From: Malus domestica
Taxonomy: Eukaryota; Streptophyta; Magnoliopsida; Rosales; Rosaceae
Assembly: GCF_042453785.1 (NCBI RefSeq)
Contig: NC_091675.1
Coordinates: 4,414,501-4,478,500, forward strand
DNA length: 64,000 nucleotides
Direction: 5' to 3'
The notes under the pieces are model-generated. The model saw only the letters and a list, made by a program, of their open reading frames with translations. It was not told where the DNA came from and ran no database searches. Every line of letters begins with the position of its first letter. Position 1 is the first letter of the stretch. Made by a program: the position numbers and the translations under genes. This document shows positions 1 through 64,000 of the stretch, in pieces.

Positions 1-579
1 AAGACATGGACAAACAATGACATTAGCTAAAGCAACAGCTCACCAGACTAACAAAAAGAAAGCAGATTCCCTTTTTCTCTTTATATATATGAGAGAGAGC
101 TAAATTTTCAATTTTTTTTTTAATCCTCAACTCAATCAAACATCAATCTGATTGATGGAAAAGGGCGTTTTGAAACTCTTCAAACTATGACCAAAATTGG
201 GGAGAAAGGAGAATCTCTCCGAGCTTCAAGCAATCGAATATTATAATAATAATAATAATAATTTATAATAAAAATGGCCGCCAAATTACCTATCAGGAAA
301 TAACAACTAGCTCTTGCAAGTTTTGAATCAAAAGCTAGAAGCCTAGAAACTGAGAAAAAGGAAAGTTGCAGAACCCCTTTTGAGATATTCTCCGATGGGT
401 ACTCCAAGAAAGACCAAAAGGCATCAAATTTATGCTTGAATTGTGAAGGAATAGAAAATGGGCAGGGTTTTAGCTCAGTCCCTGAATTGGGTTTTTGATT
501 TTACCTCCAAAATAATCAAATTCTTGGTCAAATTTGACAGGAAAATCTCAGTTCACCAATTGGGTATTTGAACAAACAG

Positions 580-1013
580 CAAAAGAAGCATCAAGTTCCA
601 AACTTTTTATATAGATCACACACACAATGCAGCAGAGAGAGAGTGAGAGAGAGCTATGGAGCTATAGAAAAAAAGAGTGAGACTTTGCTTACCTGCCCAA
701 GTTCACAGATGACATGTATGATTTTAAAAGAACAAAAAATAACCACTGCCAACTGCTCTGGTTGGAAAAATTATTGCAGAACCTAATCCCTCACTCTCTC
801 TCTCTCCTTCCACACTTTACTCTCTTGTAATTTCTCCCTCTCTCTACTTTGAGCTTTCTTTGTCTGCAATTTTTCCAATACAATAATGCTTTCCCTCTGT
901 TTTCTTTTGGGAATTATAAAATTGGAGAGGTTCTTCTCTTCAAGGCCAAGTTTGCCTGCTTCCCATCTTTGACATACTTTAAAAAAAATAAAAATTACTG
1001 ACACATTTGCCAA
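580..1013 (-). promoter_or_regulatory. Possible promoter or 5' leader of a gene off the left edge
   Basis: On the minus strand there is a purine-rich GA tract near 780-850, a strong-looking donor (CAG followed by GTAAGC) near 690 and a TATA-like CTATATAAAAAG near 604-616. These would fit the promoter or a spliced 5' leader of a minus-strand gene whose coding part lies left of the window. I see no protein-coding exon between 1 and 1015. This is an inference from weak signals. Confidence 0.25.
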
Positions 1014-1015
1014 CT

Positions 1016-1787
1016 ATTCTAGACCTCTCCTTGCTGTTGCACACTCATTTTTCTCAGTGCCAACTAACCCAATAACCCCCTTTCATTTCTTTTGAGAAGA
1101 AACTCATTATGCTCCTAACCTCCATCACCCTTCCATCTGCATCATTGCACATCAACTCTAATTCCTCTGGACCCCACTTCCAAATCACCTCCCTTCTCCA
1201 CCTTTGGATTTCTGATTTTTATTTTTTTAACCCTCCTTTTTCATTACACTATTTACAGCTACCCAATGTGTTAGTCATGGTAATTTAAAGTGCAATTACT
1301 TGTCATTCATAAGTATCGATGGAACGTAAGATTTATCCCTTAAATATTAATAGTAATATTATTTGAAGCTTGGTGGGCCCCACTTTGACAGGTGTGTGCT
1401 TCTAGGGGACCACATTGAGAGTTAAGCTGGGGATGCATAACAGAGGCTAAAATCTCAAAGTTTTACTTAAATTAATGTAATATTAGCATATGGGTACTCA
1501 GTGTGTTGGGAAAAATTTTTATTTTTTTTTTTGAAATAGAATGAGAGATTAAGAGAGTGATAGAGAATATAGAAGTGGGAATTTTTTATTTTTTATTTAT
1601 TTATAATTAAATATAGTTAAGATTACATGTATGTGAGGTTTTGAAAAAAAACAAACAAAATTTAATTGTGTGAAATTACATTTCTACCCCATATTTCTTA
1701 TTCATGTTCTATTTTAATTAGAGGGTTAAATTGATAATTTCATAAAATATTGGTTGACAATGAATGTTTTATTAATTAGTAAAGATT
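1016..1787. other. Intergenic stretch, nothing recognised
   Basis: AT-rich sequence with scattered homopolymer runs. I see no convincing coding frame, RNA gene or repeat with defined ends. Confidence 0.5.
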
Positions 1788-1796
1788 AGTTTGTGG

Positions 1797-1993
1797 GGAT
1801 TTGGATCCTCTCCTGAGCTAATGGAGAGGATCCTCCTGACCAGTTATCATGGGCCGTTCGATTTTATCCAACGGCTACAAATAGGAGATCCCTTTAAAGT
1901 TATAATAATTATAGCCGTTGAATTTTTATCCAACGGCTCATGATAACTGGTCAGGAGGATCCTCTCCATTAGCTTGGGAGAGGATCCAAATCC
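1797..1993. mobile_element. 197-bp MULE-type MITE, near-palindromic
   Basis: The ends are long inverted repeats beginning GGATTTGGATCCTCTCC and ending with its complement, with arms of about 80 bp around a short AT-rich centre. A perfect 9-bp duplication AGTTTGTGG flanks it at 1788-1796 and 1994-2002. A 9-bp target duplication with long TIRs is the usual signature of Mutator-like non-autonomous elements. It encodes nothing. Confidence 0.85.
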
Positions 1994-2033
1994 AGTTTGT
2001 GGTACTGGTATGTTTTGTTTCCATTTTTTTTAA

Positions 2034-2185
2034 GGAAAACTAATGAAAAGGGTTTGAAAACTTTGAGTTTTAATGATAAGGACAAAATAAAGGGTAAAGT
2101 GAATAGTACCAGGATTGACTTTTTAGTGTAAAAATGTGGTTTTTCGTTAAGGTGAACAGTACCATGTACTTTTCGTTAAACTTCC
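2034..2185 (+). mobile_element. 152-bp MITE, family A copy 1
   Basis: It starts GGAAAACTAATG and ends CGTTAAACTTCC, imperfect inverted ends, and is flanked by an 11-nt direct repeat ATTTTTTTTAA (2023-2033 and 2186-2196). A second copy lies at 7926-8079 in the same orientation and a diverged inverted copy at 25899-26041. Repetition within one window plus flanking duplications supports a MITE, probably Mutator-like. Confidence 0.75.
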
Positions 2186-2199
2186 ATTTTTTTTAACTT

Positions 2200-5100
2200 T
2201 GGAGGGTTTTGAGTCTGTGAGTGGTGAGGAACATAAGGAATAACGGAATCTAATCATGAATTTACCTCCTTGTCCTGGTACGGTTATCCAGCTGTACTAG
2301 TATTATTGCCTGTTTAAAGCTTCTTAATCTCTTAATCTAAGTACCCAACAAACCTGGTCAAACAAAATTATCTGGTCAAACCTCCTCCCCCTCCTCCTCC
2401 TAGGCCTGGTTGTGATCTTTCTGGAAAAACTACAAATTTATTCCGAATTCAGCGGCTAATTTGATCCCAAGTCGTAATCCCCTACACCCTAGAAATGAGT
2501 CCTAAAATATTCATTAATTAATAATCCCGGAGTACGTATTTGAGATGATGAATTTAAGTTAGCTCGGTCATTGTATTTCATATGCATTCAAATTCAAATC
2601 GTTATTTTTAAATTAGTCTAACAACGGTAAAATAAGGAACTTTTGAATGAGATCACTTGATAGTTCCCTCCATATCGTTTCAACAATTTTTCGCTTGAGT
2701 CATGATACCTTTTCGATGGGTTTGGTGATTGATAACATTAAGCAATTGCTGAATTAGATCAATGGAGATTATGAAGCCTATATTGGTCGTCATGCTAATG
2801 GTGTGACTCATCAGCTAGCTCGTGTTTCTTACCATATCGATATGGAGCGGTATTTAGCTTGAAGAACCACCAGATTTTATTTTGGACGTGCTGTGTAATT
2901 TGTCATTTTTAAATTGCATTTAGTGAAGGCAGGGGGCAGGTTGGTTTTACAATAAGCACTTCAAAGCAAATATAAATTGTTAGATACGATGATAAGGATG
3001 GTACACCAAACTGATCAACGTGAGGACTCACGTTGGGTTTCATTGTTTGAGAGAGGTTACTTATACTAAACATTTTACTCCTAACATATGTAGTCTAAAA
3101 GTCTCCATGGGTTGGTGCAAATGTATCGTTGTATCAAAAGTATTTCGTGAATGAATGCATCCAAAACCATGAGAATGATACTCTCTCAAAATTGGAACTC
3201 GAATTCTCTGACACCTCACAGTTTAACGCTAATTCTCGTGCCAACATTATAAAATATTTTGTCAAAAACGTGTGGTGACTGAAAATCTATGAATAATCGC
3301 ACTTTTGAGAGAATCTCATTGACATTTCTCATATAACTATTCCACCCCATCTTATTTTAAGATCAATATAGCTTCCATTTAATCTAATCAATGTTTTCAT
3401 CTGACAAAAAAGAAAAAATTAAGAGCTTTAATTTAGTTTCGCCAGCTCTGCTTGAAGATAAACAAACCACAGATTTGATTCAATTCAGCCAACTTCCTCA
3501 TGAAAATGTTTCAAATTCCAAAACCCCACAAAGAAATGTTTTTTTTTTCTCCCAAAACAGAGTAAAATTGATTATAAATTGATCACAATAATTCACCTTG
3601 AGCAGTTTGCAGATATGAGTTAGATCGCTTAATCATTATTGCAACAGTTTAAGCTACACATCGTAGAAAACAAAATCAAATTCATTTGAGAGAAATTTGA
3701 ACATTTGTCCCGCATGCATATGTGAATTGATCATGGTCGTTAATGAAGAAACACACAATTCATCAACGAACAAGATTAGTCATTACGAACAGACGATTGT
3801 CCGAGCTACACCAGTGGGCCCAACCTTTGAAAGTATGAGAGGGCATTCGACCCCAACAATTGTTGCATGTGTTGTGTTGTACATAAAACAAGTAAACAAC
3901 CAAAATTAAACAAGTAAAGAACCAACATTATTATTAAGTTAATAATAAAAGTTAAATTAAAGCAAAACCAAAAAGACATTTAATTGAAGACTAATTAGAG
4001 AGAGAAATTGGTCCTAATAAGGTATCACGCGTGCGGCTGCATTCAGGACCTCAGGTGGGTCTTAATCTTAGAAGAAGCAGCAGCATAGATGTGGATTTGT
4101 GGTGGTCCTGCCGTGATTAGCAATGATGGGGTTGATACCTAAGAGAAGACGCATCTTGCAAGATTTAGCATCCATTGATTAGAAATTTCTAAACCCTAAG
4201 TTATCACTCTAATTAAAAACTCTAATCTTTGCTTTAACTTAGTTCACAGCCTATGCTTGAAAGGTTTATGCTTTTAAAGAAGCTTTTCCCTTCTTTACCA
4301 AACAGAAAAAATGATGCCACCCCTCCTTTTCCAAATTGCATAAAGCTCTACTAATGGCATATCGGAACTCATTAAAAAATAATTATCTGGTGTACATAGC
4401 CCAGTAATGTTAGATTGAAACACTCGAAGAGTTTAAATATAGAGAAAACTCATAATTTAACTATTTATGTGCGATACAATAATAGTATGGTGTATGAGAG
4501 ATTATAACATATAATTAATCGAGAGTACGTATATCTCCTTATTAGTATATCTCTTATCACATGATAGTGACACGCATTGATTGGCCAAAGATTTCATCCT
4601 TGAAAAAGCCTGGGGGGTTCAAAATAGGCTAAATGGAAGTGTTTTGAGGGGGGGGGGGGTTTGATGATCATACTAATAATATTAGCCCATACATTAATAG
4701 GGATTAGTACTTTAAGCTTAAATAAGTTTATGCTACGTGGGCGGACATCCATACTTGATTTTATGTAAGTCCGACCATGGTGACAAGTTCACGTAATCAG
4801 AGAGATATTAGAGAAAAGGTACATGTCTCTTATTGCATTCAAGAGTTTCCAAATTCATAGTTTTTTTCTTAATTAAGTTGTTTTCAGTGTTTTTTTTTTG
4901 TACCATGAAACACAGTTTTGAAGAACATTGATCTTGTATTATATTAATTAATGGGTGGTTGGAGATTTTACTATGAAACACAATTTTGAACTCGTGAAGA
5001 ACAGTTTAAACAAATAGAGGCACCAGCAGTGAAATTCAGTGCATGATGGAGATTAGAGAAACTAAATCCACCTTGGAATTAATTAAGTATCCCCAAAACT

Positions 5101-7255
5101 CCATATATCTTCCAATGAAAATAGCGAAGCATGCGCAGCAAGAGAAGTAATCATCATCCTGATTTAGCTATGATGCATGCAAGCCTTGGTCTTTAAGATC
5201 ATTTAAAATGTTTCTTCAAACAAAGAGAAACAGTTTTCTGCAGGCAGGCAGCCACTCGAAACTTGCTGCATCTTTTACGTGTGGAAGTACTAAACTAGAC
5301 CAATTGAAATTGATGGCCTAACTAAACATGCATTTAGGCCCTACCACACCAACACAATAATCAAATGATGGGTTTATGTTCATTTTATCTCTTGTAAGTA
5401 AGAACGGATTAGTTTGGATTGACTTGTAAGTAAGAACGGCTATTTAAATCTTGGTCAATGGATAATTGGTTAAGAAAATAAAGGTAAGAAATCAAGATGT
5501 ACATGTATCGAATATATTGAAGTATACTACAACAAACACGTTGTGATTGACATGTAAGTATGTAAGAATGACTGGCTACTTACATCTTCTTAGTTATTAG
5601 ATCCTTGATCAAGGACGTAACCGAATACACTAAAACATAGTAGAACATTCATGGAAGGAGCCAAGCATTTTCTGGAAGGAAACGAAGGAGCATATGAAAC
5701 TTGCATTGACCGCTGATGGAAAAGATTCATGTATCGAACGTACAATGATGAATTCAGAAGCTAGAAGTTGCAGCAGCAGAATAGGTACTTGTTGTCTCAG
5801 CTTCTGCAGGTCACTAGACTTGCGGCAGATTTTATTCTTCTGAAAAGGAGGAAATGTCTGCTATCAAAATCTATGGAGTCAGTCGGGTAATAGGAACATA
5901 ATTTCGCATTGCAGTCTAGCCCTCGACCTCTCCAACCTATATACTATCACTATTCCCCCATGTGAATATATCATAGTTCTTGACAAATGAACACAAAGAG
6001 AATATATCCCTATATCATCGCCTTTTGATTTGGCGTCGCCTGCAAGTATTGCGGTGAGATATATATATATATTATACTCCTTTTTACTTCATTTGTTTAA
6101 ACCACAACGAAATTTTTTGTCACAAGTTCATCTTGTTCTTTCCTATTGACTGTCATAGACGGCTTTTTGTTTTGTGTCGTTTTGTTTTTTTATGCATAGT
6201 TTATTTGTGCACACAATAATAATACAGTGGTTAAACGCTCTCTAGTACATACGAGCATATACAATGTTAAGACTTAATTTTTATTAGAGAGTGTATTAGT
6301 AAGTTTATCATCTTTGCGTGTACTAATAATATCATTGTACAAACATTGATTGGTGAGTTTTGCAACCAATAGTCTTGCAATTTCACATGTTAGTAAAAAA
6401 GTTGTAGCGGCCAACATTATGCTTCCATATACAAATCCAACAATTATGTTGTTTTTTGTCGTTTTTGATAAAATTGGTATCGAAAAGAGGAGCGAATCAA
6501 AAACAGGATGTGAGCTCTACCACTTAAGCTATAAGCTTCTTACACCAAACAAATAGAAGGTAGAAATTCCAAAGTGGTATATGCATGGATCCGGTTCCTC
6601 TACGTTTTCTTTTTATACCGGTTAAATCTTAATTTTAGGATGAAACATATATGTATTTGTATCGTGCTTAGATCCAAAACTACGTTGTAAAAATAAGATC
6701 AAATTGTAGCCCAATTTCATCTAAGGATGATGAAGGCCAAGGGAACTCCCATGTATAGTGAATCAGTGATAGCCCAATTAGACAGTTCAAATAATTGTTT
6801 GGGCCACAAGTTTTATCGAGACTTGTAATCAATCGTAGGAGTGGTCTGACCCAGCAAAAAGGTAAGAAAGTGGAGCCAACCCTTCAAGATTTTTAGCCCA
6901 CTACAAATCATTATGGACCCTATTTTATTGTGATAAATGGGCCACAAGATTAAACTCCAACAGAGAACCAGCGATGAAGCTTATCCCCGTCGTCGCCATG
7001 ACCGACATTCAACTCGTGATTTTGAGCTCATATCTAAGTATATATAAGAGTACTCGTGGCAATTGGCCCAAACAGGATGCCGGCCACAATTCAAATTTCA
7101 TGCAATTTTTGTTCTCGAACGATTAGTGCAGTAGAAGGGTAGGATATTCAAACATAAATGCCGAGTGAGAACACTTTATTCTAGCCAACTTATGCACGCT
7201 CGAATTTGACAAAATTCGTGGAAATTGTAAGAAAAGAATATGAGAAGCAAATCAC
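2200..7255. other. Intergenic stretch, nothing recognised
   Basis: About 5 kb with only short open frames lacking any recognisable domain. It contains an 11-base G run near 4647-4658, short TA runs near 6060, and loosely repeated TTGTAAGTAAGAACGG motifs near 5393-5440. I see no gene here. Confidence 0.5.
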
Positions 7256-7858
7256 TTAGACCATCTCCAACCGAATAGTCCAGATGGCCAAAAATAGCTC
7301 AAAAATCGTCTTCAACCAAGGGCCAGATCAAATGGCTCGTGGGCCCCGCTAGACAAAAAAAGGCCAAAGGGCCAACCGGGTGGCCCAACCCAGCCATCCC
7401 CGGACCGGGCCACATGCTGACCTCATATTTGATTTTTTTTTTACAATTTTTTTTAACAATTTTTTTTTTAAAAAAAAAAGTTAAAAATTCTATTTGTTTT
7501 TCTTATAACATACTAAGTCATTAAACAACATTAAATAACATTAAGTAACATGAAACAACTAAACAATATTAAACAACATTAAATAACATTAAGTAACATG
7601 AAACAACATTAAACAAAATTAAATAACATTAAGTAACATTAAACAACATTTTTTAAAACATTTAACAACATGAAAATTATTGACAATTCATATCATAAAA
7701 TTATTGAGGTAATTTAAATTAAGTAACCATAGTAATTCAATTAAACTAATAAATTATGTTTGGCTCTATGACCCTTTGGCCCTCGGTTGGAGATGATTTT
7801 TTTTTCACAAAGCCATATTTGGCATATGACCCTCTGACTCATCGGTTAGAGATAGTAA
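7256..7858. mobile_element. About 0.6-kb AT-rich non-autonomous element, family B copy 1
   Basis: The ends carry inverted CCATCTCCAACCG and related CGGTTGGAGATGA / CGGTTAGAGATAG motifs together with repeated GGCCA-AGGG modules. The centre is AT-rich with several degenerate ACATTAAATAACATTAAG units. A related copy in the opposite orientation occupies about 20578-21170. I could not fix the target duplication, so the superfamily is uncertain and the ends are approximate. Confidence 0.6.
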
Positions 7859-7925
7859 AAAATATGACCTTATATTATTTATTAAAATATTAATTTTTTG
7901 AAGAATCAGATAAGACTAATTTTAA

Positions 7926-8079
7926 AGGAAAACTAATGAAAATAGCTTCAAAACTTTGAGTTTTAATGATAAGAAAAAAATAAAGGGTAAAGTGAATAGT
8001 ACCAGAATTGACTTTTTAATGTAAAAATGTGGTTTTTCGTTAAAATGAACAGTAACATGTGCTTTTCGTTAAAGTTCTC
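7926..8079 (+). mobile_element. 154-bp MITE, family A copy 2
   Basis: Closely similar to 2034-2185 along its length, including the shared block AAAGGGTAAAGTGAATAGTA. It is flanked by a perfect 9-bp duplication TAATTTTAA at 7917-7925 and 8080-8088, which puts the family in the Mutator-like range. Confidence 0.8.
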
Positions 8080-8704
8080 TAATTTTAACCCACTGACCCT
8101 CCATCAATTGAAAATACCTTGGTAGCTAACAGCTATACCTGCAGGAGATATCAGAAAAGAGTAAGCAGGAAACTTTGGCGGTAAGTGGGATAAAAAACAA
8201 AGAACAAAACAATTCAGCCAGCAACAAACCATAAGGAAGTGATTGCGCGTAAGATACTGTGACAGTGACAATGCAAAGCAAACATTAATGTTTGAAGGGC
8301 CCACCTGCAAAATTTGCAAAATCTAATTTTCTCTTTAGTTTCCATCTCAGGGTCCAGCTATTTTGACTATATAGTAGTAGCCTAGTAGAGTAGGGGTTGT
8401 AAACTGTAGAGCAAAAGAATAAAAATTAATAATTAATTTTATTAATGGATTAGATTTGCTAAAAGAAGTAAAAATTACAGTAATCTGGTGAGCCACATTT
8501 AAGTCTGAGAGGCTCCGAGAAATGTGGGCCAAGATGAAGATGAGGAAATCAACAAGGCTCCATCGACTCTCTTAAATTTGAAAGTAATAATATTGCAACT
8601 GACATGTATATATTCCATGCATGCTGCATAAATTGCAGCCCAGCATGTAGTGAATCTTGGACACCTAGGTTTGTACGTGCACTTTGCTAGTTCGAGTGGT
8701 TAAT

Positions 8705-8907
8705 GGAGGCAAATTGTCTGTTCTCTTTTTTTCATATTTTTCTATTTATACGGTCACGGTTAAATTACGTTAATATTTTATATTCCTATTACTTTTTATT
8801 TTATTATTTTTATTAAAAAATTAATATAAAATGTTGACGTGGCTTAACCGTGATCGCACAAATAGAAAGGGACGAGAAGGGTATGAAAAATGGAGGGCAC
8901 TGCCTTT
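8705..8907. mobile_element. 203-bp MULE-type MITE, family C copy 1
   Basis: Inverted arms contain CTATTTATACGGTCACGGTT on the left and its imperfect complement AACCGTGATCGCACAAATAG on the right, around an AT-rich centre. A perfect 9-bp duplication GTGGTTAAT flanks it (8696-8704, 8908-8916). A related element with a different duplication is at 42619-42813. Confidence 0.75.
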
Positions 8908-8919
8908 GTGGTTAATAAC

Positions 8920-10700
8920 GTAGATTCTTACACCGATGTGATGTATTCAATTTTAGGTTTTCTGCGAGAAAAAGAAACAATAGTACATCTTCATGGACTA
9001 AATGACTTCTTATGATTGTTAGATTTAAAGGCAAATGTTAATTAGGTCAGTTAGTTGGTAAATTATCCATCAGCTAATATTGGTCACAGTCCAATTGAGC
9101 AGTAAGAAGTATTTCTCCAGTTGACCATACAATGTGTCCACTCATTACATGCAAGTTAAAATCTCCATATTCGTACTTTATAATACCACATTGTAAAAAA
9201 TGTATAGATTCAGAGCTTTATCCTCAGTTTTAAGTTGGCATCTCTCTGTTGTAAGCTAATGAAGGTCACATGAGGATTGGAACATTGATATGCACGGCTG
9301 GTCCCAAATTGACGATCAAACAACTAGAAAGTTGAAACATACTAGATTGGACAGAGAGTACGTGGTCCAAACCAAAACCCAAAACCCGAAAACCAAACAC
9401 CAAAACCCTAACCAGTTCAGTGTTTTGAGGTTGAAGTTGGGTAAAAATAAAAAATCTAGGGTTTTGTAGGTCTCCTTGGGAGAAACAGGTGTCCTTGAGA
9501 GGGAGCAATGAGCATCAAGTATGGACTATATTTATCCCATCAAATCAATTATTAGCAGAAAATGGTTTGCCAGGGCTCCTTTTGTTTAGTCCCAGAAATA
9601 TTGCCATTCTTATTAGACAATCACAGAACCTGAGATAGGTCACCATCCCATGAGCTGTAACCTGTAAACCTGCAGTTTATAATTTACCGAAGTTCTACAA
9701 AAATTTGGGGACCATTTTTACTTGTTTTTTTGTATATTTGTAGGATTACATGTTTATAGGACATTGCCCACATCTAAAACTACTTTGAGGATCTTTCTCT
9801 CAGGCCACCACCATGGATCTTGGATCTATATTTGTGTTTCCCAAATCCTAAATTGATTGAGAAAAGCTCAAGCATTGTATTAGGGTTATTATTATCATTG
9901 TTTTTTTCTTTTGGTGTTTCACGTAGTAGGGTTTCTCTACGTTAAGCATTGTAATTTACATGTTATGTAGACTTTCGCAAAATGCACATAACTATTTCAT
10001 CGTGTGGTCGTGTTTGACAAATAAGATGTAGTATTCTTTCGTTGAATGGACATGAATTTTATGTATAAAACCAAATAACCAATGTTATAGCAAAGATTGT
10101 TGAGAGTATGAATCCCAAAATAAAAGACTTTCTATATGCTTATAAGTAATTTGACTACTCTCTATATTGCTAATTAATTTTGATTTATAATCCAACCTCA
10201 ACTTTAAATTTTGAAATATATTAGAGCAATTAAGATTGGCAGTGATAAAGCTTCCATATCAGTAAAGTATACTGAATACGAAATACAGCAGATATAAACT
10301 GATCAATTTAAAGCTCAGAACTCTTCTGCCAAGTTGCATGGAACTAATTGAAAAAAGTTGGAAGGACTGGTTGAAAATTTAATAAACTTGCTATATGGAT
10401 GTATTGTGTACGTGTAATTTTTCTTCTTTTTTGTTACTTTTTGGGGGCTTATCTTACAGCACTGCGCAAGATATATATATATATGTTACCACTGATGCTG
10501 CCAAAGTCCTTCAATCCCTTCTGTGACAAAAATTGAGTTATTACCCATGGCATATGCCTTGCAGACAAGATTTAACCAATTGTACCATACATTTTTGTGT
10601 ATTTACGTGATTTATGACTTGAACTAGACCACCTCACGTTATCACCAACTTATATATATATAGATGTTTGGTTCTCATCTGAACAAGGGAATTAATTGTC
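8920..10700. other. Intergenic stretch, nothing recognised
   Basis: AT-rich, with a short TA run near 10471. The open frames here are short and show no domain. Confidence 0.5.
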
Positions 10701-10704
10701 TGGA

Positions 10705-11170
10705 AGCCGGTTGTACATCTTTAAGTGTCTCTATTTTATGTACTACAATTAAGGATGTTAAAAGTCTCCCCGTCTTATATATCCATTAGGATCGCATTCA
10801 TATGGTTACACTATCTATATTATATATGTCTCATTCGAGAACAAGAGAGAGCTTGTATATATGTAACCGGTTGTATATCCAGCGTATGTATCTCTCTCAT
10901 TACGTAATATATATAACTTAAGGTGGCTAAAAATCTCAACTTGTTGAAACTTATTTACCTACTTGAACCACAAATCACATTATTACATTTTATCTAGTTA
11001 GTAGTTATATAGGTCTCATTCATGAACGAAACAGTTTGTATTGTAACCGGCTGTATATCTAACGTATGTATATCTCTTTCATTATGTAATATAACCGAAG
11101 GAGCTAAAAGCCTCCGAATTTAACTTCTTGTTGAAACTCATTTACATACTATGATCACGTTCACATGGTT
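10705..11170 (+). repeat. Three degenerate tandem copies of a roughly 170-185 bp unit
   Basis: The core CCGGTTGTA(T/C)ATC, followed by GTATGTAT, CTCTCTCATTA and later a GCTAAAAGTCTCC-like block, recurs near 10707, 10867 and 11046. The interval is about 160-180 bp. Copies two and three also share GGTCTCATTC. This is a local duplication of non-coding DNA; I see no coding capacity or known satellite family. Confidence 0.65.
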
Positions 11171-11179
11171 TTACTGTCT

Positions 11180-13050
11180 ATGGTATCTTGGTACCATGTA
11201 CATTTTCTCTCCAATTAGATCTGCATGCAAGGAAAGATCCAGCTCGTACGCAGTTAAGATGAACAGAAAATTACGATTATTTTCTCCTATCCAACCTGTA
11301 CACAACAAGCTGGTAATCATATTTGTTGACTAAACTGAAAAAAGGTTGAAGAAAATGTGATAAGTGATGCTTACTTTTCTGTAAAAAAGAACAAGAAACC
11401 CTTATTGCTTTTCAATCTTTTCCCACAAAACAGGCTTTTAATCTTTTGACCATTGAACTCGTTACTTATTTTCTAACCAAAAAAAAAAAAAAAAATAGAA
11501 ATCAGTAACTGTCAGTTGGTATAAATTTGTTGGTATAAATTTTTTTTGTTACTTAGGTTGTTTACTTCTTATATGTAGCAGAAGATATATTATAATTACA
11601 TGTATTAAGTTTTTCTCTTTGATATCTCTTTCTTTTCACGTTCAGTTGCTATTGTTTGCTTAGCGCTCATATTTCTAAGTTTATAAATGCTCGTAAAAAT
11701 AAGAGTTTGACTATTACTCTTCTCTAGGATTTTTTTTTAATTTATATTTTTTATCTTGGCTTAACCTTCCCGCTTTTCCGGCATAAATCCCTCATTGCAC
11801 CTTTTATCATATGAACCCTAATTGGTCAAGATTGCAATCGAGCTCAACCGTGTGGAATGCCATGATGCCAACCACTTATCACTGCAAGTGCAAACGTACG
11901 TGTGGAATGATTTGTCATACAATTTTATTTTAATTATTAAGCATCCACATTGCATACCACGACATGGAATAGCTTTTACATCCAAAAATTCTCTTTGGAT
12001 TACAGCAAGAAGTGTGATTACAAAAGCTATAGAAATTTTCATCTCATATAAGTGCTTTTGCAAAAAGAAATAGCAGACCAAGTGCTTACTAATTATGAGC
12101 CATTAAATCCTAAAATATAAGCAAAACTAAAGTCTTGATATCCAAGAATCTCTTCCATCCTTTTTTTGAATAATGGGGAGGAATATTTGTTTGCCTTTGT
12201 GGAAAGCTCAAGTAAGAAAATGGTGTATTTTTGCTGACCAACCCCAATGGTAGTAGCACTTATCACTTTACTTATTATCATTAGATGATTTTAAATTTTG
12301 AGATTTATGTCTATCTACTACGTATATCTTGAAATTTAATTCACTCAACGGTGATAAATAAGGGATTAGGCATCATTATCACTTGAGATTAGTGAACAAA
12401 AATATTCCCATAAAAAAAGGGTAGTTGTAATCATGGTGTTATGCAGATTGAGGAACATGGATTAGATAGTTGAGTCAAAGCAAAGGACTTTAAACTCTTG
12501 TTTTTTGCATTATTGGAGAACATTGAGCTGGTTTTGTACTTGGGAGTTAGGAGGACCTTAAGAAAGTTTGAAAAGCTGATTCAACTATGGAAGGGCCACT
12601 TCTAATGTTGCATGCATCATTTCATAATTTCATTGCATAGTCATTAAGCACCCCTTAGGCTCTCAAAATGTAAAAAAGAGTCAGATGTGTGCATTGAAGG
12701 TTATATTTATGCGAGTTCAGATGATATTCAAATTCCCTACCCAAAGTAGCTCATCATCCAACCGTTTAGATTGTTGTACTTGTACCCAAGTTTTTTTTAC
12801 TTCCGTCGACGTTGCAAGATCTTCATAATTACCATATGAGCCAAAAGGTTTGGTTTGAAAAAACGTTTCTAACACTTCGGTTACAGACAGAAAAGTGGAA
12901 CCCCCAAGGCCCACAATTGTCTTTTTGATTAATCCAGAATTTCCTCCACTAATTACTTACCCTAAACATAAATCAACCTTTATCTTTTTCCCTCCCTAAA
13001 CATAACTAATTTCTTCCCATTTTTCCTTGTTCATGCAGAACACATCAGAG
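11180..13050. other. Downstream flank of the ANT-type gene, no gene recognised
   Basis: AT-rich intergenic DNA that includes the probable 3' untranslated region of the minus-strand AP2 gene next to 13050. Overlapping frames on both strands at 11818-12081 are mutual shadows without a recognisable domain. Confidence 0.45.
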
Positions 13051-13054
13051 CTTT

Positions 13055-16000
13055 CTAGGTCTCATTCCAGGCAGCAAAGAGAGGCAACTGAGACATGGAG
13101 ACAGCAGAAGGCCTCAGCTGTGCTGATGGGAACCAGGAGCTAACAGCTGCAGCAGCAGTTGGACTGATAAACTTTGATGCCAATGGAGGTTTTGCAAACA
13201 GCATGTTGGAGCCAGATTTATCAGGGCTTCCTTCTCTGGAGCTGCCCAAACTTGTCACCAACGACGATGGATTCGAAAAGTGAGCCCCAACCCTAGCTGA
13301 TTCATCCATCAATGTCTGACTTGAGTGCACTGATTCAACTCCAATATAATCCTCCAATGCCATTGAGAAGGAAGGGCTTCTATAGCTCCCTGATCCGATT
13401 GATTTCTGATCAACTGTTTGAGCACAACTGTTTGCTTGTTGCTGTGCAGCAGATTGGTACAATGCCATCTTCCAGTCTAGGCTATTCCCATCGTTGATTT
13501 CGGTTTGAGTGGCTTCAACAATGTTCTGTGTTGGTGGGTTATGCTCAATGGCCAGGATGTTAGGTTCGATCACCTTGGTGCGCCTAGCAAATTCTCCGGC
13601 AAGTAGGGTATTGCTGGACATGATTTTTTCGACATCATACTTGGTAATGTCAAAGTTGGTGACCGCATTTGCGCCACGGAACTTGATTGCTGCTATGTCA
13701 TAAGCTTCTGCAGCTTCCTCTTGGGTGCCTGAAATCACTTGAAATTTAGAAAATTGGACAAAACCGCATTAATTAGCTTTGCAAGATCAAAACTTTCCAG
13801 TAAAATATAGCCTTTTAATACGTGATTCTAGCTGGGAAGTCCTTTTCTAACACAGCCTTCAAAAAGTTCATTGTTACATTTCGTCAGCCTTAAAAAAAGT
13901 GTGAGACTGAGTTGCCATATAAATAAGTCCTTCGAAAAAGTGCTTAAGCAAAGAGCCTCATGCAATTTAGAAAATGTATAAATTTTACCAAAAGGAAAAA
14001 TTCAAACAATACACGAATTTTACCAAAAGTTCCAAGATAAAGATCCTTGTTTCCAGCAACCCTGCCAATCCTAGCTTGCCATCTCCCATGCTGGTGATGT
14101 CTGCAGAAAACAAAACCAAAATTAGCACAAAGTTTAACTATTTTAACCTTCAAATTCGGTGTGCTTAATACAAAGGAAAAACTGAAAAAAAAACCTTGTC
14201 ACGCCTCGGTACATTGAAGCCCCTCTCGAAAATCCACTGCTTTTCCTGAAAATCAAAGGAACACATGAATACACATCTAAAAATCTAGAAACATTAGAAA
14301 TTACATTCTGCGAATAACAAACGAAAATTCCTACCTTCTCAGATGCGCAACATATTCCTGCCGGCTCATATTCTTCATCTCTTCAAGTTGTGCAGTGTAA
14401 TTGTCCAACTGAAAAAAGACCAAGAGAATGAAACTTCAGCTACCATAAAGCTTTCACAATCTGATAAAACCCCGAGAGTCAGAACCCTACCGGAAAGTTT
14501 ATATGAGTTGCAGAACCCCAGTACTTAAGAGCAGCAAGATCATATGCTCTAGCAGCTTTCTCCTCCATATCATAACCTCCTGCAGTTCAAATGAACAAAT
14601 GATTAATTGAAATCAACAACAAATTAGTAATAATTAAAACTAAAATTCAAATTTATTGTTGTAGAGAAAATACATACCAAGATAAACTGCATTATTTGAT
14701 TTGAATGGTATCCAACAGCAGCAGAAACATGACAGGTAAAGAATTAATAGCAGAAGTCAAATTTCAGTAAAAAAAGAAATAATTCCAAAAAAATAGTAAG
14801 AATGGTGTCTTGTTTTAATTGACCAACCTTGCCTTCCTTTTCTGGTTTGCCCTTCCTTCTTACAGCTGTTGTCCCACAGATGTGCCTCATATCTTCCAGT
14901 CCATCTATGCCTAAGGGAAGCAAAAATTTAAAAAAAATTAAAAAAAATGGTTACTTGAAGAACAATCTGAGAAAAAAGAAAAGACAAAGGGTAACGATTT
15001 TCACACTCCGGTTTTCCCCTTATACGCTACTTCCATAGTTTCCATCCCTCGATTCTCCTTGGATTTACCGTATCCAAAGACTAGGAAATAAGGAAGATGT
15101 GTGGCGGGAAAAAATGGGAATGCAAAAATCACTTCTCAATGACCCCCACACAACAATGTCATGAAAATTGGAAACAATTTCTAGTAAAATAACAAAAATG
15201 ACGAGATGGTTTTGAGATGAACCTTGTGACACCTCTAAACTGTGAGGTTCTCTGCCCAAATGTGTCAATGGACTTCCTGTGAACAGGCTGCTTCTGGCCA
15301 AGCTTTCCGCAGCCTCTCTTCTTTGTTTCAATGGCTGCCACTGCACATTCTGTCTGAGTGGGAGAGATCTGCTTTGGAGCTGTCACACAGCTTGTCTGTG
15401 ATCCAGGGCTCATGGACAGTGTCAGCGACTGCAAATCGCCGCGGTTCATGCCTCCATTAACGGACCCAGAACCGCCATTCTCAACAACCATGGTTACATT
15501 GTTCATGTGGTGGTGCTCCAGAGCTGGGTGTGCAGAGTACTGCCTGGAAACCCAGCAGGTTTTTAAGTCCTCTGGCATTTGAGTCATTTGGGTATTCTTA
15601 GAATGTTCTTCCTCTAATTGGGTATGGTAGATTCCTTGGATTGGGATTCCAGAGTAGTAGGAATTGGAATGGACAGGAATGTGATGATTGTGCTGCTGCT
15701 GCTCTGCCGCTGCATTGTAGTAGCTGTCTAAGCTCAGAGCCATAGCTTCTCTCTCCTCACTCACATAATCATGAGCTGCTCCTCCTAGAAAGTCCTCCAG
15801 TTTTGGGGATGTGTTGGGCATTATTCCTTCACATTAACCAACATAAAAAAATATCTCAAAACTTCATACAGACTTAACCATTTTGTCTAGAGAGAGAAGG
15901 AGAGAACGAAATGTAATTTGGGTTTTAGAGAGAAGAAAAGGACCTTCTGTTTGTGACCTGCTGAGAGCTTCCATGATGCAGAGAGAGCCATCTGACTTGA

Positions 16001-16238
16001 GAGGCATTACAGAGAGAGGAGAGTAGTGAAAATTACCATTATCTCCAACTCCATAGCAGCAGACCCCAGAGCTGCTGAGGTTGTAGAAGCTGCTGTTGCC
16101 GCTTGGGAGGGCAGCTGAGCAGGAAGAAGAAGAAGCATCCTCCATTTTCATGTGGGGTAAGAGTGAAAAACCAAACCAGTTGTTATTGTTACTGTTACTG
16201 CTACCATTGTTATTGTTATGATCATTCATGGACTTCAT
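13055..16238 (-). CDS. ANT: AINTEGUMENTA-like AP2-domain transcription factor
   Basis: Nuclear DNA-binding factor of the euANT lineage, which in the family promotes cell proliferation and organ growth and acts in floral organ and ovule development. I read nine exons: 16238-15944, 15826-15223, 14910-14828, 14686-14678, 14579-14491, 14408-14335, 14245-14195, 14100-14024, 13728-13055. They total 1956 nt, 651 aa, with all junctions GT-AG. The first AP2 domain spans about residues 293-360 and the second about 395-455, joined by the conserved linker. Upstream are WFGFSL (21-26), the SVMPL-SDGSL block and the [14 protein letters not shown] pre-domain block; the C-terminus ends [11 protein letters not shown] chose the ATG giving MKSMNDH over one 54 nt upstream because the added stretch is only a Lys/Arg-rich leader and Arabidopsis ANT also starts MKS. 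The protein is longer than the Arabidopsis one (about 555 aa). Exons 3-9 are individually supported; paralogue assignment within ANT/AIL is slightly less certain. Confidence 0.93.
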
Positions 16239-16481
16239 CTTCCTCTTGCTTTTTCTCTCTCTTCCTTTTTTTTTTGGGGTTTTGGATTTCAACTTCTTGC
16301 TTCTAAAATCTACTCAATCATTGACAGCAAATAATCTAATCATGTCAAAAATCTCCTCCCCTCCCCATAAGAAAAAGAAAAACTTGGTTTTTTGTTCTCT
16401 AGCTCGTAGCTTCTGAACTTCCACCAAGATAAACTAACTTCGAAACACTTCCTTCTATGCACTCACATATAGAATAACATC

Positions 16482-16505
16482 CTCTCTCTCTCTCTCTCTC
16501 TCTCT
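16482..16505 (-). repeat. CT/GA microsatellite in the ANT 5' leader
   Basis: A run of about twelve CT dinucleotides lies about 245 bp upstream of the ANT start codon; on the transcribed strand it reads GA. Such tracts are common in plant 5' leaders and proximal promoters and can bind BPC/GAGA-type factors. Whether this one has a function is not shown. Confidence 0.6.
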
Positions 16506-16679
16506 AAAGACAGAAGAACCTGTGGTCTCTTGCAACTAAACAAAAAGAATATAAATATATTTAAAGCTTCGGCAAGCAAAGCAAAATGCTGGAGGGCATC
16601 CGCAGCATATATCCCATAGGGATCTGTGTATGTGAGAAAAACCACGACTTTTCTTTTACTCTTAAACCCTACCAAAAAC

Positions 16680-19600
16680 CCAGATCCGATTTATCATAAA
16701 ACCCTCTTACTTTTCCTCATTAATTACCCAAATAAACCCAGAAAAACTACACTAATTATGATTCTCAATTTGTTTTTTTAATAATCTCTCTCTCACTGTT
16801 CATTGATAGTAGTCAGTAGTGAGCTGAATCTAGTGGGTGTGTGGAAGCCAATGGTGAGGAGAGAGGGAGAGAGATTGTCAGATATCCAAAACTAGTTTGC
16901 TTTATTTCTACAGTCACAGGGCCTTAAGATAGATTTGACGAGCAGGGCCTGCCCATCCAGTCACTTCATACAGTACAGCCTTTGTGCCCCTCTGCAGGCT
17001 CAAAGTATCTACAAATTTATATTCTAATTAATGATTTTCAATTTCTTTTCAACTTTTTTATTTTCAAACTTTCAAATTCGAACGTAGTAGGAGAAACACA
17101 TTACTAGTTAGATTGAATTCAAGCATGCAAAACTTGAACCAAGAAGCTGAAAAACTTTACCATTAGGTTCGACCGACTATGATGACGATTTTGCTGCATT
17201 ATTATAATTGATGAGTTATCTTACTTGCTAAATATTCGATTCAAATTTTTGGTACAAGCAATATTATTATTCTAGTTTGCATTAAAAAAGAGAACATTTG
17301 AATTCCGAGTTCAATGTGTTAAAAGAAAATCATAAACACCAAAATAATTAACTGCTTGCAAATGTCCGACGAACATGATTGTAAAAAAATGTTATTAATC
17401 CACCAATCAATTTGGTTCACGACTTCATAAATAAATTGTAATATCTGTAGTGGTCGTGAATTAAAATGGGAAAGAAAAATGGTAACGTAAAAGAATAGAA
17501 TAACTAAAAGAATAACAAAAAAATTTCTTATGGTGGTTTATTTAATATTTTATTTCTTCTTATTGGCAATTGTTTCTCACAAACGATCCGGTTTGATAAG
17601 GATTGGAGTGAATGAGGTGTGACATATAGCAATGTCTTTACTTTTTCATGTTAGGAAACGCAAACTTTCTCAAAAATGTGATTTTTTATGCATTTTCTGT
17701 TCTTTCACAGTTTAACGATGAATTTTATGATAATATTATTAAATATTATGTCTAAAATATGAGTTCTCAAAAAGTAAAATCTATTTATAAGAGAATCACA
17801 TTAAAAATTATCTTTCTAATCACAGCTGTGATATAATAATTACGAATTGGAATCCAAGTTAGATTTCTTTTGTTTTATTGATTTGGTTTGGCATAATGCT
17901 CCTATGATTGGAAAGAAATAGGTGATAATTGCTTCAGCGACCTCTTGACGTTTTCTGGAAAATTACAAAATTTATAAATTTTAAGGGCATTGAGATTGAG
18001 TTTTACGAAACACTTTATATTACAACAAGATATTAATGTTTTGCCGTATAATAAAACTTGGTTTGAATTTAATTAATTGTTTGTTTAAGGAAGCCACATC
18101 ATAATTTTAAGGCTAAACTTGCAAAATCAAGTACTTAGATATCAGAGTGGAACTTTGCTGAAATAGGTAGCAGTCCAAAGCAGGTGAACATCCGGAGCAT
18201 CTCCCTTTCACAACTTTAAATTCAAATTGCACCAAAGAACAAGTGAATTTCCTTTTTAGTAAAACAATAAGTGAATATTATTTTGTAAGGAATGTATGCT
18301 AAAGTATAGGAAATTTATAATATAATTTGAGTAAATTTGGGGAGTAAATTTATGGTTTCAATATAATTCGAGTAAGATAAGAACATGATTAAGAATGATT
18401 AAGAATCAATTGCTCAGATCGTCCTGATGGGTATAAAATTTTATACAAAAAACCTCAGTACATTTAGCAGTGAAGTTGGTCATTGTATGTTGTTCAATTC
18501 AACATGTAAAGATGACTTGAGATACAATGACCATCCGATGTACAGGGACACACGCCTAAAGTTAAATCCGTTGATTAGTATTCAACCGAATTAATTAATT
18601 CTGTGGCCAATTGCTTTTAAGTAATAAGGAACTTAGAGTGTTTAGTCAACACCTGCTTCCAGACAAAAAGTGGGACGTGGGTCTTATGATATGCATGAAA
18701 TATTCCAGAAATTATGAGGAAAGGCCCCCCCGCCCCCCCCTAAAACAAGAGCCTTTTTTGCAAAAGCGATTTCCTATCATCTTTTTGGTTTGATGCTAAT
18801 CTGATCAGACACATCCAAACCTACCACTAAATAGAACATTAAAGATTTCCAATTTAATTTAAGTTGGTTTGATTAACTAGTTAATTACTATAAGAAATCA
18901 TAATTTAGTTTCCCCCCATCCTATTTTTTTCTTACCTTTATTTTTTTCGCTGAAAATGGCAGGAAGTTGTCTAAATTGCTTTTTCAGTGTTTGCCCTTTT
19001 GTTATTTATAGGGTTTCTTTTTCGAGTGGGATCAGTGGCTGCATGGGTTGTTTTTGCATGAAAGTTTTTCATAGCGACAGATTTTCAAATGTGAATGATT
19101 TTGGTTTGAACCTTGGAAGATTGACTGAATTTGGGAGGGAATTGGTGAATATACCACAAAAAGCTTTCATAAGGCTTTTTATTTAATTTTTTTTTAGCAA
19201 ACGGCTGAATAATTATACTAAATTATACAAAATGTGAAAAATAATGTGTGCCCTTATAATCTAATTTTTTATGCGTTCTAATTTTGACAAAATAATATTT
19301 TAAACTCGTCCAATTAACAAATATAAAATTTATATTCAGGTACAAGAGACGTGAATACTACATTAATCAACTAGTCTAATACCACATCAACGTGACCATA
19401 CTTTTAAGTGAAGTAAGTGTACGTAGTGCAGTTTTTGATTTCGAACTATCGAGTATCAACATTATCCGGTTAAATCATTTCTTTAACTAAGCTTAGTGGT
19501 GACCCTGCCAACTGCATCAAAATGGACACGCATTGAACATGAAAAACAAAGTGTAATTAATTAGTCAGTGTTCAATTATACTACTAATAGATGGATTACA

Positions 19601-20577
19601 GAAAAAAAAAGCGGGAAAGGTGGGATGCCAGACGCACAAAAGAGACAACATTTGTCTTAGATGGTAACTTGTATTTTTGTAGTATTCAATTAGTCAGAGG
19701 TGTGGACCTTGGGAGGACAGCAAGAACCATAGAATTACAAAGTCAAACAGTAGAAAACAATTAAAATGCCAGTAATCACAAGCCAAGATTATTAAATTAA
19801 ACTCATTTCTCCACTGTCATGAAAAGACTTGCATAGACTAATTGTACTAAGGCAATAGTATAAATGTTTGACGCATATTACATAAACATGTGATATACAT
19901 TGAACCGATTTCAAGTACAGTGTTAGCGTCTAACACGACCAATGTGAAACGCATGCTTCATGCAAGTTTTTCATCACCTAGCCATTTGAAAGTAGTAAAA
20001 GATGAAGTGTGGATATCTTTAACGACGTAAAACTCGAAATTAGTTGATTCATCATGTCATCTGCTTTGAATCTTTGTAATGACCAACAGTATTTGTGGTA
20101 CAAAAGTCAACAGAAATTTGCAGAACTGAAGGATGAAGGTGCAGGTGTGCTTCACAAAATCACAGTGTTACATTAATTTCTTTGGCATAATCCGCATAAC
20201 AGTGCCTGCCTCCTCTACAAGAAACCTAAACTAAAGATTACCTGCTGCCATTTTTCAGCTACCTCTGCTGCTAATATACGGGTTTCTATTGAATATGAGA
20301 GTACTATACACACATCTTTTTAATTTGGGTACATTCATGTTTCTATTCAATTTCAAGTTTACCCTAAATTATGATGAATTGACTAATATAACCTCCAATT
20401 CACCTGGCATGGTCCAACTTCAAATAATGGCATTCTGTGTTAGATGCTTGTTTGGCCAAATAATGGTATGATAGGTTTCATAGGATTATAGTTTAGTTAT
20501 CGATTAGAGATGAATTTTCGACAAATCAGATCATTTTTTAGTTTTTAAACATTTAACCTTCTCTATTGGAGATACTC
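16680..20577. other. Upstream region of ANT and intergenic DNA
   Basis: The part next to 16.7 kb should hold the ANT promoter. The rest is AT-rich without a recognisable gene. C-rich runs near 18726-18740 and many short frames show no domain. Confidence 0.45.
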
Positions 20578-21170
20578 TTAAGCCATCTCCAACCGAGGGC
20601 TGGCCAGAGGGCTCGTTTTAGCCCTCTGGCCCTCTAAGATATTAATATTTTAATGAATAGTACAAAACCATATTTGTCTCCGTCTCCAACCGAGGGTCAT
20701 AGGGCTCGTTTTAGCCATGTCACAACAAACCATCTTCAACTAAAGGCCAAAGGGTCAAACATAATTTATTAATTAAAAACTATAACTTAAATTCAAATCC
20801 AACGGCTTAGGAATTTATAATTTATTGTTTAACGTTGTTTCATGTTACTTAATTTAATTTAATGTTGTATAATGGCTTAGGAAGTTATAGGAAAAAAAAT
20901 ATAATTTAAAAAAAATATGTGAAACAAATTTTGTGAAATAGAAGTTCTAGGAAAAAAATAGAATTTAAAATAAATGAAACAAATTTTGTGAAATAGAAGT
21001 TATAAGAAAAAATAAAATTTAAAAAAAATATATGGAATAAATTTTGTAAAATAAAATTTATAGGAAAAAAATATAATTTAAAAAAATATATGAAAAATAG
21101 AAATTATAGGAAAAATTTTGTAAATAAAAAAAAATAATAAAATTATAAAAGACAAAAATTAAAATACAAC
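20578..21170. mobile_element. About 0.6-kb AT-rich element, family B copy 2
   Basis: It begins GCCATCTCCAACCGAGGG and contains two more CCAACCGAGGG or CAACTAAAGG modules (near 20685 and 20735), then a long AT-rich tail with repeated GAAATAGAAGTTATAGGAAAAA units. It matches the reverse complement of the 7256-7858 element in order and motifs. The right end is approximate. Confidence 0.55.
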
Positions 21171-21179
21171 GGGTAGCAG

Positions 21180-23130
21180 CTAGCAACTGCATTTGAAGAG
21201 GTTTGAAATGTTCGAAAAATAGTGGGTTTATGTACATGCAATGACGGAGTAATGAGAATCACGTGAGGAACAGAAAATCTAAAGAAAATCTAAGGAAAGA
21301 TCAACACATAAGCCAAAGCAACTGTGAGCAGAAAGAAAGAAAGTGGATTATGAGATCACTGGATGGATGATGCCTACTCAACTCCACCGAGAGAAGGACA
21401 TTTGTAGATCTACAGCTCTCTATCTAGCTACATCTATTAGGTCTGCAGCTGCAGCTGCAGCTGCTGCTACTGTGCCACTCGCTCTCTTGCTGTTTTCCTA
21501 TGTGCAAAGCATGTCCCCCCTCCATTCGCATGCAAGCCCCAAGTCTTTCCATATTTACCAGTTGCTCTATCTGTCACTGCCCTTTCTCTCTCTCAGAGGT
21601 GACATGTCAAAATCCAAGCCCATCTGTCACGTCACTATCACCTTAGATTCTCTCCCTTTCATTACCTAGTGTCCTAGCTACTTTCATTCACTTCTAATTA
21701 GGAGATAGACGACTGGACACACGATCCTTAATCCAAGGACCTTAATTATAATGAAAATATAGTAAGATAGTTGTGAATGCACCGTGAGTTGATCTTGATC
21801 GTTTTAGCTTTATAACTTTACTGTGCATAATTGGTTAGAACCATTTCGCATGCATGCACAATTCTAAGACGTGCTCCTCTAATTACGAATAAATTGAGTA
21901 TTACTAACTTAAGAAATCAATGGAATATACCATATTACTCTATATAGTGATGATATCATTACTCTATTGCTGCTCAAAAGTGTACAATAATTGGCTGGAG
22001 AAATTAAAAACATATGAAGATCTTCTTACTTGGGTAGGTAGGTTAATTTAATTATAATTCGTTCAGTTTTGAAGGCCTTGATCATATCGTCACCAATCTC
22101 TGAGATTGGCAAGTGGCTTTAATGTTTGATGCTGGTGCAAACAGCTAGCTTTTTCAGATGATATTCATTTGGGGTTTCCATTTTGCTTGTTAAATGGATG
22201 AAGAGGGTGAAAGGATGTTTCTTTTTATAGAAATATGGGACATTAGGTCCGAACATGTTCTGATCCATGACAGGAATGCGGTGAAAAAGAAAGCCACCCC
22301 CACACCACATACTTATATTAATATTCAAAGCTCAGTTCTTCACGTGAATCATTCTATTAAATATAAAAATTCTATTGTGCTCCAGAATATTTACATAGTG
22401 AAAACGATTCTGATTAGACAACTTATATTTTAGTATTATGAAACGCAAGTTGGCCGAACTCAATATGAAAATGGCTCCAGTGAAGTAGTCCTAATCAAGT
22501 ATCAACTTTTACCATCAAAAGAATAGGCATGACTTGATCAAATGTTTGGTCTCAAGTAGTCCTAATTTGATGTGAAAAACTACTCAAATTAAATGGATCT
22601 TTACAAATTTTAAGTGTTTCAGCAAAAAAGGAAAAATATAAGACAATCTGTATTTTAGTCTAAGTTGGAGAACTACCTAAACTAGACGGATCCACACAAA
22701 TTTTAACTTTTGCCAAAAAAATTAAAATTGGTAGGGCAAGATCCCTTCGTCAAATTAATAAGATGCCCGTTATCCCAATGAGAATCTAACTTAATCATAA
22801 ACTCATGATCACAGGATCAATCAAAACGTCAAAATTGGTCAACCATGACTGAATCAACTGTGTCCAAGAAATTATTTGAACCCGATGGGTTATTAGGTGG
22901 AAGATACGAAAGGAAAGATAAAAGAAGTGGCTCTTTAGGCATATTCTGGCTGATGGGACACTTTAGGCAGCCAATGCCGACGGCTACATCCACAGGCTGC
23001 TTCTGCGTCTCAGTCTCAGTCTGCAGACTTATGCCATCCCTAGTATTATTTTATATTTCGATTTATTTTTTTTTATCATTATTAAATCCAAGAAGCAATA
23101 AATATAAAAAAGAAATTGTAATAGCAAAAA
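21180..23130. other. Intergenic stretch, no gene recognised
   Basis: A 108-codon frame at 21343-21669 includes a run of alanines from a GCAGCT repeat but has no domain, and I do not call it a gene. The remainder is AT-rich. Confidence 0.45.
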
Positions 23131-23133
23131 GAT

Positions 23134-23205
23134 TCCGTTGCCGGGACTTGAACCCGGGTCTCTCGGGTGAGAGCCGAGTATCCTGACCAACTAGACTACA
23201 ACGGA
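23134..23205 (-). tRNA. tRNA-Glu (anticodon CTC)
   Basis: The 72-nt minus-strand sequence folds as a full cloverleaf. The acceptor stem pairs TCCGTTG with CAACGGA, the anticodon stem pairs CTCGG with CCGAG around loop CTCTCAC (anticodon CTC, reading GAG), and the T arm is CCGGG-TTCAAGT-CCCGG. It has no intron and no encoded CCA, as expected for a nuclear plant gene. A T run downstream on the coding strand could serve as a pol III terminator. Confidence 0.96.
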
Positions 23206-23977
23206 TTTGGTTATTCCTCTTGTGGTTTCAAGTTTAATAACAATTAGTAGACAACTTTTTGGCATGGGCCATAAAGAAACCCAACGGGCTTTTTCTATAA
23301 GCTGTCAGGCAAAAGTTATACATAAGCCTGGCCCAGTTTATTTGTAATGGATGGCTTCCAATTGCAACTTCCACTCAATTCTTTGTCAATTTTACCCTTT
23401 TTTATTTTTGGCTGATATAAGCGAAACATCGAAACCTAGGATTTCAGGTACAAAAATATGGCAGAATCTCAACTTTCTTTCGTATACTTTTTTTTTATGA
23501 ATCTATTCCTCCTTTCTTGAAAAGTAAACATGCCCTTACATATGACATTGACGAAAGATACAGTTGGGGTTGTAGTCTAGGACTTCGCTTCTAATTGAGA
23601 AATGGAAGCAGCTTCATGGCTACAAGTTTCATTGTTGATGGACATTTTTATGCAAACATGCAACCAACCAAAAGATCCTTTCTGAAAGATTCAAATAGAA
23701 TACGACGAATCGGTATAAATACATATGTGGATAAGGCGGTATAAGAACACCGGCCAGTGCAGGAAAAGCCGTTGCTTATGAGTCGATCTATTCTCTTAGC
23801 TTTACATTTGTGCTTCTGCTTCACAGTTGCACCCCGAAGGTTACACAAGTGATACCAAAACGTCAAAATTCATACAGCGAAAGTGAACAATCTTGATATG
23901 TAAACCATTGGATGAGATAAACTGATGTCGGGATTGGTATTAACTATGATGCAGGCAGATCGAATTAACTATCATCG

Positions 23978-25758
23978 TCACCACCTTCGTACTAACGACG
24001 TGAGCAACTGCAACAAATCATATACAGTTTAACGTTAGAAACAGTACGTCAAAAGATATTTGAAGAAGTGCTCAATAGGAAAGAGATTGTCTCCATCGAG
24101 TATAAAGTATATTATAAGTATAATCAGAGCGTAGGATTTGAATAACTGGCGATATACTCCCTCGATTTACAATACTAACCAAGTGCTAATAAGATCACAA
24201 GGCAAAATGTTTAGTTTTATCCTTTCAAACTACGAATGGCGCTCTACACGGTTCAAATTCATGCATATTACACAATAATTTCGACACTGAACAGTTTTCT
24301 GAAAGGAGGAATAGTTCTAGTCCCAAACATGGGAATGAGTTCCATTCTGGTCGTATGTAAAGAGATTAGTAGCCTAGTCCCAAACATGGGAAACAAAATT
24401 ATCGAGGAGAGTTGGATTTGTCGAGGCAAAGTACTAGAGTCATGTGATTAGATGTTTCAAGACTGTTAAAACAGAAAATGTTAGTGTACCTCAAACAATT
24501 CAAATGGGCTACCGCGGCGATACACATCACTCTTCTTGCTCTTATCGCCGGGAAGAAACTTATACAGAAGTGCTCTCCATCCAATAAGTAAAACACCAGT
24601 GCTCCCCATTGTTGCAAGTACGAATTTGATTGGTGGAATGTGGCCAGCCGTCGATGCCCTTATGATTATCCCAAGCTGCCAAAAAAGTAAAATGGAAGAT
24701 GGATCTTCGTTCGCCATTGCGTGTTTTAGCAAAACTAACACTCTAATGCAAAATTATTTAAGATTAACAAGTAATGCAATCAGTACAGAAGCCACAACAA
24801 GAAGTAATGCAATCTAACGAGACGCAACAAAAATAACAATGCCGGATATAAAAGAGTGGCAAAGTAGAGCGGAAAATCATAAACGGAACTCTACAAATAA
24901 CAAAGTTAATCCTCTTAGCAATTATAACGAAACTATGAAATCCAAATCGAAATGAAGCTTATGAACTTACTGGAATTCCCAAGGCCCATGACTTAGCCGT
25001 AGCGGTAAGTGCCTTGGATTGTCCATTGACTCCACGTCCATCCTCACCAAAGCCTCCGAGAAAATATGCACTCAAAAACCATCCTGTTCAACCACGTTCA
25101 GCTTTTCGTTTAAAACGACAAAAACAAAGGCCATGCTTCCTTTCAATTCAAGTTCAAAACAAGAAGGCAAACAATAACGAGCATACCAGCAATGAAAGGG
25201 TCAGCCGTGCGAAGTGTTTCGAATTCGAAAACGGGGAATCCATGGCTGAATCTTCCAATTGCAGCAAACGTAAGCAATGCCAAAACATCCCCACCAGCAA
25301 GCAATGCCACATGACTGAAACACACAAACAATCAAAACCCACAAGCTGAAGTCAATCAAAGAACAAAAAAAAAGTCAACCAAAAATTTACCCCCATTTGC
25401 GTACACGAGCAGAAGAATCGGGCTTCTCGAACTGAATCACGCCTTCTAGAGGAACATTCTCCTGACCCACGAAAACTGGTCGGTTATCGACGGAAGGCGG
25501 AGGAGGAGGAGGAGGAGGAGGAGGAGTTGATGAGGCCGAGAAGCCCCGTTTGTCAGCGGAGGAAGCCGAATCGACGCCTCCGTCGGCCTTTGCGAGCGTG
25601 ATATTGAGAGATTTTGAAGGGTTTACATTGGAGAAGAATCTGCTGGGTCTGTGGGTAGAGAAGAGCGGAGGGTTTGGGTTTGAGAATTTTGGCGGGGAGG
25701 TAAGATAACACCGCTGAGTTGATAGGGCTCCGCCGGGAGCTTGGCCGAGCACTAGCAT
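23978..25758 (-). CDS. DUF3054 family membrane protein, probably plastid-targeted
   Basis: Five exons with GT-AG junctions: 25758-25391, 25314-25187, 25083-24971, 24675-24490, 24007-23978, together 825 nt and 274 aa. The first roughly 75 residues are Ser/Asn/Pro-rich and basic, like a chloroplast transit peptide, followed by a run of ten prolines (about 78-87). The body has several hydrophobic helices, including one starting LLAGGDVLALLTFAAIGR and one with GVLLIGW, matching the DUF3054 family. The function of that family is unknown. The last exon is only 30 nt and encodes LLTSLVRRW; if intron 4 is retained the protein would instead end VH two codons after the donor. I favour the spliced form because donor, acceptor and phase agree. 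Confidence 0.8.
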
Positions 25759-25898
25759 TTTTACGCCTTCAGTTCTGCGGATAGCTCAGCTGGCCACACT
25801 TGCAACGCCACACTTTTTCTGGTTTGCATATTACTTCCTCTTTTTTGTAAAGAATTTTGTGGTTTATATGTTTAGGGTTTTTTTTATAAATATTTTTA

Positions 25899-26041
25899 GG
25901 AAATTTTAACAAAACACTTCTTATACTATTCATTTTTAACGAAAAATTACATTTATACCTTTCTCTGATACTATTTACTATACTTTTAAAAATGACTTTT
26001 CGTTAAAAAATAAGTTTTTTTGAACTTTTCGTTAGTTTTCC
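25899..26041 (-). mobile_element. Diverged MITE, family A copy 3 (inverted)
   Basis: In reverse complement this segment starts GGAAAACTAACGAAAAG and carries the CTTTACCC-like, ATAGTA and TTTTCGTTAAA blocks seen in the copies at 2034 and 7926. It is more diverged and I could not define a clear target duplication. It lies just upstream of the DUF3054 gene. Confidence 0.55.
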
Positions 26042-26404
26042 TATATTTTTTTATGGTTTCTATAACTTTAAACCATGTTTTGTTTTTTTGTTTTTTGTTT
26101 ATAATTTTTGTAAGTTTTAGACCTACACGTGTGTCACATCAGTATTAAACATAATTTTATTCAAATTGAGCAACGGTCAATGAGGGCGGGATAAATTTGA
26201 AAGACATCATTGATCGATTTGAAATAAAAGAGCCAAAAGTATGAATTTTAAATAATACATGTACAATTTGTGATAAAAAGCTCTTCATTTTTACTTTACA
26301 ATTTTATTAGATTTCAATAGTTTCCATATTTAAAAGAAAAATATGGGCGCGACGTGTGAAATGATGTTCAGCAAATGGAAAAACTGAAAAATCAAACACA
26401 AAAT

Positions 26405-26555
26405 CCAGTAGCAAGAAGAGTGTAGCTTGAGCGGTTAAGAGTTTTTAACCTTGCACCAGATGTTTTTTGTTCGAATTCCCCATTCCCGAATATCCCATCA
26501 ATGATTTGCCAATGGATTACAACAAAAGAGGTTAAAATCTATTCACATTTTTTTT
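26405..26555 (+). mobile_element. tRNA-derived SINE-like sequence
   Basis: The segment has an A-box-like TAGCTTGAGCGG and, about 45 nt on, a B-box GTTCGAATTCC, the internal pol III promoter arrangement of tRNA-derived SINEs, followed by an AT-rich part ending in a T run near 26547-26556. I do not see flanking duplications, so it may be truncated or be a tRNA pseudogene. Confidence 0.5.
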
Positions 26556-26716
26556 TCCACTCGAAAACAATGCTTAGCATGTCAATGAATTTTACAAGTT
26601 AACCAAATCATGCAAATGCATGCTTCTGTTCCAAACCTAACTTTCTGAATTTCGAATGAAATTATATCAGGGACGACATAATCCTGTGTACATAAACAGT
26701 AAGTTTTATGCTACCA

Positions 26717-28040
26717 TCAAGATCTTTTTGAGTATTTTTTCTTGACAGCAGTACTGTTGGATCGAGAATCGACGTCCAGCTTCTTCACTTCAACCTGAGA
26801 TGGCTTCACATTAACTGGTGGAAGTCCACTGCCGAACACAACCTGATTTGGTTTGCCACCGGTGAAAACAGCAGGCCCAAGGATCCCGTTGTAGCTGCCA
26901 GCCGCCGAGCCTCCACCACTCATGTAGCCGGGATATAAAGCGTTTCCATAAGGAAACACCCATGGCTGAGGTGCAATTGGAGCAATGTCATAAGGTGTCC
27001 CACAAGCTGCTACTGAAGGGTACCAACCACCGCCATAAACACTGGTTCCATACGCAAATGGCCCAAGACCATTATAAGGTGTTGGAAAAGGAAGAACCCC
27101 ATATGTAGGAGCAGGGCTACAAGTATAAGGAGGGCAGATTCTGGGGAATCTGGGCGCATAATCAGTATAACCGCTTTCGTTATTGCCATTCTCCTCCTTT
27201 GGCACAGCTCTCTTGACCTCCACAGACCTACCATTCAACTCATGAAAGCTTTCCTGCATCACATTCTCAACAGAATCCTCCGAATCAAAGGTGATAAAAC
27301 CAAAGCCCCGGGGCCTGCGGGTTTTGTAGTCATGCATCACAACCACATCTGATACACTCCCAAACTTCTCAAAATAATTTTTAAATCCGTCCTCTGTCAA
27401 ACCTGCTGATAAACCGCCAACGAAGATTTTTTTTGTTCTAAACTGAGTTCCATTCTCCACACTCCTACTCACCATTCTACTTTGATGTTGGTTTCGGGGT
27501 CTGGGAATTGCTTTTTTAACCTCTACCTATAAACAAAATCGAAGACCAATTACGCAACCTGTAAACTTAAATCTCTCATTTGGTTTTGCTTCAAAATACA
27601 GTACAGAGCACAGGGATATATACATTAAAGTTCACATTTTTATGCAAAACATGTAAAGTTTTCGAATTTCGGTCATCCGACTTATGCAAGTAACTTAGGG
27701 GCAAAAAATTGAACTCTAGCATTTTCTCACTCGAAGATCCATTCAGCTACAGATTTTCCCAGCAACCAAACACACAACAAGACAGTATGTAAACAGAGAG
27801 GAAGAAGAGTAAAATTACCGTTCTGCCCAGAATGACGTGCGGGTCTTCAAGGGCTTTGTCAGCTGAAGAAATGTCCGAGAACCAGACGAAGCCAAACCCT
27901 CTAGGGTTGTGGTTGCTGCGGTCCCTGGCAATGACGGAGCCCAAAACGGTGCCGTAGCTCCTGAAGTGAGCTCTCAGCGTCTCTTCGTTCGTCTCCCGAG
28001 AGATTCCCCCGACGAAAAGCTTAGCTTGATCGGAGTCCAT
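26717..28040 (-). CDS. Two-RRM hnRNP/Musashi-like RNA-binding protein
   Basis: Single-stranded RNA-binding protein of the plant hnRNP A/B, Musashi-like group; members act in nuclear or cytoplasmic mRNA processing, but no specific target can be inferred. Two coding exons, 28040-27819 (74 codons) and 27526-26717 (269 codons plus stop), joined GT-AG, give 343 aa. RRM1 has RNP2 LFVGGI (8-13) and RNP1 RGFGFVWF (47-54). RRM2 has RNP2 IFVGGL (108-113) and RNP1 RGFGFITF (147-154). The C-terminal third is rich in Gly, Pro and Tyr, as usual for the group, and ends Lys/Arg-rich. The start MDSDQAKLFVGG is typical. The leader upstream of 28040 contains a GA microsatellite near 28121-28138. Confidence 0.88.
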
Positions 28041-28299
28041 GGGAGAATTGATTCCCCAAAACCCTAGCTGCAGGAAAACCCTAAAACCCCAAATTACAGC
28101 AAAATCCCTAGAAATTGGAAGAGAGAGAGAGAGAGAGCTGAAAGCATAAAACTCAAATAAAAATTAAATAAATTAAAATTAAAATTAAAATAAATTATTA
28201 CCTAGCTCAAAAATCCAAAAGCTGAGCTCACTCACCGAGTTGCTTCCCTGAAACTGTTGAAAAATGGAAAGTAATTTCTGAGCAGAAGAACCAAAGTCA

Positions 28300-30254
28300 G
28301 CCAGTTAATTTTAGGTCAATGTTCGTTTATGTATCAAAGTGAGGTTTGGTCTCAATGCTTTTTTATGTAGGCTGTTCTTATTTTGGGCTTCTTAGGCCCA
28401 ATGGACACAGAAGCAAATGAAAGAAGGAAAACAAAATATTTCCTTATCATGATATTTCAATGTGCCGGAACTATGAGGCGGTACGATATATGTTATTATA
28501 TAAATAGAGAGCAATTTTTTTTAAGTGTCCCTCTACTTGAATAATGTATAACGTATATGCTCGTATGCCGAGCACACTGAAAATTCTCTCCCATTCTAGA
28601 CCATGTGATTATACTAGCATCTCTTCATCTTAGGTTTTTTTTAGTACATCTTCATCCGAGTTAACACAAAAGAAAACGAGAGAGAAATTTGACCATCTAG
28701 TTTCTTTCTAGGACAAAATATTTTCTTTTTAACAAAATTCTATTCTATGATATTAAATTCCTGAATAAAGTATCTTTCGTGTTATTGAATATGTATTACA
28801 CCACATGAAAATAATAAATTAGAAAAAACAAAGTATAATGATCCAAAATTCACGTTAATTAGGTAAGGTCAAATCTGTGATCGGACAAATAATACGTGGA
28901 AAAAAAAAAAAAAAAAAAACCAGTTGCAAAGGTTGGTTGGGTTGGTTGTATTTGTAAAGATAAAGGTCGTACCCAGTGCACAAGGCTCCCGCTTTACGCA
29001 GGATCTGGAAGAGGTGAATGTCGGCTAGCCTTGTATTTGTAATGCAGAAAAATTCAATCCTCATGACTCGTCAAATGCAGGGTTTTGTAGCTCAATGCTT
29101 AAAGTGAGAGGCACCGAATTAATTAATTATAATTAATAGTAATATAATCCTTGAGTTCCTTGCGTGCGAATATTCGAAAATCGTGTCCAAGTTTTCATTT
29201 CAACTTGAAGGATATGTGAACATAAGAATCTACGTTAATCATTTTTCTAATCAATCTTTTATCTATTGTTTAATTATTTGCATGTGGCATAAGCTTTGAT
29301 CAAGTCATGTCGTTACATGAGACTTGGACTCGAGAGACTGCCTTAATAAATTAGTTATTGATGCGAATAGTTATAAGTCTACTTTTCGAGGGTCGAAAAG
29401 ATTTATATGGCCATTAGAGCTTCTTGTGATTTACCATTGCAGAAGATATTGTATATGTTAATATGAACCTAAATTAATTTTATATTATGACGTGCCGTGT
29501 GAAAGACTTATATAGACATTAGGACGTGCTGTGTGAAATACGAACCTAAATTAAGTTAATATTGATGTTTGAAACATGGAACAAGAGATCTTGTATATGT
29601 TTTGAACAATTATGTTAATACTAATATTATAATGCAAATTGAGGATGCGTATCTCTTACGTGACAAAACCAAACTTGACATGTTGTTTCAATGAATTCCC
29701 CAATTATCAATCAAATGTTGAAAAAGGGAGAATGGTAGTAATTAGGCAAGGGGATTAGTTTAATTAATCAAAGAAAATGATGATGCGATGTGGAGCATAT
29801 TTGGTGTTTTGTGCTTTTAAGAATTAAACGAGTCTCGGAGTCTCATGCATTTGCATTGCTCATCTTTGTCATCTTCTCGTTGCCAAAAACATGACATATA
29901 ATACCCAAATCTCGTTCTTCATAAAAGCTAGCTAGCATTTGTATACACAACTTTTCATAGGGTTTTGGGCAAAAACCATGGAAGTGGAGACCATGAGTGC
30001 AATCCAAATTCCAAGTAAATATATCTACCCAAATGCTCAAAATTGATAAGAAAACACAACTAACTTGTTGAAGTTTGATCCAAGGCTGGCTTCACATTCT
30101 CTCACTCTCAGACCAAGGTTCTATATATAGTTTATGTTTATATATGGAAAATGGCACCACTAGGCAACGACTTGGTGATCTTGAGCCATGTGGTCTCAAG
30201 CTCCTAGCGAACGAGAACGTGGCATGCATGTAAGCTTAGACTTTTGTGTTAAGA
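28300..30254. other. Intergenic stretch, no gene recognised
   Basis: Upstream of the RRM gene. AT-rich, with a poly(A) run at about 28900-28919. No coding frame shows a domain. Confidence 0.45.
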
Positions 30255-30263
30255 TTGTTCTAT

Positions 30264-31053
30264 GGGACACTTTGGATGCGGTCCCTATCTATCAGTATTC
30301 TTTGATTGAAACCTTGTTAGTTTTTAGTTTTTGATTGAGGTCCCTGATATTAATGTAATAATGTAAGTTACTATATTTTTTTAATTAAAAATTAAAAATT
30401 GAAAATTTTAATTGTTTATATTAATGAGATTTTAAATAAAACCCATAATTTATGGGATTAAAAATAATAAAATATAAATTATTCTCTCTATTATATTGTG
30501 TGTGTGTGTGTGTATATACACATATGTATGGGTACATTAACCAAAATTAACAAAAAAAGTTATTGTACCAAAACATGGATACATTCTCAAATCAACGAAA
30601 AAGAATGTACCCATATAAGTTTAAACATGGATTAAAAAATTTGAATGGATTTTATATTAAAAAAGGGTACATTTTACATATAACAAATTGATATATTTGA
30701 GAATGGGTACATTTAAGATTTAAAAAATTGAAAAATTATATGAATGGGTACATTTAAGATTAAAAAATTGAGAATCTTTTTATATATATAAAAAAAAACT
30801 AATAGGTACAAACTTAATTTAATTTAATTTTTTATTATTTTGGAAATGTTTGAATTGAAAATTAATTAGAAGTTTAATAGAGGTGTAAGTATTAAACCCT
30901 AAATTAATTACTAATTTTTATATTAAAAAAATTATATAATAAACATGTAAATTCATTATCACATTAATGCTAGGGACTTGAATCAAAATTTAAGAACTAA
31001 TAAGGTGTTAATCAATGAACAGTAAAAACTAGGGACCGGATACTAATTTTTCC
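30264..31053. mobile_element. 790-bp long-TIR MULE-like non-autonomous element
   Basis: Inverted ends of roughly 90 bp begin GGGACACTTTGGATGCGGTCCC on the left and, on the complement of the right end, GGAAAAATTAGTATCCGGTCCC. A perfect 9-bp duplication TTGTTCTAT flanks it (30255-30263 and 31054-31062). The interior is AT-rich with a GT microsatellite near 30498-30515 and a repeated GGGTACATTTAAGATT unit. It encodes nothing recognisable. Confidence 0.8.
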
Positions 31054-31304
31054 TTGTTCTATTGTCATACAGTAAATTCTAAGAGTTGAATAGTTTGTTT
31101 AACATATATCTAATGTTCAATGATAACATGTTAACAACTGTGAATCACATACAACGATTAATATATTAATTAGTAGAAACATATTTTACTTATATGTATT
31201 TCTTTCGTCGCGTTAATATGATACATAGTAAACACGTATCATGTATGATCATAAAAGTTTTCGTACTTAAGATTTGAGGAGCAACAAAATACCTTACCAT
31301 GATC

Positions 31305-31670
31305 TTTTTTTTTTTTTTTTTTTTTTTTTTGGAAATCGGAAATTCACGAATTGGGCAAAGATGGCAGAAGAAAACAAGAAAGCCTACAACGAGGCAAACA
31401 AGAAACAAACACCAGCTACAAGCCAGTAGTGCAAGAAGGCAAAAAGAAAATCAAGACGCCGCACCTAATGCTAGAGCGTCCCTTCTCACACTACCAAAAA
31501 CAGATCAGTCATGAGGGCAAGGAAGCCCATCATTACATTAAACATTAACCAGGGAAAATGGGGATCTATCGACCCAGATGAAGTCACATACTTCTTTACA
31601 TTGCCGCGACGCCAAGAAATCTGTAGTTGACAATGTGGATGCAAATTTCTTCGTCCTTGATCTTGGACAA
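31305..31670 (-). mobile_element. 3' part of a poly(A)-tailed retroposon-like sequence
   Basis: A 26-base T run at 31305-31330 is, on the minus strand, a poly(A) tail behind about 340 bp of non-repetitive sequence. That sequence is interrupted at 31670/39288 by the gypsy element and seems to continue at 39288-39590. It could be the 3' end of a LINE or of a processed transcript copy. I recognise no protein in it and found no flanking duplication. Confidence 0.45.
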
Positions 31671-32376
31671 TTTTGCACCTACAAAACAATTAACACCTTA
31701 GGTTAAGGCCAAGAGCCTCACGCGCCCACGATGAATGGGGGGGGCTTTGGCCGAAGAACCTCCGATGCCAAAGTTAGAATTTAGAGAGAAAGAGTGTTTA
31801 GAGAATTTTGGGATTTTTGCCAAAGTGTTGGAATCAGCTTTTTAGTGAGAATGAGAGTATATTTATAGGGATAGGAGGTGGCTAGGGTTTTTAGGTTTAA
31901 TTTAGGTTTAATTAGCCAATTTATTTGGCTATTAAACATAAGATGAATGTTTTGGTGGTTTTTGAATTTATTGGGTAATAAAAAGGAAGAAATGGTGAAA
32001 AAGGTAGAAAAAAGTGATGGATTAGGTTTTGAAATGGGGATAGACGGCCATGTGGTGTTTTAGGGTTGAATTGGATGTATTTTGTAGTTATTTGGATATA
32101 ATGGATGGTTTAATTGACAATTAATGGGTTAATTAGGCAATAAACCCATTAATTAGCCAATTAACATAATTTAAAAGGAATGTGTTTGGGAATTACCTTG
32201 TAGAAAGGATTTGATGAGATGGACTTTGAATTGTTACCTATTTTGGGCACTTCTGTCTTGGTTGAAAGAGGGTTGCCCGCTGCTTGCGCGTAGGAACCTC
32301 GTTGTACTGCAAGGGTATTTTTGTCATTTTTGTCCAAAAATCCACGTGTCGCCCTGTGAATATTTTTGGCTCCACA
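31671..32376 (-). repeat. Complete 3' LTR of the gypsy element
   Basis: It runs from the purine tract junction at 32376 (minus-strand start TGTGGAGCC) to the duplication at 31670. The segment 32064-32376 recurs at 38975-39287 with the same length and about three C/T differences, which identifies it as a terminal repeat. Confidence 0.8.
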
Positions 32377-32390
32377 AATGCCCCCACACC
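32377..32390 (-). other. Polypurine tract of the gypsy element
   Basis: Minus-strand GGTGTGGGGGCATT abuts the 3' LTR and would prime plus-strand synthesis. Its position fixes the orientation of the element. Confidence 0.65.
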
Positions 32391-33154
32391 TGTTGGGCTG
32401 CTCGCAGAAAAGGGCAGCAGGTGTAGAGATCTTCTTGCTTTAGGAAACTTAGGACTGCTTCCTATTTTGATGTAGATTCTCTCTTTAATAGGAAATTAGA
32501 TCCTTCTAGGAAAGGGAAATAAATTTCTCTCAAAGCCTATTTAAATCCACCTTAAGTGGGTTATTAAATCAACTTTGGAGAGCGATTTATTCTACCCTAC
32601 AAGAGAGAGATAGCTTAGAGGATATTTGTTCCCCCTCCTCTAGCAATCTTCTACATCTTGCCCGTGCAAAGGACCGTCTTTCGTTGCTTTCTTCGTCTTC
32701 TTCGTGCCGCATCAATGTAAGAAAAATTTAATTTTTCTTGCCTTATTCTTGGATAGTGCTATTGCGGGGTAGCCGTCGGAGTGGTGCGGCACGTCGGCTG
32801 GCAGGGGCCAGGAGCTGGCTCGGCATGAGCTGAGGAGATGTCGTGGCAGGGACCACTGCTTGGGCAGCTTGGCTTGGCCTGAGCCAAGGGCAGCTTGTGC
32901 AGCTGGGGTCGAGGATTGTGGCGCTAGGGCACAGTGTTAGGCGAGCCGCATAGCTCATGTCCTTTGGGCTCTTGGACCTGACTCGGGCTAGGCTGGCGAT
33001 TGAGAGAAATAAGGAGATTGCGGGTCTCATGGGCTGCTGGAATGTTGGGCATGCAGGCCTTCTGCCTGCTGGAATGCTGGGTTGAGCTCCCCTGCTGAGT
33101 ACCATGAATGTCGTTGGCTGCTTAGTCTTCTTTGCTGAAAGAAAGGTGGGCTGC

Positions 33155-33936
33155 TCCAGAAAGATGAGGTAAAGAGGATCAAGGCGGATGCATTGGCTCG
33201 TCTGATCGCTGTCGTGGAGCTTACTATGAATGAAGATGGAAAGAAGAGATCTTCCCCGCCTGCTCATGAGATGCCTAGTTAAGAAAAAACTGAAGACTTC
33301 TTCTGCTGCTCATGAGGGTCCGCTTGCTACCGAGAGGTATGTGATTGACATGACTTCTTCTAATGGGAAGAAAAATAAGGCTGCTAGATCTGAGCATGTG
33401 GCGTCTTCCATGTTGAGAATGGCTAGTACAATTGTGGATAAGATTGCTCAGCGTAAAGGTTTTATCATGCCCCCAGTGCCGAAGTCTGTACTAGGACGTT
33501 CTTTGGGAGCCAAGTCCGGTTCACCTTTTTAGAGACTTGCTATTATGAAGAGTGGTAAGGTGGACTCTGCTGCTAAAGTGGCGCCAAAGCCTGCTCCCTT
33601 TGCTGCTGAGATTGATTCGCCTCAGATTCAAGATCTTAAGCTTGCAATTTCTGAGCTTCGTTTCACTGCTTATGCTAAGAAGGGAGTGGATGAGCTGCAG
33701 CGCGTCTGTGTTAGTCTGCTTAAGAAGAATGAGCAGCTGAAGGGTGAGAATGATGGGCTTGAGGTTTTAAGACCTTCTCTATTTCTCCGAAAGACTTGTT
33801 TGCTTTTACTTTTAAGGCTTCCATTGGTGAAGTAGTTGGAGAAGTTAGTGCCCAGACTGGGGCAGCCGGGGGTGAAGCGCCGGATGATGCCGTTGCTAAG
33901 AGTGTTACGGCTGTTGAAGGTGTGGCGACCGAGTAG
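33155..33936 (+). pseudogene. Decayed open frame on the strand opposite to gag
   Basis: This plus-strand reading frame lies between the 3' LTR and gag of the minus-strand gypsy element. It runs through a Lys/Arg-rich N-terminal part, a frameshift near 33270, a TAG at 33530-33532, then a part with a probable coiled coil (GVDELQRVCVSLLKKNEQLK), another frameshift near 33770 and an acidic Ala/Gly/Val tail ending at TAG 33934-33936. Composition is clearly protein-like across frames. I do not recognise the family; antisense extra frames are known in some plant LTR elements, so it is most likely an accessory or captured frame. Confidence 0.55.
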
Positions 33937-35680
33937 TCGTGGGATGTCCAAACTGCTGTAGTGTAGTATTTTAGGTAGCCTTTAGGATTTTCTTTGTTTT
34001 TCCTTGTAGCTTTTGTTTTGCTTGAACTCCTTCGGCCTTTGCTAGTTGTTTATAAACATGTTTTCCTTCGTTTTTCTTCATCTTCACTTCTTTTGTTCAT
34101 GCCCTAACCTTTAGACTTGATAGACCAGTGGCAGGCATGCTACTTTTTTATAAGCAGACAAACTCGCGTAGCCTATGCAGCCGTATGTGTTGGTGTAGAA
34201 CTTTGCAAAGTTGTTAGCCATAGGGTTGGCAGCCGGATGCCTTACTTACAGAAGCAGACAAGTCCGCGTAACCACTAGGCTGTTAACCTTGACTTTCTTC
34301 AATTCCGTAGGTTGCGTAGCAAGTATCACAACACTTTAAGACTTGGTGTAGGTTGTTCCGCGCTTGGCAGAGGTGAAGCTTATCGACTACGTAGCATGTC
34401 GGCAGTGGATAAAACTTCGTATATGCGCGCTAGCTTGTTTAACCTTTCACAAGAATGTGCGGTTGTATAAGTCTAGTGCGGCTTCACTGCTCGAAGGGCA
34501 AGCCGTATGCAGTCTTCCGGAATCCGTAGGCTACCTTAGTGCACTCGGTAGCAGCTTTAAGATTCCAGGGCAGCCGTCCATCGGATGTACTGCTTAATGT
34601 GCCCTCTCCGTCTCTAGGGCCCGGTTCCCTACGGATTAGGCCAAGAGACCCAAAATCCTTCAGTTAGCTAAGCCTTGAAAAAGACCATTGCGGCTACTTC
34701 TAGGAATCCCGGCGCAAGCCATCGTGCATCTAGTTATACTAGGGCAGCCAGGCTCATCCACGTATGGATATTCGGAGTGTAAAGTTTATCCTCCCGTCTT
34801 GGAGAGCTGACCCATATGGGTGTCGGAGAATTGGTTTACCCTCTCGCACTGGAGAGCATGATTGGTCCCTCGGGGGACGCAATTCCTGCGATGAGTCCCT
34901 AAGAAGGGCGCAGTCTTCTTTTGAAGTGCAGAAGTGATTAGTTGTTTTAAGCATGCAGCCAAGCCAAGTTGTGATTACTTCTAAATTCCTCATTGAAAAA
35001 CGAGTGAAACGAACGAGAACTTTAGCTGTAAGGTAGGAACTGCATAACAACTAGATAGTCCTCAGCTTGTGAGGTGGTGCCCGTCGAGCTTATTGAGTCT
35101 TCGGGTTTTGATGTAGCGGGAGGTCACACATGGTACTTCTTCAGATTGTAGGCCATCCATTTCTTTTCAATCTTTTTGCCGCTTCATGGTGGTGAGGGTG
35201 TAATTACTCTTGCCCCCTACTCTGCTAATCTTGTACGGACCTTCCCAGATGGGATTCATCTTTTTGGAGCCTTCTCTGCCGGCAGTGATGAAGGCTTTTC
35301 TGTGTCGTCGACATGCAAATGCCAGAAGTCTCCATCGGGTGGAGTAGGCGCAGCTAGAGTGTGCTCGGCTACTTCTGAGGCATCGTTGGGCCGCTCTGTT
35401 GCGTCACCTAGGCTCGGCGTGAAGACGCAGTAGGGAGCTGTGGAGATGGGGCCATGTCATACACAACAGGAGATGCTCAACTGCCGGTATTGGGCCACTC
35501 TAGAGTTGAATCATTGAGCAAGGGTCGGCTAGGGCCGTGTGATGCACAGCAAGAAATGGTACTCAACTGCCGGTACATGTTGCTCCTATGTAGAATATTT
35601 TAGGGTGACGAGGACAAAACTTGCTTTCGAGTGTGTCCTTCCAGTGTTGCGTTCGTCAGAAAACTTTACATCCGCCAGGG
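33937..35680. other. Non-coding interior of the gypsy element
   Basis: Relatively GC-rich compared with the flanking DNA. I see no intact domain; the sequence is probably element-specific spacer. Confidence 0.5.
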
Positions 35681-35699
35681 TCTACGCCTTTATCGTCGC

Positions 35700-36000
35700 G
35701 CGTCTGGATTGGGCAGAATAGTACGTCATTAGGATAATTGCATGCGTTTGAAAGTAAAACTTGTGCTTCTGGGTTGCAACAACTATCGCCAAAGTTAGCT
35801 TTTGAATTTTTAATAACATCGAGGAGAGCTTTTGAACTGTAGAATACAGGTAACTGTGGAATACAGGTAGTCGGGCCCCCATCTCTTCTCGCATGATGGT
35901 AGAGCTTATTGCTACTTTAGATACCGTCAAACATGTGAATAAGTCATCCGCTGCTTCTAGGGAGGTGATGTTGGGTACTTCTTCAAGTCCTTGAATGTGC
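35700..36000 (-). pseudogene. Remnant of gypsy RT-RNase H region
   Basis: A minus-strand frame reads through VSKVAISSTIMREEMGARLP, which resembles the start of the RNase H domain in plant Ty3/gypsy polyproteins, followed by a degraded stretch. The end of the gag frame just upstream (FKDLKKYPTSPP) resembles the connection between RT and RNase H in these proteins. So the protease and nearly all of RT have been deleted between gag and RNase H. Not functional. Confidence 0.6.
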
Positions 36001-36556
36001 ATTGGCGAGCCTCATCCCAAAGTGCATACTTCTCTGCCAAAGCAAAAGAGTCTGCCAGAGTTAGATCTTCTTTCATGATCAATTTTTCGAATAGCGGGTG
36101 GTCTGCTGGAAGTCCTTTTTGGAAGGCTGCTCTAGCTATCGAGTCGTTGCATCCGACTATTTTTGCCTTCTCTACTTTGAACCTCCTCACATAGTCGCGA
36201 AGTGACTCCTTTGGGTTTTTCTTGACGTTGAACAAATGATCAGATTTCTTTTTGATCGAGTGATAGGATGAATATTCTTTGGTGAAAACCAAAGAAAGTT
36301 CGTAGAAATTCCGGATGGATTGTGGCGGCAGGGTGTAGAACCAATCTTGCGCCTCGCCTTGTAGAGTGGTGGCGAATATCTTGCACATAAGCTCATCGTT
36401 GTTTCGATAAAGGATCATTGCGCTTCGGTAGCGCTTTAAGTGTCTCTCCGGGTCTTCATCCCCTTTGAAAGATGTGAAATGTGGCATGCTGAACTCTCGT
36501 GGAGGCTCTGCCTGCTCGATCTCGTCCGTGAAGGGTGACCTGCTTATGTTGGTCAT
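35957..36556 (-). pseudogene. Gypsy gag, C-terminal part (retrotransposon gag domain)
   Basis: About 200 codons with the plant retrotransposon gag domain, including ATTLQGEAQDWFYTLPP and a SLRDYVRRF block. Its N-terminal half lies at 37512-38974, separated by a hAT MITE inserted at 36564-37503. Its last 15 or so residues come from the RT-RNase H connection, so the frame is a gag fused by deletion to pol. No zinc knuckle is seen. Confidence 0.8.
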
Positions 36557-36563
36557 GTTCCAT

Positions 36564-37503
36564 TAGGGGTGGGCGCGGTGCGGTTTGGTGCGGTTTCGAG
36601 TGAAACCACAATCGAAACCGAAACATTTTGAGGTGCGGTGCGGTGCGGTTTTGAAGCCAAAACCGAAATGAAACCAAACCGTTCGGTTCGGTGCGGTGCG
36701 GTTTTAAATGGTTTAGGTTTGGTTTTTGAGAAAAAAAAATGTACAATTTAAAATATACACATATTTATGCATAAGACGGTCTTATTTTCTTCGTATATTA
36801 ATTAATGGACATGCAGTAAAATTGCAGCAAAAAAGAGTCAAAACTGCAAAAAAAAAAAAAAAGCAGCAAAACTGCATAAAAACAGCACCAAAACAGTACT
36901 AAAAACTGCATCAAAACTGAACCAAAAAAATACATCAAAACTGCATAAAAAACAGCAGCAAAACTGCACAAAACTGCACAAAATTGCACCAAAAAATAAT
37001 GCAGTAAAACTGCATAAAAAAACAGCACCAAAACAGCACCAAAAAACTGCACAAAACAGAAACAAAAATCTGCACCAAAAGTGCAGCTAACTTGTACCAA
37101 AACTGCAACAAATGACAACTACTAAAATTGAGACAACATCCAATGCATCAAAGGTTTTAAACTTTAAATCCTTATGCATCACATCTACTAAAATTGAACT
37201 TGATCACCATTCACAATACTTTACAACCCAATTGAAAGGTTAAGTTTGCCATAATACAAACCTATAAGTTATAACCTAGTTGAAAAGTTTAAAATATAAG
37301 TTATATAACATTTATTTATTATATGGTGCGGTTTCGGTTTCGGTGCGGTTTTGAAAACTCAAAACCGAAACCAAACCGTTTTGTGTGCCGCGGTTCGGTT
37401 TTGAAACCGAAACCGTTTCAAAACCGCAAAACCAAACCGTTTGGTGCGGTTTGATTCGATTCGTGTTTCGGTTTCGGTTTTCGGTTCCAAATGCCCACCC
37501 CTA
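36564..37503. mobile_element. 940-bp non-autonomous hAT element inside gag
   Basis: The ends are TAGGGGTGGGC and GCCCACCCCTA and are flanked by a perfect 8-bp duplication TGTTCCAT (36556-36563 and 37504-37511). Those are hAT-superfamily hallmarks. Subterminal regions consist of many GGTGCGGTTT / GGTTTCGGTTTCGG units and their complements. The middle (about 36830-37115) is a degenerate AAAACTGCA(C/T)-type repeat. No transposase is encoded; Phe- and Cys-rich frames in the centre are products of the repeat. Confidence 0.9.
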
Positions 37504-37511
37504 TGTTCCAT

Positions 37512-38974
37512 TGTAGTGCCTCGTCGGTGACCTCGTTGCATTGGAAATCATGCAATCGCTTGGTCAAGAGTCTCTCTACTTCTTCCTGAATTTGCCTTTG
37601 TTGGGGTAACAGAGCTCTCGGCTGCCCCCAGCCATGACTTGGTGGTCTAGACTGCTCTTCCATGTGTTTGGCTCGTCTACGCCGCAGATGCAGTGCATGT
37701 GGTGCGTTCCTAGCAGGCAAGCGAGTTCTTCGCAGGCTGCTGGTTGAACTTGAGCTGGATTGAGTGACTGCCTCTTTCCGTCCGTCGTGCTGCCTACTCT
37801 GATGTGAGGTGGATGATGCTCCTTGTGGGCTTAGCCGCGAATGAACACTTTGTCCGGAAGGTTGCTCATGTTGACTATCGGAGTGTGACCCCAACCGTGA
37901 ATGTATGCTCATCCGTGGGCCTAGTCGAGAGTACACACTCCTCCGCGCGCTAAGACGGGGGTATACGCTATCTCGGGGGCCCAATCGGGAATGTACACTG
38001 CCTGAACGTTCGGCTCGTGGCTGGTCGAATGGCTGCTTGCCGGGACGCTGCTGGAAAGGTTCGTCTGCCCTTGTCCTACTTCGGGATACCTCGTCCGAGG
38101 CACGTTGGATCCCGATGCGTTGCAAAAGTTGATTCACCAAAGTTGTCTGTTGTGCAAGGGCGCTCGTCAACTCTATGACTTGTCGAGACAAGTGTTGTTC
38201 GCCATTTGGATTGGAAGAGCTTGGAAGGAATGCGCCTCCTTGGGCAGTGGAAATGTGGTAGACTCCGGGTGCGAGATTTGAATTGGGAAATGTCAAATCC
38301 GCGAAAAAATATGGTGAGAATGCCCCCGGCTCGATGGTAGGTCCGGGTGGTTGAGATAGTCTTGGGTTGACTTAGGCTGCTTGGAAAGCCACTGGAGCAT
38401 GATGGGCCGTGAGAGTGGGCTGCTCGTCGGGAGTAGGCTGGGTCACGAGAGCAGGCTGCTTGGCAGGAGCAGGCTGGGCCACAGGAGTGGGCTGCTCGAC
38501 GGAAGCAGGCGCGTGCTGCTCAATGCGCGGTGCATGTGAATGCGAGGCTTGGGCTTGGGTCCACGTAAACTTAGATGGCACGGCTTGGATCGTGGTCTTG
38601 GTACCGTGAGCCTTGGATGGCATGGCTCGGGCCGTGGTGAAGGCTTCATGGACCTCGCCACGAGTGGCTACCGAAGTAGCCACTGCGGTGGTTCCCATGG
38701 TGGCCGTGGTGAAGGCACCATGGACCTCGCCGCGGGTAGCTACCGAGGTAGCCACCACGGTGGTTCCCATGGTAGAAGTTTGTGGTGATGATGCCGCTCC
38801 CCTTATTGTTGCATTTTGCCTCACGGATCTCCGGGCCGTGGTGAAGGCTCCATGGACCTCGCCATGAGTGGCTACCGAAGTAGCCACCGCGGTGGTTCCC
38901 ATGGTGGCCGTGGTGAAGGCACCATGGACCTCGCCGCGGGTGGCTAACGAGGTAGCCACCACGGTGGTTCCCAT
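37512..38974 (-). pseudogene. Gypsy gag, N-terminal part with in-frame stop
   Basis: One minus-strand frame runs from 38974 to the hAT insertion, interrupted once by TAA at 38372-38374. The N-terminal part (38974-38628) is built of 24-residue repeats, followed by a Pro/Ala/Gln-rich stretch. After the stop come an RSVYSRLGPR-type repeated segment and a Lys/Arg-rich helix leading into the gag domain at 36556. The stop plus the inserted element make it non-functional. Confidence 0.65.
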
Positions 38975-38976
38975 GG
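38631..38976 (-). repeat. Four 72-bp in-frame repeats within gag
   Basis: The copies are at about 38631-38701, 38702-38773, 38834-38905 and 38906-38976. They form two adjacent pairs 203 bp apart, so a doublet was itself duplicated. Each unit encodes 24 residues (GTTVVATS-ATRGEVHGAFTTA type) and the frame is preserved. Confidence 0.75.
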
Positions 38977-39287
38977 TTGAATTGGATGTATTTTGTAGTT
39001 ATTTGGATATAATGGATGGTTTAATTGACAATTAATGGGTTAATTAGGCAATAAACCCATTAATTAGCCAATTAACATAATTTAAAAGGAATGTGTTTGG
39101 GAATTACCTTGTAGAAAGGATTTGATGAGATGGACTTTGAATTGTTACCTATTTTGGGCACTTCTGTCTTGGTTGAAAGAGGGTTGCCCGCTGCTTGCGC
39201 GTAGGAACCTCGTTGTACTGTAAGGGTATTTTTGTTATTTTTGTCCAAAAATCTACGTGTCGCCCTGTGAATATTTTTGGCTCCACA
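38975..39287 (-). repeat. Truncated 5' LTR of the gypsy element
   Basis: It corresponds to 32064-32376 of the 3' LTR. The truncation joins GGTTGAATTGGATG directly to a gag repeat, removing the distal LTR, primer binding site and leader. Confidence 0.8.
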
Positions 39288-39590
39288 GACAAGACCAGTG
39301 ACAATCTTGGAAAGCCGATCCCAATCTAACGCACTTCCTGAGAAATTGAAAATGTAAAACCTTGGCACCAAATAAATAGTTCTAATGAGCTTACGAGGGA
39401 AAGATCGAAAGAGAGGGACAAGTGGACAAGCACGGTGGGTGTGGCACGTCAAAGATTATGAAGATTTGTTTGTGTTGACCAAGAACAAGGTGATACGACA
39501 TGCCTTTGGGATTACACACTTTCCTTTGGACAACGCAAGCCCTAGAAAAATTAGGGTTTTGTTTTTTATGCTCGCCCATATCGAAACCCG
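39288..39590 (-). mobile_element. 5' part of the split retroposon-like sequence
   Basis: This should continue into 31670-31331 once the gypsy insertion and one copy of GACAA are disregarded. Short minus-strand frames are present but none is recognisable. The upstream end is not defined. Confidence 0.35.
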
Positions 39591-39599
39591 TTGGTTTAT

Positions 39600-40843
39600 T
39601 ATTGTTGTTTCCTCAAAACCCAATGAATATAGTAAAAGCTAGCTTTTCCCAATGCAAGACATTTGTGACCCACTATACCTCGAACCAAAAACCCTAATAA
39701 CAAAACTAACCCTAATATTATATGCTTGTGAGGTTCCCTTTGTACTCCTTCCCGATGCCATTGGTATTTCCATGTCTTGGAAACCCACAGTAGTTTCTTC
39801 CTTAAACTCAGAGCAAGGAGAAGTGATCGAAAGCAAAAGACACATACAATCATGTCATTATTCAAATATTTCACAATTTTTTTTTCTAATAACGTAACAC
39901 TAATTGATACGGAAAATTCTTATAACACTAACTGTTATTAAACAGTAAAACCAAATGCAAAATTTATATAATATAAAAGTACATGTTCTTAAACATATAT
40001 TTTTATACGTTACACACAAATAACAGTTATACATATAACGCAAAAAGAAACGGTGGTGTTCTACTTCTTCACTCACTAAATATATAAAAGATTAACTTGG
40101 TTAAGTGAAACCATGAACGACCGAACCTAAAGTTTCAAGTGAAAACGTAAAGGGAAGAAAGAAGCAAAGTTTGTCACATGACCATCGTGAGCTCAACCAG
40201 GGACCCATGTGAATATATGATATGATCTTTTGGGACCCGAATAATTATGATGTTTTGGTTTTAGTCTTTCAAAATTGAAGATAATAATGCAACCCAAAGT
40301 CTATTGTTTTTTTGTTCTTTCATTGGAGTACAACTTGTCTTTTTAATCCCGTTAATTTGCATCACCGTTATTATATGGAGAGCGAACAATGATTGACTAC
40401 TCAGGAGGATGAGTAGGTATTCTTATTTAGAAATCTTCGTATTTTAAATTACTGAGTTTTGTATTTATAATCGAAATCGTTTGTACTATGAATTATTCTG
40501 TAAATATCAATTTTTTGCAAAAAATGAATTAAAAATAAAATTATCTAGTTAATTTATTGTAGCAAATACATAGACAGTTTCTAATGCATTTACTAATTTC
40601 GTTAATCTGTTTTTATACAATTTAATGACTAAACGACCTTAATTTTAGTTGATTTTTTGTATATATGATATATATTGAGTAATTTATAATATGAACGATT
40701 ATGATAAACACAAAGTTCTGTAAATTTGTAATAAACAATTTTGAGCATGAACACTTATCTTTTGAATGGTCTAGTATTATTCAAATGGTAATACTCAAAT
40801 TTAAATGTGAACTTTAATATATTTTTTTCTCAAGTGCATACGC
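39600..40843. other. Intergenic stretch, no gene recognised
   Basis: AT-rich. No domain-bearing frame or repeat boundary identified. Confidence 0.4.
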
Positions 40844-40859
40844 AAATGTTAAAACCCAA

Positions 40860-41021
40860 GTCATTTAGTACTACGGTCTAGTAGTATTCCTCTTCATTTG
40901 TAAATGAGATGTCTTATATTCGATTCTAGCCAAAAGCCAATTGAACCACTTTATTGCTAGCTCATTATGAAACTAAGACAACATCTTTCTCTTAATATAG
41001 ATAATATCGTTTATTTAAAAA
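40860..41021 (+). mobile_element. 162-bp tRNA-derived SINE with target duplications
   Basis: It is flanked by AAATGTTAAAACCCAA (40844-40859) and AAATGTTAAAACTCAA (41022-41037), a 16-bp duplication with one difference. Inside are an A-box-like GGTCTAGTAGTATTC and a B-box-like ATTCGATTCT, and it ends in an A-rich tail. Together these define a short interspersed element. Confidence 0.8.
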
Positions 41022-42204
41022 AAATGTTAAAACTCAAAATTAAGTTTAATTAGGGCATAAATTGCACCTTTAAAAAATTAACAATCTCCTTCATTTAGCT
41101 TTGCCCTACTGTAACTTGCATAGCCCTGTCAGATCAAATTATGTAGACAATCAGTTACTTAACACTAAAAAGTAAAAAATAGTACCAAAAAAATTCGGAA
41201 AAGAAAAATTTACAAAAAGTCAAACGAGTAGTGGTACTACTGTAAGCACAGTGAGGTTCACAGCTGGATAGCAAATCTCCTCCACAAATATCAGAGGAAG
41301 GAGGGATGGGATGGGCGAGTGGACCCGTTTAGTGGGCCGTTTAAAAGATGTACAAAATGGTGACGTAAAATGGGAAAGGCATCTCAAGGTGCGGCCCAGC
41401 CCATGCATGTCGGTAAAGAGGAGGCGAATTTGGTCTTCAACCAAAAAAACAAAATAATACTAATTTTTGGTCCTTAAAGAAATAACTTTCTCTCTCGAAG
41501 GCCATGCAAAAAATTATATTTAATTTATTTATTGGGGGAACAGTAATGGTAGAAGGATTTATGTGGACTGTTACACCAAAACTGCGTCGTTTTGGTTCAA
41601 AAATGAAAAGGTATTTTAGCCCAAATTATCTCCACATATAACACTGTATTTTTGTTTATGAGGTTCAAAAATTATCTCCGCATATAACTTTTTATTTTTA
41701 TTTCTGAGATTTTAAATTAATAGAAGTAGTTTTTGAGTTATATATTTTTAATCATTTAGATAGTTTTGTGAGAATTTTCTGATAAATATTGACCAAAATA
41801 ACAAAAAAAAAAAAACCATGTGAAATGAAATTAATAAGTCATATTTGCATAATTAAACTTTACGAAAACAGATAGACATAGACCTTCTCAAAATTTGTCA
41901 TGGTAATGGCGTGGTTCACTGGAGCCACCACTTGTAGGTAGATAATAGCGTTATTCATACTATGTTTTTATATCATTTTAGGTGGTTTCTGATATGAATA
42001 GTTATATTATTTGAAAAATTTGTAAAATCCAATGAAGGAGAAAAACTCCTTGTATACCATAATTATAATTTAATTAATTAATTTTTCTTAATTATTAATT
42101 TATTAAATAATAAATTAAATTTAAAATTTTGATTAATTTAAATGGTGTGACTGTTCAAATTAAAATTGCTATTTAAGATGATACGAAAATTGAATAAAAA
42201 AACA

Positions 42205-42425
42205 TGCACCAGGATCCTCGTCGGATCCATTCTCTAGGGATAGGGATCTCTCAATCTTATCCGTTCATTGTATATCGTGCGGTCATTTTTCGTTACATAC
42301 TATTTACTTTTAAATTTTAAAATTTAAAATTTAAATATTTCTGATCGCACGATATACGATAAACGGACATGATTGTGAGATCCCTAGGATCCCTATGGAA
42401 TGGATCCGGCAAGGATCCTGATCCC
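42205..42425. mobile_element. About 220-bp MULE-type MITE
   Basis: Long imperfect inverted arms contain GGATCC boxes (CAGGATCC...CGGATCCATTC on the left, GAATGGATCCGGC...GGATCCTGATCCC on the right) and GTATATCGTGCGGTCA / TGATCGCACGATATAC. The probable duplication is A-rich (AAAAAAACA / AAAAAAATG, seven of nine alike). It resembles the 1797-1993 element in general design but not in sequence. Confidence 0.65.
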
Positions 42426-42618
42426 AAAAAAATGATAGACAAAGCAGGAGTAGGAGGGGACGGGGGAGACACGTCGTGGTTCCACGCGGCAGTATGGTCA
42501 CCACAACCACTCTTGACACGTCAACGTCATGCCCTAACCACTTCTCTGACTCCATACGGTACCCCTGCTCCTTCCTTTTCTCTCTCCTCTAAGGGGAAAG
42601 TGCGACAGAGGCAAAGAG

Positions 42619-42813
42619 GGGCAAGGATTGTCTGCTTTTATGTACCTTCTATTTATGTGATTACGGTTAAATTAAATTAACTTTTTATATTATTATTTAT
42701 ATTATTATTTTTATAAAAAATAATATAAAATATTAACGTAACTCAATAATAACCAAACAAAACAAAAGGGTACGAAAAAGCATCGAAAATAGAAGGGCAT
42801 AAAATCCTTGTCC
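42619..42813. mobile_element. 195-bp MULE-type MITE, family C copy 2
   Basis: Its left end is GGGCAAGGATTGT, its right end is AATCCTTGTCC, and a perfect 9-bp duplication GGCAAAGAG flanks it (42610-42618, 42814-42822). The inner part, with GATTACGGTTAAATTA and AATATAAAATATTAACGTAA, is related to the 8705-8907 element. Confidence 0.75.
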
Positions 42814-43041
42814 GGCAAAGAGAGATAGAAAGGGAAAGTAATAGTGATGAGAAATGTAGAAGATACTTTCAAAAAAGAAAATTAACTTTCTTGTCACGTC
42901 ATCTTTTTAGTACAATATTTGTGTCAATAATTTGATGAAGTTCATAAAATATTCTATTTTAAAAGAGTCGCTCGAACATATCTCAAAGTGTGAATTCCCA
43001 AATCCCATTCATTACTTTTAAGTTGGTGTTCACACGTACTC

Positions 43042-43045
<4 letters not shown>

Positions 43046-43083
<38 letters not shown>
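43046..43083. repeat. TA microsatellite
   Basis: About nineteen uninterrupted TA dinucleotides in intergenic DNA; probably length-polymorphic. Confidence 0.9.
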
Positions 43084-43089
<6 letters not shown>

Positions 43090-44670
43090 TTTAATTGTCG
43101 AATAAATAGATTATAAAATATCAAAACGATAGTAATTAATGGAGAGTATGTAAAAAATGAAAAAATGGGTGTTAATAGCATTACTCTGTTTTTTACTTTT
43201 ATTATTGTTTGGAAACAATAATATCCAAAATGTTACCTGATCAAAATATACATATACTGTTATCATTAATCTAGTATTTAATGATATATGTTTCAGCAAA
43301 TATATCTGTTAATTGATTTATATATATATTTAAAATATTTTTACATATATTTTTAGGTATGATTTAGTAATTTTCTTGTGGTAATAGCTCCTTGGTTTGT
43401 ATTGTTTTAGAATTGGACAAAGATCCTGTTGTAATATTGTTATGTTAAAAAATTACTACCTTTTTGTTTCAAAATCTTGTAATTCTATAAATTTTACTAA
43501 TATCAGCCATCTACACTACACTCACTTTGTATGAATGATTTCTACATCATACAAATGTGAGTCTCGTCACGACCATATACATTTGCAGTACGACTAAACT
43601 ATACATTATGTGATTAAAAGCTATAATTTTCAACGTCTCCATAGTTGTCATAACTCATAACTGGAATGGAAGATAGTTTTTGGGTGATTGTTTTTGTAAG
43701 GATTAATCCAAATCTATAAAAATCAAGAATAATTGTCCTACTATTTGTCTTCCTACCTTCATTTTTTTTTACAAGGAAACATCAAGCATGCTTTTCCAAG
43801 AACCATAATTTTCCATCTTCTTTTTATTTTTGTTCATTTTAGAAGTCTTAATTAATTATTTTCTCCATTTTAAAGGTGCCATAATTAACCAAAAAAATTA
43901 AAATAGTATGAATTTGTGAAGCATGCATAGAAGAAATAAGCCATGCTACGTACAACTGGAACAAAATCGTAGGGTTTTGCTTTTGCATGCATGGCAATGT
44001 TGTCGAAGCTTCACAGTTAGGAGACACACTGCCGGATATTTATGCATGCATGCATCCAAGGAGTTGTGTTGGTACGACCACTGTAAATTGACAAACCAAT
44101 GCAGGAAAAAAAAATTCATTCGTTAATTATTCTTCCCAATAATTAATATGTTTTACTTTTTTCAGTTGGATTATATGCAGTCTCACTGATATCTGAGACA
44201 ATTTCCCCTGTCTAAAAGATCGAATACTTTTACCGTTCCAACCTGTAAATTTTGCTTCAAATCTTTTTTCACCTGGATCTCGCCGCCGACAATCGGTTTA
44301 TGCTAGGCACCACATTTCGTTTTGTATAGTGTGTGTTTCAGGAGAAAATTCTTCGATCCGACCTCCACATAAGCACGTGATGCTGCTGTAATTTTCACTC
44401 AGTTATGTAACGTTATTGGTTAACCTATGTTATAACTTTTATCGGCCACAACACAGTACTTTGTATCACATACATGGTATAATTTAAGATGAGAATATAT
44501 ATTTTTACAAATCCTTTTTTTAAACTACATATTTGTGCGAAGTTCTGATGTGGCTAACACTTAGAACAAATCTAGCTAGAGATATACAAGGGAACTGGAA
44601 TTTATTTGGAGGAACAACCCTCACCGCAGCAATAAAGCAAGCGTGTACACGTATGCAAACCACATTAAAC
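43090..44670. other. Intergenic stretch, no gene recognised
   Basis: AT-rich with short frames lacking domains; several ATGCATGC runs near 43920-44060. Confidence 0.4.
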
Positions 44671-44676
44671 TCATAT

Positions 44677-45007
44677 CGTTGAGAGTTGTCCCAGTGGAGG
44701 ATATGATTTGCTATGTGCTTATATGGTCATAGGTTACTCCCCATATTACCAATTGATTTTATGGTGGAACCTCAATTTTATCATGGTATCAGAGCGGGTT
44801 GTCCTCGTGTGAAGCCAAATGGCCACACGTGCTCCACGTCACTCAGTTGTTGTCCACGTGTAGGCTTGAAAATCCGCCACACGTGCGGAGACGTGTTAAG
44901 AGTTGTCCCACATCGGTGAGGGACATGGTTTGCTATGTGCTTATATGGTATTGGGCTACTCCCCATATTACCAATATTGATTTTATGGTAGAACCTCAAT
45001 TTCATCA
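44677..45007 (+). mobile_element. 331-bp TRIM (terminal-repeat retrotransposon in miniature)
   Basis: Two terminal direct repeats, 44677-44783 (107 bp) and 44894-45007 (114 bp), enclose only 110 bp. Directly after the first repeat is TGGTATCAGAGC, the primer binding site for initiator tRNA-Met. The repeats share GAGTTGTCCCA near their start and end in CCTCAATTT(T/C)ATCA. Flanks CATAT (44672-44676) and CATAC (45008-45012) look like a 5-bp target duplication with one change. The first repeat starts CG where the second has TG. It has no coding capacity and would need proteins supplied by another element. Confidence 0.85.
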
Positions 45008-45019
45008 CATACAAGAACA

Positions 45020-47490
45020 AGCCAGCTGCATCCTGCATGCATTTTTCCAAACATCTGATGCTCAGGACTTCTCTAGCTAACCCTGGTGTGAGACAAAAGG
45101 ATCAAATAAGATAATATAAAGATGCGAATTAATGCTGTAATTTTCAGTTGTACTAACTCTCTACATGTACTTGATTTATATGGTATTGATGCTCATCTAG
45201 TTATGCTTCTTCATTAATTGGGAACATTTAACTTTAAAGTAGTGTGAGAGGCCTTGCCAATTCATGCTAATTTGAACTTTCATGCAGTCATCTATAGTGA
45301 CAGTATTGATATTTGTGATGAGTTTGATGTCTAGTTAGTTGCATCGATCAACCTTCTTATGACGGCATAGCAATGCAAGCAAGCTTATTCATCTGTTAAT
45401 TTGCTTAGCATTCTGAATGACAATTGTGATGAGTTTGATACTTAGCTAGTTGTAGTGACCAACCTTTACTGATATTTGTATGGAGTTTGATGTCATCGAG
45501 CAATTACCATCTTTTGTTATATTGGCATAGCAATACAAAACCTCAGACTATGTTGATCTGCGTTTTAATACTTACACTTTAAGTGCATGACATATCAACT
45601 ATATTGTGTCACCATGTATTCATAACAATATGTTGTCGGTATTAAGAAATAATCATGTATATTTTAGGATGTATTATCATAAAGTGGGGTATACTTGCAC
45701 AAGCGTGACTTTGTAATATTTTTCGTAAGGAAGCATGTGCACGCACGCAGCCATTGGAGAGAGATAGGGAGAATAATTTTTCACAGACAAGTTGACGGAG
45801 AAGAAGCAAAGAGAGTGTTTGACCAAGTGGGTATACGAAAAGAATAATATCACAGAAGAGAAAAAAAATCGACCTCATGTGCGAGCTATAGAAAATAGAA
45901 TTTTCACTATTTTTATAATCTGTGCAAATCTCATTACACGTAATGCAGATACCATGAACATGTTTATTGTATACATACAAAAACTTTTTGTTAATTAACA
46001 ATACTTTCGTCACACTCAACTAGAGGAAGGTCCATATTTTCGGATTTGTTTTACCGTGTAAACATTATAATCGAATCGTTCATTCTCTTTAAAATTAATT
46101 CAATTTAGAAATCGTTTGATCTATTATATTATGATCAATAGTATGTTTATTCTACATATGTTGGATAACTAAACTGTCTTTGAAATGAAGATTTTTTTCT
46201 AAATATAATCATTAAATGTGAAAAGGAGAATAAGTTGCTCCGTTTGTAACATTTGTATAATAAAATAATATCACGATAGTACATAATCAAGACTTTCTTC
46301 CTCACCGAAAGGAGAGAAGGTTTTTTTTGGAGAATGCTATTTACATATTTTTTTTAAATATATTGTTCCTTGTTAATTTGTTCTGACGGTTCAAAATTAA
46401 GAAAAATATGTGAAAAGTAAAAAAATTAATGTAAAAGTACGAATAGCAATACCTTTTGTTCGAAAAGCAGAGAAGTATTACCATAATTTAAAGGCTAAAA
46501 TATCGACCCTCACAGATAAAGTATACATGCATATTAGAAACAAAATCAATTCAATCTCCTTTGACCACCATCTCTCCTTGACCAAGATTTGCCTGCTGGA
46601 TGCTGACATGGACCTTGATCAACACAAGTCTAGAATATAATTAACCAATTAACCTACCCATTTTTATAAAATAGTAGGATTATGAGATGAGGTCAGAATA
46701 TTTGTGGTGTGCATCCAGATCACGTGGCAGTGCATCTTTGTTCATGCAGCTCACCACTTGTTCATTTGTCTCCACCATTTAGCTTTGTGACTCAAAAAAA
46801 CCAAAACCCTCGTAACCGCTTTTCCCCTTTGCAAGCCACAAATCCATGAGATTTGCTTCTGTTATTACGTACCTTACCTACTAAGAGGCATCTCCATTTT
46901 GGAATTCCATCTACTCCGGATCTTAGTATTTGGAATTTAAGAATTCATAAATTTGGGCTACATAAATTGAATTCGATAGTTCTCTTAATTCATTATGCGA
47001 ATCTACTTACAAACCAACGATTGCGATTTTTTTTTCACACAAATATGTGGTTCAGAATTTTTTTATCCCTAATATTCGGACGTTAAGGTCTAGAGTGGAT
47101 CCAATTCCCTCCATTCTAACCTTGAAGATAAGGATAACATGCCAAATAAGTTGAGTTGAAATAAATAATCCCTTTTGTAAAGATGAATGCAAATTGAATT
47201 GCAACTTATTTACCAATAATTTTATGGAGATAATATGTGAGTTGGACGATTTTATCATGCATCTTGTCAATGCACTCAACAAGGTGTTTAAAATTGTTAT
47301 TTATTCTCTTTTAGACAACATGTCAATAATCAGTAACGAGTCGATATTAAGAGCTCAATAAATTATGAGATTAGGCGGCAAGACCCAACTTTAGCTTTAG
47401 AATGTTGAAGAGTGTAAACTACAACATTGGAAAGTTCACAAGATAAACCACAAGTCTACAACATCTAATGAAATGTTCCATTTTGAGTAG
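45020..47490. other. Intergenic stretch, no gene recognised
   Basis: AT-rich. No recognisable domain or repeat boundary. Confidence 0.4.
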
Positions 47491-47499
47491 CATCAAATT

Positions 47500-47699
47500 G
47501 GAAAGGAATCATCTCTGGATCATTTCTATCAAATCCTACCAATCAACAAATTCAGACCTTCGAAATTTAATCAAACGACTAAAAACAAGAGACCCATTTT
47601 AAAATTATAATAACTTTAACCGTTAGATCTAATTTTAAAGGTCCAAATTTGTTGATTGATAGGATTTGATGGAATAGATATGAAGATAATCCCTTTTCC
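47500..47699. mobile_element. 200-bp MULE-type MITE
   Basis: Inverted arms (GGAAAGGAATCATC on the left, GATAATCCCTTTTCC on the right, with ATCAAATCCTACCAATCAAC and its imperfect complement inside) are flanked by a perfect 9-bp duplication CATCAAATT (47491-47499 and 47700-47708). It lies about 0.7 kb upstream of the GRF start codon. Confidence 0.8.
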
Positions 47700-48235
47700 C
47701 ATCAAATTAACATCTTGTAACAAAACTCATATTTGATGAGTAAAAATATAATTAAATTGAAAAAATATCAATGTTTGAAAGAGTGGATCTTTGAAATTGT
47801 ATGCACAAACAGTAACATCATCATGGTGCAACTATTTTATTGAGATTTGACAGTTATTTTTACAGAGTGTATAAACATCTTGAGGAACAAAAAAAAAAAA
47901 AAAAAACCAAATAAATTATTATACATTTGTGAAAAAAAACAGGATAAAGACAATGAGAAGAAACTTTTTCAGTGTGCGCAAGCACATATGCTATAGTGTA
48001 CTATTTTATGGTTCAAATACATTGAAAAATCTATTTACTGTAAACGGAGAAAGACATGCACCACATTTTACAAGCTCAAGGAGATAACCGATTCTCGAAT
48101 ATGTTTTTACATGGAATACGAGTCAAACAAGTTATTAAGATGAACAAATAAAAATATTACTCAACTAATTGAATCCCAACGCAACACTTGTCGTTGTGGA
48201 GATGCCATTGCCATATATCAAGTTATGACAGAAGC

Positions 48236-48239
48236 ATCT

Positions 48240-48270
<31 letters not shown>

Positions 48271-48271
48271 C
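48236..48271 (+). repeat. CT-rich tract in the GRF upstream region
   Basis: A CT-rich tract of about 36 bp lies some 160-200 bp upstream of the GRF ATG, probably in the 5' leader or core promoter. CT tracts in this position are common in plant regulatory genes. Confidence 0.55.
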
Positions 48272-48432
48272 AATTATTTAATCTTTCCCTCAAAATATCA
48301 ACTTGCTGATAGCTCTTAAAATGCACCCTCTCTCTCCACCCCTTAAAGGCAAAAGCTTGCATCTTTCTGTAGGCAAATGAAAACCCAAATGCTGCATTTT
48401 TCTTAAACCGCTCTGAGTTTTTCGTGTTCTAT

Positions 48433-51352
48433 ATGGATTTTGGGGTGGTGGGTTTTGGTGGGTTGGGGGGTGGTTGTTCTTCAGATTCTGGTTTTCCTCT
48501 TGCTGCTACTTCATCGGCAGATCAGGAGGCGGCCAAGCACAAGTGGTTGTACGGATCTGGGTACCACAGGCAGTGGAGATCTGCCGACGAGGAGGACTGG
48601 AGGAGCTCTAAACTTGCCAAGACTGATGATTTTTCATCTTCCAAAGCAAGGCAACAGCAGCAGTTACTGAGCTTCTCTAACTCTCCCAATCCAGAAGCTG
48701 TCTTGGTTGAAAAGAATGCCGCAATGCCTTACTTTCACCAAGCTGTATCTGCTTACAATAGAACTTCTGCAGGTAGTTAATTAGTAATCATGTTTAATTA
48801 AGATTGTGTTTTGTAAGTATCAGAGCGGCCTTTCTAGCCCCTTAAGCACTGCGTCGCTTCGATTTTTTTTAAAATATGAGCAACTGCATGGAGCTTTTGG
48901 GGTTTGGTAAATGTTTTACTGAAAAAAACATTGTTTGCGTTGGTTCCCCGGGAGGAGGACTTTGGTGGGAGGTCTTTTCATGGAATTTTTTTGAGTCTTG
49001 TCAAGCACTAGAAAAAGCCAAGTTGTTTTCTTCTTTACTAAAAAATCTTTGTCTACCCAGTTTTGGTGAAAACAAGAAGGCAAACAATTGGAGGAGAAAT
49101 AAAATAGATAAGCGACTGGTTCCAATTTCCTTTTTATTCTATCTTCTTCCGGTAAAATTTATAATAATAATAAAAAAAGAACTTCATGATTTTATTTTAA
49201 ATTTATTTTCTATTTCTGCAAAATTGGTTCTTGGGTTTTTTTTTTAATTTGTTTTTTTTGGGTTTCTGATTTCTGGCTGTGTTTCAGGGCATAATAGTGG
49301 GAGTTTGAGTAATGGAGGTGCTGCCATGCATTGGAGTATAGCAGGAGGCAAAGGACCTTTCACTCCATCTCAATGGATGGAGCTCGAACACCAGGCCTTG
49401 ATCTACAAATACATCACTGCCAATATGCCTATTCCATCCACTCTACTCGTCCCTATCAAGAAGGCCCTTGATTCTGCAGGATTTTCGACGTTTCCGAACG
49501 GACTTCTCAGGCCCAATTCATGTAATTTCTTCATTTTACTCGAATGAAAATGATTTCCGCACACTTCATTTTTTTTCTCTTATGCACGTTTCTGCTTATT
49601 TATGTGGCTTGTATTTCGCTTGATTTATTTAATCCAAAGGATAGAAATAAACTGGAGCAGAAAAAGGATGTTTGGAACACATGTTAGGACGCATGTCAGA
49701 CTTTTAGATTTTTCATGCCTTTCTTGCATTCTAAGTTTTTTGGATTTTCGTGGGGTTGTGTATGTGCAGTGGGATGGGGTTCTATCCATTTGGGATTCTC
49801 CAACAACACTGATCCCGAGCCGGGAAGGTGTCGCAGGACCGACGGGAAGAAATGGCGGTGCTGGAGAGATGCCGTTCCTGACCAAAAGTATTGTGAGCGG
49901 CACATGAACAGGGGTCGCCACCGTTCAAGAAAGCCTGTGGAAGGCCAGACCGGCCAGACCGGAACCACCGCCTCAAAGCAGCCTTTGGCTTCTTCGTCAT
50001 CAACATCCGTAGTTTCCGTTTCTGCTGGTGGTGGTGGCAGCAGCCATGCTATCACCAACCAGCAGCTCAAGAGCTCACAGCAGCCTGCTGCATCTAATTC
50101 TTCCGCAGCAGCCACTCAGATGAACAGGTGAAATAAAAAAGTTCAGACTCACCCGGTGGTCCTAAAATTTCTCATCTTTTCAGCATTTATTCCTCAACTT
50201 CATTACTTATAGAAAAATGATTTCCGCACTCTCTTTTTCCCTCCCACCTGCGCTCCTCACCTTTTAAAATAGCTCATCGATTGTATAAATAAAAAAAGAA
50301 CCATGGAAAAACAAGAAGAGAAGTGAACAAGGAAAAACGAGAGTGCAGAAATCATTTCCGTTACTTGTACAATCTAATAGAAATCACAGCATCTTTTACA
50401 TCCATCTTTTTATCAGCGTTGTTGGTCACTGCTCTTTTACTAGCTGAAGTTACTAGAATCTACTCAGATCCAATGTTAATCGTCTGATTCGTATCGGTGG
50501 TTCTTACGGGTTTGTTTCTGTATCTTGTTGATTTCTCTTTGCAGGATGTTCATTAACAAAGAGAATGCGGGTGGGAGAATTCAACACACACCAGGCCTCA
50601 CCATGCTGTCGAAAGAAAACCCATTCTCCACTCAGAAACAGCAAATCGGATACGAAGAATCCTCGAGAACGGAGTTCGGGCTTGTCCCCACTGACTCCCT
50701 CCTAAATCCTTCACAGAAAAGGTCATACCCTGCAGAAACAAATTCACAACAGCATTCCCTTCGCCACTTCATCGACGATTGGCCTAAAACTCAATCCGAC
50801 CGCCAACCTGTTTCATGGCCTAACCAACTCGGCATGCAATCAGACAGAACCCAATTATCAATTTCGATCCCCATAGCTTCATCCACAAGCAGTGAGAAGC
50901 TCACGCTCTCACCGCTCCGTCTCTCTAGGGAACTAGAGTCTCCGGCCCCAACGGGATTGGGAATAGACAGCAGCCTTACCCTCAATGAACAAAACAACAT
51001 GAAGCAAGCGAATTGGATTCCAATCGCTTGGGAGACTTCACCTGGCGGTCCTCTAGGGGAAGTCCTGCACAATCCCAACAGTAACAACAATGCAGTAGAG
51101 TACAGGAACAACTCTTCAGTCCTTAATCTGATGACTGGGGGAAGTTGGGACAACAATAACAATAGCCCTTCATCTTTAGGGTCATCTCCGACTGGTGTCC
51201 TACAGAAGGCGGCTTTTGGGTCTCGGTCGAATAGCAGTGCAGGGAGCAGTCCAAGAGCAGAGAATAATAATAGAAGCCATGAAGGGTTTAGCCTTTGCAA
51301 CGACCTCCTTGGGTCCAATATGTTCAACTCTTCCTCCTTGCCTGCCTTGTAG
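48433..51352 (+). CDS. GRF1/GRF2-like: Growth-regulating factor (QLQ and WRC domains)
   Basis: Plant-specific transcription factor that works with GIF co-activators to sustain cell proliferation in growing organs. Four exons, 48433-48772, 49288-49521, 49770-50127 and 50545-51352, all GT-AG, give 1740 nt and 579 aa. I start at the ATG of [10 protein letters not shown]. The QLQ domain (about 137-172, [18 protein letters not shown]) would bind GIF proteins. The WRC domain (about 206-250) has the zinc-binding C-x9-C-x10-C-x2-H pattern at C212, C222, C233 and H236, and basic residues for nuclear import. The C-terminal half has HFIDDWPK and a [10 protein letters not shown] block, shared with the GRF1/GRF2 group, then Ser/Asn-rich sequence. 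Exon 3 contains a miR396 target site. The gene points away from ANT (divergent). Confidence 0.94.
49922..49942 (+). promoter_or_regulatory. miR396 target site in the GRF transcript
   Basis: CGTTCAAGAAAGCCTGTGGAA, encoding RSRKPVE at the end of the WRC domain, is the conserved GRF site. It pairs with miR396 (5' end UUCCACAG) with the single bulge known for GRF targets. miR396 would cleave or repress this mRNA in maturing tissue. Confidence 0.93.
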
Positions 51353-52085
51353 GTCAAGGAAAAAGAAAAAGAATGAGTTTTTATCTGTACTACCAAGCAA
51401 AATAGTACTCAGGAGTTTTTTTTTTCTTTCTGATTAGTCTCTTCTGATTTTCTTGTGTTCTTAAATTTCAGTGTGTGTTCCTTTGTGCTTGTTGGTTTCC
51501 TTACTACTTTTGGAAATAAGGCTCCTTTGGTCGATATACATTGGAGCGTAAATGAGTTAGAATTAAGATACGTCAAGGGTTCGATCCATTCCACCGCTCA
51601 AGAAAGCCACTGCTTCGCTCCTCGGCTTTTCCTGTTGGTTGAGTTTCTGCCAATGGCCTTGGTTCCGATCTCACTCGCATGCCAATGGAAAGAATGACTT
51701 GGTTTTATGCATTTTTTTTTTCCTTAAGTTGATCGTGAACTGTTCTTTCCGTATACTTTCTTCGGTTCTGTTGGATATCCCTCGATCGTTATCAAACTGA
51801 CTACAATTTTTTTCTGTCAAAGAGGTTCCCAGATCAAATGGGAACCCCGTTAACTGTTATCAGTTAATAATTATTGAATTTTAATCTAGTTTTTAATGAA
51901 GTACAAGATGCTCTCAGAAACTAATCAAGTTCTTCATTTCTGTTTTATCTTTTCAAATGGATACTGGAACAATTTTTTAATTTTTGTTCAGATCTAATTA
52001 GGTTCGGAATCCACAATCTAAACAGAACAGAAAGCAATAAACAAAATACATAACTTGGTATCCTTCAATGTCACCATATATATAT
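51353..52085 (+). other. GRF 3' untranslated region and downstream spacer
   Basis: No second gene is seen directly after the GRF stop. A short AT microsatellite (about ten repeats) lies at 52077-52097. Confidence 0.45.
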
Positions 52086-52096
52086 ATATATATATA

Positions 52097-52345
52097 TCAC
52101 TTGAACATGTCCTTTAATCCATCTTCCTCGTCTTCCACAATCCGAAGAAACTCGGAACTCGGGCAAAATATCCTCCTAACTTTGGGGTCGCAGTGACCAG
52201 ACCCGTAAACTGTTTACCCAAAAACACCGGTCTATGCACGGTTGTAGAACACCATGTATGGGGGATGATGCCTAAATAGGGCCAGAAGATCCAGGAAGTT
52301 GTTGCCTTTCGGACTTAAAAATGCACGAAAGAACATATCATTAGG
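52097..52345 (-). pseudogene. Broken terminal exon of an unrecognised protein
   Basis: Behind an acceptor (TTTAG) at 52346, 83 codons read as convincing protein (NDMFFRAFLSPKGNNFLDLL, then TVYGSGHCDPKVRRIFCPSS) and end at TGA 52099-52097. They are interrupted by TAG at 52234-52232 (codon 38) and TAA at 52216-52214 (codon 44). I do not recognise the family and see no convincing upstream exon nearby. It may be the 3' fragment of a dead gene or of a transduplicated exon. Confidence 0.5.
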
Positions 52346-52890
52346 CTAAATTTGAGTGCTCAGAAGCCAAGCGTAACAATTGTATTTCATTGAAAAATCC
52401 CAAACAAATCGGGATGTTTTCTTACGTGTTAGCTGCTCATCACTGCTCTCTTTCAAAAATCACAACTCTACTCATCCAATTCAATTCACCATCTTGCATT
52501 TTACCGATCCCTTCTTAGGGGATTTCATTCCTCCATACAAAAACGAGACGATAGGGCAACTGTACGGAAACTGTATTGTATTATAACATTTATATTGGGT
52601 CGCGTTCTCAGTACACTGAAAAAAAATATTAGTGTTTTTATGAGTTGAAGCTAATGTGGAGGTGTGCGTAACCCCAAATTCTGGATTTTTTTTTCGGGTC
52701 AATTAGGGCTTTAAACACCACCTAGATCCAATTTAGGAGTGTGTCCAATCACAGAAAACACTATTAGCAAAAATGCTCTGTGGATATACAATAACCAACT
52801 CCTCTAATTATATTTCCTATAAACCTTTATAAACCTTAAACCCTAAACGCTAAACCGAAAAGGCTGGATCTTCAAAAAAGTTATGGTTGC

Positions 52891-52980
52891 GCAATTTTTG
52901 GCACCGTTGCCGGGGAGCGGCTTGAGAAGGAGCGCTAGAGTATTTCTTAAGCTGCTTCCCGAAACGGTACCAAAAATTGC
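52891..52980 (-). ncRNA. 90-nt foldback matching a tRNA-Asp-type PBS, candidate MIR locus
   Basis: Positions 52891-52928 and 52943-52980 form inverted arms of 38 nt with three mismatches and three G-U pairs, plus a loop of about 14 nt, the dimensions of a plant pre-miRNA. One arm contains TGGCACCGTTGCCGGGGA, one base away from the complement of the 3' end of plant tRNA-Asp, i.e. the primer binding site used by many plant gypsy elements. Hence the foldback probably arose as an inverted copy of an LTR/PBS junction. On the minus strand a TATA-like TATAAAAA lies at 53396-53389, about 400 nt upstream. Expression is not shown. Confidence 0.45.
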
Positions 52981-53388
52981 AGAACACGAATGAGAAAATC
53001 ACAGCCAATATACAAAAAATACAAAAAAAAAAAAAAAAAATTGAAGTTAATGGGAGAATGAATGGTTGCTCATATTCTATGGGTGTATAGGTGTCTGTCA
53101 AGCCATGGCTATGGCAAATTCAGAACGAGGAATTTTTATAATCACCGCAACCAAGCACCCCATTTTTTCAAAAACTCAATCCAAAAACAACTCCACATGC
53201 ATCAAATGAATCAACAGAAAGCAATTCATAGATTTCAAACGAATCAACAGAAAACAATTCATAGATTCGAAAACATTTGCAAATTTTGAAAACGTTTAGG
53301 AAAAAATGGTTATACAAAATTTGGGTTCTGAAAACTGAGAGGAAACTGAGCCGCGGCTGCGATTGCTGATTTGCTCACCAAGTTCGTA

Positions 53389-53396
53389 TTTTTATA
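53389..53396 (-). promoter_or_regulatory. TATA-box candidate upstream of the foldback
   Basis: Minus-strand CCTATAAAAATACG lies in otherwise less AT-rich sequence. It could start a transcript through the 52891-52980 foldback and perhaps toward the broken exon at 52345. Sequence match only. Confidence 0.35.
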
Positions 53397-53748
53397 GGGA
53401 TATTATTGGTGAGGGAAGAAAGCACTCAAACCCTAGCGCGCGGCGCGCCACGTTAATTGAGATCAAAACGCCGGTGAAGGTGTTGTCGTACTTATTGGGT
53501 GGGTGAAAAATTGGGCCTTAATAGAAGGGAACGGTTGGGCCAAACCCAAATGAAGATACGGAGCCCCTTCTGAAGGTCAAACGCGAGAGCCAGAATTGGC
53601 ATGGGGACTTGTTTGTAAGAAATTTTAGTATAATTAAAAGCGCTTTTAGATTACCAAATGCGTTTCTGATCGTATTTGATAAAAAAAGAAGTTAATACTT
53701 TATGTTGAAATAAGTATTTAAAGTGCTTTTTGACAGTTTAATAACTAT

Positions 53749-53979
53749 GGGCTCATTTGGATGTGCTTTTAAAATAGTTAAAAGTGCTTTTAGAGAAAAT
53801 GTTTTTGGGTTTCAAAAGCACTTTAAGTGATTTCTGCAAGTAGTACCAGTGATGTGCTTCTTCAAGGAAGCACCTTAAGTGTTTTTCTAGGATTTACCAT
53901 TTTTACTAAGGATTGATTCCAAAAAATATTTTCACCAAAATTGCTTTCAGTTATTTTAAAAGCACATTCAAACAAGCCC
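53749..53979. mobile_element. 231-bp TIR element
   Basis: The left end GGGCTCATTTGGATGTGCTTTTAAAA and the complement of the right end GGGCTTGTTTGAATGTGCTTTTAAAA are clear terminal inverted repeats. Flanking TAT on both sides may be a 3-bp target duplication. GTGCTTTT modules recur inside and in the flank at about 53635-53735. Superfamily uncertain. Confidence 0.65.
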
Positions 53980-54274
53980 TATGTTATGTGCTTGTTTCAA
54001 GAAGTATTCCCCTCAGCTATATAAGCCAAAAAAAAAAAAAAAAAAAACTCCTCACAACTCTTTTACGCTATTGAACAATGACGTGAACTGGAAAGGGGCT
54101 CGCCATCTTTTCCCGATATTCATTTGGCGCATGGCTACAATTTTAATTAGTTAAACCTATCAAACAAAAGCAAAATTAAACTACCAATTTAAAGGCCACA
54201 ATTAGCACATAATCCTAAACCATTAACCTCGATCATTGCATTAGTTTCCACCATTACACTATCGATCAAACACC

Positions 54275-54694
54275 ATGCACCGGAGGAGAGGAAGTGACAA
54301 TGAGGTCGTATTGTCACGGCACTCCCGGGCTAATGTACCCTTTATATGGGAGATGAAGCCCGGGATGCCCAAGGCTGCAACGACTGTACATCATGGCGAT
54401 CATCGCGATCGTAGAGTACTATTAGATCATTTGAGCATGGAGCAGTTAAAGCTGACACCTCGTCCTCGTTTATCGTCCCTAAGTGGTGGCAGTGCTGGGT
54501 TCGTGGTGGTTGATCGGCAGAGCCGTCTTCCTTTATGCTCAATCCAGCCTTCGTTTAGGTTAAACTCGTTCCGATTAATCGTTGTCGGTGTTAAGAAGGA
54601 GGAAGATCCGTTTCTGGCAGCTTTGGTGAAATGCACGGGTAAGAAGTACGCTGGGAAGAAAACTAAGACCAGGTTTAGTTTTTCATGCAGGTAG
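54275..54694 (+). CDS. Small DUF688-like protein
   Basis: Single-exon frame of 139 aa. It carries NVPFIWEMKPGMPK at about residues 20-33, the VPF-WE-xPGxPK signature of the plant DUF688 family, and a second conserved piece EEDPFLAALVKCTGK near 108-122. It ends basic (KKTKTRFSFSCR). No signal peptide or membrane segment is evident. Family members have no established biochemical function. A paralogue with the same two motifs in the same order lies 7 kb downstream at 61383-61835. The start MHRRRGSD is the only upstream ATG in frame. Expression is not shown, but the shared motifs argue that it is a real gene. Confidence 0.7.
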   Translation: MHRRRGSDNEVVLSRHSRANVPFIWEMKPGMPKAATTVHHGDHRDRRVLLDHLSMEQLKLTPRPRLSSLSGGSAGFVVVDRQSRLPLCSIQPSFRLNSFRLIVVGVKKEEDPFLAALVKCTGKKYAGKKTKTRFSFSCR

Positions 54695-54699
54695 TTAAA

Positions 54700-56670
54700 A
54701 AGCCTCAATTTTTTATAAATACATAGATGGAGAAAGGTTTTCGTTTACTATGTTTAGATGGCAATACCTAATTATGATGGTTTTAATAACCCCTCTATTT
54801 GGTGTGTATTGTTTGTCGTTTTCTTCTTTTCGCGTTATCTAAAGCGTTTGACTGTTAAAGGGGCATATGACTCGATTGGTTAAATATTTACTCTATAGTC
54901 GACATTACAAGATTTAAGTTGTTTTTCCTTCCTATATAGATGTGGTCTATCTGTGTAGTTTTTCAAGTAGTTTGGTAAGTGTTTTTGTTTCTTTTCCACA
55001 TTCCATAAAAGTCCCCTGGCATTGATTTTTATCATTGTGGGAATAATATTTGTTAGTCGCTCATTTTTTTAATTCAATAAGATTGTTTTTTCGTGTAATT
55101 TCTCTCGTGTACAAACTTTCAAGTCTCGTTTGAATTTTGAATTACAATCTCATCAGTTCAAAGACAGCAATGATGAGATATTTTTCGGTATGTTTGGAAT
55201 ATGGTCCATTAACCATATGTATTTATACAAGTGATGGAATTTTTTTCTTTCTTTAAATGTCCATCTAATTGTACAAGTACAAATGGTATACCATCCGTGT
55301 TATGACCATACTGAAAAATTTATCGGCAATGATGGAAAGGCCAATTGTTTGAGTCAAACCCCTTAAACCACCGTTTCGAATGAAATATAATAAAATTGAA
55401 TCCTGACTCTTGTTACAATACGCATGCATCAGTATTTTTTATAGTTTGATTCTTTGAGTGTTTCTTGCTCACTTAATCGGTTAGTAAAAGTAAAAGATTA
55501 ATTAAATGTTTAATAGATTAGCATACAAATACGACTTAACCTACCTTGCCGGATCTTTTATATTTTTTTGTTGGAAAAAAACTACATGGAGGCTCGTTGG
55601 TGTGTCGCATTGTCATTTGGCATGAGAAAAGAGAATTTTTCAACTTTGGTTTTTAATTGTGACATAAGTCTCTTGTGGTTGTCTTTTTGCAAGAGCAAGA
55701 AGATTTTCTTTTGAGAGATGCAAGAGCAGGAAGATAAATACAAATTCAGTCACACATCCATGCTTGTCTTGTGGCTCCTTCAACTTCATTTCCCAGCAAC
55801 GTTTCAAAATCGCAGCTAGGCCCATGATGCCTCAGTCATATTTTTCTATCTCATATTCCTTGTTTTTTGCTTTTATTTGATTTTTCACTGATAACTATAG
55901 GAGAATAATAAAAAAAAAAGTTTGGACATAAATTATTTTTGTGAATTTTAATTTGATAGGTCTGGTTTGTCCATCTTTGTTTTGGATAATACAAATCCAC
56001 TATGATGAGAATTTGAAAATGAAAATATGCTATATTATATATATATATATAGTATATGTATATAAATAAATAAAAATGATCTATTATCTAATAAATTAGA
56101 TTCTAAATTATCTATATATTCGAAATATTTGTATGAGCGATGACTTTTTCTCGTTAATAAACAATGAAAAAAAACTATTGATGTGCTTTTTTAAAACTCA
56201 GTCAAGTTCTTGGTTTTTTGTTTTTTGTTTTGTTTTTGTACATCTAAAGATTCGATTGCACTAGTCGGATATGAAAGGATAATATTTTTGTAAGCTTCTC
56301 TCTTGGTAAGCTTAAGTTTTTAAGTTTTTATATTTAACAATTGTTGTTCATGATATTTGAATTTTATGAACTAATTGTTGGAAAGTTTATTACGTTCTCT
56401 ATGCAATTAAGTCAGATTATTATATTATGCTAAAAGAATATAAGAAAATAAAGAAATAAAATTTTAGGCACTTTTCTCCAACTAAAACGAATTTCTGTTT
56501 CTTCTTTGGGGGTGTTCCTAAAAGGTTTTGAAGTTTTTGTTTGATGCAAGTCAAATTGGGAAGAGGTCGAAGCTACAACCTCGGGTGCGTGGATACATGA
56601 CAATGCTCTTAATCAGTTATTTATAAATAGCATCAAGGAGTTGTTTACAAATAATATTGATGAATTCAAA
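54700..56670. other. Intergenic stretch, no gene recognised
   Basis: AT-rich, with a short AT microsatellite near 56035-56052. No domain-bearing frame. Confidence 0.45.
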
Positions 56671-56680
56671 TACAAGTTAT

Positions 56681-56852
56681 AATTGAATCTTACGGCTTAA
56701 TTTCATTGTATTGCAAAATAGACTATATATACAAGATACAATCCTTGTTCTATAAGGAAAACAAAAAAGACACACACCTAACCTTCCTAATAAAGGATTC
56801 TAAAATTTACAATATAATTACATGCCCTTTTTAAATACTACTCACGGCAACA
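56681..56852 (-). repeat. 3' LTR of the copia element
   Basis: 172 bp, identical to 60851-61022. It is unusually short for a copia LTR. The pol stop codon lies only 7 bp from the LTR, within the polypurine tract region. Confidence 0.92.
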
Positions 56853-56859
56853 CTCCCCC

Positions 56860-59800
56860 TCAAGTTGGAGCATAGATATCACACATGCCCAACTTGACAA
56901 GTGAGTCACCAAAAGATCTACTACACACAGCATGAGTGAGGATATCCGCAAGTTGCTCTTCGGAGTTCACAAATGGTATTGAAACAATGTTCTTCTCCAA
57001 CTTCTCCTTAATAAAATGACGATCAACCTCCACATGCTTTGTTCTGTCATGTTGTACCGGGTTCTCTGCAATCTCCCGTGCAGATTTATTATCACAATAC
57101 AAACTTGTCGCCTCCTTTACTTTGAAACCTAGACCATCAAGTAACTTACGTAACCAAAGGACTTCACATATTCCATGTGCCATTCCTCTGAATTCGGACT
57201 CAGCTGACGATCTTGACACCACGTTTTGCTTTTTGCTCCTCCAAGTAACCAGATTTCCACCAACAAACGTAAAGTATCCAGAAGTAGATCTTCTATCAGT
57301 TACATCACCTGCCCAATCATCATCAGTAAATCCTTCAATCCTCAGATGACCGGAATTTTTATACAAAATTCCTTTTCTTGGAGCCGACTTCAAATAAGCT
57401 AAAATCCGCATAACAGCTGCCATATGATCCACACTTGGCGAGTGCATAAACTGACTCACCACACTTACTGCATAGGCTATATCCGGACGGGTATGTGCTA
57501 AGTAAATTAGTCTTCCTACCAGTCTCTGATATCTGCCTTTATCCACTGGTTCTTGATCCGGATAAATTCCCAAGTAATGTTTCTCCACAATGGGAGTATC
57601 CACGGGTTTACACCCAAGCATCCCTGTTTCCTTCAATAAATCCAGAACATATTTCCGTTGAGACAAGAAAATACCTCTGGACGAACGAGCAACTTCCACA
57701 CCAAGGAAATACTTCAAGTCACCTAAACTCTTCATCTCAAACTCGGCAGAAAGGTTCTTCTCCAGTTTGACCATTTCATCTGAATCATCACCTGTTATTA
57801 TCATATCATCTACATAAATAATTAAGGCTGTCACTTTACCACTTCTTCGTTTCACAAATAATGTATGATCCGAGTGACTTTGATAATACCCAATCCGCCT
57901 CATAACTTGGGTGAATCTACCAAACCACGCACGAGGTGATTGCTTAAGTCCGTAGAGTGACTTTCGCAACCTACATACTCCGGTTTTCCCTCCAGCATCG
58001 TACCCTGGAGGAAAATCCATGTATACCTCTTCTTCCAAGTGCCCATGAAGAAAAGCATTTTTCACATCAAACTGTTTTAGTGGCCAATTCAAATTTGCAG
58101 CTAAAGAAATCAGAACTCGTACTGTATTCATCTTCGCTACTGGAGAAAAAGTCTCCTGATAATCAACACCATAAGTTTGAGTATAACCTTTTGCTACTAA
58201 CCTTGCTTTATATCTGTCTACTGATCCGTCTGCCTTGTATTTGATCGTAAAGACCCATCTACACCCAACTGGTTTCTTTCCTTTAGGTAGCTCCGTTACC
58301 TCCCATGTATCATTCTTATGTAGTGCCATCATTTCCTCATCCATTGCAGCAACCCATTTAGGATCCTTCAAGGCCTCTTCAACTCGGGTTGGTGCTTGGA
58401 TTGCTTCCACATTGTATACCCAGGCTTGACGTTCTGGTGCAAGGTTTGAGCATGACACATAATTAGCTATTGGATACTTCAATTTTCCTTCAGGAGAAAA
58501 CCTGTCAGGAGGAACACCACGATTTTGCCTTGGAGGCAACTTATATGTACTCATAACATTATCTGGATTAGTTACATGAGTATCAGTAGTACTTACCTCA
58601 TGAATACTCAGAGAAGACATATTGGGTGGCACTATTGAGCTTAAGAGAGAGGGGGTTGCGGGTTCGGTAACTAATGGTTGCTGGAGCGGTGAAACTGGTT
58701 CGGCAGCTTCCTGTTGACACTCTCCATCACACTCGGCAGCATGTTGCCGAGAAGACTCAGCTGGTTCAGTGCTACTTGGCTGAATGATACTCACATTCTC
58801 GGCAGTGTCTTGTCGAGAGTCACTGTCTCCATTCTCGGCAGTGTCTTGCCGAGAGCTTTCACAACTTTTGTTGTCAATAAATACTCCCTCTGAGCTACAT
58901 ATTTCCAACCACCCAAGATCACCACTCGTATTCTCCCCCGGGTGATCGGAAGGTGATGGAGTCGAAGCATACAAGAACTCAGATTCGGAAAAGGTAACAT
59001 CCATAGTTACATACATATGACGAGTTTCAAGGTGGTAGCACTTATACCCTTTCTGTTGAGGAGCAAAACCCAGAAAAACACACCGGTGAGCACATGGATC
59101 GAGCTTACTACGATGAATCTTGTGAATATGAACATAGGCTACACACCCAAATACACGAGGAGAAAGAGTATTAGTTGACACTACTGGAACAAATTCTGTC
59201 AATACTTGGAGAGGTGTACGAAAATCCACAACCCGGGATGGCATACGGTTAATCACATACACGGCATAGGTGACAGCTTCAGGCCAGAACCGTTTAGGTA
59301 CAGATGCACCAATGAGCAAGGCACGAGCAGTTTCTAGGATATGACGGTTCTTTCTTTCAGCAACCCCATTTTGTTGTGGGGTATGAGGGCAAGTAGTCTC
59401 ATGTAGAATTCCTTGATCCTGAAGAAAGCCGGACAACTCGGAACCAATATACTCACCTCCATTATCAGAGCGGAGAACCTTAATAACAGAGGAATATTGT
59501 GTTGCAACCATTTGAGAGAATGATCGAAACACCATACCCACATCACTTTTATTCTTCATCACATAAATCCAAGTCATACGAGTGCAATCATCAACGAAGG
59601 TAACAAACCATTTAATTCCAGACAAAGTACTAACAGGAGAGGGACCCCAGACATCAGAGTGCACAAGTTCAAAAGGAAACAATCTTTTATTCATACTAGG
59701 AGGAAATGAAACGCGATGACTTTTCGCGAGAATACATACCTCACAATGTAAATCTGATTCTTTTATTTCATGAAATAAACTAGGCAACATACGCCTCAAA

Positions 59801-60252
59801 TACCCAAACGAAGCATGTCCTAACCGACGATGCAATAACCAAACTTCATGTAAATTATTGGTACGAGATGCTCGGACTGCATTAGCTCTGCCAGGAACGA
59901 CGTCTTCCACATAATATAACCCCTCTCTCTTAGTGCCACGCCCAATTATCTCCTTGGTCTGAATATCCTGAAGCAAACAAAACAATGGATACATAAGTAC
60001 AACACAGTCTAATTGCTCAGTAACTTGAGGAATAGATAACAAATTATGAGACAACGAGGGAACAAGCAGGCAGTGATAGAGGGGAAGGGCTGGCGTGAGG
60101 TTCACAGTGCCAGCCCCCAAAACCGGTGCTATTGTTCCGGTAGCAGTTGCAATACACTTCCGTGAACTGGTTGTCATACTAGTAAATAAATTCTTATCAA
60201 AAGTCATATGATCGGTTGCACCCGAGTCTAGAATCCAACCTGCATTCGTCAT
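56860..60252 (-). CDS. Copia pol polyprotein (protease, integrase, RT, RNase H)
   Basis: 1130 codons without interruption. The order protease, integrase, reverse transcriptase, RNase H is that of Ty1/copia. The protease active site DSGATDHM is at residues 9-16, right at the N-terminus. The integrase zinc-binding HHCC (HRRLGHAS ... CEVC) is near 140-175, and the DDE triad includes DNGGEY and NGVAERKNR near 260-300. The RT has LVAKGYTQ and the YVDDM catalytic motif. The RNase H has DDDWAGD and a conserved SRSSAESEF block. What is missing is gag with its zinc knuckle, normally fused upstream; the frame opens at MTNAGW just before the protease. Such a polyprotein could not build particles alone. 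The reading frame shows no decay, matching the identical LTRs. Confidence 0.92.
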   Translation of the reverse strand: MTNAGWILDSGATDHMTFDKNLFTSMTTSSRKCIATATGTIAPVLGAGTVNLTPALPLYHCLLVPSLSHNLLSIPQVTEQLDCVVLMYPLFCLLQDIQTKEIIGRGTKREGLYYVEDVVPGRANAVRASRTNNLHEVWLLHRRLGHASFGYLRRMLPSLFHEIKESDLHCEVCILAKSHRVSFPPSMNKRLFPFELVHSDVWGPSPVSTLSGIKWFVTFVDDCTRMTWIYVMKNKSDVGMVFRSFSQMVATQYSSVIKVLRSDNGGEYIGSELSGFLQDQGILHETTCPHTPQQNGVAERKNRHILETARALLIGASVPKRFWPEAVTYAVYVINRMPSRVVDFRTPLQVLTEFVPVVSTNTLSPRVFGCVAYVHIHKIHRSKLDPCAHRCVFLGFAPQQKGYKCYHLETRHMYVTMDVTFSESEFLYASTPSPSDHPGENTSGDLGWLEICSSEGVFIDNKSCESSRQDTAENGDSDSRQDTAENVSIIQPSSTEPAESSRQHAAECDGECQQEAAEPVSPLQQPLVTEPATPSLLSSIVPPNMSSLSIHEVSTTDTHVTNPDNVMSTYKLPPRQNRGVPPDRFSPEGKLKYPIANYVSCSNLAPERQAWVYNVEAIQAPTRVEEALKDPKWVAAMDEEMMALHKNDTWEVTELPKGKKPVGCRWVFTIKYKADGSVDRYKARLVAKGYTQTYGVDYQETFSPVAKMNTVRVLISLAANLNWPLKQFDVKNAFLHGHLEEEVYMDFPPGYDAGGKTGVCRLRKSLYGLKQSPRAWFGRFTQVMRRIGYYQSHSDHTLFVKRRSGKVTALIIYVDDMIITGDDSDEMVKLEKNLSAEFEMKSLGDLKYFLGVEVARSSRGIFLSQRKYVLDLLKETGMLGCKPVDTPIVEKHYLGIYPDQEPVDKGRYQRLVGRLIYLAHTRPDIAYAVSVVSQFMHSPSVDHMAAVMRILAYLKSAPRKGILYKNSGHLRIEGFTDDDWAGDVTDRRSTSGYFTFVGGNLVTWRSKKQNVVSRSSAESEFRGMAHGICEVLWLRKLLDGLGFKVKEATSLYCDNKSAREIAENPVQHDRTKHVEVDRHFIKEKLEKNIVSIPFVNSEEQLADILTHAVCSRSFGDSLVKLGMCDIYAPT

Positions 60253-60836
60253 TGTAACAACTTACGAGACAATGATACACAAAATCACACCAATACACGA
60301 CAACTGCGACACAAACAAAGATACAATCCTCTTGCACGATAAGTAACCAATCAACTAGTTGATAACTCAATATCTCACGCTGCAACCTAAGGCAGCAGCA
60401 AAAAAACACACTCACAGGGTCAATTGCAGAACCACATCAATTGTACACGACTTTCCACACTGCAAAAAAACACAAGCAGCAGCAATTGCACTCAAATACT
60501 CCTTTAATTGCACTAAAACACAAGCAGCAGCAATTACAAGACTTTCCCTACTTTTAGATAAAATATTCCTTTAATTGCTTAAGCACAGCAAATACTTCAT
60601 GGCCTTGCAATTGCACTCCACACACACGGTGCTGCTAAACACAAAGCAGCACGACACTGCACAATGCACACACGGCAAGACCACACACACGGGGATATTT
60701 CAGCACAACAATACACGGGCATCAGTCTAGGCTTGCTGCAGGGATGCGGCACAGACCACAGACTGCCGGACCTTTTTTTTCCTTTTTTTTTGATTTCACG
60801 GTAGCAGCGGCACGGTGGGAGTTCTAGGGTTACAGT
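60253..60836 (-). other. Gag-less leader of the copia element
   Basis: 584 bp between the primer site and pol with stop codons in all frames and CAGCAGCAATTGCA-type repeats (near 60475-60535). Full-length copia elements carry about 1 kb of gag here. Confidence 0.7.
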
Positions 60837-60850
60837 TGGCTCTGATGCCA
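60837..60850 (-). other. Copia primer binding site
   Basis: TGGCATCAGAGCCA on the minus strand abuts the 5' LTR. It differs at one base from the complement of the initiator tRNA-Met 3' end (TGGTATCAGAGCCA). Confidence 0.85.
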
Positions 60851-61022
60851 AATTGAATCTTACGGCTTAATTTCATTGTATTGCAAAATAGACTATATAT
60901 ACAAGATACAATCCTTGTTCTATAAGGAAAACAAAAAAGACACACACCTAACCTTCCTAATAAAGGATTCTAAAATTTACAATATAATTACATGCCCTTT
61001 TTAAATACTACTCACGGCAACA
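60851..61022 (-). repeat. 5' LTR of the copia element
   Basis: 172 bp identical to 56681-56852, followed on the plus strand by the GTTAT duplication. Confidence 0.92.
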
Positions 61023-61382
61023 GTTATCAAATACAATATTATACGTTCTTAATGATTTGAGCTACAAACTCGAGCTAGCATATGTTTAGGTTACCTTCAA
61101 CATTTAGTTTTCCATTTGGCCAAACAAACACATATTTTTAGTATATTTTAATGCGTTTTGTCATATGAAAGTGCAAACACATAACTTGCGGGCATCACCA
61201 ACTTGTGACTGAACCCAGATCCCCTCACGTTTTCTTCATTTGGCCCTATTGATCTATTGCCGCCACAAAAACCCTTAAAAGCAATAACAAACTCTCTCAT
61301 CCTCCCATATATATATATTCTCCTTCACACTTCACATCCTCTTCATATTTTCACACCAAAATCTAGAAGCCAAACCAAAAGT

Positions 61383-61835
61383 ATGAGCAACAAGGTCGAA
61401 TGCTCCCCAGGCAACGTGCCCTTCGCATGGGAAAACAAACCCGGCGTCTCCAAACTCTCACACAAACAGACGCACACAGAAAGGAAGTACTACTTGCCTC
61501 CGCCACCTTGCCCTTATCGGTCTTCCCCCAAACTTTTTTTACACGACTTTCAGCTCCCTCTTCCTCCCTGCACGTTTCAGCAGCCGCTTTCGCGAAGCTC
61601 CTCCTCGAAGGCTCTCCGGGATGACCCTTTTCTAGTGGCCTTCCAAGAGTGCACCAAGCCCGACCCCAAGGACAAGAGCAAGACGTTGTCCTTGTCACAA
61701 AAGTATGGTGTTAGATCTGGATTTGGGAGGTGGTTTGGGTTTGGTGACTTGTTGTGCAAGAGTTCGAGTAGTGTGAGGGATGGTAGTTTGGTTAGGGTTT
61801 CTCGGCTTCCATATCATAAAGGCAGATCACTTTGA
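61383..61835 (+). CDS. Small DUF688-like protein (paralogue)
   Basis: Single-exon frame of 150 aa starting MSNKVECSPG. GNVPFAWENKPGVSK (about residues 10-24) is the DUF688-type motif, and DDPFLVAFQECTK (about 80-92) matches the second motif of the 54275-54694 gene. A Pro-rich stretch lies between, and the C-terminus is Gly/Phe- then Ser/Arg-rich. I prefer this ATG to one in frame at 61257 because the extra 42 residues are a hydrophobic, composition-biased leader typical of untranslated sequence, and the paralogue also places the motif close to the start. A short pyrimidine- and TATATATA-containing stretch at 61305-61325 could be its core promoter. Function unknown. Confidence 0.72.
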   Translation: MSNKVECSPGNVPFAWENKPGVSKLSHKQTHTERKYYLPPPPCPYRSSPKLFLHDFQLPLPPCTFQQPLSRSSSSKALRDDPFLVAFQECTKPDPKDKSKTLSLSQKYGVRSGFGRWFGFGDLLCKSSSSVRDGSLVRVSRLPYHKGRSL

Positions 61836-61839
61836 CTGG

Positions 61840-62760
61840 TTTTTCAGTTTGGTGTATGTAATTTGGATTGTTTAATCTTGTAATATTTTGTTTGTTGTCT
61901 TATCTTTTTCTTCTTCTTTTTGTTTGCTCAATTGGAAAGTACTTATTGAGCCAACCAACTTTTATACAATATCTGGCTATTTCTTTTCATTTTTGACATG
62001 TTCATGTTGCCTTACTAAAGAAGACGACATTTACACATATATGCCACTTTTCATTTTCCTCACGACCAACGTGGGATTTGTACCACCTAGAGCAGATCTC
62101 AAATTAAAATGTTAAATTTCATTTTTATAGTTGATGCGGTAAAATAATATTTTGTAAAAGTCTCTTAATTCAATTGAGATGTCAAATTATATATATATTT
62201 TTTGGTTACTTGTAAAATAAAGTGGGTTAGAATTTAATAAATAAAATAATGGATAAGTGAGGAAAAGTAAAAAAAATATATGGGCCCAGCACGAAAGTAA
62301 AACAAAAGCATATTTTAGCGTAGCTTTCAAATTTGATAGCAAAGTGGAGAATGTCAATCTTTGTAGGATTTTGACATTTTCTTCGGAACTAAAAAATCAC
62401 ATTTGCTTTGTGAAAACAGTCCATATAGAATTTTGACATGATCTTAACGTGATAACAATAACTTTTTTAAAAATTTGTACAAATTTTAGTGAGTGAATTT
62501 AAATTGGAGCAGCTTTGTTTAGCCGGTTAAGCAGTGCGGGCTATGAGAGGCCAGGCCCGAGTTGACCCGAAGGATCCCGTATCTGCTCCGTTTTCAATGG
62601 AAAGGAAAAAAAATACGGGTGGTGGTGGTCAACTCCGACCCGCCCAAGTGACCCGAACATCAACGGTCCAACACACCAGTAATTGTAAACGATTAACTGT
62701 GACTGCGTGTAAATCCCGCGAAAGTCAGGGTTATTTTCGGTGGTCGGTAAATGTCGATAC
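61840..62760. other. Spacer between DUF688-like gene and PRP40A
   Basis: The first part is the 3' flank of the small gene. The part after 62500 becomes GC-richer and should be the promoter of the downstream gene. No other gene recognised. Confidence 0.45.
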
Positions 62761-62774
62761 CCGAAATTACAACC

Positions 62775-64000
62775 CTCGCCGAGACTCCGATTTCTTCAGC
62801 TCTCTCTGCTAGCAAAAATCCTCCGATTTCTAAACCCTAGCACCTGTGAGTGGTGGTGAACCCACTGTCGCAGAGGTCCTCTCGCTCCTCCGATCGTCGA
62901 CGGAAGCAAGTTCTCGCACCGCCGATTGCCTCCCCCCCTCACTCTCCTTCTGTAAGTGTTTCTTCTCCTCCTCCTTGCTCTGAAAATTCCGAACGATTGC
63001 CCATCCCTTTCTTCTTCGTGTTCTTTCCCTTCCTTTCCTCTACGTTTTGCCCTAGGTTTTAATTGCAGAGACCAATTGAATTTGATGTACTGTTATAGTC
63101 GAATTCGTATTTGCAAATGCGGACGTAGATATGGGGACACGAGATAGAACAGTGAATAGGCGAGCTTAAGTTGCATTGATTAATTCAGCGTGCTTTACCT
63201 GTTTTAATGCATTTGCAGTCACATTTTACTGTTTTTTTGGGCATGTACTAGCTCCATCTTGTTCACTTAATTCGCAAGATTTGATTACGTTTTTTTATTT
63301 TTGCAGTTGGGTCCCATTGTGTATGCGCTGCAATGGCGAATAACCCTCAATCCTCAGCTGCGCAGGTGCCGAATTTTAACCTTGTTATGGTTAAGCAGTC
63401 AATCATATGAATTTATTTCTTGTCCTGTTTTGCAATTCACTTTTGATTATAGTTTATTGTTTAGATAGTGAAATTATTTTAAGGATGTTCCATGTTCATG
63501 TTGGCTTGCTTGGGGACAAATAACTTCGTATTTCATCGTTGTTGTTAAGGGGCCGAATACCTTATTCATTTCAAGTGCATAAGGATATGTGTTTTAGTAA
63601 TCTTGTTTATGTAATTTTCACCTGTTTTGAATCTGTTTTTTTCTTTGGTCTCTCCTATCTATCTGGATTAGCCATTTCGGCTTCCCCCAGTTGCTCCCAT
63701 GGGTCCTCAGAGTTTTGGTTCATCTCCTCTTCAAGTAAATTCCTTTCCTGTCCATCTTTGGTGCCTTTTGTATTCTCTACTTCCTGGCGGACTATTAATA
63801 AGTGGTGTATGTACAAATCCCTTCAATGCAGTACCGACCAGTGGTTCCAACACAGCAAGGACAGCAATTTATTTCACCAGCTCCCCAACAATTTCAGCCT
63901 GTGGGACAAGGTATTCCTTCTCCAAATGTTGGGATGCCTGCTAGTCAAAGTCAGCAATTACAATATTCTCAACCAATGCAACCGTATCCTCTCAGGCCAA
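62775..64000 (+). CDS. PRP40A: PRP40A pre-mRNA-processing protein, 5' end only
   Basis: The protein start MANNPQSSAAQ and the following Gln/Pro-rich sequence (PVVPTQQGQQF, GMPASQSQQLQYSQP) match plant PRP40A, a WW/FF-domain component of U1 snRNP that links splicing to RNA polymerase II. An untranslated first exon probably ends at 62951 (CT followed by GTAAGT). The second exon is 63307-63365 with the ATG at 63333. Coding continues in 63672-63734 and from 63832 past the window edge, all with GT-AG borders and consistent phase. The WW and FF domains lie outside the window, so the call rests on the N-terminal low-complexity region and its exon pattern. Confidence 0.82.

Follow-up and report, generated by a model that had tools for sequence, protein, structure and literature searches.

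A pre-miRNA-like foldback carrying a retrotransposon tRNA-Asp primer binding site in a snoRNA cluster of Malus domestica: a possible sno-miRNA gene

A promoter composed of a telo-box, Site II motifs and a TATA box is the type found at plant snoRNA clusters, and sno-miRNA genes have been described in Arabidopsis (sno-miR775 and sno-miR779) and rice (sno-miR1850) (Qu et al. 2015, PMC4660826). Other miRNAs are directed against the primer binding site (PBS) of LTR elements. The PBS-targeting miR845 of Arabidopsis has members of 21 and 22 nt, of which the 22-nt one, miR845b, starts with a 5′ U (PMC8824631), while fve-miR1511 of strawberry comes from one locus and is directed against LTR-element PBSs (Surbanovski et al. 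2016, as cited in PMC9780303 and PMC8215267). Furthermore, 3′ CCA tRNA fragments act against the PBS according to a review (PMC8215267).

Here, we analysed a stretch of 64,000 nucleotides of Malus domestica, positions 4414501-4478500 of the contig called C15 below (hereafter the window). Like the sno-miRNA genes, which are transcribed by Pol II, it contains a snoRNA cluster under a telo-box, Site II and TATA promoter with a pre-miRNA hairpin-like foldback on the same strand, and like sno-miR779 it combines two C/D snoRNAs with a hairpin (PMC4660826). However, the hairpin follows the snoRNAs in sno-miR779 and sno-miR1850, whereas here it lies between them. In addition, the snoRNAs here are snoR8a and snoR24 and one hairpin arm is a retrotransposon PBS, unlike what is described there for the known sno-miRNA genes. 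A shared transcript and a need for DCL1 are reported for those genes (PMC4660826) and are predictions for the present locus.

The candidate small RNA resembles miR845 in being complementary to an LTR-element PBS and in having 22 nt with a 5′ U; in contrast to miR845, which is directed to the tRNA-Met PBS, is expressed and has mapped cuts (PMC8824631), it concerns the tRNA-Asp PBS and is predicted from the DNA. As a candidate directed to the PBS in a Rosaceae plant it resembles the single-locus fve-miR1511, but the strawberry miRNA addresses the initiator-methionine PBS and the candidate here the tRNA-Asp PBS in a snoRNA setting. As judged by the tRNA-Asp PBS and by Rfam, the locus falls outside the miR845/miR1511 families with their initiator/methionine tRNA PBS. 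No report of a snoRNA-flanked tRNA-Asp-PBS hairpin was found in the main texts of the open-access literature searched.

Two listed small RNAs, ath-miR8175 (GAUCCCCGGCAACGGCGCCA; miRNA* listed as 'NO'; PMC3906980) and Cleome_novel_miR3 (cgauccccggcaacggugcca; PMC5396198), share the tRNA-Asp 3′ sequence, or PBS complement, with the hairpin, and Cleome_novel_miR3 also has the U variant of the hairpin. They start with GAU and CGAU, respectively, which are absent from the hairpin, and end at CCA, whereas the hairpin RNA runs into an A-run. Since both start with tRNA bases and end at CCA, they may be tRNA fragments. The 3′ CCA tRNA fragments have the same kind of pairing target but are cut from the tRNA and not from a hairpin gene (PMC8215267). 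A search with sequence words of the hairpin returned the small RNA of PMC5396198 that starts with tRNA bases, besides unrelated papers (HIV, HLA-G, rat). Products of the hairpin itself did not appear in the main texts of the open-access literature searched, new miRNAs being reported mostly in supplements.

Foldback and snoRNA cluster

The pre-miRNA-like hairpin, consisting of a main stem and a loop, occupies 52890..52981 on the minus strand, based on RNA folds and on a homeolog copy on contig C8. Its 5′ arm (52981-52944) and 3′ arm (52928-52890) have a length of about 38 nt each and enclose a terminal loop of about 15 nt (~52943-52929). The piece 52881-52990 folds with -60.4 kcal/mol (z -8.7) on the plus strand and -49.9 kcal/mol (z -8.2) on the minus strand, hence more stably on the plus strand, and on either strand none of 200 shuffles was equally stable. 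The foldback proposed in the preliminary description is thus real and beyond chance, with a fold z of about -8 on both strands. When 110-nt segments were scanned at a step of 20 (3195 per strand), stronger folds were confined to two plus-strand and six minus-strand segments, all starting at 38.62-38.88 kb and lying in a repetitive region (38.6-39.0 kb). An open frame at ~38372-38990, tandemly repeated by eye, contains the most stable folds of all, with values to -69 kcal/mol per 110 nt.

Plant miRNAs are recognised by a single-strand foldback whose duplex is little mismatched and free of large bulges, and by miRNA/miRNA* reads of 20-24 nt that are precise and leave 2-nt overhangs. The first of these features is present here. 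The stretch GGCTGTGATTTTCTCA (52991..53006, minus strand), identical in the C8 copy by alignment, can pair with CAGCC (52862-52866, minus strand) as a basal stem under the hairpin in the C15 fold of 52840-53015. The larger recent inverted LTR insertion that had been named as a possible source of the arms was not seen, since the hairpin is present in both homeologs and no larger inverted repeat surrounds it within 50-56 kb. At the Rfam cut-off, the hairpin was not assigned to any known miRNA family; the matches below this threshold were MIR2606 (E 1.8) and mir-284 (E 0.66).

The preliminary description did not include the setting of the hairpin, which is placed on the snoRNA strand (minus) between two box C/D snoRNAs, namely snoR8a upstream (53064..53154, minus strand; Rfam RF01284, 94.1 bits) and snoR24 downstream (52355..52449, minus strand; RF00132, 83.4 bits). 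Above snoR8a lies a promoter with a TATA box at 53390..53396 (minus strand), a telo-box AAACCCTA at 53428..53435 (plus strand) and two Site II motifs TGGGCY at 53512-53517 and 53536-53541 (plus strand). All these elements are kept in the C8 copy (stretch L004; TATA box 5300-5306, telo-box 5332-5339, two Site II motifs). The TATA-like box noted earlier on the minus strand is therefore present, but it belongs to the snoRNA cluster and not to a lone MIRNA gene; the TATA pattern had no plus-strand match in either copy. Between the hairpin and snoR24, a second telo-box (52838..52845, plus strand; L004 4771-4778) leaves room for two transcription units and is possibly part of a separate snoR24 promoter.

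Other features were observed nearby. A MITE-like inverted repeat at 53741-53987, with 75-nt arms that are 76% complementary and 97 nt apart, lies just upstream of the snoRNA promoter. An open frame of 1130 codons (56860-60252, minus strand) resembles a Copia-type retrotransposon pol by eye. A growth-regulating-factor (GRF) type gene (~48434-51352, plus strand) encodes a WRC domain in the piece 49715-50131 and contains CGTTCAAGAAAGCCTGTGGAA at 49922-49942, which we take to be the miR396 target site.

Primer binding site in the hairpin arm

One hairpin arm contains TTTTTGGCACCGTTGCCGGGGA, the tRNA-Asp PBS of Ty3/gypsy elements. The motif TGGCACCGTTGCCGGGGA at 52899-52916 is the sole match in the window with up to three mismatches, where 0.02 would be expected. 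The match extends upstream through TTTTT, a point absent from the preliminary description, so that 22 nt (52895..52916, plus strand) are identical to the Ty3/gypsy tRNA-Asp PBS with its T-run in an exact pattern search of the genome (651 Mb, 19 contigs). The motif with GGCR, TTTTTGGCRCCGTTGCCGGGGA, occurred at 717 exact places, 364 on the plus and 353 on the minus strand, compared with 0 for the reversed control; the GGCA form accounts for 39 of the 717, the hairpin included. A Pfam scan of segments from 8-kb stretches around two PBS-bearing elements detected gag in both; in one of them it was joined by reverse transcriptase, RNase H and integrase, arranged as in Ty3/gypsy elements.

The 3′ part of tRNA-Asp gave 34 genomic matches, of which eight were examined. 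Seven of these are tRNA-Asp(GTC) genes according to ARAGORN, none of them followed by an encoded CCA. ARAGORN did not recognise the eighth as a tRNA, and its sequence continues as a PBS. Compared with the seven genes, the arm is the complement of the tRNA-Asp 3′ end plus CCA with one change (GGCG to GGCA), which agrees with the 17 of 18 bases stated earlier. An origin from a tRNA gene was rejected: the arm carries the CCA complement and the T-run common to the 717 places, which points to a retroelement PBS, as had been proposed. At a retroelement-like site that ARAGORN does not call a tRNA (L059 ~1501; C6:8940508-8940528), the likeness to tRNA-Asp extends into the tRNA for 31 nt or more plus CCA, as would result from primer copying beyond the usual point.

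The likeness of the hairpin to the elements is confined to 22-24 nt, (AA)TTTTTGG...GGGGA. Among the first 30 of the 717 places, all on C1 and C2, the motif is followed by TTAG or TTGG in 29 and by TTGT in one; none of these 30 continues like the hairpin, the likeness ending at 22-24 nt. GCAA followed by the PBS has no other exact match in the genome, and the PBS end followed by GCGGCTTGA has no other place with 0-2 mismatches. When three mismatches were allowed, the latter pattern retrieved the hairpin, its C8 copy (3 mismatches) and two other places (3 each), against one for the reversed control. A source element with the outer arm sequence was thus not found by the genome pattern searches, nor was LTR sequence recognisable in the arms. 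The preliminary proposal of an inverted LTR/PBS junction is not supported by this match, which is limited to the 22-24 nt around the PBS.

Homeologous copy and divergence

A copy of the hairpin with 84% identity is located at C8:6015332-6015429. The alignment of the C8 stretch with the window takes in the GRF gene, the two snoRNAs with their order unchanged and a stretch with the open frame 54275-54694, and this shared gene order indicates a segmental or whole-genome duplicate. Strand and order of snoR8a, hairpin and snoR24 are the same in both homeologs. Because both copies lie beside the same GRF gene, the hairpin is older than the C15/C8 duplication. As a 131-nt piece, the C8 hairpin folds with -71.6 kcal/mol (z -9.65) on the minus strand and -60.6 kcal/mol (z -7.8) on the plus strand; it is therefore more stable on the minus strand, whereas the C15 copy is more stable on the plus strand.

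By the patterns used, the hairpin is unique to these two loci. Foldbacks with PBS-like arms 45-75 nt apart (exact pattern, 651 Mb) were found at the C15 and C8 loci only, with 0 for the reversed control. A MITE or other repeat family was rejected, as this pattern and a DNA search with a 110-nt query, which passes over very common words, matched the C15 and C8 loci alone. Two snoR8a loci were found in the genome, each beside the hairpin. Of six snoR24 loci, the other four have neither of the two PBS-like 11-mers searched and no snoR8a in the 3 kb examined, so that snoR24 genes do not generally include this hairpin. Some of the further snoR24 loci have features of their own: a foldback of -53.4 kcal/mol over 130 nt, unrelated in sequence by eye, lies about 0.5 kb upstream of snoR24 in L052 (~2116-2245), and folds of -53.1 and -41.8 occur at a like distance in L050 and L047, respectively. 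L051 (C9) contains two tandem snoR24 matches (1501-1592 and 1718-1815), and tRNA genes lie about 1 kb from snoR24 in L047 (2501-2572) and L050 (2551-2622).

Between C15 and C8, the arms differ at 12 of 79 aligned sites (15.2%) and the loop at 8 of 14, compared with 16/81 in spacer 1, 34/172 in the leader, 49/212 in the promoter stretch, 68/219 in spacer 2, 0/87 in snoR8a and 4/95 in snoR24. In two GRF exons nearby, 24 of 162 four-fold sites differ (14.8%), so that the arms evolve at close to the neutral rate. Conservation of the arms beyond neutral expectation, which would support a miRNA but is not required of young ones, is thus not seen between the homeologs. The arms differ from the loop (p 0.0016), with the loop faster than neutral rather than the arms slower, and from spacer 2 (p 0.007), with p 0.063 against leader and spacers pooled; they are not significantly more conserved than the leader (p 0.48), spacer 1 (p 0.53) or the promoter (p 0.15). 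In a sliding-window analysis, shuffles matched the best 21-nt window in 3072, the best 26-nt window in 1126 and the best 40-nt window in 696 of 5000 cases. The attempt to prove purifying selection on the sequence therefore failed.

Folding was assessed with 1000 neutral simulations starting from the most stable parsimonious ancestor or from random parsimonious ancestors. The joint stability of the two copies was reached in 4.0% (minus) and 4.5% (plus) of the runs from the most stable ancestor, values that do not separate the strands, and in 0.4% (minus) and 0% (plus) of those from random ancestors. Copy by copy, with the stable ancestor, the corresponding values for C15 and C8 were 17% and 7.5% on the minus strand and 2.9% and 55% on the plus strand. 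Promoter, leader and spacers together show 21 gap events in 684 aligned sites, from which about 2.9 would be expected in the 93 columns of the hairpin, but these are ungapped. One stem pair changed on both sides and, by eye, has kept its minus-strand pairing (G-C in C15, U-G in C8). Within the PBS-antisense stretch, 3 of 22 positions differ between the copies. Combined, the evidence for selection is mixed and mostly negative for the sequence; folding alone shows constraint, and this is weak.

Candidate small RNA and its interpretation

The best predicted C15 product is UCCCCGGCAACGGUGCCAAAAA, a candidate small RNA of 22 nt with a 5′ U, which runs from 52916 to 52895 on the minus strand and is complementary to the PBS with its T-run, and thus to the PBS of LTR elements in its own genome. 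Using a plant-type target score against three PBS contexts, 11 minus-strand 21-nt registers in C15 and five in C8 scored 4 or less (best 0 and 3), whereas the plus strand had none in C15 and one in C8. In both copies, the minus-strand 3′ arm could therefore be the source of a PBS-antisense RNA of 21-22 nt, while the plus strand hardly could; this prediction is in line with the earlier suggestion of a hairpin RNA against tRNA-Asp-primed elements. A plus-strand miRNA is disfavoured even though C15 folds better there, as C8 is more stable on the minus strand, its products hardly fit the PBS and the TATA pattern gave no plus-strand match. Two of the three changes in the PBS-antisense stretch of C8 are A to G and keep pairing in stem and target through G-U. 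Neutral change nevertheless leaves a score of 3 or less in 21% (22 changes at any position) to 54% (13 changes confined to the arms) of 1000 runs, so that its survival in C8 proves nothing.

Our leading interpretation, held tentatively and short of an even chance, is that of a candidate snoRNA-miRNA gene directed against gypsy elements with tRNA-Asp as primer. RNA polymerase II would start below the promoter of telo-box, Site II and TATA elements near 53.4 kb; to judge from the layout, the minus-strand transcript would run through snoR8a, the hairpin and probably snoR24. The hairpin, which predates the C15/C8 duplication, would have arisen by an inverted duplication that included a gypsy tRNA-Asp PBS, as its 22-24 nt of PBS identity suggest. 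A Dicer-like enzyme, most likely DCL1, would excise it separately from the snoRNAs, with a 21-22 nt RNA like the one predicted above as the product of its 3′ arm. Loaded into AGO1, this RNA would pair with the gypsy PBS perfectly at 38 other places and with one G-U at 678, and would cut gypsy transcripts or block priming. By analogy with what is proposed for miR845b, a 22-nt product would also start secondary siRNAs.

The fold z, the strand, order and promoter kept in both copies, the PBS identity and the restriction to two loci support such a gene, as do the minus-strand target registers, the rarity of the joint minus-strand stability and the ungapped alignment. Moreover, both halves of it have precedents, sno-miR775/779 (PMC4660826) and miR845 (PMC8824631). 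It is weakened by the four-fold rate of the arms, which are no more conserved than leader, spacer 1 or promoter, by the changed PBS-antisense positions and the neutral survival of the target score, and also by the modest copy-by-copy stability, the failure of joint stability to separate the strands and the better plus-strand fold of C15. Products of the hairpin did not appear in the main texts searched, and 3′ fragments of mature tRNA-Asp could take the role of the hairpin RNA. The four-fold rate of the arms suits a drifting fossil, an inverted PBS-bearing fragment trapped in the snoRNA spacer before the duplication and transcribed and degraded with it, free of any selected function. A change of about 7% per copy would leave a 38-bp stem a stem without selection, and the PBS complement frequently holds its score under neutrality. 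However, even with the most stable ancestor as the start, few neutral runs reached the joint stability, gaps are absent from the hairpin, and the arms changed less than the loop, although there the loop is fast and not the arms slow. We consider this explanation a serious one, almost as likely as a working small-RNA gene.

Two less likely explanations were also weighed. A long inverted repeat could feed DCL3/DCL4 and give mixed 21-24 nt siRNAs, PBS-directed ones included, with no defined miRNA. The stem of ~38 bp is near-perfect, and near-perfect stems of young foldbacks give mixed products. Even sno-miR775 yields 21-24 nt species (PMC4660826). On the other hand, mismatches and G-U pairs are already there and the locus is older than the duplication, and we regard this possibility as improbable. 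Alternatively, the hairpin may be an RNase III processing signal that releases snoR8a and snoR24, like the yeast Rnt1 stems, with the PBS likeness as accidental raw material. Its position between the two snoRNAs in both copies, the strong folds upstream of snoR24 in L052 (unrelated in sequence) and L050, and the start of polycistronic pre-snoRNA processing by an RNase III homolog (PMC4660826) would fit, but the other four snoR24 loci without PBS-like 11-mers or a nearby snoR8a speak against it, and we rate it as very unlikely.

If the candidate snoRNA-miRNA gene is functional, the locus would combine sno-miRNA genes with the PBS-directed miR845/miR1511 systems, with a different primer tRNA. 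The known PBS-directed miRNAs compared here (miR845 and miR1511) target tRNA-Met-primed elements, and a tRNA-Asp version would widen this class to another large set of plant gypsy elements. It is a more doubtful proposition that a retrotransposon-directed miRNA has been built into a housekeeping snoRNA operon, with an anti-gypsy defence that is on where ribosome production is high and a guide captured from the element's own PBS. If true, its place in the operon would tie transposon control to growth, the defence would be active in dividing cells, meristems and gametophytes, and an element could hardly alter the targeted PBS without losing its primer.
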